Source: Sordariomycetes sp. S80-01Y
Lineage: Eukaryota > Ascomycota > Sordariomycetes
Assembly (NCBI GenBank): GCA_037042185.1
Contig: JAXQJY010000027.1
Coordinates: 558,001 to 622,000 of the forward strand
Reading direction: 5' to 3'
Length of the DNA: 64,000 nucleotides
Positions 1-64,000 of the stretch are shown one piece after another. Each line of letters begins with the position of its first letter. Position 1 is the stretch's first letter. The translations under genes and the position numbers were made by a program. Below the pieces are notes generated by a model that made no database searches, had not been told where the DNA came from, and worked only from the letters and a program-made list of their open reading frames with translations.

Positions 1-207
1 ACTCTCTTTGTACTCTTGGGCCATGATGTGCCCGATGTTGTACTGGGAGCCAGCCCCGAACACACTTCGGATGCACTGGGCGCGTTGCACGCCTTCCGGG
101 CTTAAGCCAACACTGTCGTCTTCTGGCTTTTCTCCATGGCGAATCATGTATACAGTAGGCTCACATACTGCCAGAGCGACAAGACTGAGTAAAGCAATGG
201 ATCTCAT
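1..207 (-). CDS. Secreted histidine phosphatase (phosphoglycerate mutase-like), N-terminal part
   Basis: The first 69 codons of a gene run leftwards from an ATG at 207 and leave the window with the frame open. Residues 1-16 form a hydrophobic signal peptide. It is followed directly by TVYMIRHGEKPEDD, in which R23-H24-G25-E26 is the catalytic RHG motif of the histidine phosphatase superfamily; the His would be phosphorylated during catalysis. The immediate start of the domain after the signal peptide is common in small secreted fungal members. The substrate cannot be told from this fragment. A TATA-like element lies about 80 bp upstream on the same strand. The family call is secure; the function is only at superfamily level because most of the protein is missing. 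Confidence 0.8.
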   Translation of the reverse strand, partial: MRSIALLSLVALAVCEPTVYMIRHGEKPEDDSVGLSPEGVQRAQCIRSVFGAGSQYNIGHIMAQEYKES

Positions 208-285
208 GGTGCACGAAGAGTTCTGGGCCGGTGATTGACGCCTCGACGCTAAACTCTTCGTCATTTGGCATGCGTTGGTGAGAAT

Positions 286-292
286 ATTTATA
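286..292 (-). promoter_or_regulatory. TATA-like element of the histidine phosphatase gene
   Basis: TATAAAT on the minus strand, about 80 bp upstream of the ATG at 207. Confidence 0.4.
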
Positions 293-1665
293 CCCTCGAC
301 TTTCACCGTCTCCAATCCAAAAAAGGCCAAGAATATTCGGAAAATACGGCATTATCGCGCCAGACTAGAGTAAGTCAACATGCAGCCCTGGAATAATCAC
401 TCTATAGAGACCCCACGTGCAATGCTCGAGCACTATTACTTGCTCCCCTCACCGTTATGCTTGACAACACCACCCTCTCTCGGCTGCAATTGACGGGGAA
501 GAAGATTCCTAGAACCTACCTCTTAGGGTATCTTGTTGAATTTTCTTCGGAAAGAACGGCAGAAGATTCATCGCCAGAACAGAGCCAGTCACCGTTCGCA
601 CTGCACGTGCCGCTGAAGGCCTGCCTGCCTGTGGATTCGCGGGTCAGCTTCGAGACAGAAAGATAGGTCGCCACAATGTACTTTTGCCAACTGTGCCTCG
701 ATATTTATATGTGATCAAAGCGGCACAGAGATTGTGAAAGCTCCGAATCAAGTCAGGCGTGGACAGCCGGATAGATCAAGATATGAGCCGCAGCGTAGGT
801 GCAGATGTCCTACTCGCAGATAAATGTTGCTTGTGTACAGGAATATAGGAGAGGTCATTCTAGAAGGCTAACGGATCTTCTGCGATATTGATTGTATATT
901 GCATCGCATATAGAATCGCAGAATTGCCCAGGAGGGGTCTCAGTCGGGCAACGCCTCTGGAGTTTATGCAAGTACACTCAAAACCGTAGGAATTTTGCGC
1001 TGATGGGTGATTCCTTATGGATTTATCGCTGAGATAAAAATTTTACTCAATGATCGTAATGTGATAAATTGCCCCATTGGTACCGCTACACTATAGGCGC
1101 AAGCAACTGTTGTTCCTCGGAACAATTCGTGCCTCGACCCTCTGAGCCTGCTTTCCTTTGGGATTCCACCACTCTTAGGTCGATTGATTATGCAAGAGTA
1201 ACACGTATCCGCGATATAGTCAGAGCCGGTTTGGTCGGAGCCTGAGTCCTCTAACTTTGCTCGTCGCTTGCTGCGCTCACTTGTGGGATTGGGCAACCTG
1301 TAGATGTAACCAGGAACCAATCCTCTTCTTTGATTTTCCGGTCAGTATGCCCATACTAAATATTAAAAGTAGTAACGCCGAATCTTCCGAGGAGTGAAAT
1401 AAACACCCCCAAGCCACCTCTTGCTCCACCTGTCTGCATAGTGAGGTCGGAACTGATTACATAGATCGACTACCAGCTTCGACGAAACGGGTCACTTCCG
1501 TTGACGTCTGTGGGTCATAGTGATGGCGGCAATCACCATTGGCGTCGCGATCTAACCATCTCTTATTTGTGCTCTATACGTGGGACAGTCTCCTCTGGAG
1601 GGTATCTTAACAACATGTCTTGCTCGATTTCGCCAGTATTTGTCTATGTACACAGAAAGACTAGC
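293..1665. other. Gene-free stretch
   Basis: Only short open frames (up to 101 codons) without recognisable motifs, signal peptides or plausible splicing partners. It holds the upstream region of the histidine phosphatase and the 3' flank of the permease. No repeat or RNA gene was recognised. Confidence 0.5.
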
Positions 1666-3422
1666 TTATTTCGACTTTGCGAACAGCTTCTTCCAACTTG
1701 AAGATGCGGTTCCAGCAGACTCCACATCAGTGTGCGTCGTGGATGCCTCAAGGACATCATCAGGGCTATACACCAAGTTGATCTCTTCAACCGGAATAAG
1801 CCAGCCATCGCCACGTCCGACTGTGAATTTGTGCCCAAAGAACAACACAACAAAAAGAAGTGTCCCAATGTAAGCTGTCAGGAAGTCCGACACATTCCAC
1901 TCCGAGGGGAAGAAGACGTAGAATCCGTTGAGAAGGCCAACGACAACTGAGAAGACGATGCAAACGTATGCACCAGCCTTTCCGCATATTGACTGGTAAG
2001 GAAGGGTCGAACGATCCACGCCCTGGACTTCGATTGCTTTGCGGAAACGAAGATACGCGAGCGAGATACAACCCCAAGAAAAGAAGGCGGCCATGTTGAT
2101 CATGTTGACGAGCCAGTTGAAGACAACACCAGCGCTGGAGCTGACATTCAAATATGCCAGAAGTGCGAGAACAGTGCAGCTCATCACAGCATAGTATGGC
2201 ACCCCCCATCTGGATGTCGTAGTGAAGAGTTTAGGCGCGTTACCCGCCACGGCGAGGGAGTAGATCGATCGGGAGGCGAGGTACATGTAGATGTTGCCGG
2301 CTGACCACGCCGAGCACAGAATGACCGCGTTGACAATGTGATCGAGCACACGGATACCTGAGTCCTTGATACCGATGACGAAAGGCGAGGCTCCGGCGCC
2401 GGCTCCACCAGATGACAGCTCTGGAGCGTCAGACGGGCAGGTCAAAGTCACTCCGAGAATCGGTAGGACGTAGAAGACGACGAGGCGAACGATGAAGACT
2501 TTGGCAGCTTTCGGGATCGTCTTTTGCGGGCTTCGGGTCTCGCCGCCGCAGGTTGCGACCATTTCGGCGGCAAAGGTCAGCTTGAGGAAATGGTTAGCTG
2601 GCGGTTACGGAACTATGGTCTGGATGAACTTTACCGGCAACACGACACTGACGAGAACACCGAGGAAAGCTACAAACTTGCCCGAGCCTCCGTCAACGAT
2701 CCAAGCATTTGCAGGACCAGGGTCGTGCCAGTACTTGAATCCCAAAGTCTCCCCCGACGGACCTCCGCCGGCCGCAAGAACGACTGACAAGATCAGGATA
2801 CCTGTCAACATCGCCAGCTTCAGCGAAGAGAAGGCAAACTCGGCTTCTCCGCTGTTGGCAACCGGCAGGTAGTTCAAGCCAACGATGATGACGAAGAAGA
2901 TCGTAATGAAGACGGCGTCATGGACAGGCGGGTTCCAGTAATGAATGATGAGTGTAGCCACGGTGATCTCGAAGGGCACCAGGATCGAATACGCGTACCA
3001 GTAGTTCCAACCCAGCGCGAACCCAAAGGACTTGGACAAGAAGCGTGTCGTGTAGTGGTCCGGACCAGAACCGTTCAGGGGAATGTAGGCGGCCATCTCG
3101 AAGAGAAGCGTAGAAAAGACCCAGACGAAGGAGCAAATAATGACGAAGCCGGCGAGACACAGGGCAGGGCCGCCCCTATTCAAGGTTCGGCCTGATCCAA
3201 CAAGATATGCCGTGCCGATGCATCCTGAAAAGTATCATGTCAACTTGCTTGCCCTCGAGTCAACTAGCAGAAGACTTGGAGCTTACCTCCCATAGCGATC
3301 ATGTATAAATGTCTCGACTTGAGCTTCGTATGAGCCGCGGCCTTGGTACTCTCCAGCACCTGGCCATCGGAAATGTTGGCGGACTCAGTCCCCATGGTTT
3401 TCTTCTCTGTCACAGTGTTCAT
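1666..3422 (-). CDS. Amino-acid permease (AAT/APC superfamily)
   Basis: A plasma-membrane amino-acid:proton symporter of the fungal AAT type. Three exons: 3422-3287, 3224-2635 and 2580-1666; introns of 62 and 54 bp. Total 546 aa, the usual length for the family. The join at intron 1 restores the diagnostic sequence SRHLYMIAMGGCIGTAYLVG at the start of TM1, and the join at intron 2 gives LPLTFAAEMVATCGGETRSP, the conserved loop of the family. About 12 hydrophobic segments follow. The ATG at 3422 was chosen; an upstream in-frame ATG at 3470 would add 16 residues. The gene is the first member of a putative nitrogen-compound catabolic cluster (Zn2Cys6 factor, M20 and M24 hydrolases, aldehyde dehydrogenase, amine oxidase), so uptake of that substrate is the likely job. 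Substrate specificity is not visible. Confidence 0.9.
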
Positions 3423-4195
3423 TCCAGAAGTTGATGTGTCCAATTCAATGGCACGAGACGCGGTCAACAAACCGCTAGGTTGGGTCAGGTTTGGGGGGAT
3501 GGTCAGACTGCAGCGCCGAGCAGAAGAAGGGCGGATTCGGCGATGTCTTATAACTCACGATGTGCTGGATGCTTCACGTCCGCAGGCCCGGGAGGATTGG
3601 TCACTGATGTTGGAGCTTATCGCACTTTCATTCGAGCCTTGCGAGACCAATATGGCCCTGTCGACTCGATACTCTGGGCACTAGGCAGTGCTGGCAAGTG
3701 TTATCAAACGTGGGTGCGCCACCGAAACCTATCTCTCAGAACCCTGCCAACACCATCGCCGGTTTATGCTGTTATACGGGTAAGCCATGCTTTCGGTGGG
3801 CCCCCCATGGGGCGAGCTCTGTATCACGTCGATACGAATTCGCCCTAGCTTGCGGCTAGGTATCTCTACTCCGCATTTCTTTGGTTGCTCGTGGAATGAT
3901 AGCCGCGCACCGTTCCCCGCGTCCAGTCCGAGCAGTTGGATGATGTACGTAAGAGCGCGCAACTGGGCGTAGGTCTCCACTGTATATCAGACTATCGGGT
4001 CGTTACTGGGATGCGGCGTATGCGGCGGCCATTTGCGTGCTTATCAGCCCTCACCCTTGCAACCCCAACCATGTCCATGGCCACTCCACGAGAGGCGAGG
4101 CTACGACCAACCCTCCGACTGAAACCCGCTGCCGCTATTAACCCTACGACGACTCCCGCTGGAGTCGCTGCACGCGCCCACTGGATTCCAAGCTG
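3423..4195. other. Divergent promoter region, permease / Zn2Cys6 factor
   Basis: About 770 bp between two divergent starts. No coding capacity was recognised; it should contain the promoters of both genes. Confidence 0.5.
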
Positions 4196-5743
4196 ATGGA
4201 ACAGCCGTCAGCATCAGCCGGCGCCGCTGACCGCCCGACACGCCGGCGTTTTGCCGTCGATGGTCGCGTTCGTTCGGGCTGCTTGACGTGCAAGACCCGT
4301 AAGAAGAAGTGCGACGGTCAGGTCTCCAACCTTGACGGCCGTTGCGGCTCCTGCACGCGCTTGGGGCTGGTCTGCGAGAAGGCGCCTCTTCGCACCGTCC
4401 AACCTCGACCAGCCAGGAGGAAGGGAAAAGCTCGTGCAGACCAGGAGACTTCCAGCCCGCAAACGTCCTCCAATAAGGGCGAGAAAGGGTCCGAAAGCCT
4501 GTCTTCGGGCAGCCCTCAAGACAACAGTCCTCCGGAGAGGTATCATGATGGTGCTGGCCAGGGGTCTGGTCTTCTGGTTAACGCCAGCACCGACTTCCCT
4601 CCTATGACAGCATCTCTGGATGATGGAGAGCGTCGATTCCTCCTCAAGTACTTCTTGGATCATGTTGCACCCCTTTGCTCGATTCTGCAGAAGGATGGAG
4701 CCGTATTTTCCTCCGTCTTACTACCCATGGCCATTGTCGACCCGCCATTACTATACGCACTCTTTGCTTACGCTTCGGTCCATTCCAACGCTGCCACAGC
4801 AAAGGATCCTGATACGACTGATGCGCGCCGGGAGTACGAGAACCAGGTCGCTCGAGGTGTAGCTGAGGCTATCAAGAGGAACGCTGTCACTGAGACAACA
4901 GTAGCGTGTGCGCTGGTGATTAGTACTACGGAGGTTGTTGCGGGGGACACGTCGCGGTGGCTCCTCCATCTTCAAGGCGCCGGCCATCTTGTCAACCACC
5001 TCGGGCCATCAAGACTCTTAAAGACCAACGATGGGAAGTTTCTCCTGCGTTATTTTGCCTATCATGATATAATGGCATCGCTGAGCACTGCTCGACGGCC
5101 CTTGTTGGAGGGCGTGTACTGGATAGAAGAGGTTGAGGCCATGGTCGAGTCGGCTGATTCGTTCATGGGCTTGGGCCACCACATCTTTCGACATTTACCG
5201 GAGATATGTGCTTTCGTCGAAGACACGGCCGATCTGGATTCTTCATCAGACGCTGACCGGCGGGCCAGAGAAGCTTTACGAGCCGAAGACATGGCCCAAG
5301 CACTCCGCACACAGGACCTGCGCATTCGAGTTGATCTGGAAGACGGCAACAAGAACGCACTCCTCAATCATGCTGAAGCATTCCGTTTCGCCTCCCTTTT
5401 GTACCTCTACCGCCATCTTCTGCGTTTCTGCGACGCCGGTGCCGTCTACAAGCTGCGCATGAACGACTGTCTGCGACACGTCCTCCGGCATGTCGCCCAA
5501 GTCCCAGAAAATCTATTTTGCGAGATGGGCCTGTTGTTTCCATTGTTCATGGCTGGAATTGTGAGCGGTGGCGACAGCGGCTCCAAGGAGTATGTTCAGA
5601 GGCGCCTCCTAGGGATTGAGAATTGGACCAAGTTCAAGCATGTCAAGAGGACCCGCGAGTTGTTACAGCTCCTATGGGAGAGGAATCGAACAGACTGGGA
5701 AAATGTACTTTTGGAGTTAGACTGGAAGTTGTCTTTGGCGTAA
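4196..5743 (+). CDS. Zn(II)2Cys6 transcription factor
   Basis: A nuclear regulator of 515 aa in one exon. Residues about 28-61 hold the binuclear zinc cluster, RSGCLTCKTRKKKCDG...RCGSCTRLGLVCEK, with six cysteines; the loop between the third and fourth Cys (10 residues) is at the long end of the usual range. A Ser/Pro/Lys-rich linker follows, then from about residue 140 the helical region DGERRFLLKYFLDHVAPLCSILQKD-like that is characteristic of the PF11951 (Fungal_trans_2) middle domain. It lies between the permease (divergent) and the M20 hydrolase (same strand) and is the obvious candidate pathway-specific activator of the catabolic cluster. Target and inducer are inferred from position only. 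Confidence 0.9.
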   Translation: MEQPSASAGAADRPTRRRFAVDGRVRSGCLTCKTRKKKCDGQVSNLDGRCGSCTRLGLVCEKAPLRTVQPRPARRKGKARADQETSSPQTSSNKGEKGSESLSSGSPQDNSPPERYHDGAGQGSGLLVNASTDFPPMTASLDDGERRFLLKYFLDHVAPLCSILQKDGAVFSSVLLPMAIVDPPLLYALFAYASVHSNAATAKDPDTTDARREYENQVARGVAEAIKRNAVTETTVACALVISTTEVVAGDTSRWLLHLQGAGHLVNHLGPSRLLKTNDGKFLLRYFAYHDIMASLSTARRPLLEGVYWIEEVEAMVESADSFMGLGHHIFRHLPEICAFVEDTADLDSSSDADRRAREALRAEDMAQALRTQDLRIRVDLEDGNKNALLNHAEAFRFASLLYLYRHLLRFCDAGAVYKLRMNDCLRHVLRHVAQVPENLFCEMGLLFPLFMAGIVSGGDSGSKEYVQRRLLGIENWTKFKHVKRTRELLQLLWERNRTDWENVLLELDWKLSLA

Positions 5744-6397
5744 TGGCTCGGATCATACATAGGAGTTGGAACAATTACCAGGTCGAGGCTTGGTGAAGCG
5801 GTGTGGAGTTCGACTGTTGACTTCATTTGGGAGCATCTCGCTTCGGCATTTCTACCACTGTTTGTAGTTACGCTGGTTTATAGCACTTCAGCAGCTCCGG
5901 ATGTCGAATTAGTCTCGCTCATCCAATACAGGGTTTAAGCTGTAAGAAACAATAACAGTGTTGAGATGTCTACGGAGGTAGCTCTGACGATTGAGCTGTA
6001 ATAGCGCTTGGCGAGGTTGGACATTCGCCACAAGACAGACCCGCATGAACTCTGACGCGAGTTTCTGCTGCATAGATCTGGGCGTATCTTTTCGGGGACT
6101 CGCGCATCCGGCGGGCATCCCCAACTGTGGGCAACTTCGACGCCCTCCCACCCACATGTTCGGTGAGGGGGTGTTGCAATGGATCTAGAACTAGGGAAGC
6201 TATCATCGAATGTCCGATTATCCGGCGAATGTGCTTGATATGGAGACTCATTCGATACAAAGCCGGTAACGGAGTTATCAACCGGCTCATTACATTCAGG
6301 GTGAGCAAGGCTCGCACTTCACCAGACACAAAGGAAACGAAGCGTGGACCCTTCCCGAGGCATCTACTGCTCATACCTCAATTGATTTTCCAACAGC
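5744..6397. other. Gene-free stretch
   Basis: About 650 bp between the transcription factor and the M20 hydrolase. Nothing coding was recognised; it should hold the promoter of the hydrolase. Confidence 0.5.
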
Positions 6398-7582
6398 ATG
6401 GGATCTATTGAGGATATTCCACAGGGCATCTCGTCCGACAATGTGATCGAGCTTACACAAGCCTTGGTGAGAATTGACTCTTCCAATCCAGACTTCGGCT
6501 CAACACCTGGCCCCGGAGAGAGTGTCATTGCCAGCTTCATCACAAAATGGCTGAAATACCGCGACATTGAGTGCCACTGGATCGAATCGACACCGGGACG
6601 GCCATCTGTGGTTGGAATCGTGCGCGGTACAGGCGGAGGCAAGAGCCTCATGCTGAACGGGCACATCGACACGGTCACCTGCCTAGGCTATGATGGAGAC
6701 CCCCTGAGTGCCGAGATCAAGGGCGGGAACATGTACGGTCGAGGCACTGCAGACATGAAGAGCGGGCTCGCGGCGAGCATGCTTGCGCTTGCCAGCGCCA
6801 AATCGAAGAATCTGAAAGGCGACGTGATCCTGGCGGCAGTCGCCGACGAGGAGTCGGAGAGCAAGGGAACGGAGGAGGTGCTGCGGGCGGGATGGCGAGC
6901 TGATGCTGCCATCGTGGCTGAGCCCACAGAAATGGCGCTCATAAACACGCACAAGGGCTTTGCCTTGTATGAGGTCGATATCCATGGGGTGGCGGCTCAC
7001 GGCTCCCGCGCTGATTTGGGTATTGATGCTGTATGCAAGGCTGGGTACTTCCTGGTCGAACTCGACAAGCACGCGCAAGAGCTTCAACACCGTTTCGGGG
7101 ACGAGAAGCCAGAGACGGGTGCTCCGAACATCCATGTGGGGATGATTCGAGGCGGCGAGGAGATCGCTTCGTATCCTGCTACCTGCTCCATCCAGATCGA
7201 ACGGCGCACTATCGCTGGAGAGACAGCAGAAACCGTGAGACTCGAGCTGTTGGAGATATTGCAGCGACTCGAACAAACAGTGCCCGACTTCAAATTCGAT
7301 CTAAGATCGACCTTCTCTAGAGCCCCCTTCCACCTGCCCAGGGACAACGACTTCGTCCAGCTTGTGTCCAAGCACGCGAACCAGGCCATGGGTGTGAAAC
7401 CTACGATCAAGGGCGAGACATATTGGACAGATATGGCTTTGATGGACGAGGTTGGCATCCCGGGATTGATCTGGGGTCCCAAAGGATATGGTCTTCATGC
7501 CAAAACGGAATGGGTGGAGGTCGAGTCTGTGCGCCAGCTTGCAACCGCGTTCGTTGGCATAGTGGAAGATTTCTGCAAATAG
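6398..7582 (+). CDS. M20-family metallo-deacylase (ArgE/DapE/ACY1-like)
   Basis: A single-exon protein of 394 aa, the normal length for M20 deacylases, which use two zinc ions to hydrolyse N-acyl amino acids or related amides. Visible motifs are MLNGHIDTV (first metal His and catalytic Asp), GRGTADMKSG (bridging Asp), DEESESKGT (catalytic Glu pair) and AEPTEM. The dimerisation domain follows HGVAAHGSRADLG. No signal peptide is seen, so it is probably cytosolic. It is convergent with the M24 hydrolase and about 235 bp from it. In context it may remove an acyl group from an intermediate made by the M24 enzyme; acetylornithine deacetylase itself is an alternative, but the catabolic neighbours argue against a biosynthetic role. 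Confidence 0.88.
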   Translation: MGSIEDIPQGISSDNVIELTQALVRIDSSNPDFGSTPGPGESVIASFITKWLKYRDIECHWIESTPGRPSVVGIVRGTGGGKSLMLNGHIDTVTCLGYDGDPLSAEIKGGNMYGRGTADMKSGLAASMLALASAKSKNLKGDVILAAVADEESESKGTEEVLRAGWRADAAIVAEPTEMALINTHKGFALYEVDIHGVAAHGSRADLGIDAVCKAGYFLVELDKHAQELQHRFGDEKPETGAPNIHVGMIRGGEEIASYPATCSIQIERRTIAGETAETVRLELLEILQRLEQTVPDFKFDLRSTFSRAPFHLPRDNDFVQLVSKHANQAMGVKPTIKGETYWTDMALMDEVGIPGLIWGPKGYGLHAKTEWVEVESVRQLATAFVGIVEDFCK

Positions 7583-7816
7583 TAGCCATGAAGATGGATC
7601 ATTGAAAATTGATTTTGCATGTTTACGCAAAGGAAACAGGGTGCAATGATAGGTAGAGGTGACCACGTCAAGAGGCTGATCGCACTCGCAATGCAGTGAA
7701 ACTACGCTTCGTCTGAAGTAGCATGTTTGTAGCATCACAGAGAGGTTTGGGTAACATGGATTTAATGAATTAGCTTTCTAGTATTGAAATTGTAGCGAGT
7801 TCCTCATATTTCTAAG

Positions 7817-9175
7817 CTACGAAGCCCCTTGATACTCGCTAAAGTCGTACTCAACATCATAGTCCTCCGCGTCGACATCGCCGTCAGAAAGCTCGACATC
7901 CCGGAGGTTCTCACCATCGTCTTCCTCGTCGGCGGTGAAACCATAGTCCTGCTTGCGAATCTTCTTCCAAGCAGCCAGTGTTTGCCTACGGGTGACGCAG
8001 AACGGCAGCTTGGACAAGGAGACGCAGCCATCCTCAGTGACCTCAACCGTCTGGCCAACTGAGCTGGCTGTGTCTGTGACCATATCCATCAGGATGATGT
8101 GAATGAAAAAGACCATGCCCTTCTTGGCGATGACATCCTGTCCTCGCACGAACATGGGGTAGTCCATCCACGTGGGTGAAAACGTTGCACCCATGCTGTA
8201 GCCACAAGCGTTGAGCCTCATGTCTTTGAATCCATTCTCATCAGCGACGCGAGCATACGCCTCGAAGACATCGCCGAGAGGCTTTCCAGGCTTGAGAGCA
8301 TCCATGGCGGCCCTCATCTGGATGACATTGACCTCGTGCATTCTCCTGGCTAGCTTGGTGACTCCGTTCAGGGGGATGGTTCGCATCAGACAGGCGTGGT
8401 AGTGCTTGTATGCTGCGGCATGCTCGAGGGTGACCTGTCGGTCGATCTTTGACCTTCCCGTAGAGTATCGAGTCAAGACGGCCTTGTTACCAGAAACAAG
8501 GATATTTTCGTTCGCGGGATCGTCGCCACCGCCTTCATAGACGGTACCCACGATCTCCCGCCACAGGTCACCTTCGTACGCGCCGGGTTTCGCGACCTTC
8601 AGCGCGCGCACCAGAGCAAAATCGACGAGGTAGGCCGCCTTCCGAATCTTGCGCATCTCAGTCTCGGACTTGACGAGTCGCAGCTCGCGGGTGAACAGGT
8701 TGCTGTGGTCCACCATTGTGCAGAGTCCCTCAACAGCCTGGAGGAGAAGCTGACCAATCTGGAGGGTCAAGGTGCAAGAGTTTGGCTCGTAGCCGATTTT
8801 CTTCGAGGGGGAGTTGATGCCGAACTCCTTGAGAACCTCGGGCACGAGGGCCACAGGGTTGGACCCTGCATCATCCGGCCGGATCATAACGTCCTTCTTC
8901 TCGAGAATAGACGTGTAGAGTGCCTGGCGCAGGTCTGGCGCGCGGGTGATCAGGCGCATACGTCCATCCTTGTGGAAGTACATTGCCTGGAAGAAGACAT
9001 ATCCAAAGGTGTCGAAGCCGGTAAAGTAGTAGAGGGACTCTTGCTTGGTCATGAGGAAGCCGTCGAGGTTCTCCCTCTCCATGAGGGCGAGGGCTCGGTT
9101 GCGCCTCTCCTGGAACTCTTCCACCGTGAAGTGGAGAGCCTTCTTGAAAGACTCGGGTTTCCTGACTGGCACCAT
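7817..9175 (-). CDS. M24 'pita-bread' hydrolase, creatinase/ectoine-hydrolase type
   Basis: A 452-aa single-exon protein with the two-domain layout of aminopeptidase P/creatinase: an N-terminal creatinase-like domain (residues about 20-160, ESLYYFTGFDTFGY) and an M24 catalytic domain to about residue 400. The stretch where metallopeptidases carry two metal-binding Asp residues reads VTLEHAAAYKHYHACLMRT, without those Asp, so a classical dimetal prolidase is unlikely. Metal-independent members of the fold (creatinase, ectoine hydrolase DoeA/EutD) hydrolyse ring or guanidino C-N bonds. The segment CGYSMGATFSPTWMDYP resembles the GYS...PDWGE region that I recall from ectoine hydrolases. A very acidic tail (about residues 405-445) is unusual. 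An upstream ATG at 9232 would add 19 residues. The substrate is inferred, not shown. Confidence 0.8.
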   Translation of the reverse strand: MVPVRKPESFKKALHFTVEEFQERRNRALALMERENLDGFLMTKQESLYYFTGFDTFGYVFFQAMYFHKDGRMRLITRAPDLRQALYTSILEKKDVMIRPDDAGSNPVALVPEVLKEFGINSPSKKIGYEPNSCTLTLQIGQLLLQAVEGLCTMVDHSNLFTRELRLVKSETEMRKIRKAAYLVDFALVRALKVAKPGAYEGDLWREIVGTVYEGGGDDPANENILVSGNKAVLTRYSTGRSKIDRQVTLEHAAAYKHYHACLMRTIPLNGVTKLARRMHEVNVIQMRAAMDALKPGKPLGDVFEAYARVADENGFKDMRLNACGYSMGATFSPTWMDYPMFVRGQDVIAKKGMVFFIHIILMDMVTDTASSVGQTVEVTEDGCVSLSKLPFCVTRRQTLAAWKKIRKQDYGFTADEEDDGENLRDVELSDGDVDAEDYDVEYDFSEYQGAS

Positions 9176-10510
9176 TGTAGACGACGTCGAGATATCTTTG
9201 ATGTGTCTTTTGGATGAGGAATGAAGACGCAAGTATTCGAGTGAGTGGAAGATGGACAGTTGTGAAGGTGCGAGAATGTTATCAAACTACGTAAAGAAGA
9301 GCACGGGAAGCTTTTATGGCAATGTGTCAATCATTCAACAGTCCGGGAATGCGCGTTTGGGGATATCGTGTAGTCCGAAGGTCGGCAGCTAGCTCGTGCG
9401 CACCAAGGCGTGAGGGGAGTGTGGCCTCGAACCTGATAATGGGGACGCGTCTGCAGCTTTGGAGGAGCTCCTGACGGAGTTATCCTCTCTAGAGTCTCTC
9501 GCAGGGCGTCCCTTCCGAGCTCCAAGCGTATCTGGCGGTCTCATGGGTGACTGATATCGAACAAGCCTGGCGTCAGCCAATCAAGGACTGACAGGCAGAG
9601 TCTCTTGAGAGATTCAAGATACTGCGGTGGCGCCCTTCCCCGCAAATGGCAATGCTGATTTGGGCGATAGAGGATAGGTTAGGGGTCAGGTCTCGCGTTT
9701 TGGCCGCGTTCTTGGACCCAGCATAATACCGTTCGCCACCGTCAGCCAGGCATCTCGGAGGGATCAATAATGCAGTGCTGATGAACGACCCACGCGCTGG
9801 GCGCACACAGGGACGGGACCCCGCACGCGGCACGGTTCTCGTTGAGTGAACACCTTCGGTATACACACGTCCGCGCTTGTCTGCGGCCGGCGTATCGGGC
9901 GGGCATCGCTTACAGCGATATTTCGTTAGCGTCGACCGAAGTCACTCCTATCCGGCCACATGGATCTCCAGCTGCCGACTTGAACCCCTTCTTCTCGCGT
10001 CCTCGCCACATGGTTCTCCATATCGAAATGTGCTGATAAGGTGGCAACAATGAATGACAACCACCAAGCAACGACGATACAACAGTAACCCCCAAAGGTA
10101 ACCCGAGCTACTTAGCCCCGGATGAACGGTACGTCGATCGCTAGGCCTGGTTCCGGCGACTCTTGTCTGCAATATCAGCATGAATGGAAGACGCACCTTG
10201 TGAGACGGTTCACGCGAGTCTATCTACCGGAGCAGCAATATCAGCATTGCGGGGAAGACCTTTGTCCTGTGATCTTCCAATAAACGTCACTGTCTTCAGC
10301 CTGTTCTATATTACGAACTAACCAGTGAATTGATTTGTTGCGTGATGGCTGTGTTTGCTAACGCTGGTTGCTCTAGCTTTTCTCTGCTGTTGGACTATAC
10401 ACGTCAAAGGTCGCCCTTGCGATCTCAAGAAGGAGTCGAAGAGGTAACGCTCAATAGACTTCAAACTTTGCGATGCGCACGATCCAAGACCTGGAGTTTG
10501 GATCGCCGCC
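9176..10510. other. Gene-free stretch
   Basis: About 1.3 kb between the M24 gene promoter and the 3' end of the aldehyde dehydrogenase. Only short frames without motifs; no repeat or RNA gene was recognised. Confidence 0.5.
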
Positions 10511-12200
10511 TCATAGTTTGGAAATCGCTCCGACCGTAAGTGTGCCCGTTTTCTGAATAAGATACTCCTCGATGGCGACGTCTTTGCCCGCTTCTTTGCC
10601 GTAGCCCGACTCCTTGATTCCTCCAAAGGGCGATTCAGCTCCAGACGCATTGCCTGCGAGGATTGGTCAACGTTCCGATTATCGTTGGCCATGTGAATGA
10701 GGAGGTTCGTACCTGTGTTCATGCCAACCATGCCAGCTTCGAGGTTTTCGAGCATTCTCCACGTGCGGTCGACATCTCTTGTGAAGAAGTACGACGCAAG
10801 GCCCATGGAGGTGTTGTTGGCCGCATTGACGACTTCCTCCTCCGTCTCAAACTTGTACAATCCAAGAAGAGGACCGAAAATCTCCTCCGTCGTGGTCAAC
10901 ATGGAAGAGTTCATGTCGCCTACGATGGTTGGCTCGAAGAAGTAGCCATCCAAGCCAGGGGGTGCTTTGCCTCCGCATAACACCTTGGCACCTTTAGATA
11001 CAGCATCAGAGACGTGTCTCTCTAATTTGGCGGCAGCCCTTGATGTTGTCAGGGCGCCCATTGTGGTCGAAGGGTCGGCACCGTGACCAACGCGGATCTG
11101 ACGGGTAGCTTCCACCATCTTCTGCGCAAACTTCTCATAGACACCGCTTTGCACGTAAACTCTGTTCGCATGCGTGCAAGCCTGTCCGGCTGTGCGCCAC
11201 TTGAGAACCATGAGCGCGGCTGCGGCCTGGTCCAAGTCTCCATCGTCGAAGACGATAAAAGGACAGTTGCCGCCTAGTTCCATGGTGACCTTCTTCAGAC
11301 CATGAGAGCAGTGTTGGGCGATAATGCGTCCCACTGCCGTGCTTCCGGTAAATGTAACTTTGCGAACGAGGGGATGCTTGCAAAGAGCCTCGCTGAGTGA
11401 AGGGGTGTTTTCATTGTCGGTAGTGATGACATTCAGCACACCTGGCGGGAACCCGGCTCGAAGAGCTAGGTCAGCGAGCGCTAGGGTACTAAGGGGCGTT
11501 TCAGGGGAAGGCTTCACAATCATCGAACAGCCCGCTGCCAAAGCCGCAGCAACTTTGCGGATGATCATGGCTACCGGGAAGTTCCACGGCACGAGAGCGA
11601 CGCTGACGCCAATGGGCTGCTTGATGACAATGGTCCGTCGGTTCGACACAGACGGGATGCCCACTGACCCTCGGACACGCTCTGCCTCTCCTGCAAACCA
11701 CCAGGCGAAACCCAGTGCATAGTCGATTTCCCCCCGGGCTTCGACGAGCGGCTTGCCCGTCTCGTATGTGACTAGCTTGGCGATGTCTTCCTTTGCGTTG
11801 GTGATCAGCCTGTGCCACTCAAGGAGCATTTTCGCCCGCTCTCGAGGGTTGACATGGCGGTACTTCAGAAAGGCTGCTTGCGAAGTCGTGACAAAATCAT
11901 CCACATCCCGTGCTGAGTTGTTTGGACAGGAGGCGAAGACCTTGCCGCTGCCGGGATCTGAGTGTCGGAATCGTGTCAACAGACGTGGTCCTTGACCACC
12001 ACAAGGCTAGAGGGTTATCCTCACCTTCAACACCAAATGTTGCATCCGACTTTGAAGTGACCCATTCTCCATTAAGGAGCGATCGCTCGTGAAGGAGGGA
12101 CCTATCGTCCAACTGGAGATTAATTAGCGCTGGTGTCGGAGGGTAAAATCCCTGTTACCCTAGACCTTGCACGTACCTGGAAAGGGAGCTGCGTAGACAT
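10511..12200 (-). CDS. NAD(P)-aldehyde dehydrogenase, succinate-semialdehyde dehydrogenase-like, with SKL tail
   Basis: Oxidises an aldehyde to the acid. Four exons: 12200-12177, 12112-12025, 11957-10713 and 10653-10511; introns of 64, 67 and 59 bp. Total 499 aa, usual for GabD-type enzymes. Catalytic Glu264 (MELGGNCP) and Cys298 (GQACTHANRVYV) are present, with PWNFP and FTGST cofactor motifs. The join at intron 3 gives NTGNASGAESPFGGIKESGYG, as expected for the family. If intron 3 is not removed, the frame continues into unrelated sequence. The protein ends in ISKL, a canonical PTS1 signal, so a peroxisomal location is predicted. It is divergent from a copper amine oxidase that also ends in a PTS1, which suggests that its substrate is the aldehyde made by that enzyme, for example an aminoaldehyde. 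Confidence 0.93.
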
Positions 12201-13199
12201 GACTGAAAGAACAATGTTGCTACACAAAGAACTTGAGAAAAGAGGGTTACAAGTGTATGATAAAGCTTAAGCAACCTACAAGGCTTGCTTCTGTCTGGGA
12301 ATGGCGTGGCGCTGTTTTGTCCATGATTGAGAGGCATCATTGTCTTATTCAGATTGGAGCCATGGCAAACCGTCACACCTAGCGGATTGCGTCGGCGGGA
12401 ATTCAAACATTTGGTCACCGATCCTAGCATCACTTCTAAACCCGGAACCTAGGTAAGACTTGTCGATGCACGCTTGTTACGTAAAGAGACTCACTACAAG
12501 CGATAATCGGTTGTCAGGCGCACCCTACAGCTGACATCTCAATTAACAATCCAGGGTCTGGAGTGGCGGGCATGTCAATTCAGAGGCTGGACGCGATACT
12601 GTACGGGCGTAGAAGGGTGCTCGCTTGGCTGTGCCGTCCCATTGCCCGCCCTTTACGCTAAACGCGCAGCGCGGCGGTGAGACACTCCACTGAAGCCTCT
12701 TGGCTCGGCATTCCTTTAGAGGTGCGATTAGCGACCGAGCCATGCCTTTGGAGGGAAGAGGGGTTGGCGGGCGGGTAGGTTTATATCCCCCAAAGGTAAG
12801 GCTCAGGCGACGTTTCCGCTCGCTATCTTCGGGTGGCCGACGGTTCGCCTTTGGAGGAAATTCGCCGCCGGTTGCGCACCCAATCGATGGAGTCTCGACA
12901 ATTCTCCATGTCAAGGGCGTTCCATGATCCATCAACTCGCATGAGGCCGGTTTCGGTCTGCGGGCCTCCTTGGCCGCGGGATTGGGTGTCGCTCGCCGAT
13001 TGATTCCTCTCCACCATTCAACTCAATGACTATTAACCCATCTTCATACCAAGTATATATCGATAAACTCAGCTTGTGTTCTGAAATTGTTGAGCAACAC
13101 CGGCACTCATATACTTCCCACTCAACTAGTCAAAATCGCGGCGCATTCCACCCCATTCAATAGATCGTTCAGTCGATCAGTTTGACCTAAGCCGTAGCG
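12201..13199. other. Divergent promoter region, aldehyde dehydrogenase / amine oxidase
   Basis: About 1 kb between two divergent catabolic genes. No coding sequence was recognised. A TATA-like stretch near 13054 belongs to the amine oxidase side. Confidence 0.5.
13054..13060 (+). promoter_or_regulatory. TATA-like element of the amine oxidase gene
   Basis: TATATAT about 146 bp upstream of the ATG at 13200. Confidence 0.35.
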
Positions 13200-15362
13200 A
13201 TGGCTGCTGCACACCACCCTTTTGACCCTCTCACGCCCGATGAGATATCGAGAGTACGCTGAGTCTGACCACAAAGACCGCCTCGAATTTTGACTGACCG
13301 ACCCCCCTGTAGGCCTCGAAGGTCGTTCGCCCGCACTTTGGCGGCCAGGACCCCAACTTCCGCGTGGTCACACTGCTTGAGCCGGCCAAGAAGCAGATGA
13401 TCCCTTATTTGGAGAAGGAGCAGAAGAAGCAGCCCCTGGGTCATGTGCCAACGCGGTATGCTAGAGTCGAGGTTGCCGTTCCGGGTGCCAAGTCTGGGAA
13501 TGAGCTCTTCGAGCTTGTCGTCGATCTCGACAAGGACAAGGTTGCCAGGAAGCAACACATGAAGGGAAAACATTCGTACATTGACGCCGATTACATGAAA
13601 GCAGTCGAAAATGCCTGTCTGGCAAACGAAGAAGTGCAGGCTGAAATCCGCACTCTTGACCTGCCAGCTAACAGTATGGTCGTCGTCGAGCCATGGGCTT
13701 ACGCCACCGATGGTATGAACGACATGACTGAGCGGGTGACGATGGTATGTTTGCCACAAGTCTCCGGTCATTTGCGTCTAGAGAGTTGACCGTGTATAGT
13801 GTTGGTTTTATCTCCGATTACTGGAGAGTCCAGATGCGAATTACTACGCCTATCCCTTGGATGTTTGTGCTGAGGTTTCAGAAGCACTTCAAGTCACAAA
13901 AGTCTATCGTTTACCCACAAAGCCTCATGAAAGAATAAACCATGAAAAGAAGCCTTTTGATCGCCGGAGGATTCATCCCACCGCGGCAAGCGAATACCAT
14001 CCAGATCTGAGGCCAGCACCCAGAACGACAACCAAGCCATACCAAGTCGTCCAACCTGAAGGCCCTTCCTTCAAGATCCAGGGCAACCATCTTAGTTGGG
14101 AGAAATGGACGTTCCGTGTTGGGTTTAACTATCGAGAGGGACTGACTTTACATGACATTCGCTACGATGGCCGAAGCCTGTTCTACAGACTTTCCTTGGG
14201 CGAGATGTTTGTGCCCTACGGTGATCCGCGTGCGCCGTATCCTCGCAAGGCCGCGTTTGATCTCGGGAATGATGGTGCCGGCATCAACGCCAACAACTTG
14301 CAGCTTGGTTGCGACTGCTTGGGAACCATCAAGTACTTCGATGCTTACCACAACACCCCCTCTGGTGAGCCATTGAAGCTGCCTAATGTCGTGTGCTGTC
14401 ATGAGCAAGACGACGGAATCCTGTGGAAACACACCAATTTCCGCACCCAGAACCCTGTCGTCACTCGTTCTCGAATCCTTGTGCTGCAGACAATCATCAC
14501 CGTCAGCAACTACGAGTACATCTTCGCCTGGCACTTCGGTCAGGATGCTTCCATCTTCTACGAGGTCCGCGCCACCGGCATCCTCTCCACAGTCCCATCC
14601 GACATTGATGTTAAGGAGAGGATTCCCTACGGAACGGTCGTGGCGCCTGGAGTGCTTGCGCCTTACCATCAACATCTGTTCAGTCTGCGGATCGACCCAG
14701 CGATTGACGGACACGCCAATTCCCTTGTCGTTGAGGAGTCTAAGCCGCTTCCTATGGATGATCCTCTTGTCCACAATCCCTTCGGCGTGGGTTACGTCAC
14801 AGAAAGCCATATTGTTGAGGAGGAGGGCGGCTTCGATCTTGACTTCACAAAAAATCGAACCTTCAAGTTTGTCAATGAGAACAAGACGAACCCCATTACG
14901 GGAACCCCAGTCGGGTTCAAGCTTATGCCCTTCTACAGCCAAAAGCTCCTATCACATCCCGAGTCATTCCATGCCAAGCGGTCTGAGTTTGGCGAGCACG
15001 CGGTATGGGTGACCCGGCACGAAGACCACGACCACTTCCCAGCTGGGAAGTACACCATGCAGTCTTCTGGTGGCGACGGATTGGCTTCTGCTATTGAGAA
15101 ACGGCGAAAGACGGGCACGGCACAATCTATCCGAAACCAGGATCTTGTCGTCTGGCACACATTCGGATCGACACACAACCCTCGTATTGAGGACTGGCCG
15201 GTCATGCCCAATGAGAAGCTTATGGTGGGCTTGAAGCCAGTCAATTTCTTCACAGGAAACCCTGCGTTGGACGTCGCCGTTTCGACGCAGGACAAGAACA
15301 AAAGTGTGCTGTACAATGACGAAGAGTCAAAGAATTCATCCTGCTGTTCATCGAGGCTGTAA
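13200..15362 (+). CDS. Copper-containing primary amine oxidase, SRL tail
   Basis: Oxidatively deaminates primary amines to aldehydes, releasing ammonia and H2O2. Three exons: 13200-13253, 13313-13744 and 13800-15362; introns of 59 and 55 bp, both in phase 0. Total 682 aa, normal for the family. The catalytic base lies in AAFDLGNDGAG (Asp about 316); the topaquinone precursor is the first Tyr of SNYEY (about 400); the copper ligands are HQH (about 452/454) and a His in RHEDHDHF (about 572-574). The second join yields TMCWFYLRLLESPDANYYAY, matching the family. The last residues are SSRL, a PTS1 signal, consistent with peroxisomal disposal of H2O2. It lies divergently next to the PTS1-bearing aldehyde dehydrogenase. 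Confidence 0.95.
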
Positions 15363-15862
15363 AAGTAGATCAAGTTAGAAAGAATTGCTGAATGCATCTT
15401 GTGGAAGTCATCGACGTCGGGCTTGCTTACTGGTCGTCTCAACAGAAACCCGCTGCCGTTCCCCAGTCCAATCTCAGTTATTCAAAACCGATTAATCATA
15501 TTAGGCAAAAACTTGAACGAGTTGAAAATTGAGCACAGAAATCTCTCATTGCTGAGGAGTTTTATCCAAGATAAGATGCTGCGGCTGCTTTACTTTCACT
15601 TCTTGTGGGACCATCTCGCTGAGAGTCATAGGATCTATTGAAATACGGATTTATAGATATTCTCTGGATAATCAGCTCTATTGATCTAGAAAAATCGGTT
15701 GTTCGTTTTCTGCATCCCTGGGGCCTCTACCAAGAGCCGCAAACAACCAGTAAACCGCAACCATACACGCGAACCGTTAGCCCTTGCAGAAGACACGACA
15801 GAAACAAGCAATCGAGCGTTTTGAAAAGGCCTGTGTGTGAGAATCAGGACCATGTGGCAACT
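15363..15862. other. Intergenic, convergent genes
   Basis: About 500 bp, AT-richer than its surroundings, between the 3' ends of the amine oxidase and the prenyltransferase. Nothing else was recognised. Confidence 0.5.
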
Positions 15863-17190
15863 TTATCTTCTGATTTTCGACGGCTGAGGGTTCACGTATG
15901 CCACAAGTCGGAGCTCCCCCTCGTCCTGTATCGAGACGCCAATGTAGGTATGAATTCCTGTTCCCCTTTCCAAAGCTTTATGATCACTGGGGCGATCAGT
16001 CATGTATAATACTTCTTGTTCGATAGCACTTACAATGTTTGATCGATGCACCTACGGTAGAGCTTGGCGCTCATGGCGGCAACCGCCAGATTTCGTCTTT
16101 TGGCGACTTCCTCGTTAATGTACAAACTCATTGCCTCGCTGATATGTACATCGCTTCGAGCGTAATGTCGGACTGGTATGTAGACCTTGACAAGGGGCCG
16201 TCTCTTGCGGAACCGGAATTCGACGTTATACAGGATACCAGCAGTCCGGTGATCCACGTGAGGCAACGGTATCTCGTCCGCGAATCCGGCAGTATCAAAA
16301 AAGGCATCCCAGAGCTTTCTCAACCTTTGGAACCCCTTCTCAAGCTCGGATTCGGCAAGCATTCCTCCCAAAGACATGTTCTCTCGCACGGAAGCAAAGT
16401 CCGTTCGTCTGTCCCGGAAGTAGATCTTGAGCCGAGACATCTCCAAAGGCTCAAGATCAAGCGCGAGCATGTCCATCTCAAGGGCGCTTCTTGAAGAAAG
16501 AGCCGCGAAATCCTTGTAGATATCAAGGGAAGGGAAGTCACCTGGGACATAGCCTGGCGCCGAAGCAATGGCCTCGAGCATGACTTGGAGGTTCGTGCGG
16601 CCTGTCGCATGGGCTGCTGCACCCGGGAAGAAGTATGCTTTGGCAGATGCACCTTTTTCTACGAGATCGAAGGCCCAAAAGATGGCCGAATCATGACCTT
16701 CGGGGTTAGCTCTGCTGATGTTCTTCGCGAAGCACTCCTCGAAATGGTCAAACCATGTAGTATCTGTTGCTGGAAACTTCTTGACAAGGGATTGCTTGAA
16801 CCTTTCAGAAGCTCCTGTGTTATTTGGATTGTGTTTAGTTCCGGCATCTACCGCAACTGGCTCGAAGGAGTATCTGATCGTTGGCTGTTGACTTCCGGTA
16901 TGGAAGTCCCAGCTCACTTCGACAGGCGTATGATCATCCGTCATGAAGCTGCGCCAGTATGACGGGCCAGGAGATAATGATGGACCCAGATATGGTATCA
17001 CCAACACTGCAAAATGGTGTAGCGACAGGGTTTGGTGTTCTTGACTATACCCGGCATTTTGCAGTAGATTCGCTAGCACGAGTCCTAGCCCGCCGTACCA
17101 GTATTTCTGATGCCGATCGACCAAGCAAGGGCCCTTTGCTACCTCATCCCATGCAGCGGACCTTCGGAAATAAGAGGGAAAGGGTGCCAT
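15863..17190 (-). CDS. DMATS-type aromatic (indole) prenyltransferase
   Basis: Transfers an isoprenyl group from DMAPP to an aromatic acceptor, typically tryptophan or an indole product, in fungal secondary metabolism. Two exons: 17190-16034 and 15986-15863, with a 47-bp intron; 426 aa, as usual for the ABBA-fold family. Visible features are KYWYGGLGLVLANLLQNAGY near the N-terminus, YLGP, a Glu at about 91 in PVEVSWDF at the position of the indole-binding Glu of known DMATS enzymes, and the C-terminal GTGIHTYIGVSIQ followed by LRLVAYVNP, which is restored only by removing the intron. An in-frame ATG at 17220 would add 10 residues. It diverges from the FAD monooxygenase about 0.9 kb away, a typical tailoring pair. 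The acceptor is unknown; no NRPS or PKS lies in the window. Confidence 0.92.
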
Positions 17191-18106
17191 AGTAGACCTT
17201 AGAAATGGGCCATGGTTCATCTCAGAGAGTGTACGATGAGCAACATACTAGCGGAGCCTTGGCTCGGGCAGCGCTGCGCATCTTTATACGTTTACCATCA
17301 TAGATCAAAATCTCGACCCGTGGCTCCAGAACATGGGTGAGGATAAAGGTGCTTCTAACAAGAATCCATGCATGCTCTTTCTTCTTCACGACTTGACTGG
17401 GTGTGTTGTTTTATCCGTCTGACTGCGCATTGAATAGCGCCAGTCGCAAATCTCTATAGCAATGGGCAGTAGATGATGCGAATCTCGACAAGACTATTGG
17501 CTCTTCTGACGTGGAAAAGTCCAGCATAGCCCGAAGGAAGGCACTCAGAAAAGGCAATATTAGGCGCTCTCAGAGTAACACGGCATGTTGATTCGACTGC
17601 CACTTCAATGTCTTGTTTGCAGAGGCCCCACGCGCCTTCATTCAAATGCCATGCATCGAGCAATGCGGAACGTCTTCCAAACCTCGATAAGCTCTTGTCG
17701 AATAGCTTTGGAGTATCCTGCGAGGTTGTGGCTCTTGAGCGGCACGTTGAGCCCAATGCGGAATTAGACGTGTAACAGTCAAATTGGGGAAATCAATTCA
17801 GCGCGGCGACGGACTACATTGGTCTAGCCATTGAGAACGGTCCGTCCTTCACAGCTGCAGGTAAGATCTTGGCAGGGCTCAGGTAAGAATTATTTTCCAG
17901 CTAAAATTGTCTAGAACACTGGCATCAGCATTTAGTCTTTGACTTTGTGAGATAATGGCTATGCTGTGGCGCTCCCACCGTAAGAGCCTTGATATTGAAG
18001 AGGCACAGCTCCACGACACTGCGAGGAAAACCTAAGACTACTCAATTTATTACTTCCTCTCTACAAAAAACACACTTCTACTCGTTGAGAGTCGGAGTCA
18101 GCGTCA
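17191..18106. other. Divergent promoter region, prenyltransferase / FAD monooxygenase
   Basis: About 0.9 kb. A minus-strand open frame at 17454-17756 (100 codons) has no recognisable homology or start context, and I do not call it a gene. Nothing else was recognised. Confidence 0.45.
17282..17288 (-). promoter_or_regulatory. TATA-like element of the prenyltransferase gene
   Basis: TATAAAG on the minus strand, about 95 bp upstream of the ATG at 17190. Confidence 0.35.
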
Positions 18107-19974
18107 ATGGACCCGCTCAAGGAGGACGCAATCCACCACGAGCGATTCGTCAAAATCGTTTGTGTCGGCGCCGGTATTTCGGGACTATGCCTTGCCTACA
18201 AACTGAGACGGTCTTTCAACGACTACTCCCTGACGGTACTCGCGGTTAAAGGTATCTCGAAATACTAGCTGATCACAAGCGCAGATTTTTGAGAAGAACC
18301 CCGAGCTAGGTGGAACCTGGTACGAAAACAAGTATCCTGGCTGCGCGTGCGATGTACCTTCGCACAACTACACCTTTTCATTCGAACCGAAGAACGACTT
18401 TACGTCTGCGCTGGCAAGTTGGAGTGAGATCAGAACGTACTTCAACGATTTTGCCACAAAGTATGACCTCCGCAAACACATCAAGACCCATCACCAAGTG
18501 ACGGAGGCTCTGTGGGATGAAATCGAAGGAAAATGGCACCTCACAGCAACAGACTCGAAAACTGGCAAGGTCATTCATGATTGGTGTCATATCCTGATTC
18601 ATGCGACAGGCTATCTCAACAAGCTTGCTTGGCCCAAGGCTCCCGGACTCGAACTTTTCAAGGGGCCGAAGTTGCACAGCGCAGCATGGGACGATAGCAT
18701 CCCGTTCAAGGACAAAGACGTTCTGCTTATCGGGTCAGGCGGCTCTTCTATACAGATCCTTCCGGCCATACAGCCACTCGTCAAGAGTGTTAAGGTCTTC
18801 ATACGAACTCCGCGATGGACCTTGCCTTCTGCGAGCAGCAAGACTGGCCAATTTTCAGACGAGGAGATGGTTACCTTTCGCAACGACCCGAATGCTGTTT
18901 TGAGTCTCCGTCTTGAGAATGAGCGAACTTTGAACAGCTTCTTCAGTAAGTTGATCTTGACAATCCCTTCTGGATCGAATTGACGAGCACAGCTATGTAC
19001 ATGAAGGGTACAGTGCTGCAACAGCAAGCTCGCGCTCTTCTCGATAAAGAGATGAAGAAGTTGATTGTAGATCCGGAAGCACAGAAGCGCCTCGTGCCAA
19101 GGTTTCCAGTGGGATGCAAAAGAATCTTACCCTCCGGGTTCCCCTTTCTCAGGGTCAGCACCCTACTCGTGACCTCATCGGTGTCCAACGCTGACTCGCC
19201 TAGGCTTTGAGAGAGCCAAATGTTCAACCTGTATACTACGGAGTGAAGGCTTTCACCGAGAGCGGCTGCATAAGCGAGGACGGACAATCCCACGAGGGCA
19301 ACGTGATAGTTTGTGCTTCTGGCTTTGACATGTCCTTTATTCCTCGTTACCCCATTATCTTCGGCGGCCGTAACCTCCAAGAAGAATGGAGAACGTCCAT
19401 TTCAGGATACATGGGGGTCGGCATCTCGGAATGTCCAAACAGCTTTACCCTCGCTGGCCCTTGGACCCCAATAGCCAACGGCCCTGTCATTTCCTGCATC
19501 GAGGCACAGGCCGACTATATTTGTTCCTTCATCGACAAATACCAGACCGAGCCCACACTCCGCACCGTCAGCCTCAAGGAATCTGCGTCACGGGAATTCA
19601 TGTCCTATGTTGCCTACGCAACCCAGCGCATGGTATGGTCCGAGGACTGCGGCAACGGTCGCAACATCAAGCCAAACTGGGGCTTGTCGTCGATTGTCTG
19701 GCCAGGATCCACCCTTCACTACCTCGAGGCCATTTTAGAACCTCGATTCGAGGATTACGACTTCGAGTACAGCGGCAACAGGTTTGCTTGGATGGGAGAC
19801 GGCGTTTCGCAGACAGAATGGGATCCGACGGCAGACCTGGCATACTATATCCGGAATGAGGACGATAGTAGGCAATTGAGTAGAGGGGCCAGAAGGCGGG
19901 AAATGACGAAGAGCGGGAGTCTTCCGCCGCGAGATCTTCATAGACAGACGCGGCTGACTTCCGCAGATCCATGA
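18107..19974 (+). CDS. FAD/NADPH monooxygenase, Baeyer-Villiger type
   Basis: Inserts oxygen into a ketone or hydroxylates its substrate using a C4a-peroxyflavin. Four exons: 18107-18235, 18285-18945, 18993-19153 and 19204-19974; introns of 49, 47 and 50 bp. Total 573 aa. Motifs in order: FAD Rossmann VGAGISG (residues 20-26), GGTWYENKYPG (52-62), the Baeyer-Villiger fingerprint FKGPKLHSAAWD (168-179), the NADPH Rossmann LLIGSGGSS (about 190-198) and a second ATGY-type motif CASGFD. It resembles class I BVMOs of the StcW/AflW-like group. Divergence from the prenyltransferase and a convergent Zn2Cys6 gene only 120 bp downstream suggest a tailoring role in a small biosynthetic locus. The actual substrate is unknown. 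Confidence 0.9.
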
Positions 19975-20094
19975 TAGCTCCCTCCAGTTGTAGCGTCGGG
20001 AGGGGGTTTCCGTCTCAATGCTCATTTGCCCCTGCGACCTGTTTACTGCAAAGAATACCTCATAGTCTTCACTTCCTTAGCTCTTCAAGGCCCC

Positions 20095-22601
20095 TCACCC
20101 AAGTGTGTCAGGCAAATTCCACAAGAAGTTGAGAGAGTCAGCATCGAGACCCATTGACAGCTGATCGCTAGAGTGCTGGAATGGTGCAATGTCGGCGTCA
20201 AATGGCAGCCCCATGAAGAAAGAGTCATCTGTGCCAGCCATTCCCAAGTTAATCGACCCCATGAAGTCTGGGGAGTGATTGGGATGCGCCATAGGTGTTC
20301 CAAACGCCAAATTATACGGCGTTGCGCCGGTGGCCATGTGCGTGTCCACGCCCGTGTTTCTAGAAGACACGAGATTGGCCTTGAATTGGGAAGCGTGCTT
20401 CTCGACAAGGGACGCGTAGCGTAGAGCAAAGTCCATGTCATCCACAGGTGTAGACTTGAGTCTTGCAGTGCACTGGTAAAGTATGGAAAGGGCATCCTGG
20501 ACGTCAGTGTTGTTCGACCCGACACTGAGTGCCTTAAGCAGGAAGACCGTCGCTGAGATGACGCTGATCTTCAGGCGGGATGGAGCGAATGGGAGATGTG
20601 ACTGGAACGAAGATACTGTAGCCAGTTGCAGAACCCTTTTGCTGGCTGTAAGAACCTCCTGGAGATATCGAGCGTCCCGCGGAGTAATGAACGCGGCAAG
20701 ACTCTCCCCAGCATTCGGGCTCCCTTCTGCCGTGCTTCTTCCCGAGGCAGAGGCCCTAGCGACTACTGCCTGGATCGAAACCGCGCTCACACAAGTCTTG
20801 AGATGGTGGAACTCAATCAGCAAGGAGTCTCGAAGTGGGTCAGTGATATCTAGCGATGTGTAAGCCATTGGTAGATGAAATATCATTTGTGCACTTTACC
20901 TTTTGATTTGGAGTTGAAGTCGGCTTGCCACCGGGCAAGTGAAGCTAGAAAGTGATCCAAATGATCCGAGTAATGATTCCCTTGGATCTGACGTTGAAGG
21001 TGGCCAGCCGAGCGGAAGAACATTGACCAGGCGGTGTGAGACAGCTGCACCAGCTCAAGGTTCAAGTCGACGTATGAGTTCCAGAGTTGGGTTTCGCCGA
21101 TCTCTGAGCCACGAGTGTAATCAATGAATGACCTTGATGCTTCAAGCGCAATAGTTTCGGGATACACTGGAGGCAGCCCCAGCTGGGTGCTCATCTGTGT
21201 TACATGCGTATAGAGAATCTTTCGGAGCCGGAGCCTTCTCATTTTTGACTCATGGTCTGGATCCAAATCATCGTCTCCATCTGCTGAGAACACCCCGATC
21301 TCGTATGCGAGGCTATTAGCTAGACCAAGCAGCATCCACGACATTCGGTTTGCACGCACTGCCGGCTCGAAGACGTCGTCCCGCCATCGCAGCAATGGCT
21401 CTTCTTGATCATTGGTTCTCAGACGCTCGTTGCGATCAAAAGTTGGGTTAATGAGCAGCCGATCCCAGCCCTCAGTGTCCGGCGGAAAATGGATGGCTCT
21501 TGGCTGCCAGTCCGAGATTAGAATCAGTGCCTCGATGGTGCCTATTACCCTGATCCTCGAGGTTGAACGCTTCTCGACGCCAACAGCGAGGCGCTTAATC
21601 AGGAACTCGCAATGATTCCACAACCGCTGGTGGATGTGCTGGCTTCGAGAGAAGCCACCGGAGCCCGGAAGAGTGAAGAACCTCGATGATATTGTCAAGA
21701 TACTGCAGCACAATAACGCTTCTTCCTCTACCAGCCGCGCGTGAGAAGCATGATCGCACCAAGGTTTCAGTATGATGGGTGTCAACGGAACGATGTATTT
21801 AAAGAAACTGCGACAAAATGATATTAGCTCCAGTCAAGCACTTTGAAAACTCGAAAATTTCACTCACAGATCAACGTAGGTAACAGCTTCTTGAGCCGTG
21901 AACCATCCCTGGCGAACGAAACGAACCTTTTCCCAAAGATCCAGAACACCCTCGTCCGCGTTAGAGAGTTGAGATACCATGTATCCAAGGCTGCTATTTC
22001 CGCTGTGTACGGCTGCTGGCCCGCCATCCGGCTCGTTGACGACGTTTGGTGCTGGGATGTGCGACTCTTGATGATAACCATGGGCATATGTGCTGTGATG
22101 GCCACTGCTCGAGACTGTGTCTGGAGCATGGGATGTTGCCGATGCTGAATCTGGAGCTCGCACGGATCCCGATAGTACGTTGAGAGCGTCATTAGACCCT
22201 GTCAGCACCGTCGACATGACCCTTCCATACAGTGGATCTGTATTTGATGAATCCATGTCGCTTATCGCACTGTCAGAAACATCTTTAGACGCCGCGACTC
22301 GAGTGGGTGTCGAGCTGCGTTCAGTGACGTCCACAGCGTGTGCATGCGCCTGAGATGCGATGGTTGGCTCAGAAACGCTACTCGTTCGAGTCTTCGTCCA
22401 TTTAGGAGCTTCCCGCTGTTTGAATCTTTTATCGCGCGCCGCAAAGACGCACTCGCGATGGTCGCGTCGACACTTTACGCAGGGCGGTTCGTCTTCAATA
22501 ATGCACCTAGCCTTTCGTGTTCGGCACGAGACGCAGGCGACGTAACCTCTTTTGAATGTTTTGGAGCGAGAAGACCGATTGCTTGCGTCTGCTTCCTCCA
22601 T
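20095..22601 (-). CDS. Zn(II)2Cys6 transcription factor
   Basis: A nuclear regulator of 798 aa. Three exons: 22601-21868, 21807-20900 and 20849-20095; introns of 60 and 50 bp. The zinc cluster ACVSCRTRKARCIIEDEPPCVKC..ECVF lies at about residues 22-52, followed by a basic stretch and a long Ser/Thr-rich linker. The middle region (FFKYIVPLTPIILKPW, then a long helical part with WSMFFRSAGHLQRQIQGNHY) is of the type seen in fungal transcription factors such as the ARO80-like group. It is convergent with the FAD monooxygenase and divergent from the lyase gene, so it could control either set. Joins keep frame at both introns. Confidence 0.88.
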
Positions 22602-23388
22602 CTTTCAATGTTTGGTGCGCCGAGTTGAGGCGCGTTGTTCGGGACTGGACAAAGGGCCGAGTTGGACGCTGTGGAAGGCTTAAGGTTGCCCGAGACGTGC
22701 AAGGGTAGTTTCGGCATGGATTTGGAGGAGCACCTATCGAGCAAACCCGTGCCATTATCGGAGTCTGCAAGAAGACAATGGACAGCAGACCTACGTAGGA
22801 AACGCGCCAGGCCATCGCGAGCTCGGCGCGGGGAACCCCCGTCGCTACAACCCCCGGTACGATGACCAATGGCTTCGATTCAGTTAACAAGCCTTCGTGC
22901 ACCAAGCCACTTGTGCCAAAAGCCTAAACCGGCCGCGACTTTGGTTCAGCGCTAAGCAGGACGTACCTCCACACGCAACCCCCGCATGGTACACTCATCG
23001 CACCGCGCATAGCAGCGAGTATCCGCTCGTATCCGGGCCTGGAAGAGCATCTCCGTCCCGCCTGTGGAGACATCTCAACATGCTTGACCAAAACGGCGCT
23101 GCTGCACGCTGCCAACGAAGGTAGAAGCCCCCATATCCTGAACCAAGAAAACGTTTGCTTTGGTTTTCTCCCTCTAGCAGAAGGATCCATAGAAAGGTTC
23201 ACAGATTCGGTACCGACTCGGCAATAGAATCGGCAGCAGATCTTACAATTTGGAGCCTCTACCTCTCCGACGTCGGCAAAATTCACATGATATAAATCAC
23301 TTCAAGCCTCAACCTGGGTGACTGAACTCTGAATAATCAACAAGCATCAAGAAACAAGACTACCCGACCTCGCAACACTATAGCCGTC
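22602..23388. other. Divergent promoter region, Zn2Cys6 factor / lyase
   Basis: About 790 bp without recognisable coding sequence; promoters for both neighbours are expected here. Confidence 0.5.
23291..23297 (+). promoter_or_regulatory. TATA-like element of the lyase gene
   Basis: TATAAAT about 98 bp upstream of the ATG at 23389. Confidence 0.4.
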
Positions 23389-24504
23389 ATGTCTAAGGCA
23401 ACCTCATTCCCCTTCAAGCTGGATGCCAGCAAGACTGCGCAGGCCATCAAGCCAGAGAACTGTCGCGGAACATTCCCGTCGCCCAAGGCTTCGCAGCTGC
23501 GAGCCATGGTGCAGGAAGCACATAATGACGCGTCAAAGATTGTAACAACAGTCTGCAGCTACGATGCGCTGAGCTCTCAGCTCTGCGAGGAAGCCGGGTT
23601 TCCCATGATCTTCCTAGCCGGGTACGCCATGGCGTCGTCTTTAGCACTTCCCGACACAGGGTACATCGCTTTCCAAGAAGTGGCGCACAAGGTTCAAGAA
23701 GTGGCGCGAGCGGTTTCCGTCCCGATCTGCGTGGACGGTGACACTGGCTACGGAAGCCCAATGAACGTTCGAAGGACTGTTCAAGGGTAAGACAGATCCT
23801 TTCGTCATGTGCGGATGTCGTTCCGAAAATTCTGACATTTTCTAGGTTTGCCACAGCTGGAGCTGCTGGCATTATGATCGAAGATCAGTCATGGCCTAAG
23901 AGTAAGTCCCATGCGTGGCCCATACAGTCGAATCCGTGCTGATTATAGAACAGGATGCGGTCACACTGCCGGCAAGAGTGTCGTGTCCCGTGGGGAGGCT
24001 TACGCTCGCTGGCAAGCCGCTGTGGACGCCAGGAACGAGGGTACTGATATGTGGATTCTTGCTCGAACAGACAGTCTCATCCACGGCTATGAGGAAGCTC
24101 TCACCCGAGCCCGCAAGGCTATTGAAATTGGGGTCGACGCTATCTTTGTCGAGGCCCTGCCCGATCGCGCCACCATGGAGCGCTTGCGCAAGGACCTGAA
24201 CTTCCCGGTCTTCGCCAACATCATCGAGGGCGGAAAGACCGAAGAGCTTTCCGCCCAAGATCTAGCTCAGCTTGGATACTCTATGGTCGGATATCCTTGG
24301 ACGCTGGTGGCTGCGAAGCTTAAGAGCATCCGCGAAGCCCTGGCTGGCATCAAGGACTCGATGACCAAGGGCAGACCGCCAGTCATTCTGACCTACGAGG
24401 AGGTTTGCGATGGAGTTGGATTCAACAAGTACTATGAGCTGGAGGAGAGATACCAGTATGAGGGTCGGGCCAACGGAGCCAGTGGTCACCAATGGTCTAA
24501 GTAA
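23389..24504 (+). CDS. Isocitrate lyase/PEP mutase superfamily C-C lyase
   Basis: Three exons: 23389-23786, 23846-23901 and 23954-24504; introns of 59 and 52 bp; 334 aa. Splicing restores EDQSWPKRCGHTAGKSVVS, in which K151-R152-C153-G154-H155 is the KRCGH signature of the lyases (isocitrate, methylisocitrate and dimethylmalate lyase, oxaloacetate acetylhydrolase). VDGDTGYG (Mg-binding) and ILARTDS are also present, as is NIIEGGKT, which is common in the oxaloacetate hydrolase/dimethylmalate lyase/carboxyvinyl-carboxyphosphonate group. The length is far below that of true isocitrate lyase (about 540 aa). The enzyme should cleave a 2- or 3-substituted malate/oxaloacetate-type acid in the cytosol. 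The neighbouring anion-type MFS transporter fits an organic-acid pathway. Exact substrate not determined. Confidence 0.88.
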
Positions 24505-24846
24505 GGACACCCAAACTAGCAGCTTCCCGACGCAGTCCTATTGGACGCACCTAGACACTTGAATTACAAAGTGCAGATGAAAATAGAACCAAAAATAGCT
24601 TCACTCGAGTTCCCTTTGGCACTTGTCTCTAAGATCTATCCTCACGACCAACCAGCGGTCAGCCGTAGAAATCCCCAAGTGCCCGCGACTGTCCGGCCCC
24701 CTTAGTTTGCTCCGCACAAACTGGGTCTAGCCAAGCGGAAGAACGCAGCTGATTCTAATAACCCCACTTAGTGCTAAATTACACACGCAAGATGCTTCGC
24801 TGAGCAGCTTGAAGCGGGGAACGTCGAGTGGAGGTGGTTTCCTGGG

Positions 24847-24860
24847 GTCCCCGCGGGGAC
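24847..24860. promoter_or_regulatory. Palindrome of two CreA-like sites
   Basis: GTCCCCGCGGGGAC is a perfect 14-bp palindrome about 205 bp upstream of the MFS transporter ATG. It holds two overlapping, opposed copies of GCGGGG, which fits the SYGGRG consensus of the carbon-catabolite repressor CreA. Repression of the transporter by glucose is inferred. Confidence 0.4.
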
Positions 24861-24954
24861 TTCATCAGTCTGCTGGGGGGCGACGAGCCTCCACCGCCCT
24901 TCCCCCGACTTGATCTTGGGGGTACTCAACTTTGCATCCGTATCTGTCTCGAGG

Positions 24955-24960
24955 TATAAG
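24955..24960 (+). promoter_or_regulatory. TATA-like element of the MFS gene
   Basis: TATAAG about 105 bp upstream of the ATG at 25065. Confidence 0.35.
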
Positions 24961-25064
24961 ACCCTGAGAAGGTGCCCTCTTTTCTGACCATCCTGGTTCA
25001 GACTTCATTCCCTAATCACATCCTCCATACAGTCATACATATTTCCTACTGAGACGCCGCAAAC

Positions 25065-26784
25065 ATGGCAGACATTCAGGATGAGAAGAGGGATTCCCAG
25101 TTCGACCATCTTGAAGCGATGGAGAAAGACGAGAAGCAGCACCGTGCAAAGGTTGACTACACTGGATCGTCAAAGAAGACAGACCCTCTTGAGATCAAGT
25201 TGGTCCGCAAGATCGACTTCATCATGATGCCCATGCTTTGGATCATGGTACGTTGCTACGCTCCGACTGCGACCCATTGAGTAATGTTGCTAATTGTCGC
25301 CATAGTACTTCCTGAACTATCTTGTACGAACTATCCCGATGTTACCGACTGTGCAGCATCCATTAACAGTCCACAGGATCGCAATTCAATTACAGTTGCT
25401 AGGCTTGATGGAATGGAGGAAGATCTCGGTCTTGTGGGTAATCAATACCTGACGGCCGTATCTATTCTCTTTGTCGGTTACATCTTGGGACAGCTACCCG
25501 CAAGTAGGTGCTCCATCTAATCGAAGAAAGGCTTGTATTGTCCAGAAGCTAATGTATGTAGACATGATTATGACCCGAGTCCGGCCATCCCTCTTCATGT
25601 CCTTCTGGATGTGTGTGTGGGCAATTGCCAGTGGTCTAACTGGCATCTGCCATGACTTCAAGACTCTCGTGGTCGCAAGATTCTTCCTCGGTGTGGCAGA
25701 GGCTCCCTTCTACCCTGGCGCTCTCTTCATGCTGTCCCTCTTTTACACGAAGAAGGAGATTGCAACACGAATCTCGATTCTCTACACTGCGAATATTTGC
25801 GGCACGGCATTCGCAGGGCTCATTGCTATTGGCGTCTTCAAAATGGATGGTGCCGCTGGTCTTGAGGGATGGCGCTGGCTTTTCATCCTTCTCGGCATCA
25901 TCACCTTTGTGATCTCGGTTGCCTCAGCCTTCATCCTGCCCGACGAGCCCATCAACACTCGCTGGCTGACCCACGAAGAACAGCAGCTTGCCCACAGCCG
26001 CATTTCCGCCGATACCGTCGAGCGTAGGGAGAACACATCGGCGTTCGCAGGTCTCAAGGACGCTGTCAAGGACGTCAAGCTCTGGATTCTCATCGTCATG
26101 TACCACTTCCACATGGCCGCAAGCAACTTCAAGAACTTCTTCCCTACCATCGTAGGGACTCTTGGCTTCGAGAGGAACACCACGCTCGCTTTAACTTGCC
26201 CGCCCTACATGGTCAGCGGCCTCTTCTGCTTCGTTTGGGCCTGGAACTCTGGTACGTTTTTTTTAATCACTCAGGTTGTATAGGCGATACTGACTCTTTT
26301 GAAGGCCGCATGAACGAGCGAACTTGGCACATTACCGTGGCCAAGGCCGTCGCCATCCTGGGCTTCGTCCTAGCCTGTGCTACGCTCAATGTAGGCGCTC
26401 GATACTTCGCCATGTGCGCCTTTGCTACCGGTGTCTACGCGTGCAACTCTGTCATCATCGGTTGGATTGCCAGCACATGTGGACAGACCAAGGAGAAGAA
26501 AGCTGCAGCCATTGGTCTTGCGAACACGATTGCCAACCTTTCCCCCATTTACACGCCTGTGAGTTGCAACTACTTGGAACGAGGCGAGAACATCTTCACT
26601 GACCGAATTCAAGTATCTCTGGCCGGATTCCGATGAGCCTCGATATGTGATCGCCATGGCTTCTAGCGCGGCCTTCTCGCTCATTGCCGGGATCCTCGCT
26701 TGGGTCTTGCGCAGGATGCTTATTGTCGAGAACCGCAAGATCCGCACTACTGACAGCGAGGCCACCATGTTCTACGGCTACTAG
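25065..26784 (+). CDS. MFS transporter, anion:cation symporter family
   Basis: Six exons: 25065-25247, 25306-25323, 25377-25503, 25562-26251, 26305-26558 and 26614-26784. The second exon is only 18 bp. Introns are 53-58 bp. The product is 480 aa with about 12 transmembrane segments. Joining gives the family's opening MLWIMYFLNYLDRNSITVAR, then GNQYLTAVSILFVGYILGQL and GWRWLFILLG, all typical of the ACS family (allantoate/nicotinate/pantothenate permease-like). These carry organic anions with protons at the plasma membrane. It follows the lyase on the same strand by 560 bp and precedes a Zn2Cys6 gene, so import of the lyase substrate or a precursor is plausible. Two acceptor sites end in AAG rather than the more common CAG/TAG. 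Confidence 0.92.
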
Positions 26785-27619
26785 ATGCGGCGGCTATGAG
26801 CGGAGCAGGGGATGCCCGGGGTCTCGAGTCATAATAAGAGTGCCTTTCATCATACTTGTGTAAACAGAAATCCTACGAGAACAGTCTTTACCTGAAACAT
26901 CTAAGCCATCTTTATTGTGAACATGCCCTTCTGAGTAACAGTCCATGCGATTGATCACGGCCAGCAATGGCTGCCAGGTCGGAAACCCACCGGCCTTAAA
27001 GCCGGTCCTCTGTCTGAGACAAGTGGAAAATCGGCAACATCGCCGGTCTGTTGCAGATGAGCGCGGCCGTGTATGTCCGCGAGTTACCGTTGGGGGTTCA
27101 TCACATCCCCACGCCTGATCTCATCCTCTTGCTTGGCCTTCGTACCCCCCGCATTCTCCGCACCCGCTGACAGGCATCGTGCTTCTCTCGGTCCCACGCG
27201 TATACCCGCCGATCCCGGAGGTTTCGCGCTTGGAGCCGGCACAATTAGTTTGCACAAGCCGGGTGCCTCAGTCGGACCGTCGAACCCCGGATAAGCGCGC
27301 ACCTGTGAGCTTTAGCTGTCGGTGGAGGGTAGTCGCCTAGACGCTATCGGAACATTGAAGCTGGGCCATAGGAGGAGAGGGTATCTGTATCCTCAGATAA
27401 GGACGGCTGGACTCGACGGCCATGGGAGAGCGGCATCCGGTATCGCATGGCAGAGAAAGATATCAATCGAGGGCGACTTGCATAAAGATAATTCCGGTTC
27501 CCTTGGCATTGTTCTTATCTTTTGTACCCGAGCAATTTGCGGTCTACTCCAACCAAAGACATAAGCCGAGCTGTGCCGAAATTCTGACTTGCTTCATTTT
27601 CAAGCAACACGTCGCCAGA
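26785..27619. other. Intergenic, promoter of a Zn2Cys6 gene
   Basis: About 830 bp; contains an 18-bp inverted repeat (listed separately). No gene was recognised. Confidence 0.5.
26989..27006. repeat. Inverted repeat ACCGGC-N6-GCCGGT
   Basis: Six-base arms around CTTAAA. It contains CGG-N8-CCG, the inverted CGG layout bound by many Zn2Cys6 dimers. It could also be part of the transporter's 3' end, about 200 bp downstream of its stop. Confidence 0.35.
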
Positions 27620-29940
27620 ATGTCAGCTGCTCATGAGCAGCATCTGACTGCGTACCGCAATGGCAAACTTCGCGAAAGACGAGGCAAAGCGCGCTCTTCG
27701 GTGGCCTGTCTGAGCTGTCGCGTGCGAAAGGTTAGGTGTGATGTTGTGATTGGCGCTCCATGTAGCAATTGCAAGCTCGACATGATAGGTGAGCACTGCC
27801 AGCTGCCCTTATACGATCGATGCCCATGCTCATTTTGCCACCTTCAGAATGTACAGTGAGACGAGACCGTCGCAACAGGTCAGTGCTTCAGATCGAACCC
27901 GAACCCAGCTGCTCACACACAACAGAAAGCACTTCACATCCTTGCTGCCGACAGTGGTAGCTCGAAATCACCTAACTGAGCCTCGTGGTCCTCCGAAACT
28001 GGCCCCAACGAGCCAGCCCACGCAGTTCGAGTTTTCGGGAAAAGGCAACGAGATAGTAGTCTATCGATCAACGCCATGTCAGGATGGAAGCGAAGTTACA
28101 AAGACCGGCAGAGGGTCTAGCTGGCTGGCAAGCATCGAAGGGGACGAAACCCACTCTTGGCAGAGGCTGCCACATTTCATCGAGCCCATAGGTCACGAGA
28201 GACTGAGCGCTGGGCATCTGAAGTTTCTTGACTCACAAGGCGCGTTTGACCTCCCTCCCCGACCGCTGCAGCGAGCTCTCATCGAAGCCTACGCCGAGTT
28301 TGCATACCCGTACATGCCTCTGATACAATTGCACGAGTTTCTGGGTAGCCTCGACGCAGCAGAAAACGGCCACAACAAGCGGTACAGTCTCCTGTTATAC
28401 CTGGGGATTCTGTTTGCAGGCGCGGCGTTTGTCGACCCGAAATCGCTGGAAGGCGACGTTTCCGGGTTTGAGACACGGAAGAAAGCCAGGAGGGTGCTCA
28501 TGGAGAAGGCAACGGTACGTGTGGTTCGATCTGTGGCATAAGAGAAGATACTGACGATGAATGAAGCTTCTGCATGACCTCGGAATAGAAAAAGACAGGA
28601 TCGTGCTCACCCAGACGGCTCTTCTTATGTCTTCATGGTCAGACATTTCGCACGATCACAAAGACTCATGGCATTGGATGGGTCTAGCGGTGTCATCAGC
28701 TTTCGCAGCAGGGCTCAATAATCTCCAACCCCCTCATCAGATGGATCGCAGCGATCACAAACTCCGGAAGAGGATCTGGTGGTCCTGCTACATGCGAGAC
28801 AGATTTCTCGCTCTCGGATTGCGGAGACCCATACGGATTAAGGATTCTGATGTATCGGTGCCCGGGTTGGAGGTTTCGGACTTTGAGATTGCAACCCTCT
28901 GCCGGGATACCAGCATCATCAAGTCGGAGCTGTCGGTTTTGTTCCAGTTCAGCAAACAAGTCGAGCTGGCGGAGATCTGCATCCACCGTTCCAGACTCTC
29001 TTCGCTGATTGAGGGCGTGCTGAACACCCAAAACGCGTACGATAACGCAGAGCAGCCATCGGGAAACACGGGTACTGTCCAATGTGAGTGGGAACTGGAG
29101 GATATGTTCGCGCACTCGGCTGCCTGCTTGGAGTTGTGGAAAGCCAGCATACCTGATTCGTGTCAGTATCAGTTCCACAGGGATGAAGACGTCAGTCCAT
29201 CCATTCTTCTCCACCAGAGTCATCTGCAGATGTCTTTTCATACTCTGCTTTACACGCTTCATCGACCAAGGTTCCTCCCTTCAATACCGAAACAGACATG
29301 TGTATTCTCAACGCTATTCAGCAAAGGGTCCGGACGAGAGGTCCTCGTATCGGCGCTGGAAATCACCCGGATCGCGACAGATCTAAGGCAACTTGGACTC
29401 GACTGCTACCTCCCAGTCTCTGGTGTGACAGTCATTTTCCCAGCCATGGTTATCTGTCTACTTGAGATGAAGGCAGAGAATCCCGAGGTAAAGCGCCGCG
29501 CAGCAGCCCGATTCGATAGCTGCATGAAAGTCATGGAGCGCCTGCAAGAGACGTACATTGCGGCAGACCTGGCCATCAATTACTTTAAGGCCGCTTTAAA
29601 GAAGCAGCAGCCTGTCATGCCGCTCTCGCCGAAGGACGAGGTGTCAGAACAGGCGTCATCAGTCCTGTTGGGTGGTGAAGAGGAGGCAGTTCTTGCACTA
29701 AAGCCGAGCATGTTCTTTAAAGGGAGTACGAACGATGATATAGGCTTTGTGTGCGGGGAGGAAATCACATCGGACGATAATGTGGCCTCACTGCCTGTTA
29801 CGCCGGCTGCCTCCCAGTCTAATCATGATGCAGGCATGGATATCGCCCTGATGGGTGAAGCTGAGGATTTGGACACCAACATCGACTGGGATATTCTGCA
29901 GGATTTTGACTTTGACTTTGACTTGCAAATTGGAGCTTGA
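27620..29940 (+). CDS. Zn(II)2Cys6 transcription factor, CTF1-like
   Basis: Four exons: 27620-27788, 27848-27878 (31 bp), 27926-28514 and 28567-29940; introns of 59, 47 and 52 bp; 720 aa. The zinc cluster begins VACLSCRVRKVRCDV and continues PCSNCKLDMIECTV only when the first intron is removed. The middle PF04082-type domain spans roughly residues 190-450: YPYMPLIQLHEF, LYLGILFAGAAFV, SWHWMGLAVSSAFAAGL and KRIWWSCYMRDRFLALGLRRP. This order is typical of cutinase-transcription-factor-like proteins. The C-terminus is strongly acidic (DWDILQDFDFDFDLQ), a likely activation domain. It may control the lyase/transporter pair upstream; this is inferred from position. Confidence 0.9.
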
Positions 29941-30817
29941 GCGCGCACGAAGAGTGTTTAGTTACTTGGCGATGCTGGATTTGTTGATTAGTATCGGTAA
30001 AAAGAACGAGGACCGTCGCTTCCGGGAAAACGCAAGGCCTTACGAGAACTCCCGTTACCGTGAAGATTCTTTCACTCATGAGAGAATCAGTCGACTGTGC
30101 GAATTTTGATTCACAACATGTCACGATATGCCTTGCCCCTTTCCGCGTCAGTGCCGCTCTGCTGCCCATCTTGTCAACGCTCACTGGTCTACAGTCAGAG
30201 AGCCTGCAAAGAGCAGACGGGAAGCTCTAGAGACAATGGCGAGATCCAAGACCAACATGTTTGGGTGAAATGCCTTTCCGTGGCTTCGGCGTGTAGCTTG
30301 CCCAGCGGGACCACCGCATTTCTCGTTCACTGAGAATGCCCGCCGGTCGAGTTCCGTGATGAATCGAAGTGAGAGCTAAACATGTTTTTAATCAAGGCTC
30401 CTTTTTTTGTCAAATTTTCGAAGGCTGGAGAAATTATGCGGTCCGTAGACCGGTTAGCTGACACCTCCGCTGGAGGAAAGAGAGAAGTGCAGGGTACGAG
30501 GATTGGCGGGCCAGCTCCAGGAAAGTCTTGATCTTGAGTGGTAATTGTGGTACAAGCCGCGTTACCGTGTCCAGGTAGACGGGAAAGTAATCAGCTCGTC
30601 CATAACAGAAGCATCCGGGATCTATCGTCAAAGGGCTAGGTTGATCAAGGAAGGGCTATCAGCGCGTGAATATCGGGACCTGCGAGACTGCCACTCGCAC
30701 TCGCGGCATTTATTATAGAAACGAGGCTCGCAATTTCGGCTTTCGACCCATGCAAAGACGGTGCACGTCCTCGAACATGGACATAGTCCTCATGTTGCTC
30801 CGCCAGTCTCCATCACT
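29941..30817. other. Gene-free stretch before the tRNA gene
   Basis: About 880 bp; no coding frame, repeat or RNA gene was recognised. Confidence 0.5.
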
Positions 30818-30835
30818 GGTTGGGTGGCCGAGTTG

Positions 30836-30888
30836 GTAAGAATTCCCTCGCAGCCCTAACACAACTCACGATCTAACCCACATGTTAG
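30836..30888 (+). other. mRNA-type intron-like insert in the tRNA D-loop
   Basis: A 53-bp insert starting GTAAGA, containing two CTAAC branch-like motifs (30861-30865 and 30879-30883 region) and ending GTTAG, in the size range of the protein-gene introns of this window. Its removal leaves a normal D-loop. The borders are ambiguous by two bases because GT occurs at both ends. The last part can fold as CTAAC...GTTAG. Splicing is inferred; no RNA data. Confidence 0.6.
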
Positions 30889-30908
30889 GTTATGGCGTCA
30901 GGTTAAGG

Positions 30909-30926
30909 TTACCTTAACATAACACT
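30909..30926 (+). other. Canonical tRNA anticodon-loop intron
   Basis: 18 nt inserted one base 3' of the anticodon. It contains CCTTAAC, complementary to the anticodon region GTTAAGG, the usual anticodon-intron pairing recognised by the tRNA splicing endonuclease. Confidence 0.75.
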
Positions 30927-30978
30927 TCCTGGTGGAGCAATCCTCGCGCGTTCGAATCGCGTCCCAATCAGACAGTTC

Positions 30979-30987
30979 TTTTTTTTT
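30979..30987 (+). terminator. Pol III terminator of tRNA-Leu
   Basis: Nine consecutive T starting 8 bp after the discriminator base, followed by further T-rich runs. Confidence 0.75.
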
Positions 30988-31625
30988 CTCTTTTTCTTTT
31001 TGTCTTTTGTTTACTCCTGGGTCGAAGAGGCGAGCGCTGGTCCAGGCCAAACGCCATGATGCCCAGACCCACCATGCCCTTTTTGGCGGAGCTCGACAAG
31101 TTGGGAAGTCAAGCTCAGTTCCTCCTCCGGACAGAGGCCGTACACCATGCCTTTAGGTAAAGCAGATTGTGATACATCCCGCGAGGATGAAGACTGTATC
31201 ATGATGTTGTTCTGGCGAAGCTTAGAGGCATGGCAATACTCGTTAAAGGAGGCACAATTGGTCACGTGTTCGAGCGTGGGTGCTCATGTCGCGAGGGAAT
31301 ACCAACCTGACAAGGAAACTTGTTGTCAAGACTTCCTAGACGGGAACATATGCACGAGAGCCTCAGTTTGGTCGCCGGAGCTTTTAAAGACCGAACGGAA
31401 CGGCGTGCTTCGGCAGGAAACGGCCCAAGGATCCACTCTTCTCCGAGAGCCGGGGCTCAGGCCGGCCGAGAGGGCCCAAAGGAGCAGCTCTCGGCGACTC
31501 GATCCGCATCAGTGCGCTCCTGCCCCTCGTTGGCAGCAAAACCCCCACGCAGCCCGATCTCGGCCCCGCGGGGTCTCGCACCGAACTGCTGCTGCTACCG
31601 CCGTCGGAGGAGCTCCTCCGACATT
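30988..31625. other. Gene-free stretch
   Basis: About 640 bp between the tRNA terminator and the dehydrogenase. Long open frames here (for example 31147-31647) lack motifs and run into the dehydrogenase in another frame. Confidence 0.45.
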
Positions 31626-32684
31626 ATGTTTTCCCGGCGGCTGTTGACATCTCGCGCGCTCCTCAATTCTTCATCATCACTGTCCGTTGTCCCCAGAAGC
31701 CCTCATTGTCTCGTCAGCACATCCGCCTCGCCCGCCATGAAGCTCCTCTACCCGACCTCGCTCGTCCTCGAAATCCCCAGCCTCCAGGGCTTCTCCGTCG
31801 ACCTCCACCCCTACGACGTCAAGTCCGCCTCCATCCCCTCCGAGCACCACGATGCCGACATCCTAGTCACCTGGACCAACACGGCCCAGAACCTCAAGTA
31901 CGCAAAGGACAACCTCAAGAACCTGCGCTGGATCCAGTCCCTGGCCGCTGGCCCCAACGACGTCCTTGGCGCCGGCTTCGACACCAACAAGGTAATCGTT
32001 ACCACTGGATCGGGCTGCCATGACCGTACAGTCGCCGAGCATGCCCTGGGCTTGCTCCTGAACGCCGCGCGAGGCTTCTACGAGATGCGCGACTACCAGC
32101 TCCAGGGCAAGTGGCCCGGACACTTGGGCGGCCCTCAGCCCGATCGTCCCAAGGACAAGTTCACCACCCTGCGAGACGCCAATGTCCTGGTGTGGGGCTT
32201 CGGCAACATTGCCAAGTCTCTCGTTCCTAGCCTGACGCTTCTGGGCGCCCATGTCAAGGGTGTTGCGCGAACTCCCGGCGTGCGAGACGGCATCCAGATC
32301 TACAGCGAGGACTCACTCGCTGAGCTCCTCCCCAAGACCGACGCTCTGGTCATGATCCTCCCAGGATCCGACTCGACCAATAACGTCCTCAACGCTGAAC
32401 GCCTGAAGCTGCTGCCCAAGCACGCCTGGGTCGTCAACGTCGGCCGCGGCACCTCCATCGATGAGGACGCGCTGGCCGACGCGCTGGACCAGGGAAGAAT
32501 CGGGGGCGCCGCGCTGGATGTCTTCGTGACGGAGCCTCTGCCCGAGGGAAACAGGCTGTACAAGACCAAGAACCTGGTGCTGTCCCCCCATGCAGCCGGT
32601 GGAAGGCCGCAGGAGGCGGAGGACCTGATTGCCTATAACTTGAGGAGGTTCAAGGCGGGGCAAGATTTGAAGAATGTGATATGA
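31626..32684 (+). CDS. D-isomer-specific 2-hydroxyacid dehydrogenase
   Basis: Single exon, 352 aa from the ATG at 31626. NAD(P)-dependent reduction of a 2-keto acid to a D-2-hydroxy acid. The Rossmann motif is degenerate, VWGFGNIAKSL (Gly-x-Gly-x-x-Ala). Catalytic Arg is in the N-terminal half of the cofactor domain's second part (VNVGRGTSIDEDAL region), Glu in FVTEPLP and His in LSPHAAGG. The first 37 residues are Ser/Arg/Leu-rich without acidic residues, like a mitochondrial presequence; a second in-frame ATG at 31737 (MKLLYP) begins the conserved domain. Two products with different locations are therefore possible. The substrate (glyoxylate, hydroxypyruvate or other) is not visible. Confidence 0.9.
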   Translation: MFSRRLLTSRALLNSSSSLSVVPRSPHCLVSTSASPAMKLLYPTSLVLEIPSLQGFSVDLHPYDVKSASIPSEHHDADILVTWTNTAQNLKYAKDNLKNLRWIQSLAAGPNDVLGAGFDTNKVIVTTGSGCHDRTVAEHALGLLLNAARGFYEMRDYQLQGKWPGHLGGPQPDRPKDKFTTLRDANVLVWGFGNIAKSLVPSLTLLGAHVKGVARTPGVRDGIQIYSEDSLAELLPKTDALVMILPGSDSTNNVLNAERLKLLPKHAWVVNVGRGTSIDEDALADALDQGRIGGAALDVFVTEPLPEGNRLYKTKNLVLSPHAAGGRPQEAEDLIAYNLRRFKAGQDLKNVI

Positions 32685-34988
32685 CTACCTGGGAAACCGA
32701 AGCTGTGAGGCAGTGGCGCAGGCAGACGGATTCCGAACCAAGAAGAGTTGCAGGCTAAACGGCTATATGATTAATTGATTTGTCTCAGCTGGCTCTCGGC
32801 ATCGTCCGCACCGTTGAGGATTATAGCTATCTGACCCTCCCTTAACTTCGATCTGGAATGTCTCGAAGAAAATAGACCAATCCAGGACACCGGACCAGGC
32901 CCCGGACTTACAGGAAGGGATAATGTCTCTCGCACACGCATTTTGACCTCTGTGCTTTTGCTGGCACCAGGCTCATACCAGCCAGATGCGCCCGTAACGG
33001 TTTGTGGCAACCGACGCGAGGCTGGCCGCGCTCTTGGCCATCAAGGACCTGTTGCCTAATATTTACGACTTGTTGCTGACACGTCTTACGTAACTTGCGG
33101 CATACCTGGTGTTGCATCTTACCAACGATAGGTACAGGCCACCTTATCTAATCAATCCGCAACAGTAGCCCGAAGACGCCGGTCCCCATTCCACCCTTAT
33201 CCCCCGCTGTTTCATTTCCAACGTTTCTTGACGGCATCAAATTGCGCCAAGTCGAGGGGTTATGGCTGTGGTCATGGCCAGGCATGTAAGGGCTCTACTG
33301 CCGAAACATGGCGTCTTTGTAATTACGAGGACCAGCACACTTCAATAACGAGGGAAAGTATATCTCTAAGTGGTTGTTGAAGGAATGAAACCGAGCGGAT
33401 CTTAACATGCTTGTCCGCGTATAGTGGACGAGGAAGCAGACATGGAAATCCACCTGCAGCGGCCGTAAAGCCAATCTTCTGGGTTTGACAAGTAATCTTG
33501 ACGACTGAAGTGATACGTCTTGTAGCTGGAAGAGATAGCAGAACGAAAATAATATGGGAGCCTACGTGAAAAAGTCGATTGGCTCCTTGAACCCCGGACA
33601 GTCCCCGCCAGCGTTTGGCCCCCAACAGTCCTAGTTTTGACGTCGAATGACACCCGGTATCCGGGGACAACGCCAAGAAAGACCCGTTCCCCCGGAATTT
33701 GAATCGATCACTCGGATATCCATACGAAATACCAGCGTGTCTGGGCATGGCCGGGGTTGGGGATGTGGGCGGTCTTACACAGCGCGCAACGCAGGCGGTC
33801 TTGGCCGGCGAAAGACCGAACGATGCAAGGACACAGGGCGTATTCAAGCAAGCAAATATCAGAAGCGAGCCGTTCGATGAGCCTTTAAAATCACTGAAAT
33901 TAACCGATAATGGGGGGGTAATGCAATCATTGCGGTAGCAGACGGGGGCACTCGAGCTTGCGTTCGCAGCCAGCACCCGAACCGCTCAAAGGGGCATCGG
34001 GCGCGCACGATTATTTACTTGAATTTTGGCCCGGAGGTTTTGCGTATGGATGGGCTAGAGTGAGGCAGCGCCCTTCCTAACGACGGAACTGTGGCACGGG
34101 CGGAGTGCAGAGCGGAGGAACGCTCCGCCCCGTATGTCGACGCTCCAAAGCGCGGAGAACAAGCATCACGAGCCAGAAAATGCCGGTTTTGCCGGACTCG
34201 AAGTCAATAGCTAGACATTAGGGGAACGTAATGCTGGCATGCTAGAGATTTTGTCGGTCGCGCCTTGGCCAGTCGCCTGACCACAACCAGCCTCCATGGG
34301 GCTGTCACTCAGGAGGTGAGCTACCTCACCCTCCACTGTGAACGATCTAGATGCGCAATCTCACTTCTAGATCACGTAGAAACATTCATGAATCATTGGA
34401 TTGCACGGACTGGCATACCTTATTTGGCAGCTCGGCCTTCATGTGCCAGGCCAGTAAAGGCGTGAGGTAGCGGTCGGGGCGGCATGGGGCAGGGGAACTA
34501 GCCACGCAAAGTCAAGCTGACCCTTCTTTCACACATTGAGTGGCACATTCGCCGTCATCTCAGAGGCCTCGCGGATATTCAGGGTCTGGGCTCCTGCGCG
34601 CGGTCCCTGACCCTCGGTCAGCCGGCTGTGGCTTGGCCAGAGTCAGTGGCAGAGACATGGCGCTCTACAACATTGCCGGCGGCAGCTGAGGGTCGACGAC
34701 GTGAAGAGGCAGGAATCAGCCACACTATCAATGCCTACCAGGGAGGAGATGTTCTTCTGGTAGACAGAGCAGAAGGTGTTCGAGACTGAGGAGGAATTGA
34801 GCGCGTCCTGCGCGTTCGCACCATGAACGCGATGCCTGCGCGTCCAAGGCGTGGGCATCATGGGCCGTGACGATCATATAAACCTCGCTTCAGACCGCTC
34901 CCAATCCCAAAATCTCAAGGCAATTTTCTCCTTATGCCATAGCTCCGTATTACTCCTCTGATTCTTCAAACGACATTAAGGAGCTGCC
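32685..34988. other. Gene-free stretch
   Basis: About 2.3 kb. A minus-strand frame of 217 codons (33323-33976) has no recognisable domain, no clear start context and unlikely composition, and is not called. A TATA element for the cysteine-rich gene lies at its end. Confidence 0.45.
34877..34882 (+). promoter_or_regulatory. TATA-like element of the cysteine-rich gene
   Basis: TATAAA about 107 bp upstream of the ATG at 34989. Confidence 0.45.
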
Positions 34989-37900
34989 ATGAGTTGGCTT
35001 CGACACTATGGGTGTGTCCTCGGGACCGCCTTGGTAGTGGCTGCGGGAAACGCACCCCAGGATTACCTATACGCTTCAACAATCATCCAGACATCCACCA
35101 CCTACCTAGCCTTGGAAGATGTCCAAACAAGCTGCGCTGCAGGAAACTTCGTTTGCGAACCCACGCATGGGCCCGGAGGTTCATTCCCCGGCTTCAACGA
35201 AGACGAGGATTGCGAAGACTGTCTCCTGACTTCGCACGGCCCTGGGGGCTCGTCCCTCGGCTTCAACGGAGACGAAGAGGATTGCGAAGACTGTATCATT
35301 GACATACCCGAAGATTGCGATGTTTGCCAGCTTCCGGGAGGTGGCTATACCTGGTGGCCATCCCCCGGCCCCGAGGGGGCTCCCCGTTGCTGCGCTGCCG
35401 ATTCCGACTGCCCCCGAGGAGGATCATGCAGCCCCTGCGGCATCTGCGAGACTATATCCGACCGCAAGTGTCAGTCCTGCAGTGACTGCGAACTCGGAGA
35501 GATGTGCAACACTAAAGGGACTTGCGAGCCGCTTCCTGGCCCGCCATGCGATGATGATAAGGCTTGCCCTGATGGCTTTTCGTGCACCGAAGGCAAGGTC
35601 TGCGAAGCAACCACCGGCGTCCTCTGCAAGAACAACTCGGGCTGCTCCCGAGGCCAAGTCTGCAACTCATTTGGAGTCTGCCAGACAGTGGCTCTACCCC
35701 AGTGCACCAGAAACTCGGACTGCCAGAACTTTCAGATCTGTACTTCAGATAGCATTTGCAAAGATGTCAACCAGGAAGCCCGCTGCGAGAGACAGTCAGA
35801 CTGCTCCGATAGTGAGATATGCAACTCCAGCGGCGCCTGCCAGGCTGCGGACCGTCCTCAGTGCGACTCCGACTCCAACTGCGCCGGAAGTCAGACCTGC
35901 AGCCCTCAGGGGTTCTGTTTGAACCCTCCCAACGGCCCCTCGTGCGACGATACCTCCGACTGCGGTGGCAGTGAAATATGCGACATCAACGGAAAATGCC
36001 AGCCTGGAACACCTTCGACCTGTTCAGAAGACGGCGACTGCAATTCCGAGGAGATCTGCGATGTGGCCGGTCAGTGCCAGCCTGGCCCAGCCCCCGGTCC
36101 GCAGTGCAGCAGGGATACAGACTGCGACGACGATGAGTTCTGCAACGCCCAGGGAGTTTGCGAATCGGGCCCTATCACTCAATGCTCCCAAGATTCCGAC
36201 TGCTTGGACTCTCAGTCGTGTGTCAACGGCCTGTGCCAGGGTGAGTCGAGGGACCCTACCAGCCCTAATAACCCTGGGGACCCGGAATGCCTCGAAAACA
36301 ACGACTGCACCCAAGGAGACGTCTGCAAGCAAGCTGAGTGCGTCCCATGCTCCGCCAACGACGACTGCTCAGGGGGCGATACGTGTAGCGATGGCCGCTG
36401 CGGTCCACCACAGTCCTGCAGCGGGAACGCCGACTGCCAAGACGACGAGGTCTGCAAGGCTGGCAGCTGTGGCATATGTACCGTTGATCAGGACTGCTCA
36501 GGTGATCAGGTCTGCCTCGCTGGATCATGTGGGCCGGCACCGCCCAACCCTGAATGCTCCACGGACCAGGATTGCCCCGGGGGCGGCGTGTGCAGAGGTG
36601 GTAGCTGTGGTGACTGCGTCTCGGACGAGGACTGCTTGAACGACCAGCTCTGTGCTATAGATGGATCATGTACCACGCCCCCAGCTCAGCCTGAATGCTC
36701 CTCGGACGGCGATTGCCCCAACGGAGGCGTATGCCGTCAGGGTGTCTGCAGCGTCTGTAACGTCGATCAGGACTGCGGCGATGGACTCGTGTGCTCCAAC
36801 TCATCATGTCAGCCACCTACGACTGGACCCGACTGTTCCTCGGATAGTGATTGCCAGGGGGGCCAGGTCTGCAATAGTGGAACGTGCGGTTCCTGTGGCT
36901 CGGACGAAGATTGCGGCCTCGGAGAGATATGCGTGGATATTTCCAGCAACATCAACCCCTTGACGAAGAGGCAAGCTGATGTTGACGTCCGTATCTGCAT
37001 CCCGAACCCGCTCCCGACAGGCTCATGCTCTCAATCGTCAGACTGCGCCGGGGGTTTGGTCTGCTTGGGTGGCGTGTGCGGCTCGTGTACAGGAAACGGT
37101 GATTGCGCCGTCGGGGAGGTATGCGCTGATATCAATCTCGACGCTGGGGGCCTCACGAAGCGTCAGAACGTGGGCGTTGACGCCAGACTCTGCATCCCCG
37201 ACAACATCATCAACACGCCCCCGGGCTGCGGTCAGAACTCGGACTGCACTGGGGGACTCATCTGCCTAGGCGACGGGACGTGTGGATCTTGCAGCGGCAA
37301 TGATGATTGCGACAACAGTCTGATCTGCGCCCAGGTTACCAGTGGCCTTGAGGTGAATCTTCTGCGCAACAAAAGACAGGAGCCGGATTTGGACGTCTTC
37401 ATCTGCATCGCTCCTCCCACAGTCATCGATCCAGCCCCTCGCACGTGCACGAGTACGGCTGACTGCGATGGCGGTCTCGTGTGCCTAGGGACAGGAGTCT
37501 GCGGCACCTGTACCGGCGATGACGACTGCGCCGACGGCTCTATATGCACTGGTGTCGTCGGAGGCGTCTCGCTCGGTGGCGGAACCTCGGCAGCTAAGCG
37601 ACAGGACATCGGCGTGGACGTGTCTGTGTGTGTTCTCCAGCCCCCGACTGACCCTGACACCTGTGACACCGCCGAGGACTGCTCAGGGGGCCAGGTCTGC
37701 GGCGCAGATGGCCAGTGCGGCTCATGTACAGGAGACGACCAGTGCTCAGGCGGACTTGTCTGCATTGATCTCTCTCTTCAAAGCGGCTCGGGCTCTGGGT
37801 CAGCGGGCTCGGGCTCCGGTGTTGCGGCCAAGCGCCAGGACGTCTCGGCGGACCTCTCGCTCTGCCTTCCATCCACGAGCATCCCGACACCGCCAACGGA

Positions 37901-38738
37901 TAACGGGTGCTCTACCGCAGCTGACTGCGACCAAGGACTCATCTGTACTGCTGAAGGCCAATGCGGCAGCTGCTCCGAGAACGGGGACTGCGACAATGGT
38001 CTCATCTGCGCTGGACTGTCTCTCGGTGCTTCCACCGACATCCTGAGGAGACAAGACGTCGGAGTTGATGTACAGCTCTGTATCGAGGCGCCTATCACGA
38101 CCCCTACGTCAGGTGGCGGCGGTGGAGGGAGTAACTCGTGCAGTTCGACTTCAGATTGCGACGGCGGCCAAGTCTGTAACGGAGGAACGTGCGGATCTTG
38201 TACTGGTAACGACGACTGCTCGTCTCTGGAAGTCTGCGTTGCTGCTTCGCTGGGCACCGACCTTGGGCTCAGGAAGAGGCAGGTCGACGTGGGGGCAACG
38301 ATCCAGATTTGCGTACCCAGGATAACAATTCCCTCGTTGGAAGTGTCTGGAGACCTCGGCGGTGGAAGTGTTGACGCTGGTGTTGACGTCGGTGGCGGTG
38401 GCGGTACTGTTGACGTTGGTGCTGGCATCGATGGTGGTGGTGGAAGCGTTGACGTTGGTGCTGGTATCGATGGCGGCGGCGGTAGTGGTAGTGTTGACGT
38501 TGGTACTGGGACTGGCGGGGCTGTCAGCCAGTCTTGCAGCGATTCTTCGCAGTGTTCAGGCGGTCTCGTGTGCAAGAATAACACCTGCGGATCGTGCTCA
38601 AGTTCCGGGGACTGCGGCCGGAACTATACCTGCGTGTCTGCGTCGGGCAGCATTCTGGGTGCGAGCGCCGGCCTTCAGATCTGTGTCTTCAACCCCATTC
38701 TGCCGATCGATTCGGTCAATCTGGGGTTCGGAATCTAA
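34989..38738 (+). CDS. Large secreted cysteine-rich repeat protein with periodic dibasic sites
   Basis: Single exon, 1249 aa, no intron. Residues 1-22 are a signal peptide. From about 120 to 640 the protein is a run of short repeats of the form C-x4-DC-x5-C-x5-C, similar to Dickkopf-type/EGF-like cysteine knots. From about 640 to 1110 seven longer modules follow, each with one cysteine repeat and then a dibasic site before Gln: KR at 660, 724, 795, 870 and 948, RR at 1020, KR at 1096. After each comes a short Val/Asp segment ending C-I/V/L (for example DVGVDVQLCI). Then there is a Gly/Val/Asp-rich repeat and a last cysteine module. Kex2 cleavage in the Golgi is likely. The function is unknown: cell-wall or effector-like protein, or a polyprotein precursor. 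Confidence 0.85.
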   Translation: MSWLRHYGCVLGTALVVAAGNAPQDYLYASTIIQTSTTYLALEDVQTSCAAGNFVCEPTHGPGGSFPGFNEDEDCEDCLLTSHGPGGSSLGFNGDEEDCEDCIIDIPEDCDVCQLPGGGYTWWPSPGPEGAPRCCAADSDCPRGGSCSPCGICETISDRKCQSCSDCELGEMCNTKGTCEPLPGPPCDDDKACPDGFSCTEGKVCEATTGVLCKNNSGCSRGQVCNSFGVCQTVALPQCTRNSDCQNFQICTSDSICKDVNQEARCERQSDCSDSEICNSSGACQAADRPQCDSDSNCAGSQTCSPQGFCLNPPNGPSCDDTSDCGGSEICDINGKCQPGTPSTCSEDGDCNSEEICDVAGQCQPGPAPGPQCSRDTDCDDDEFCNAQGVCESGPITQCSQDSDCLDSQSCVNGLCQGESRDPTSPNNPGDPECLENNDCTQGDVCKQAECVPCSANDDCSGGDTCSDGRCGPPQSCSGNADCQDDEVCKAGSCGICTVDQDCSGDQVCLAGSCGPAPPNPECSTDQDCPGGGVCRGGSCGDCVSDEDCLNDQLCAIDGSCTTPPAQPECSSDGDCPNGGVCRQGVCSVCNVDQDCGDGLVCSNSSCQPPTTGPDCSSDSDCQGGQVCNSGTCGSCGSDEDCGLGEICVDISSNINPLTKRQADVDVRICIPNPLPTGSCSQSSDCAGGLVCLGGVCGSCTGNGDCAVGEVCADINLDAGGLTKRQNVGVDARLCIPDNIINTPPGCGQNSDCTGGLICLGDGTCGSCSGNDDCDNSLICAQVTSGLEVNLLRNKRQEPDLDVFICIAPPTVIDPAPRTCTSTADCDGGLVCLGTGVCGTCTGDDDCADGSICTGVVGGVSLGGGTSAAKRQDIGVDVSVCVLQPPTDPDTCDTAEDCSGGQVCGADGQCGSCTGDDQCSGGLVCIDLSLQSGSGSGSAGSGSGVAAKRQDVSADLSLCLPSTSIPTPPTDNGCSTAADCDQGLICTAEGQCGSCSENGDCDNGLICAGLSLGASTDILRRQDVGVDVQLCIEAPITTPTSGGGGGGSNSCSSTSDCDGGQVCNGGTCGSCTGNDDCSSLEVCVAASLGTDLGLRKRQVDVGATIQICVPRITIPSLEVSGDLGGGSVDAGVDVGGGGGTVDVGAGIDGGGGSVDVGAGIDGGGGSGSVDVGTGTGGAVSQSCSDSSQCSGGLVCKNNTCGSCSSSGDCGRNYTCVSASGSILGASAGLQICVFNPILPIDSVNLGFGI
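38350..38517 (+). repeat. Coding repeat rich in Gly-Gly-Gly-x-Val-Asp-Val-Gly
   Basis: Inside the cysteine-rich gene, a set of imperfect 13-14-codon units (SVDVGAGIDGGGG) repeats about four times at the protein level. The DNA shows matching tandem runs of GTTGACGTTGGT, so copy number may vary between strains. Confidence 0.6.
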
Positions 38739-41596
38739 GTTTGTGGTTTTTCTCTGGTGATGGCGGTGGCAGGAAAGGCGGTCTCTTTGGCGTAGGACCT
38801 GGCGGCTAAGGAGTTCTTTGGTAGGTGTCAGTTTGTGGTATTAGTGGGACAGCGGTAGTGATAACGATAGCTTTGCAATTCAAAATTTCCTTCCACAATC
38901 AAAATTTCATCTACTTGTGATTGAGATAAGGATGAATTCTGGCTCTGATCCGACTGACTTTCCGAATTACTCTCCCGCGCGGTGCTATGAGTCCTCCTGA
39001 AACGCCTTGCAAGTTCCGTGCTGGTAGGTGGATGGACCGACTGGGGAATATGAGAACATGAACTCAGGCTTCAGAGAACTGCGATGCCGCAATTCTTTTT
39101 CTCTGACTATTCGAGTATCATAATTTCTAAAATTATCGAGGTGCCTTGAACATGTTGCGCTGTGTAGGCTTGGCTGGAGACAGGACTGATACACAACCGG
39201 GATCCGTTTCATCGATTCCCATCAAGGGAGCCAGAGCAGCAAGTTTTAGCTCCGGGTAGTCGCGCAGAGATAATCGTCAAGTAATTGATTGAAAAGCGCT
39301 TCGCAACAAAGAGCAGAGATCGGGAGAGGGGAGGGAACTAGAGAGGGCGCGGTCTCGACGCAGAGGTATGCCCAAGCCTTGGGAGGGCGCCGGGAACCTT
39401 TTCGGCCTTGGACATACCAGAACACTAAGGACCGTAATGATCTTCAATTTGGAAGGCTTACGAAGACACTCTTCGGAGCGGGATTAGCTCGTTCATCGTC
39501 GGCCGTGCAAGTGGACTGGCCGCGAATGCACCGACATCTCGCCATATTAACCCCCCTAATAAACAAGCTTTGCCACCTTGCCGAACCCGACACTCGACAG
39601 TCCAAGTAATCTCAGGAAGCTGGCCAAATCCGATTACCTGGAATAATGCGACGTTCGTGGGCAGCATCGTGGCCCAATGGGGCATCCTGAAGCACGGGCC
39701 AAGACCCAGTTCATGTAGCTCGTCCGAAAGCCCGTCCAGAAGAGGCATGGCCTCGAGAAAGCGCGTATGCAGGATCGAGATTCAATATCCGGGGTGGATG
39801 CGTGGCATTCTGACTCGCGACTGGGGCGAGCATTTAGCCTGTTTGCGGCGGCGCTTCCGCTGTCTGCGGTGAGGCCGCAGAGGCGGGAGAAGTAATCACC
39901 AGAACATCAGGCAAAGATGTATGCGGAGATCTGGTGGCCTTCACGCCTGCGGATCCGGAAGGAGGCCCTTAGCGTTTCGATCGACATCTGGCTTCTCCTC
40001 AGGCCGCGGCTATGTGCAGGTGTTGATCCGGCTCGACAAGCAGAGTCGCAGCTCCAGGCTGTCCAAGGCTTCACGTGGACCTCGCGTTCTGTCGAGGGAA
40101 CGCTTCCCTTGACAGCTTGAGAGCCCGAGCTCGCTGCTTTTTTTGTCGAAACGAACGAGGTGGGTCGTGATGTTTGAGCCGTCCCATTGCATCTCCCAAG
40201 ACTGTTGATCAATCGCCACCGGCCCGCGACTGCGACCGTGAACATCGCATTGCCCGAGCGCAAGGTGGGCATTCTAGAATTCGGTCGAAATCACGCGAAG
40301 CTAGGATCCTGTGATTCCAGAGCTCGCATGGCCGCCACATACCCCTCGAAGCACCCGCTGCGATGCTCGTCGTGGCACCTTGCGACGCCCATCTTCATCT
40401 CCATATTAAAGCCGCGTGATAAAGTTGCACGACAGGTGTCGACGCCCTCGGTGCCGGCAGCGATTGCATCATTTCGCTGAGGAATAATCGATATTTCGGA
40501 GTATTATCGCGCGCCTGTCCATGACCCGTGTCAGGGAGGCCAAGAAACAGCAGAAAGATGCGGTGTCTGGTGCCTCCGATGCAACCCCTTTCGAAGCTCT
40601 GCCGCCTCGCGGTTTCACTCTGATCGAGGCACGTCGTTGAAAAGTGGAAGCGCGGAGAGGGAGCCTCCGTCGTGTCCTCCAATGCCGTCGTCTGCCGTCG
40701 TCCTCCCCACAGGCCAGGGGTTGCCTCCTCCTATCAGGGCCTCGTGCTCATGCTGTGTAAGTGCAGCCATGGCCTGCACCCCACACGCCTCATGCAACTT
40801 TGTTTGGAGAGGTGCTCGATTTCGCCGTGAGCTGACTTGGCGCTCGATTCTGGCTTGGCTGCTCCTCGACATCCCTCGTTTCAGGCGTGTGACGGTCCAA
40901 ATAGACAAAGGAACGCCTGAAAGGGGCCATGATCGACGTCATGCCGGGGGGTGAGGTTGCTCGCTGGCTGATGGGAAAGTTTTCTGTGACCCACGAGATG
41001 CTGTCTCGGTTTCAAACGCCTGATGAGTTTCATGAATCAACTTCTCAATCAGAGACAATGGCTTGTCTGTTCCCCATCCACAGCAGGACCATGGCCCATC
41101 AACACAGCTGCCTCCGACCACTCGGAAGCTTGATGACAGAGGCTGACCCCGGGAGCTAACTCCTTCCCCATCAGATGCCCCGGCAGTGAAGCCTCCCAGC
41201 GTCGAATCAGGGCCAGCCATGCCATCCGCGGCGGCACTCCCACGCGCATGTCACCCACGGCGCGCCGGCTCTGCGGGAAGCACCCCGTCCAAGTCTCCCG
41301 CCCTGGGTCAGCAGATAGATTAACCTAACAGGCGTGTTGCGCTATGCAACTTCCACCATTGGCTGGCCGTCGTTTACAGTTCCCGAGGCGGCGCCTGTTG
41401 CCGACCACCTTGAAACTCCATCTCGGCGGGAAGCGCAAGAGTTGCATCGAGCTGCGAGCCTATGCTCGCACAACTCTATATAAGGCGGCAGCCGCATCCC
41501 TTTCGAAGTGTTCTTGTCTCTTCATCCACAGCTCAACCTTCACTTCCTCATCAAACCTCTTACAGTCTCTCCTCGCTCAAGGACAAATCCTTCAAG
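38739..41596. other. Gene-free stretch
   Basis: About 2.9 kb, the longest gap in the window. Only short frames on both strands without motifs. No transposon remnant, RNA gene or tandem repeat was recognised. Confidence 0.45.
41477..41483 (+). promoter_or_regulatory. TATA box of the LPMO gene
   Basis: TATATAA, followed by a pyrimidine-rich leader, about 114-120 bp upstream of the ATG. Confidence 0.5.
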
Positions 41597-42368
41597 ATGC
41601 TTTCCAAGATCCTCCCCGTTGTGGCCATGGCCGCTGCCGTCAACGCTCACGGCCACGTCGCCACCGTCATCGCCGACGGCACTGAGTACACTGGTGGCCT
41701 CCCTCACGGTGCTCCTGCCGACGCTGTTGGCTGGTCCGCTGCCAACCAGGACAACGGTTTCGTTGAGCCCAACTCTGTTGGCACTGCCGACATCATCTGC
41801 CACAAGCAGGGTACTCCTGCTACCAACGCCGCCACTGTCGCTGCTGGAGGCTCCGTTACCCTCCAGTGGGACACCTGGCCAGTTTCTCACCACGGCCCCG
41901 TCATCGACTACATTGCCCCCGTGTCTGGCGACTTCGGTTCCATCGACAAGTCTTCTCTCCAGTTCGCCAAGATTGCTGAGGCTGGCCTGAACTCCGGCAA
42001 CAACCCCGGTGACTGGGCCTCCGACGACCTCATTGCCAACGTAAGTTCAGTCCCAGGAGACAAAAGACGTAACAGCTGCTAACGAATCTCAGGGCAACGC
42101 TTGGACCGTCACCATCCCCCAGAGCCTCGCCCCTGGCAACTATGTTCTCCGCCACGAGATCATCGCCCTCCACTCCGCTGGCCAGGCCAACGGTGCCCAG
42201 TTCTACCCTCAGTGCATCAACCTTGAGGTCACTGGCTCCGGCTCTGCCACCCCCAGCGGTGTCTCCGGAACTTCCCTCTACACCCCCGAGGACCCCGGTG
42301 TCCTCTTCAACCTCTACGAGGACTTCTCCTCTTACCCCATCCCCGGCCCCGCTGTCTGGTCCGCGTAA
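41597..42368 (+). CDS. AA9 lytic polysaccharide monooxygenase
   Basis: A secreted copper enzyme that oxidatively cleaves cellulose or related glucans. Two exons: 41597-42040 and 42093-42368, with a 52-bp intron; 239 aa. The signal peptide (residues 1-17) ends in VNA, leaving His18 of HGHV as the N-terminal histidine-brace ligand. The second copper ligand lies in [12 protein letters not shown] and the axial Tyr in GAQFYPQC. There is no carbohydrate-binding module or linker; the protein ends [13 protein letters not shown], as in many short AA9s. Codon use is strongly biased to C-ending codons, a mark of high expression. It is convergent with the methyltransferase gene downstream. Confidence 0.95.
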
Positions 42369-42994
42369 GAAAAGGCTCGTTTTTTAGGTGACGAGCTGGC
42401 TCCTTTGGGAGAGATCATGATTGCATAGCATATTGAGCACTCGTTTGAGAACGCTGCAGGATCACATTAGGCCCGGCGCCGTATATATAGAATTTGGACC
42501 ATTTCACTGTACATAGCTTCGCCTTTTGGCAAATGGAACCAAATGTGCCTATCTTGAGCTCGACTTGTCCTGTGACCAGGAAGCGATTGTTTGGGATTTC
42601 ATCTGAAACTTAAATCGATAGATTCCTTAGACACAAGGATGGTAAGTTTGCCGGGTTGAGCGAGCTCAATGTGTTGTGTTGTGTTGAAGCTCGAGCCAGA
42701 CAACTGTTTGACCAATGACTAACAGGAACAGGCGCCAGCGCAGTAATACCGACGGCAATCAGAACGCATACTCTGCATCAACCCTTTCAATTGGTCAGTG
42801 CCGGGGCCGTAGATTCTCGCACCACCTTGGCTCCGTTGTCCCGGCGACCTTGCGGAGATGGACCTGAGGCTGGAGCTGGTCAGGCTCTGGATCGAGAGGG
42901 TCCTTTGTAACAGTGTACCAGACCAGTTAGCTCCAAGGTAGCAAGTCGTCTGTGGAGCTACTGGAGCCGTCGAATCACAATTGCGACCTTTAAT
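42369..42994. other. Intergenic, convergent genes
   Basis: About 630 bp with a short TGTGT microsatellite near 42670. No gene was recognised. Confidence 0.5.
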
Positions 42995-43785
42995 TCATTC
43001 CGCAGGCTTCAAGGCGTACATTTGGACTGGAAAGAGGTTGGCGCCGCTCCTCTGATCAAGTCCGCGCTGCATCTCCGTCTTGACAATGCGCAGTCCGGCT
43101 TGTTGGAAGATCCTGCGGAAGCTGTCATCTAGTCTACTCAATTGTCAGCAGCTGATGGAGCAAAATGATGGACAAGGAATACCTGGTGACACTGCTGTCT
43201 TCAGGATCGAAGATATCCTTCTCGCTGGTGCTTTGATTCTCCTTCACCACGATGACTCCAGTTTCGGGTACCAAAGCGGCCTTGCATCTGACAAAGAACT
43301 GAACCAGCTGCTCGTCATTCAAATGCCCTGCGCACCATTGGATCCAGATAAGGCCGTACTGGTGCCCAGCATCTGGCTGAGGGGTCCAGCCTTCCAGGCC
43401 TACATTGAAAACCTCGCCGACTCCAGGTGTGTTCTTCAGCCCAGCTGTGAACTTCTCGATGGGTTCGATCACGTCGACCTTCTCTGCCACATTTACCAAC
43501 AACCCCTTGGTGATGCGCCCAATCCTGTGCCCAGCTCAGCTTGTGTCCGCGAGCCAAAGTATCAGTGTGGGCTTACCCGGCTCCGCCCTCAAGCGCCCTC
43601 GCAACCTTCTGCCTGTCCTTCTTTGCGCCTATGTCCATCCTCGCCAAGAATGTGCGGGATCCTTGGAGGTCGATGCGTGATATCGACGCGAAGCCTCCGA
43701 GCATCCCATTATCGTCGGCTTGGACGCCGTTCCAATACTTCCGACCAGCATCTTGGTCAATTTGAGAATCTGCAGTAGACTCCAT
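42995..43785 (-). CDS. Alpha-N-terminal protein methyltransferase (X-Pro-Lys type)
   Basis: SAM-dependent methylation of the alpha-amino group of proteins starting X-Pro-Lys, for example ribosomal proteins. Three exons: 43785-43577, 43524-43183 and 43133-42995; introns of 52 and 49 bp; 229 aa, the usual size of NTM1/Tae1 proteins. Conserved segments: GGAGIGRITKGLL (SAM motif I, restored by intron 1 removal), VDVIEPIEKF, LIWIQWCAGHLNDEQLV, VVKENQ and DSSVTRLDDSF (restored by intron 2 removal; one acceptor 10 bp downstream would give a stop). It is a housekeeping enzyme with no evident link to its neighbours. Confidence 0.93.
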
Positions 43786-44556
43786 CCTCAGAATTGCTCC
43801 GAAGACCAACACTCATGTAGAAATAGGAGGCCGATGATGTCAATGAAAGGCTTTTTATACGAAGGAGCCGCCCGATGTTGACCACACAGGGGACAACGTC
43901 GCACGAAGGTGAGAAGAAAAAGTGCAAGCGGTTAACACCGTGTGGAAATGACTGTAAAAATAATAGTGTGAAACGCTTATAGGACAATTCAGCTCCGTCA
44001 AGTTTAATGTCTTGCGGATTCAGGGGTCGAGATCGTGGGCACCTTTCACTCAATGTCAACAAACAGGGCGATGACGAGGTTGAGAAGGGTGAAAATTGTT
44101 AGTGAGTCGACTTCAGCTCACGTGACGCTCGGGTCTCGTCTCCTCGCAGCGCCGGTCCACGCCTTGATCTTCGACAACCAACCAACTGCATCCCTCAGAG
44201 CATCCTTGCATGAACCCACCGTGATTTCTTGGCTTCCCGAAATGGCAAAACACTTCGAGCAGGTTGATCCTGCTTTTCTCTCCATCACGCTCATCGTGCC
44301 GCCGTGATGGCGTCGACCACCAGCTTGGACCTTTCCTGTTCCAAGCGTGATCCTATACAATTTCTCTGACGGCGGCACGTCTCTTGCATGCCTCATAGCT
44401 TTCTGAACTGTTTCTCTGATTGGGCTTGAGACGGCATCCTCAGTACTTAACCAGCGTTTCCAGCCGTCCAACACCGAGCTCGTCGGTACATGCTTCCTGA
44501 TCAGTGGGTTTCGAGAGATACACACCATTATTGGAGCAACCTCGACGTCATTTGCC
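43786..44556. other. Divergent promoter region
   Basis: About 770 bp between the methyltransferase and a Zn2Cys6 gene. A minus-strand frame (44118-44606) overlaps the start of the latter and has no motif. Confidence 0.45.
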
Positions 44557-46177
44557 ATGCCTGGCGTTCCCAAATCCCAAGCTTGTAAAAACTGCAAGGC
44601 TCGCAAAGTCAGGGTCTGTCACCGTACACGCCACGCCAACCAAAGGGCTCCTAGCTAACCTGGCGCAGTGCGATTTGGACTGGCCAACATGTGGTCGATG
44701 CAAAAGAGCGAATAAGGTCTGTCCTGGGCCAGCCACCATGCTCAAATGGGTTGAAAATGGCGATTCTACAAGCCCTTCGCCCGTTCCGTCAGACTCCTCA
44801 GCCTCGGGCTGCAGGAAGGAATCGCCGCCCCAGCGAGTCAAAGCGTCTGGCGCCGTCAACACGCAGGCGTCCCCTGTTTCTATAGTGTCCGTCAAAACAC
44901 GTGGCGTGGCGGGAGGCGGCTCATATGGCCTGTTTCGGCTACGTACTAGTCCCAAGACCAGCCCAACCACCACTGCAGACCGACTTGCCGCACAGCTCGT
45001 CCGGCATTTGCAAGGACCCCAGAGACAGGTTCTCCTCAGCATTGCTTACTTTGAGTTTCTGCCCAATCGGCTTGGCCTTAGCGCGGCTCTACGAGACTGC
45101 GTGGGTCTCTTTTGCAGTGCGATGTCTCATTGCCAACGTGGCGCGAGCGCTGTTGGACTCGTGGACCTTGTGGCTGAGCCGTATGGGAAAGCGATAAGAA
45201 GCGTCCAGCGTGCTATCAATGACCCGCATGAACAGCTGCGACCTGAGACGGTCGCGGCCATCTGCGTCCTTGAACGCTTCGACGTGCTGTTCAACGTCCA
45301 CCGAAAACCTCATCGCAGCCTTCATGGCCAAGGCATCTGCCATCTCATGTACAAGAAAGGTCCACCGAACCTGAGCGATGATCTTGACACGCGGCTTGCC
45401 CTCGAAAGTCAGACAACTCTTCTCCCTTACTGGATATCTGATGGTGGTCACAACTTCTTTCTCGATGAAAATTGGAGAGATGCTATGGACGCATCGAGAC
45501 AGAAGCTGATGGAGGCCGATACAGCAGGCTTCCTCGGTCGAAGTTTTGGCATGGACCGTATTTCCAACTACTGGCCAGCTTTTATGGATGAATCGCGCTA
45601 TATTCACGCCAATCTTCTTGACCCTGATATCGGCACAAGGGTTGATGCACTTCTTAAACGCCTTGAGGGCTTGCGAACCGAGATCGAAGATTTAGGCGGG
45701 GATGTCGTTGACAAGGCTAGTCAATTAGGTTTGATGACCGTCGTTGAAGCCCCCAAGTGTCCAGGCGGCCGCGCTTACGACTTCTTTGAGCCATACCTGT
45801 TCGACCTGGTGGCCGGTTACTACCTCCTCAAGATCCTCTTCATAAAGATGACGATTGACATGTCTTCAATCAAAGGCCAGACAGCCAATTGGCTACAGGT
45901 CGAGCTAGAAAGGCTCTGCAGAGGAGTGTGCATGCTCGCCCCTTACATCCTCCAGCTGGGCCCTATAGCTTCTAAGCTGACCGCTACTGCGTTCTATCTT
46001 TGCTACCCACTCGCACCCACCGCGGAGTCGGACTTTTGCTTGCAATTCATCATAGATTCCGACAGGTACATGAACAGGTTGCCAAAGGATCCGGAGGCAT
46101 TGAAGGAGCACATATTGTTGGTATTCCGTGGTATTGTGGGACACATCCAGTTCCCGAATATCGAAGAGGGTTCGTAA
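44557..46177 (+). CDS. Zn(II)2Cys6 transcription factor
   Basis: Two exons: 44557-44613 and 44669-46177, with a 55-bp intron that lies inside the zinc cluster; 521 aa. Removing it gives ACKNCKARKVRCDLDWPTCGRCKRANKVC, a complete six-Cys cluster at residues 9-39. The intron contains GCTAAC as branch site and ends GCAG. The rest (LRTSPKTSPTTTADRLAAQLVRHL, LLSIAYFEFLPNRLG...) is of the PF11951-like type found next to secondary-metabolite genes. An O-methyltransferase lies 1.4 kb downstream on the same strand. Target unknown. Confidence 0.9.
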
Positions 46178-46537
46178 TGGAATTGGTGAGGTTTCCACTA
46201 GCAACAATCAGGGCCCATGGAAACGTCCTGAAGAGATTCGGTGTGGTCTCTAGCATAAACACAGAATATTCAAGAACTTCTGTATGTCCAACAAGATACA
46301 ACGAGCACGAGTGTTTCGAAAGTTTGGGCATAAGTAATGCCTCTGTGGTCAGATGAGCTGGGTGGCACCGCGATCTTCAGGCTTCTAAGGTCACTGGTGC
46401 TGGGCACTTTGGGCTTCTACCATGTTCTACTTCCGTTCGACTTATTTCACGGAGCTTTCTACGCTCCTTCCGATGACAAAATAAATTCTCCATCTTGATT
46501 GCCTGCGACTTCGCGGAGCACCGCATACGTTGCAAGA
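46178..46537. other. Intergenic
   Basis: About 360 bp of 3' flank; nothing was recognised. Confidence 0.5.
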
Positions 46538-46878
46538 TGAACGCGACCTCGGGTACCGTCATTGCGGTTCTAGGTAAATGGCAATGGATTGGGAGTTAGA
46601 AAGTCCAAGGCTACACTTACTATGCATGCTGCGGTCGCTGGAGTTGTCATTGCCATTGTACTGGGGATCCTGGGCTTAGGTGTGGGCATATTCCAGGCAT
46701 GGGTGGTTTATGTGGCTTGGAAGTACCCTGTAGAGAACAGAAGAGCTTCGTATTACGTACCAACCTTTACCACGCGCTCATCACCCTGGAGTTGATCATG
46801 TTTATCTCAATCTGCTATGCCATTGGGTTTATCAAAAAGGGAAGTGAGCCCAATCAGTTTTGGGTTTGTTGGTTTTAG
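46538..46878 (+). CDS. Possible small membrane protein (doubtful)
   Basis: Reading frames in this stretch encode a strongly hydrophobic segment (VVIAIVLGILGLGVGIF, about 46638-46690) followed, in another frame, by a second one (ALITLELIMFISICYAIGFI, about 46771-46835) ending in KKGSEPNQFW and a TAG at 46876. A start at 46538 and one or two short introns could join them (a possible donor is GTAAAT near 46575), but no junction is convincing. It may be a real small two-TM protein or a remnant of a larger membrane protein. No function assigned. Confidence 0.25.
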
Positions 46879-47184
46879 CTAGTACCCGAACGTGAACCGG
46901 CAAGCTTCATGAAGATGCCGCGAAAAACATGCAAGGAGAGATCCCCGAAACTGCGGAGAAACTTACATGGATAATCGAACCCTAAATCAATCTCCCTCTC
47001 TTGAGTATTTCTAAAGATGATTGCACTTGGGTAGCGGACAAGTCTGTGTGATCGCCGCAGGGTAAGTCAGTATGGGGCTCGGGTCGATCCGCTTCTGCGA
47101 GACATTGGGGCACCTCTCACCGACGATCATCACAGCCCACAACGCTTAAATCAGCCGCAAGCACGTGAAAGACATTTCTCCGAG

Positions 47185-47211
47185 CCCTGACAGCCCTGAC
47201 AGCCCTGACAG
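47185..47211 (+). repeat. Three tandem copies of CCCTGACAG
   Basis: Three perfect 9-bp units in the promoter region, about 380 bp upstream of the O-methyltransferase start. Confidence 0.7.
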
Positions 47212-47285
47212 TGACCAACGAGTGACGATCCCCCCTCCGAGCGGCACTGTCCTCGGCTTACGGCCTCGGCGGAGTGAGCCATTTT

Positions 47286-47300
47286 TTATCAGATTGATAA
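47286..47300. promoter_or_regulatory. Divergent GATA pair, TTATCA-GAT-TGATAA
   Basis: A perfect inverted repeat of two TGATAA sites with a 3-bp spacer, about 290 bp upstream of the O-methyltransferase ATG. Paired GATA sites bind fungal GATA factors such as AreA; nitrogen control is inferred. Confidence 0.4.
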
Positions 47301-47587
47301 GATGATCTGATTAAACATCTTAGTGGGGTAGACCCGCGTCGGCAGCGTCACCATCTATTGGACGTCGACATCTCATGAGCTCAATGGTCCCGCTCCGGTC
47401 CAGCAACGAGGGGTGATCGAAGTCCCGGTTGAGAAGGTGGCCTGTAGATCTAGGGACCCTCTGAAGAAGCTTCTTTAAAAGACGCGGGATAGCTCAGACC
47501 CCCCTCATTCTTCTGTTTAACCTTGTTTTACCTCTCCCCTGCTCTCTCCCCCTCCACCTCCCAGCCCGTCCATCAGCCTTGACCATC

Positions 47588-49016
47588 ATGGCCCAGCCAA
47601 CCACTTTGAATGACCTCGCTGCAAAGGTAACTGAGCTGTCGCAGACCTTTACCAAGTTCCTCGGCGACAATGGCATCCCCGAGCCAAGCCTCAACGCCGA
47701 CAGCCCCACGAGCTACAGTGGACTGAATGGCGAGATGTTCATGTTGCGTCAGCAGCTGATAGATACGCTGAATGACATGTGGATTGTCACGCAAGGACCT
47801 AGCGAGAGTATTTTCAACTACTGTCACAACGTGCGTGTGTTCCCCGTGATACATGCGCCAGCAACGACTGATTGTCTGCCTAGGTCATGCCCGACACTGC
47901 CTGTCTGAGCATGCTGAATCACTTCGACTTCTGGTCTGCTGTCCCCTTGGATGGTGAGGCCACTTACGAGGAGATATCCAAGCACACCGATCTACCCGTC
48001 GAGGTTGTGCAAAGGGCGTTGGAGCACGGCACTACCCTCCATCTCTTCACCAGGGGCTCCAAGCCTACTTCTGTCAAGCACACGTCCCGTTCTGCGGCCT
48101 TGCTCAAGAATAAAGGACTCCGCGCCTTGGTCTCCACTGTGATTGACGATGCTGGCCCACCAATGACGGTCATGAACCAGCAGCTGCGCAAGTACTCGCT
48201 TGGCAAGAAAGAACTGACCAGGGATATGGACAAGACGGCATTTGCCCTCCTGCAGAGTGGAGAGCTGACGAAGGGGTGGAAGACGAGCTGGGAGCTGTTG
48301 GAAGAGGATGGCGAGGGCGAGAGAAAGGGATGGAGGCAGAGGAACTTTGTCGACTTCATGGCGTACATCAAGGAGATCTTCCGGTTAGAGGACGTGATTA
48401 AGGGGGCTTACGACTGGAAGAATGCTGGCAACGCAAAGGTGATCGATGTAAGTACAACCACAATGATGAGAGTTCAAGGAAACGCGACTGACATTCACAG
48501 CTTGGCGGATCTGGTGGACATGACAGTGTGGTCCTTGCGAAGGAGTTCCCGAACCTGGAGATCATCGTTCAAGACCTTCCCGAGGCTGAGCCCCGATTCA
48601 ACGACAACACTCCCGCGGAGCTGAAGTCGCGATTGTCGTTCCAGGCTCACGACTTCTTCAAGCCCCAGCCAGTTCAAGCGGATATTTACATGATCAAGCT
48701 CATCCTGCACGACTGGCCCGATGCGGAGTCCATCAAGATCCTGCGCGGCCTGGTGCCGGCGATGAAGCCAGGGTCTCGCGTACTCTTCATCGATTACGTC
48801 GGCAAGCAGGGCAATGCCTCGGAGCTACCGCGGTCCATCCAGCAGATGGGCACCGCCACCGATTTGAGGATGATGGCCTTGTTCAGCTGCGAGGAGAGAC
48901 CGATTGATGCGTGGAAGGAGATCTTCAGGAAGGCTGATGAGAGGTTCGACATTGTGCGTGTTGAGGCAAACCCACTGACCTTCTACGTGGTCATGGAGGC
49001 TGTCTGGCGAGGGTAA
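47588..49016 (+). CDS. SAM-dependent O-methyltransferase (PF00891 type)
   Basis: Methylates a hydroxyl group of a small molecule, as in fungal polyketide or phenolic pathways. Three exons: 47588-47830, 47884-48447 and 48501-49016; both introns 53 bp and phase 0; 440 aa. An N-terminal helical dimerisation domain (residues about 1-200, with SMLNHFDFWSAVP and EEISKHTDLP winged-helix) is followed by the SAM motif VIDLGGSGGHDS, restored by intron 2 removal, and IYMIKLILHDWPDAE, which holds the catalytic His and following Asp. The family's usual length and order are kept. Its neighbours do not include a backbone synthase; the Zn2Cys6 gene upstream is a possible regulator. Confidence 0.92.
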
Positions 49017-50030
49017 GCGAACTCTTCGCTAAGCGGGAACACCAAGGCAGAGAGGGGTTGGAGCGGATGATAAACCAAGGAACTTTAGGGAATGACGACA
49101 TCTTCAGTGGATGGTAGTCGCAGCACGCTGGTACAGCAGCTCTTGCAAGAAGTCCTGCATCTCCTAATCGACTAGACCGTGTCAGCTCATCGTTAATGTG
49201 GGGATCATATTTCGCGACTGAGATATTGTAATAGCAATCATCCCTAATGATGCCTCGTCACGCTCAAAGGTTCGCAAAGCGAGCGACTTAACATGCAAGG
49301 CGATGTAACTGTTGTAGTCTCCGTAGGCTTGACTGTTACCTTCACTCTAGGACGTCAAGAACGTAGACCAGAAGGAGGTTGGCTGCATGTGTCTGTGGGT
49401 GTGTACAATGTATATCGGTCCAATCAGTTTAGCCGTTGAAATGAGCCAGCTCATTGTGGCATCACTACCACCGTCAGATTCTCCTTTCCAAACAGGCCGA
49501 TGATCTCTAAGATTATTGCTCACGTTCGAGCAGTGTCTAAGGGGTGTCGTGCACGGCCGGCTTGACAAGGCTGTGAGTGAACTGGCTCCGAGTTCAGCCT
49601 AGCCACAATGCACGGCTCGTCGCACCGCATAGCTAGTGCCAGCCTGATCTAAATTTGATCACCACCATGAACAGAGCCTTGAGTAAACACCTCACGGACG
49701 AATCTGAAGGCGCGGAAACACCTCCAAGAATCCCTGTTAGCGTCGTTTCTTTGATTCTATTCCGCCGAGGAAACCACCACTAGCACTGGTTCTTGGGCTC
49801 GTGACCAGCAGGTACAGGAGGCTGATCAGTGAAGCTGATTTAGCTCCGATGACAAGGCTCTGCCTCCAGTGTTGTATGCCTTGGCTGCCTGCCGCTGCTG
49901 CTGCTGGCCTTGTGGGCCGCGTAACCCCTGGATAGTATTAAGAGATATCAGGATGAACCCGTCGCTGCAGGTATGCTTTCTACTTCGCGCTCTGTCCAAA
50001 CCAAGTTTTGAGAGAAGAAGCTGTTACTCC
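49017..50030. other. Gene-free stretch
   Basis: About 1 kb. The frame of the next gene is open back to 49869, but the first Met in good context is at 50031. Nothing else was recognised. Confidence 0.45.
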
Positions 50031-52416
50031 ATGTCGACAATGTCGCAACCAAGCCTTCCACCGAGGCCACTCTCCCTCGTGCCGCATCAGCCAGATGGCG
50101 TGCGGGATATGCCGATTCCTCGCCGACCAGTGGGTGCTTCTCTCAGCAACCGATCCAGCCAGCAAAGCACCGAGAATCTTCGCCTCTCGGCTGGCTCAAC
50201 TAGGGTCGACTTTACATCTCCACTCCAGAGCCAAGTTGGATCACCCAACCTGTTCGAGCCGGGCAATAACGACGGAAACGAACAAGAAGCGCTGACTGAT
50301 GAATCTTCCATGGGAAAGACGAGGGCCGGCTACGAGGAACTTCTCCAGTACCCCTCACCGTACGAGCCAAGCTTCCATCACCGCCAAAAGCCCTGCCGTG
50401 ACAGCTCCTTCTATCCGCGCCAGGACAAACATCGGAATTCCTGCATGTACCATCTCAAGGCATGGGGACCCGAAGTGGCCTGGTGTGCTCTTGCGCTAGT
50501 GCTTCTACTGGCAATTGCGGGAATTCTCAATCACTACAAGGAGCGCACAGAGAAGAAATGGTTCAATGGAGAACTCACGCTGAACGCAGTCGTGGCTTTC
50601 GTAGCCACGCTCTGTCGGGCTTCGATGGTAATACCTATAGCGGAGTGCATATCCCAATTGAAGTGGAATTCTTTCGCCTCGGGGAAGCGTCCTTTGAAAG
50701 ACCTATATGCTTTCGACCAGGCTAGCCGAGGACCCTACGGATCAATGGTATTGCTATTCAAGACTAGTGGCAGGTAAGCGTTGTTTTCTAGCATAGCCAT
50801 CTCTTTCATACCCTGTTCAAGGTTGCTAACATGGCACATAGGCTTCTAGGAGTCGTAACTGTCGCTGCTCTTGTCGTCGTATCAAGCCTCGTCACATCCC
50901 CTATGACCCAAGCAACGATCGACTACCATGCCCCCAAGCAATTTGAGAACCATCTTGCGAATGTGACAAGACCCATCGCGTTGGATAGCTTCCCTGCCGG
51001 AGTCAAGGAAGATATGAAGCGTGCTGCGCTCCGATCAATGTTCACTGAGAACTTCGAGCCGGAGCCCTTCAAACCAGAACCCCATTGTCCCACATCTAAG
51101 TGTGAGTGGGCCTGGTTCGAAGCGCTTGATATTTGCGCGACCACAGACAACTTAACGAAAGATATTGAGTATAGTCCCACCGACTACGCTACTTATAAGG
51201 ATCTCTACAAGACAGAGAATCCCGATGGAATTTCTGGTGCCAATCATGAAACGAAATATACTAAGATTTCTTTTCGCGACATACCTAACGCCGTTTGGGT
51301 GAAAGCAACCGCCACAGCGACGAGATTTCTTCTATATTTATCTGGTCCCCAAATCGCTAAAGGCGGCAATACTCGCGAGCTGCTAGCTCCATGGGACCGT
51401 GGGAATATCAGCCACTTCTCGGACGTGTTCCTTGGCAGCCTGGTGCTCACCTACGTCCCTCCTTATGCGCCAAACTTTGCAGATACTGGCCAGATCGAGA
51501 TGTTGGAAGCCATCCAGGTTACATGGCATTGGTGTGTGAAGAATTACACCATTGGTAAGAATGCAACGACGGACTACGTGGATGCGTCCGTGTCCAAGGA
51601 GCAGATACCCAGACGCTTCTCCCCTTACAAAACTCAACTTCAGCCAGACAAAAAGGTCAGCAGGGTGCCGGGTTACTCGGAAGACTTTATTGGGGAGGCA
51701 CTATCCGGAGGCCAAGGCTCCACAAGGGGCCCCTCGAATGAGATAAGACATCAGATGTGGAGGATTTTCTATCCGGAGACGGATCTTGAAGGCGAGGAGA
51801 CAGAAGATGCGGTGCTGACGACGGATCCCAACGACTATATGAAGAACAAAACGCACTACTCAGTTCTTATAGAAGAGATGGCAAATGCCGTAGCCATGTC
51901 GATGGGGAACGTGTAAGTTTTAACCTGAAAGTCACAATCAACCAACCTTAACTAATATTGCGAAGAATTCGTCAACTCGGAAATGACGGAGAGAACGGCC
52001 CATCGACAAACGAACTGCGCAACGCAACCACGACTGCTGATAATCCAGTACTTCGTATCAGGTGGAGATGGCTGTCCCTCCTTGCAACACAGGTTCTTTT
52101 CACTATCTTGTTCCTTCTATACGTGGCGATAAACACGGCCATAATGGATGTTGAGATTGTCAAGAGCTCCAACATCGCCGAGCTACTTGCGCTTCATCAA
52201 AGGGGGGATGAATCGCACGATGCCGTGAGCATTGACGGTAGATCCCTGCCACCTGGAATCTACCCGAGCCTGGAAGATGACGTCTTCGGGAAACTGAAGA
52301 GACAGAAAGGTTTCTCTCAAGGGTGGGTGCTCGAGCTAGACTCGGAAGTCCCTTCTTCGAAGCGCGATCGTTGGAGCACAGTACGCAAATCACTTTCTGG
52401 GCTCTTCAAGTTTTAG
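50031..52416 (+). CDS. DUF3176 membrane protein
   Basis: Three exons: 50031-50773, 50842-51912 and 51966-52416; introns of 68 and 53 bp; 754 aa. A Pro/Ser-rich cytosolic N-terminus (about 130 residues) is followed by the PF11374 (DUF3176) core: WCALALVLLLAIAGIL (TM1), WFNGELTLNAVVAFVATLCRASMVIPIAECISQLKW and then FDQASRGPYGS, where this family is most conserved. A third TM follows the first intron (LLGVVTVAALVVVSSLV). A long, probably extracellular domain with several N-glycosylation sequons leads to a last TM (LLATQVLFTILFLLYVAI) and a basic tail. The family is common in filamentous fungi and has no known function. In-frame starts upstream (49951 region) are possible. Confidence 0.85.
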
Positions 52417-53363
52417 AATTCACCTTTGCATTAATAGGCTCGGGGCTTGGTTCGCAGAAATATTAATATTAGAATAATAGCATCATCCGTACCTTTATTA
52501 TACCCTGTAGTTTGTCTCTTTGGTGATCAAAATTGAGAGGGGCATCCTGGTATATCTAACGCCGGCAGCATGTGAACGAGCCCAAGATGAGTCCACTCCA
52601 AGTTCGAAATGAGTGACTTTCTTTAGTGAGTTCTACTCCCCTCAACACCCAGTTATTCCCTCCTGCTCGTACAGGTGTGGGGTACTGATTGACAAAGAGT
52701 CCATTCTGCCAGCCAAGGATCACAACCCGTACTGGTCCTTTGACCAAAGAGGCTCCGGCGGGTGGACTCTTCCCTTTCAGAGTTGACTGGGTCCATTCTC
52801 AATCAGCGTCTTCGGTTCGGACAATGCTTGAGGTACAAAGCAAGGTCGACGAAAACCGAAGCTGAAAACTCTGTGCGACTAAATGATTGACCCGAATGTG
52901 AGAAGAAGCCAAGTCAGCTGTCAACTGTCACAAACCCCATGCGACGGACGCCACCCGAAGTTCAGAGGAGGCCTCATCAGATGAATCTGCGTGTAATATG
53001 AGCGCAAAGGCCCCCTATTCTGGGACCCACAATGAGGAATCATGAGCTTATTCTCTAATAAGAATAAACCTGAAAGCCAGTTCCCAAGAAACAGCCTCAA
53101 TTGTGAGTGGAGTGTCGCATAGCGCGGTAGCTTGAGGCCGAGTCGCGCCAAGTGCCAACACTGAGAGCCAAACGGCCAACAAAATGAGAGGGCTCGACTA
53201 GGCAAATCACCGACCGCAGAATCGGTCAGAGGTCCCCAGATGCGTAGCCTTGACATGAGCACACACGTTTCTAGCAAATGTAACTGCTTGCCGTCGTATC
53301 TTGAGGTGACATGTCTTTCAAACAGGTCACCAGCATGTTGGAGGTGATTTCCAAAGTATGTTG
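52417..53363. other. Intergenic, convergent genes
   Basis: About 950 bp, AT-rich just after the DUF3176 gene. A minus-strand frame (52921-53394) without motifs overlaps the end of the next gene and is not called. Confidence 0.45.
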
Positions 53364-55593
53364 CTATCCGCTTCGGCATCGCGCGACTGCGCACTCAGCT
53401 AAGCGTGTGACCTCGGCGCCAAATCGATCGATCCTACCCAAGTAGTTGACCTCTTCCGGCGTAGCCTCGCTCCTGGGCATCTTCCTGATGATATCCGACG
53501 CTGTTCTGATGAGCTCCAAATCCAGCTCTGCGTACTCGTTGTCCGGCCTACGCAATAGGTTGAAGAACAGACACATAAAAGCGGAAAGGGGGTAAAAGTT
53601 AAATATCCTGTTGATGATCGATAAGTAAGGTGCTGAGCGATGGTCGGAGTCTGTACTGACCAGAAGGCCTCGCCATCAAGGCGATGCGCAGCGAGACTGA
53701 GGAAGATCAGCGTGGACCTACTGGCTTCCACTGACAGATCCAGGCTGGACTGCAAGCCAAAGTTGGTCTCGCTGGCTTCATTGCTTTGATCGCCCGCACA
53801 GCGTCCGCTTGCGCGATGGATGATGCTCAGCAGGTGATGGTAGGCCAGGTGCAGCTCAATCTGCAGCATATTCTCGGATTGCGCCATGTATTCACTGAGC
53901 TTTGCGCTTTTGCGTATGGCCAGGCTCGGGGCGTACTCTGTTGGAATGGAGACCCGCCAGCGCTCGAGCTCTTCATCCAGCTCGCGGATCGTGAGGAGCA
54001 GCTCCGCATCGGACTTCTTCGACGCTGCAACCGAGAAGAGCTCTTTCGCCGCTCTCGACTTGATCTGGATGAGCCTGAGGTCTGAAATAAGCCAAGGCAT
54101 CGGTAGCTCATCAGGCTCATAGGTGCTTTGTCGAGTTCGGTACACGTGCTCGCGATACCCCTCGGGCAAGGTGAGGTCGCAGTATTCGTCCCCGACAATT
54201 GGGGGCTGACCTGACCGCAGCGTAACTTCTTTGTCAAAAATGTAGCACAACCAGAACATGGAGCGCAAGTGATGGTCATGGCGCTCCTGTAAGGTAAGCT
54301 CGCGGTCCTTGGGCATGGTTGGCACGCGTGTGTGGCCACCGAGAGCGAAGACTATTCGACAGGCGATTGCGTGATAGATACCGGTACCTGACACGTTGCC
54401 CTGCTTGGCTTTCCAAACCATCTGTTTCGGTCAGTTGAATGTTGCGAAATACTCAGTCGAATGTGTGGGCACCCTACCATCATGAGAGAGGCCTGCAATG
54501 TCGCCAAGCTCGCGTCTCCCGACACGCGGATGAGCAAATTTTCAGCCTGATACACGCAAGCTTCTGCATCGAGGTGTTTTGAGCCTTGCGCGCTAGTGAA
54601 CTTTTCGGCCGTGATTGCACAGACAGCGAAGACGCAAGCTCTCGCGCTGAGCTGAGCTACAGTCCAAGAGTCACCAGAAGCGGGGGAGCTGTAGGCCAGC
54701 CTCCTGGTTTCCTCAAACAGCAAGCGATCAATGAAGGGGAAGCAGCGGCTAAAATCAGAGCGAAGAAATGTCTCGACCAAAGATTGGACTACCCATGGCT
54801 CGGGAAGCGCAACGCCCTCAGTGAGACTGCCACTGGGGCGAGGAGGTGAAGACAGGATGATCGGCCCCTGATCGCCTGGGTCCTCAAAGTCGGGCCACTC
54901 ACCGGTAACGGCATGGATCCATCGTTTGCAGCGGTTGGTAAACTGGGGCAAACCTGTGGGCGAGCACAAGGTGCCGAAGTTGTGACTGAAGAAATAGAAG
55001 TGGCTCGCTGGGTTTGTGGGCTCATCAGACAGAGGGTGACCAGATGCAGGCGAGGTAGACTGCGAGTCGTTCGTGGACGGTGGTATCAGTATGGCATCTC
55101 TGAAGGACTGAACAGTGATTGGTGTGTTGGTAGTGTCAGATGTGGCAGAGCCGAGGCCACCGTTCTGGAGCTCGCGCACGCGAACGAGCTTGGCCTCGAT
55201 CAACTCCAATCTCTTGGCGATCTCAAGGGTCTCTTTGCACTTGCGCTTCGAGCTGCATCCTACTCAGCCTAAAGGATCAGAGCACTGAAGAAAGCAATGG
55301 CGCACGCACCGTGACGTGGTGGCCCTGCGGCTGGGGCGGTCGTATGTGCAGGCCAGATTGTGGTGTTGACACCAGTTACAAGGATGGCCAGCCTCGGCCG
55401 TATCGCACAAGATCTGTCATACCTGAGTCAACATCGAGGATGGGGCATCAGAGACACGAAATCAAGGCCTTTCCCGTTCCAAGATGCCCGTTTCCTTGCT
55501 CTTATCACGAAAGACGATGGGCAGTATAGATTGTGAAAGGCTTACCTTACGTGCTGAGCAGGAGTCGCACGCGCGTCGCCGTGCGGGTGACAT
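53364..55593 (-). CDS. Zn(II)2Cys6 transcription factor (five exons)
   Basis: Exons 55593-55546, 55413-55310, 55252-54478, 54421-53661 and 53607-53364; introns of 132, 57, 56 and 53 bp; 643 aa. The zinc cluster is split by the first intron: ACDSCSARK joined to ILCDTAEAGHPCNWCQHHNLACTYDRP. The third exon continues SKRKCKETLEIAKRLELIEAKL, a likely coiled-coil linker. The PF04082 domain follows: FPFIDRLLFEE, ARACVFAVCAITA, IYHAIACRIVFALGGHTR, HLRSMFWLCYIFDKEVTLRSGQPP. The last join gives WIFNFYPLSAFMCLFFNLLRRP, conserved near the end of this family. The 132-bp first intron is long for this window and its borders are less certain. It is divergent from the ABC transporter and may control it. Confidence 0.85.
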
Positions 55594-56563
55594 GTTTGCT
55601 CGTCTGGATGGAGAATCAGATATCCAGGAGGGCGGAGAGGGTGGTGGCCAAGGCGAGAGCGGGACGACAACCCAATTAGTTGGGTCCGCGGCGTAGGCAA
55701 AGCTGTCACCGCAAGCCTCAGAGCCAGAACAATGAACGCATCATCGTCAAGTCTGTCAACCGGCCACGGCGGGCGGTCAGGGTGCTTCGTAAATGCCGAC
55801 GCTGCGCTATGCCGCTGAGTAAGCGGAGTTGATGGGCTTTTGATGGTGTCCGACGTCCTGCCCGGCTCCACTTCAGGCCGCATTGATACGCTTTCCACGC
55901 TGTTAAGCTCCAACTGGGCTGAAGCTAATTAGACCAACCTGGACCCCACATGAGGCTTTGCAGAGGTTTAAAGGCAGCTAAAAGGGGTTTTCAAAGGGGC
56001 TCGGCCTCCGACGGTTACAAATCAGCGTTCCGACTACCGACCGGGGTTGAGCAGCCAATACCTCGGGCGTGGTTGGCGGGAGGCTCAGCCAATCTAACTA
56101 TGCGCGTAGGGACCACGCTACAGGAGCCCACCGTCTGCCGCACGTCAAAGGTAGAGATTGCCCCTGACTCAGCGGCCTTCGATACGAAAGCCCACAAGCG
56201 CGAGCCGAAGCGGGCTCGGGATCTGACATGCTTGTACCCGTAGTCCGAAGTGCAGATCTCACGACGGTGCTTTAGTCTCTCCGAGGATTCTTTTCTCCTA
56301 GGGTGTAGCCATGTTTCTTTTTCTTTCGGAACATGCGGCTTCGGATGTGTCTCAGGGCCCGGGACTCCACCCCTTTATCGTGTTGGGGGAGAGCCACGTC
56401 TGATGCAATTCAATATATAAGACGGCTGCCTATGAAACGCAGCTCATGTTCTCCTCCAAACTTGAACATTCATCAGTAACCTTGAACGAAATTACTTGAC
56501 CATTGCTGAATACCGTCGAAGAAGCCCGGGATAACAGCTCTAGCCACAGCTACAACAGCGGCC
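55594..56563. other. Divergent promoter region, Zn2Cys6 factor / ABC transporter
   Basis: About 970 bp; no gene was recognised. A TATA element near 56414 serves the transporter. Confidence 0.5.
56414..56420 (+). promoter_or_regulatory. TATA box of the ABC transporter gene
   Basis: TATATAA about 144-150 bp upstream of the ATG at 56564. Confidence 0.45.
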
Positions 56564-59500
56564 ATGGAGCCTGCCCGTGACGGACAGCCTACGGAAGGCA
56601 CCCCTTCCTCGGGCCACAGCGAGGAAAAGACACGCAATGACTGGGCCCTCCGATCTGAAGTCGTCGCCTTCTCAGACCAAGACCAGGCTTCTGGCTTCCC
56701 TCGTCGAGAACTTGGTCTGACATGGCAGGGTCTGACCGTCGAGGCCTTGAGCACAGACGCTGCCATTCACGAAAACGTCGTATCGCAGTTCAACATTCCG
56801 ACAAAAATCATGGAGTCTCGACAAAAGCCCCCGCTGCGAACGATCCTCGACAACAGCCATGGCTGTGTCAAGCCGGGCGAGATGTTGCTCGTGCTCGGCC
56901 GCCCCGGCTCAGGTTGCACGACTCTGCTCAACATGCTCGCCAACAAGCGACGAGGCTATGCGAAGGTCTCAGGCACCGTTAACTATGGCTCAATGGACGC
57001 CGACGAAGCCAAAGGCTACCGGGGGCAAATCGTCATGAATACTGAGGAAGAGGTCTTCTACCCATCTCTCACTGTTGGTCAGACAATGGACTTTGCGACC
57101 CGTCTAAAGAAGGGCGCCCAGCTTCCGCAGGGGGCAAACAGCCACGAAGAACAACGCACTGCGTTCCGCGACTTTTTGCTTCGGTCTATGAGCATTGAGC
57201 ACACCAACGACACTAAAGTTGGCAATGCCTTTGTCCGTGGTGTCTCTGGTGGTGAGAGGAAGCGAGTTTCCATCATTGAGTGTCTCGCCTCGAAAGGCAG
57301 TGTCTTCTGCTGGGACAACTCGACCAGAGGGCTCGATGCCAGCACGTAAGTCCACTCAGCCCTATAGGACCTGACTATACTAACAACCCTTAGTGCTCTC
57401 GACTATACCAAGGCTATTCGAGCCATGACGGACGTTCTCGGACTCGCCACCATCGTGACGCTGTACCAGGCTGGCAACGGCATTTACGAACTCTTCGATA
57501 AGGTCCTTGTCCTTGAGGAGGGTAAAGAGATCTACTACGGCCCCATGTCCGAGGCCCGCCCGTTCATGGAGGAGATGGGCTTCGTTTGCGAGGCAGGCGC
57601 CAACGTAGCTGATTACCTGACCGGTGTTACGGTTCCTACCGAACGCAAGATCAACCCTGCGATGGAGAACAGCTTCCCCAGAACAGCCGATGAGATCCGC
57701 CGGCGTTACGAGGATTCACCCTTGTATCCACGAATGATTTCCGAGTACAACTATCCCACGACAGAAGAGGCCAAGACAAACACTGTCAACTTCAAAGAAG
57801 CCGTCACAATTGAGAAGGACAAGAGACTGCCTCCCAACAGTCCCATGACTGTGGGCTTCGTTGCTCAAACCATGGCCTGCGTGGCTCGACAGTATCAGAT
57901 CCTTTGGGGCGACAAGTCGAGCTTTATGATCAAGCAGGTGTCAACTATTATTCAGGCTCTCATTGGAGGATCGCTATTCTACAACGCACCGGACACGACA
58001 GGGGGACTTTTCATTAAGTCCGGAGCCTGCTTCCTGGCCTTGCTGTTCAACAGTCTGTTATCAATGTCGGAGGTGACCGACTCATTCCATGGTCGCCCTG
58101 TTCTTCTCAAGCACAAGTCTTTCGCCTACTTCCATCCAGCAGCCTTCTGCATCGCTCAGATCGCAGCCGATATCCCCGTCATCCTGTTCCAGGTCTCCGT
58201 CTTCTCGCTCATTTTATACTTCATGGTCGGATTGACCTCGACCGCAGGTGCTTTCTTCACCTTCTGGGTCATCGTCGTGGCCACCACCTTCTGTATGACA
58301 GCGCTGTTTCGTGCCGTCGGCGCGGCCTTCAGCACTTTTGACGGCGCCTCCAAGGTTTCTGGTTTTTTGGTCACCGCGTACATCATGTACACGGGGTACA
58401 TGATCCAGAAACCGCAAATGCACGACTGGTTTGTCTGGATCTTCTGGATTGACCCGCTGTCGTATTCCTTCGATGCCCTGCTGTCCAACGAATTCCACAA
58501 CAAGATCATCCCTTGTGTTGGCAACAACCTGATTCCGAGCGGCCCGTCTTACACCGATGCCGAAAGCCAAGCTTGTGCGGGAGTTGGTGGCGCCGTCCCC
58601 GGTCAGACATATGTTGACGGTGACGCGTATCTTGCCTCGCTCTCATACAGCCACGATCATTTGTGGAGGAACTTTGGCATCATCTGGGCCTGGTGGGTAC
58701 TTTTTGTCGCCATCACCATCATCACCACTACGCGCTGGCGTGCAGCGTCGGAGGATGGACCGAGTCTTGTGATTCCCCGTGAGAAAGCAGGTCTCAGAAA
58801 AGTGCGCATGGCCGACGAGGAACAAGGCAAGAAGACAGCCGTCAGTTCGAGCTCGCCTTCCCGCGATGGTTCCGACGACGAGACGAGCCAGCCCAACTTG
58901 ATCCGCAATACATCCATCTTCACCTGGAAGAACCTCTCATACACCGTCAAGACGCCTCAAGGTGACCGTCTCCTGCTCGATAACGTCCAAGGCTGGGTGA
59001 AACCTGGAAACCTGACTGCACTCATGGGGTCCTCGGGAGCCGGCAAAACGACTCTTCTCGACGTGCTCGCCCAGCGGAAGACCGACGGAACTATCCATGG
59101 CTCTATTATGGTCGACGGTCGCCCGCTGCCTGTTTCCTTCCAGCGCTCTGCCGGCTACTGTGAGCAGCTCGATGTCCACGAGTCCTATGCCACGGTTCGC
59201 GAAGCTCTTGAGTTTTCCGCCCTCCTCCGCCAAAGCCGCGAGACGCCACGCGCGGAGAAGCTGGCATACGTGAACACCATCATCGATCTTCTGGAGCTTC
59301 ACGATATCGCCGACACGCTAATTGGTGAAGTTGGTGCTGGCCTTAGCGTCGAGCAGCGCAAGCGTGTGACTATCGGTGTCGAGCTGGTCTCCAAGCCCAG
59401 CATTCTCATCTTCCTCGACGAGCCAACCTCAGGTCTTGACGGACAATCTGCGTTCCACACGGTCCGTTTCCTCAGGAAGCTGGCTGCCGTGGGCCAGGCT

Positions 59501-60808
59501 GTCCTGGTCACCATTCATCAGCCCTCTGCGCAATTGTTCTCTCAGTTCGACACCTTGCTGCTTTTGGCCAAGGGCGGCAAGACTGTATACTTCGGCGAGA
59601 TTGGCGAGCAGGCTTCCACAATTCAGAGCTACTTTGGTCGCTACGGCGCCCCCTGCCCTCCTGGAGTAAACCCTGCAGAGCATATGATCGATGTGGTCTC
59701 GGGTACCTTGTCCAAAGGACACGATTGGAGCGAGATCTGGCTGGCCTCTCCAGAGTACGAGAAGATGACACAGGAACTTGACGCCATGATTGAAGACGCC
59801 GCATCAAAGCCGCCTGGCACTGTCGACGACGGTCATGAATTCGCAGCCCCGCTGTGGGAACAGACCAGATTGGTCACGCAGCGCATGAACGTTTCCCTCT
59901 TCCGTAACGTCGACTACGTCAACAACAAGCTGGCGCTGCATATCTTCTCTGCCCTGTTCAATGGTTTCAGTTTCTGGATGATTGGTGACTCGGTGGCCGA
60001 CATGCAGCTCAAGCTCTTCACCATCTTCAACTTCATCTTCGTGGCACCGGGTGTGCTGGCGCAGCTGCAGCCCTTGTTCATTCACCGCCGCGACATTTTC
60101 GAAACGCGCGAGAAGAAGAGCAAGATGTATTCGTGGATTGCCTTCGTCACCGGCCTTATCGTCTCCGAGATCCCATACCTCATCATCTGCGGTGTGCTGT
60201 ACTTCGTCTGCTGGTACTACACGGTCGGCTTCCCAACAGACTCTGATCGCGCTGGCGCCACATTCTTCGTCGTCCTCGCCTACGAGTTCCTGTATACTGG
60301 AATCGGTCAGTTCGTTGCTGCCTATGCCCCCAACGAGGTCTTTGCATCTCTGGTCAATCCCCTCCTCCTTGGTGTTCTCGTGTCCTTCTGTGGAGTGCTG
60401 GTCCCTTACGGTCAGATCCTCTCTTTCTGGCGCCACTGGCTCTACTGGTTGAACCCATTCAACTACCTAATGGGCAGCCTTCTGGTTTTCAATGTGTGGG
60501 GCAGCAAGGTTGAATGTGACGATCGGGAATTCGCCATCTTCAACCCCGTTAATGGAACGACGTGCGGCGAGTATCTGACCGACTACCTCTCGCAGAGCGC
60601 CAGCCATCTTGTCAACCCAGACGCCACTTCTGACTGCCGCATTTGCTCGTACTCAAAGGGCGAGGACTATTTGAAGACGTTGAACCTGAATGCGTATTCA
60701 TACGGATGGCGCGATGCGGGTATTGTGGCGGGCATGGTGCTCAGTTCGTATGCATTGGTGTACATCCTGATGAAGCTGCGGACCAAGACGTCGAAGAAGG
60801 CAGAGTAA
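56564..60808 (+). CDS. PDR-type ABC transporter (ABCG, full length)
   Basis: An ATP-driven exporter of the plasma membrane. Two exons: 56564-57345 and 57394-60808, with a 48-bp intron; 1398 aa in the order NBD1-TMD1-NBD2-TMD2. NBD1: Walker [10 protein letters not shown] (112-120, Cys in place of Lys), signature VSGGERKR (227-234), Walker [18 protein letters not shown]2: Walker [10 protein letters not shown] (about 806-814), signature LSVEQRKR (degenerate), Walker [16 protein letters not shown]. This paired asymmetry, with one working and one degenerate ATP site, is normal for fungal PDR proteins. Two sets of six hydrophobic segments follow the NBDs. Likely substrates are toxins, fungicides or plant defence compounds; the specific one is unknown. 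The N-terminus is somewhat short for the family. Confidence 0.95.
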
Positions 60809-61110
60809 AGAGAACAGAGGTCCTTTCTTTTTCTCAAGCGTTTGAACTGCACAAATTTTCTTTGTCTGGCGTTGTTGAAATGATTTCGGGAATAGATCTA
60901 AATTGTGGGAATAGAGTACTGGCATAGGCGACTTGTTCGTTACGCGTCACCATGCAATCAGCATCGCAAGAGGGAACTAAGACTATATAAAGGGTTAATA
61001 ATTTAAAAGTCTTACAGAAATCTTCATGCCGAAGCTTCTTGGTGTAGTTTTACAATTCTTCACGGCAACAGGCTCGTTCAGTAACTTCGTGTCATGGTTG
61101 TAAATCCTAG
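60809..61110. other. Intergenic, convergent genes
   Basis: About 300 bp between two 3' ends; nothing was recognised. Confidence 0.5.
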
Positions 61111-62331
61111 CTACTCCGCGTTCGAATCATCTCCGTATCTTTCCCAGAGGGGTGATGAGGGTGTAATATTCCTCAGCCCTTCGGTCGCTCTTGCTCGCTC
61201 TTCCTCGTCAATTTCCTCTCCGCGATGTTTGGCTTGGTCTTGCAACACGAGCGTCCATTCGTCCTCACATTCTGGCCAGTCTATCATGCTTGGCCCTCGC
61301 CTGCACCAGTTGGGGGTTTCCATCTCTTCGGAGGTGTAAGGCGGTCTTGGCTCTCTGTCGTAGCGATGTCTGAAGATGTGATGGTCCGTGAACGCAACTA
61401 GCGTGTCCCACCGAGGTCTATTGTCCGGTGTGGCGTGAATTGGCAAGGGGCATGGCATGTTTGCAAACGCTTCTGTATCAGCTTGCAAAAGTCTGATGAG
61501 TGAATCAAACTGAACTGTTGTCGGAGGATACAAAGTAGAGGGTCCGTGTATCCGATGGTCTTGCATCCAAATGGATTTGCACTTTCCAGGTTTCATCAGA
61601 AGTGGACTAGTCGTACCATCCCTGGGGATCAACATACATCTGTATCCGACTCTCCTCGATCAAAAAGGATGACACCGCCGAAAATCTCGCCTTCAAGCCA
61701 GTATGCGGCTGCATCAGCCACACCATGAGGGTATCTGTCCGGATCGTGGAAGCCGCGTTGTACGAACGCTGCGTAGGGCAGCATGAAACCACGGGTGTGT
61801 CGACCATTGTTGGTGAGGGGTAATTGGGATTCCCGCCATTCATCATGTAGCCGATGCTTATATATCCCTTCGTCGAGAGAATACAGATGGACAGCGATTT
61901 GATGAACAGCAGTGGCGATCATCTCCACCAGTCGTAAATTGAAAGCTTTCGATCCAGGTACGGTGGCTTGGAATTGTGTGAGTAACTACGAGTTTGAGCT
62001 GATGGTATGCGTTACGAATTGTACAGATACTCACCAGAGGATCCAACTGTAAACGACTCTTGTCTAAGTGAGATCTGAAATCTTCAAACTTAGCCCTCGA
62101 TTCATCAGACACTTCGCAGTGGTTGAGCTGATACACTGGGTGGGATTTCAAATACCAAAAACTCTGACGCATCGAGGCTTCAGTTGGTAGTCCCTCTAGC
62201 AACTGCGAAAATGCAGACTCTGCGCATGGAGTGCGCAACAAATTAACCAGCGCGTGATCAAACGTTCTCACATGCTCAGCGTCTAGTACATCGGAATGAC
62301 GAGCGATCTGATAAACTACAGGTGACGCCAT
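61111..62331 (-). CDS. Hypothetical protein, 371 aa
   Basis: Three exons: 62331-62035, 61985-61638 and 61581-61111; introns of 49 and 56 bp, both phase 0. The second intron starts GTATGT and ends GGAAAG; taking it out joins FDRGESDTD to CKSIWMQDHRIHGPSTLYPP and avoids stops in all three frames there. I do not recognise the family. The protein has no signal peptide or TM segment, is rich in His, Arg and acidic residues, and contains YWLEGEIFGGVILFDRGE, a hydrophobic strand that looks like part of a globular core, and an Arg/Glu-rich C-terminal helix. It is convergent with the ABC transporter and lies next to the GMC oxidoreductase. Function unknown. Confidence 0.7.
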
Positions 62332-62815
62332 GGTGTGATTTTGGTCATTGGTGTCAACAAGGTGAATGTATTTGGTGATATCTAAGAATGAAGAATAACC
62401 CCGCCGATGTTGAGACAGGAACATGTCTTTTATTCGCCTATCGGGGCTAAGCTACCATTTCACCAATATCTGATATCTAGATCCCCAGGGACCATGGCTG
62501 GCAAGCCCTTCTAATCTAGTCTTCAAACCAGTGTCAGTTGCTGTCCATGTGTAAGCTCGGCAGGTCTTGTGAAGATTTACGAAGACATAGCAGCGCCCAA
62601 GCAATGGTGTCCCGCCTCGTCCGCCCTTTGCAGGATCGCAAGACATTGATTGTTTGCCAGATGTTGACGCGCAATTGACGGGTTCACGGAGCCCATCAAC
62701 GAATGAGGCTAAAAGATAAATGAGGAATTTTCTATTCACATTATGATACAATTCTATATTTACGGGCTTCATGGTTGGTATCAAAGTGCGGGGACTCCGC
62801 GGAGCCGTGTTCTGT
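62332..62815. other. Intergenic
   Basis: About 480 bp between the start of the hypothetical gene and the 3' end of the GMC oxidoreductase; nothing was recognised. Confidence 0.5.
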
Positions 62816-64000
62816 CTAAACCTTGGCCTTGTCGGCCTTTTTCCACCTGCGGATGATGATCTCAGCAGCCTGCGAGTTGGTTAGCCATCGCAATTCATGC
62901 AAAGGACAAAGGAATTAAGCCGTATACTCTTACCTTCTCGCCAATGGCGTATGCTGTCGTGGTAGTGTGCGCAGCAGGGACGGTGGGAATGATGGAGCAG
63001 TCGGCTACACGGAGACCCGAGATGCCATAGACGGAGAGGCTTGAGTCGACGACACCACCCTTTTCGCGGGGTAGCATAGCAGCCGTACAGCAGGGGTGCA
63101 TAAGGGACTGGATCACAGTGTCCTTGACGTATTCGACGAGGGCGTCATGCTCAGTGATGTTGGCACCCGGGGCAACCTCGACTGCGCCGAGCTGCTGCCA
63201 GGTATCGGTGGCGTAGAGACGGCGGAAGTAGTCAACGTAAGTAGCCATGATGTCGAGATCGATGGGGTTGGCACCGGTGGCGTAGTTAACAATGGGGGTA
63301 CCGTCATGATCGGAAGAGTCCAGGACGACGGAGCCGCGGCTGAGGGGCTTGAGGAGGAAAGCGGTTGCAGGTCCTGTGTGGAAAGGCATCTCCAGAATGG
63401 GGTGCTCGGGGTGTTCCAGGGCCTGGGCGATGATCTCGAGTTGCGCAAGGTATCCCTCCTGAACAGTCTCGGTAGCGCTGGTGGGTAGATACTCGAGGGC
63501 TGAACGATCCTCGATCTGAGTGCGAATGTTCGCGACAATCTGCTCCCACTCAGGTGTAACGTTCTGGAGGGCAACATACGCTGCACTGTTGCCCATGGCA
63601 AGAGTATAAGGCCCGCGGGCAGGACGCTCGCGGAATTGGGCGACGGCCTCGGCAGCATAAGTAGCGTTGTTGGTCACCTCGGCTTCGTTAGGGAGAGGAG
63701 CATCATAGGAGAAGGTGAATGGAGTTCCGCAGTGGTCCTGGAAATTCTGTCCAACTCCGGGCAAATCTTCGACAACCTCAAGGCCTTCTGACTCGAGGTA
63801 CTCTGCGGAAGCGACACCGCTGCGCTGGAGGATCTGGGGTGTGTGGATGGCACCAGCTGACAGGATAACCTCCCGCTTGGGGCGAATTGTCTGAATTTCG
63901 CCACCAGCAACGGGGCGGAACTCGATGGCAGGGGTATCTTGGTCCTTATCTATTATAAGCCGAGTGACCTTGTGCTCGACGAGGAGATCGAGGTTGTCGC
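62816..64000 (-). CDS. GMC oxidoreductase, C-terminal part
   Basis: The 3' part of a flavoenzyme of the glucose-methanol-choline family, running off the right edge with the frame open. The last intron (62933-62870, 64 bp) joins AYAIGEK to AAEIIIRRWKK and the stop at 62818-62816. Without it the frame ends 12 codons later in unrelated sequence. Visible motifs: SAGAIHTPQILQRSG (PROSITE GMC signature 2), LPGVGQNFQDH, SLMHPCCTAAMLP with the catalytic His, and VADCSIIPTVPAAHTTTTAYAIGEK with the second active-site residue (His) and FAD contacts. It oxidises an alcohol; sequence is closest in feel to the aryl-alcohol/choline dehydrogenase group. The N-terminal FAD-binding part and any signal peptide are outside the window. 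Confidence 0.9.

Follow-up and report, generated by a model that had tools for sequence, protein, structure and literature searches.

The nuclear tRNA-Leu(AAG) gene described here is interrupted in its D-loop by a 53-nt insert, which is very probably a spliceosomal (U2-type, GT-AG) intron within a gene transcribed by RNA polymerase III (Pol III). If so, introns of this type would have entered tRNA genes of this genome at least four times, counting one gain per isotype and position for the four isotypes and four positions concerned. The original prediction for this locus dealt with a single gene; the observation is larger than that, as two more copies of the Leu gene and four other tRNA genes carry inserts of the same kind. 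The window, which is the whole 64-kb stretch of DNA analysed, corresponds to positions 558001-622000 of contig C10 in a genome of 30.87 Mb (16 contigs). The host is treated as a Hypocreales fungus because of the protein identities of its RPC2 frame (in L064; 961 aa searched): 93% with a metagenome protein, 92% with Tolypocladium ophioglossoides, and 86-90% with the majority of the other Hypocreales named among the top matches.

The tRNA-Leu(AAG) gene of the window

The gene and its putative intron are composed of the following parts.

30818..30835, + strand: exon 1 of tRNA-Leu(AAG), with the 5′ acceptor strand, the A box and the start of the D-arm (acceptor-stem 7/7 paired)
30836..30888, + strand: putative mRNA-type (GT-AG) D-loop intron, 53 nt (assigned from its motifs; excision yields tRNA-Leu(aag))
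30889..30908, + strand: exon 2, with the remaining D-arm and the 5′ half of the anticodon arm (AAG at 30905-30907)
30909..30926, + strand: ordinary 37/38 tRNA intron, 18 nt (ARAGORN after excision)
30927..30970, + strand: exon 3, with the anticodon 3′ strand, the variable arm, the T-arm, the 3′ acceptor strand and the discriminator A
30979..30987, + strand: T9 run, Pol III terminator

The insert opens with the donor GTAAG (30836-30840), contains CTAAC at 30873-30877 and a second CTAAC at 30856-30860, and closes with TAG (30886-30888). The A box, which begins at 30825, and the B box in the T-arm (30950-30958) are both intact, as is the T9 terminator. In the Leu genes the insert starts straight after the A-box match, and its first G therefore occupies the place of the next exon base. 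The coordinates of the gene and of its two inserts, the donor, the CTAAC motifs, the TAG end, the 18-nt intron, the two internal promoter boxes and the terminator had all been described correctly in the original prediction. The 37/38 intron contains CCTTAA, which is complementary to TTAAGG in the anticodon-loop (read by eye).

Excision of 30836-30888 leaves 100 nt, which ARAGORN identifies as tRNA-Leu(aag) with an 18-nt intron, so that the mature tRNA would be 82 nt, the length that had been predicted. The unspliced gene receives no ARAGORN call, lies below the Rfam gathering score in the scan of the 64-kb window, and is absent from the 62 tRNA hits of the Rfam search of the genome, in which the best 63 candidates were scored. 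The comparison of tRNA finding with and without the insert, which had been proposed as a check, gave an ARAGORN call for the spliced sequence only and no Rfam match at the gathering score for the unspliced one.

The tRNA gene is flanked by a Fungal_trans domain frame (28561-29940) on its upstream side and by a 2-hydroxyacid dehydrogenase frame (31320-32684) on the other. Farther along, 34989-38738 (+ strand) holds a cysteine-rich frame of 1249 aa, in which three DUF7107 stretches occur along with repeated KRQ motifs resembling Kex2-type sites. A BLAST search of plasmids with the window tRNA locus gave no match, and exact tRNA exon patterns had 0 matches in viral contigs and 0 in prokaryote genome contigs. 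Group I, group II or other catalytic introns were also considered; no Rfam family reached its gathering score in the window, and since 49-53 nt, the size range of the inserts, is too short for a ribozyme core, a catalytic intron was rejected.

Insert-bearing tRNA genes and the tRNA catalogue

A BLAST search of the genome with the window gene identified three places (the window, L002 and L003), and the insert is present at the same place in all of them; the examination of every Leu(AAG) copy, also proposed with the original prediction, therefore found the insert in three of three BLAST-detected genes. L002 and L003 lie on contig C7, approximately 2.4 kb apart and inverted (G000:C7:341090-343644). 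Two further inserts, in L041 and L046, were recognised by running ARAGORN on the 62 Rfam tRNA hits. A BLAST search with the initiator gene returned a second copy, L068, which is also insert-bearing, so that both BLAST-found initiator-Met genes carry an insert. The Arg(CCG) gene L070 was obtained from a B-box search, and BLAST finds no second copy of it; two Gln(UUG) genes were recognised, one with an insert (L046) and one insert-free (L017). The seven inserts are located as follows.

tRNA-Leu(AAG), window, L002 and L003: D-loop; 53, 49 and 52 nt
Initiator tRNA-Met, L067 (= L041) and L068: variable loop; 51 and 52 nt
tRNA-Gln(UUG), L046: after the first base of the anticodon, in the two-intron reading; 52 nt
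tRNA-Arg(CCG), L070: D-loop; 52 nt

None of the Leu, Arg, initiator Met and Gln inserts is at position 37/38, and ordinary introns at that position are also present in the insert-bearing Leu, Arg and Gln genes. The A box and the B box are kept in all seven genes, with every insert placed between them, and each gene is followed within 40 nt by five or more consecutive T; a cloverleaf can be drawn in each only after excision.

The tRNA genes catalogued number 80 (62 + 5 + 13, including the partial L063 and the odd L060), and seven of them carry an insert. B-box patterns, combined with a structural scan of the retrieved stretches, contributed the 13 further insert-free genes. The pattern GGTTCGANYCC occurs at 171 sites (93 + 78), of which 170 were examined, mostly with 250 bases upstream, the exception being a palindrome on C9 that was covered on a single strand; the pattern GGTTCAANYCC occurs at 110 sites, of which 100 were listed, and among these five lie in known genes and 20 others were examined. 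Isotypes were assigned by eye from the tRNA body and the anticodon because ARAGORN misplaces the introns in several genes. Among the isoacceptors to be expected, Arg-UCU, Asn-GUU, Gly-UCC, Ile-AAU, Ser-UGA and Val-CAC were not recovered; a tRNA-Asn sequence used as a query had no match in the genome, an uninformative result. These six may have other T-stems or may contain further inserts; since the catalogue is incomplete in this respect and in the sites covered, seven insert-bearing genes is a lower bound. A search pattern modelled on intact Leu(AAG), written for one D-loop length, hit the positive control, Leu(UAA), and otherwise a single site with three mismatches and a different anticodon.

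Two loci require separate comment. L060 (G000:C6:475296-475367, - strand) is an insert-free, initiator-like tRNA-Met(CAT) gene that is identical to the spliced initiator at 56 of 72 positions and keeps A1-T72, with two of its five T-stem pairs broken; it may be decaying or may be a working, diverged initiator. Because L060 is insert-free, the insert cannot be claimed for every initiator-type gene. The Gln gene L046 has an alternative reading, returned by ARAGORN for its unspliced form, with a single 67-nt intron and the anticodon UGT. By eye, Gln is favoured by the D-arm and by the discriminator T, the latter being shared with L017 and L116.

Splice-site signals and excision in silico

All seven inserts are 49-53 nt long and contain a GTRNG donor, a CTAAC motif and a YAG end (CAG or TAG), with 9-12 nt between the second A of CTAAC and the end of the insert. 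Each of the seven thus has, at its junctions, the longer donor signal and the YAG acceptor expected of a GT-AG intron. In dinucleotide shuffles, for which every excision register giving the same tRNA was counted, the full grammar appeared 8, 0 and 1 times per 20,000 for the Leu inserts of the window, L002 and L003, 3 and 2 times for the two initiators, 10 times for Gln and 12 times for Arg. Taken alone, GT-AG ends are not rare there (857 to 4974 of 20,000), in part because shuffling leaves the two terminal bases in place. The signals of the window insert are therefore beyond chance.

Excision at boundaries chosen by us gave the expected isotype under ARAGORN for seven of seven genes, and the unspliced forms gave it for none, one being missed and six assigned a wrong amino acid; standard tRNA finders can accordingly miss or misname genes of this kind. 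The register of excision is unique for Gln only, and the other six genes have 2 to 4 equivalent placements, one of them GT-AG. In addition, a boundary-free scan was performed over stretches retrieved from the genome, in which grammar segments of 44-71 nt on either strand were excised singly and the products submitted to ARAGORN. Among 109 such segments, a tRNA across the junction was obtained for the seven genes only (14 rows, as loci overlap and Arg has two acceptors); displaced control excisions gave a tRNA in 0 of 86 cases.

The signals were also compared with putative coding introns of the same genome, sought in 63 sources (256,629 bases, some overlapping) as grammar segments between open frames. 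With 180-base flanks, 23 segments were found vs 6 in a reversed-sequence control, so that approximately one quarter of the 23 are possibly chance; the counts were 34 vs 22 with 120-base flanks and 14 vs 5 with 240-base flanks. A first frame test on the window alone, under other settings, gave 7 vs 7 and hence no coding-intron excess. Nineteen of the 23 putative coding introns are 44-62 nt long and the remaining four are 68, 68, 85 and 87 nt, and their donors include GTAAGT (8), GTAAGC (3), GTACGT (2) and GTGCGT (1); because the search imposed GTRNG, CTRAC, YAG and 44-89 nt, independent information comes from the excess and from how the lengths are distributed, and from nothing else.

Maintenance and divergence of the copies

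The window copy and L002 are, to judge from their stems, maintained genes and not decaying ones. The 12 pairs of the acceptor- and T-stems are intact in both; between the two genes, six pairs are the same, five have changed on both sides and one on one side, and it is this paired, compensatory pattern that argues for maintenance. Identity between these copies is 54% in the insert, 83% in the part before it and 84% in the part after it (with the 37/38 intron). L002 and L003 are identical outside the insert, 88% identical within it, and unlike in their flanks; they look as if their exons had been homogenised. The two initiator genes have exons that are 100% identical, inserts that are 68% identical, and diverged flanks. 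No sign of a repeated intron element was observed, as each of the Leu, initiator and Arg genes, used as a BLAST query, matched its own copies and nothing else.

A Leu(AAG) tRNA is also needed for translation: of the 367 Leu codons in seven window ORFs, 164 are CTT or CTC, and in eukaryotes the AAG (inosine) tRNA reads both.

In both initiator introns (L067 and L068) a consensus B box, GTTCGAATC, adjoins the branch site. It lies in a 21-nt block that extends through the branch site and differs at one base between the two genes, AGTTCGAATC(T/C)CGTCTAACAA; much of the remaining intron has diverged. In the S. pombe U6 gene the B box is located in the intron, and the B-box match in both initiator introns recalls that arrangement. 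By analogy, we would guess that the intronic B box serves as a Pol III promoter element of the initiator genes.

Proposed order of processing and alternative explanations

Since the A box, the B box and the T-run are intact, Pol III would be able to make a precursor by transcribing through the insert. The splice signals suggest that the spliceosome would then excise the 49-53 nt intron in the nucleus, after which the cloverleaf could fold, and the tRNA-splicing endonuclease and ligase would act last, on the ordinary 37/38 intron where one is present. At least in the Gln gene the endonuclease would have to wait, because the insert splits the anticodon.

The original prediction had offered two possibilities, a spliceosome acting on a Pol III tRNA precursor or a noncanonical endonuclease substrate, and the former is now the better supported, with splicing itself inferred from the sequence. 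The latter belongs with the proposal of ectopic tRNA introns, in which the tRNA-splicing endonuclease would cut the inserts out at a bulge-helix-bulge or at some relaxed motif. Such introns are described in passages of PMC3978253 for the D-loop and other positions in red algae and nucleomorphs, with many of those in Guillardia having no defined motif, and the Leu, Arg and Gln genes also carry introns of the ordinary endonuclease type; the proposal is nevertheless unlikely, as it leaves unexplained both the GTRNG, CTAAC and YAG signals in seven of seven inserts and their uniform length. Bulge-helix-bulge pairing gave it no positive support, being no higher than in shuffles (0.27-0.76 of which reach the observed value), and as the inserts formed 5-7 of 10 pairs and the canonical Leu intron used as a control scored no higher (7 of 10), this test has no power and could not separate the inserts from the control. 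A Pol II origin, in which read-through transcripts would undergo mRNA-like splicing before being trimmed to tRNA, would present the spliceosome with its usual substrate; the conservation of both internal boxes and of a nearby T-run in all seven genes, and flanks that are not conserved between copies, make it distinctly unlikely.

Two further explanations dispense with splicing. The inserts might never be removed from what are decaying or pseudogene copies, other intact genes doing the work, and the insert-free L060 and L017, together with the incompleteness of the catalogue, allow some room for this. Such decay had also been named in the original prediction as the case that would overturn it; we consider it very unlikely, given the insert in all three BLAST-found Leu(AAG) genes, the compensatory stem changes between the window copy and L002, the intact boxes and terminators of all seven genes, and initiator exons that have stayed identical though their inserts and flanks diverged. 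Alternatively, the insert might be retained in the mature tRNA as a tolerated expansion of the D-loop or variable loop. The positions in the initiator and D-loop cases would permit this, but the Gln insert splits the anticodon in the two-intron reading and the splice-site grammar is present in every insert, and retention is accordingly extremely unlikely.

A spliceosomal intron thus remains our explanation of the inserts. To a broader reading we would give an even chance: that spliceosomal introns have repeatedly colonised the nuclear tRNA genes of this lineage, working initiators among them, so that translation initiation and the reading of CUU and CUC depend on the spliceosome processing Pol III transcripts ahead of the tRNA endonuclease, and that the initiator introns supply a Pol III promoter element. 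In teaching, the splicing of tRNA and that of mRNA are kept apart, each with its own machine and substrates; if the present interpretation is correct, several tRNAs, including those from two initiator genes, need the spliceosome, and this division is broken. The spliceosome would also act on very short Pol III transcripts other than U6, and the genes would provide a natural case of intron gain into sequences with little freedom to vary.

Comparison with known systems

Two U6 hits were identified in this genome, L179 (G000:C8:546034-546133) and L180 (C8:978300-978404), with scores of 57-59 bits; both match end to end, and no U6 intron was seen in them. One of the two seemingly has two extra bases beside the ACAGAGA box relative to the consensus.

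In the open literature of PMC, at the level of titles and the beginnings of abstracts and with most subscription papers falling outside its scope, no spliceosomal intron in a nuclear tRNA gene was found; the original prediction had likewise known of U6 cases and of no nuclear tRNA case. Introns of the mRNA type have been reported in the U6 genes of S. pombe and other fungi, as cited in passages of PMC5832005. As in the present genes, a GT-AG spliceosomal intron there interrupts a Pol III RNA that is short and structured; the difference is that U6 is a part of the spliceosome, whereas the hosts here are tRNAs of four isotypes with inserts at four positions. Accordingly, mRNA-type introns in structured Pol III RNA are known from U6, and a nuclear tRNA host appears to be new.

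Spliceosomal introns also occur in fungal U3 snoRNA genes, where, according to passages of PMC5832005, they have a mean length of 92 nt and lie almost all in one stem-loop, with a YAG acceptor, a CTRAC core, a branch-acceptor distance of 6-36 nt and a GTRWGT donor. The tRNA inserts share with them a structured non-coding RNA host and the same general grammar of donor, branch and acceptor, the YAG, the CTRAC core and the branch distance being found in seven of seven; each of the seven donors differs from GTRWGT by one base and none is exact, and the branch motif is RCTRAC in four and TCTAAC in three (both by eye). They differ from the U3 introns, as described there, in that those average 92 nt and are confined largely to one stem-loop of an RNA that is not a tRNA.

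Among tRNA genes, the ordinary eukaryotic 37/38 introns are present in the very same Leu, Arg and Gln genes, but occupy another position and are cut by the tRNA endonuclease. The ectopic tRNA introns of Cyanidioschyzon, the Guillardia nucleomorph and archaea lie outside 37/38, including in the D-loop (passages of PMC3978253), and resemble the present inserts in interrupting a tRNA gene away from the canonical site; in contrast to the GT-branch-AG signals found here, they are attributed in those passages to the tRNA endonuclease and the bulge-helix-bulge motif.
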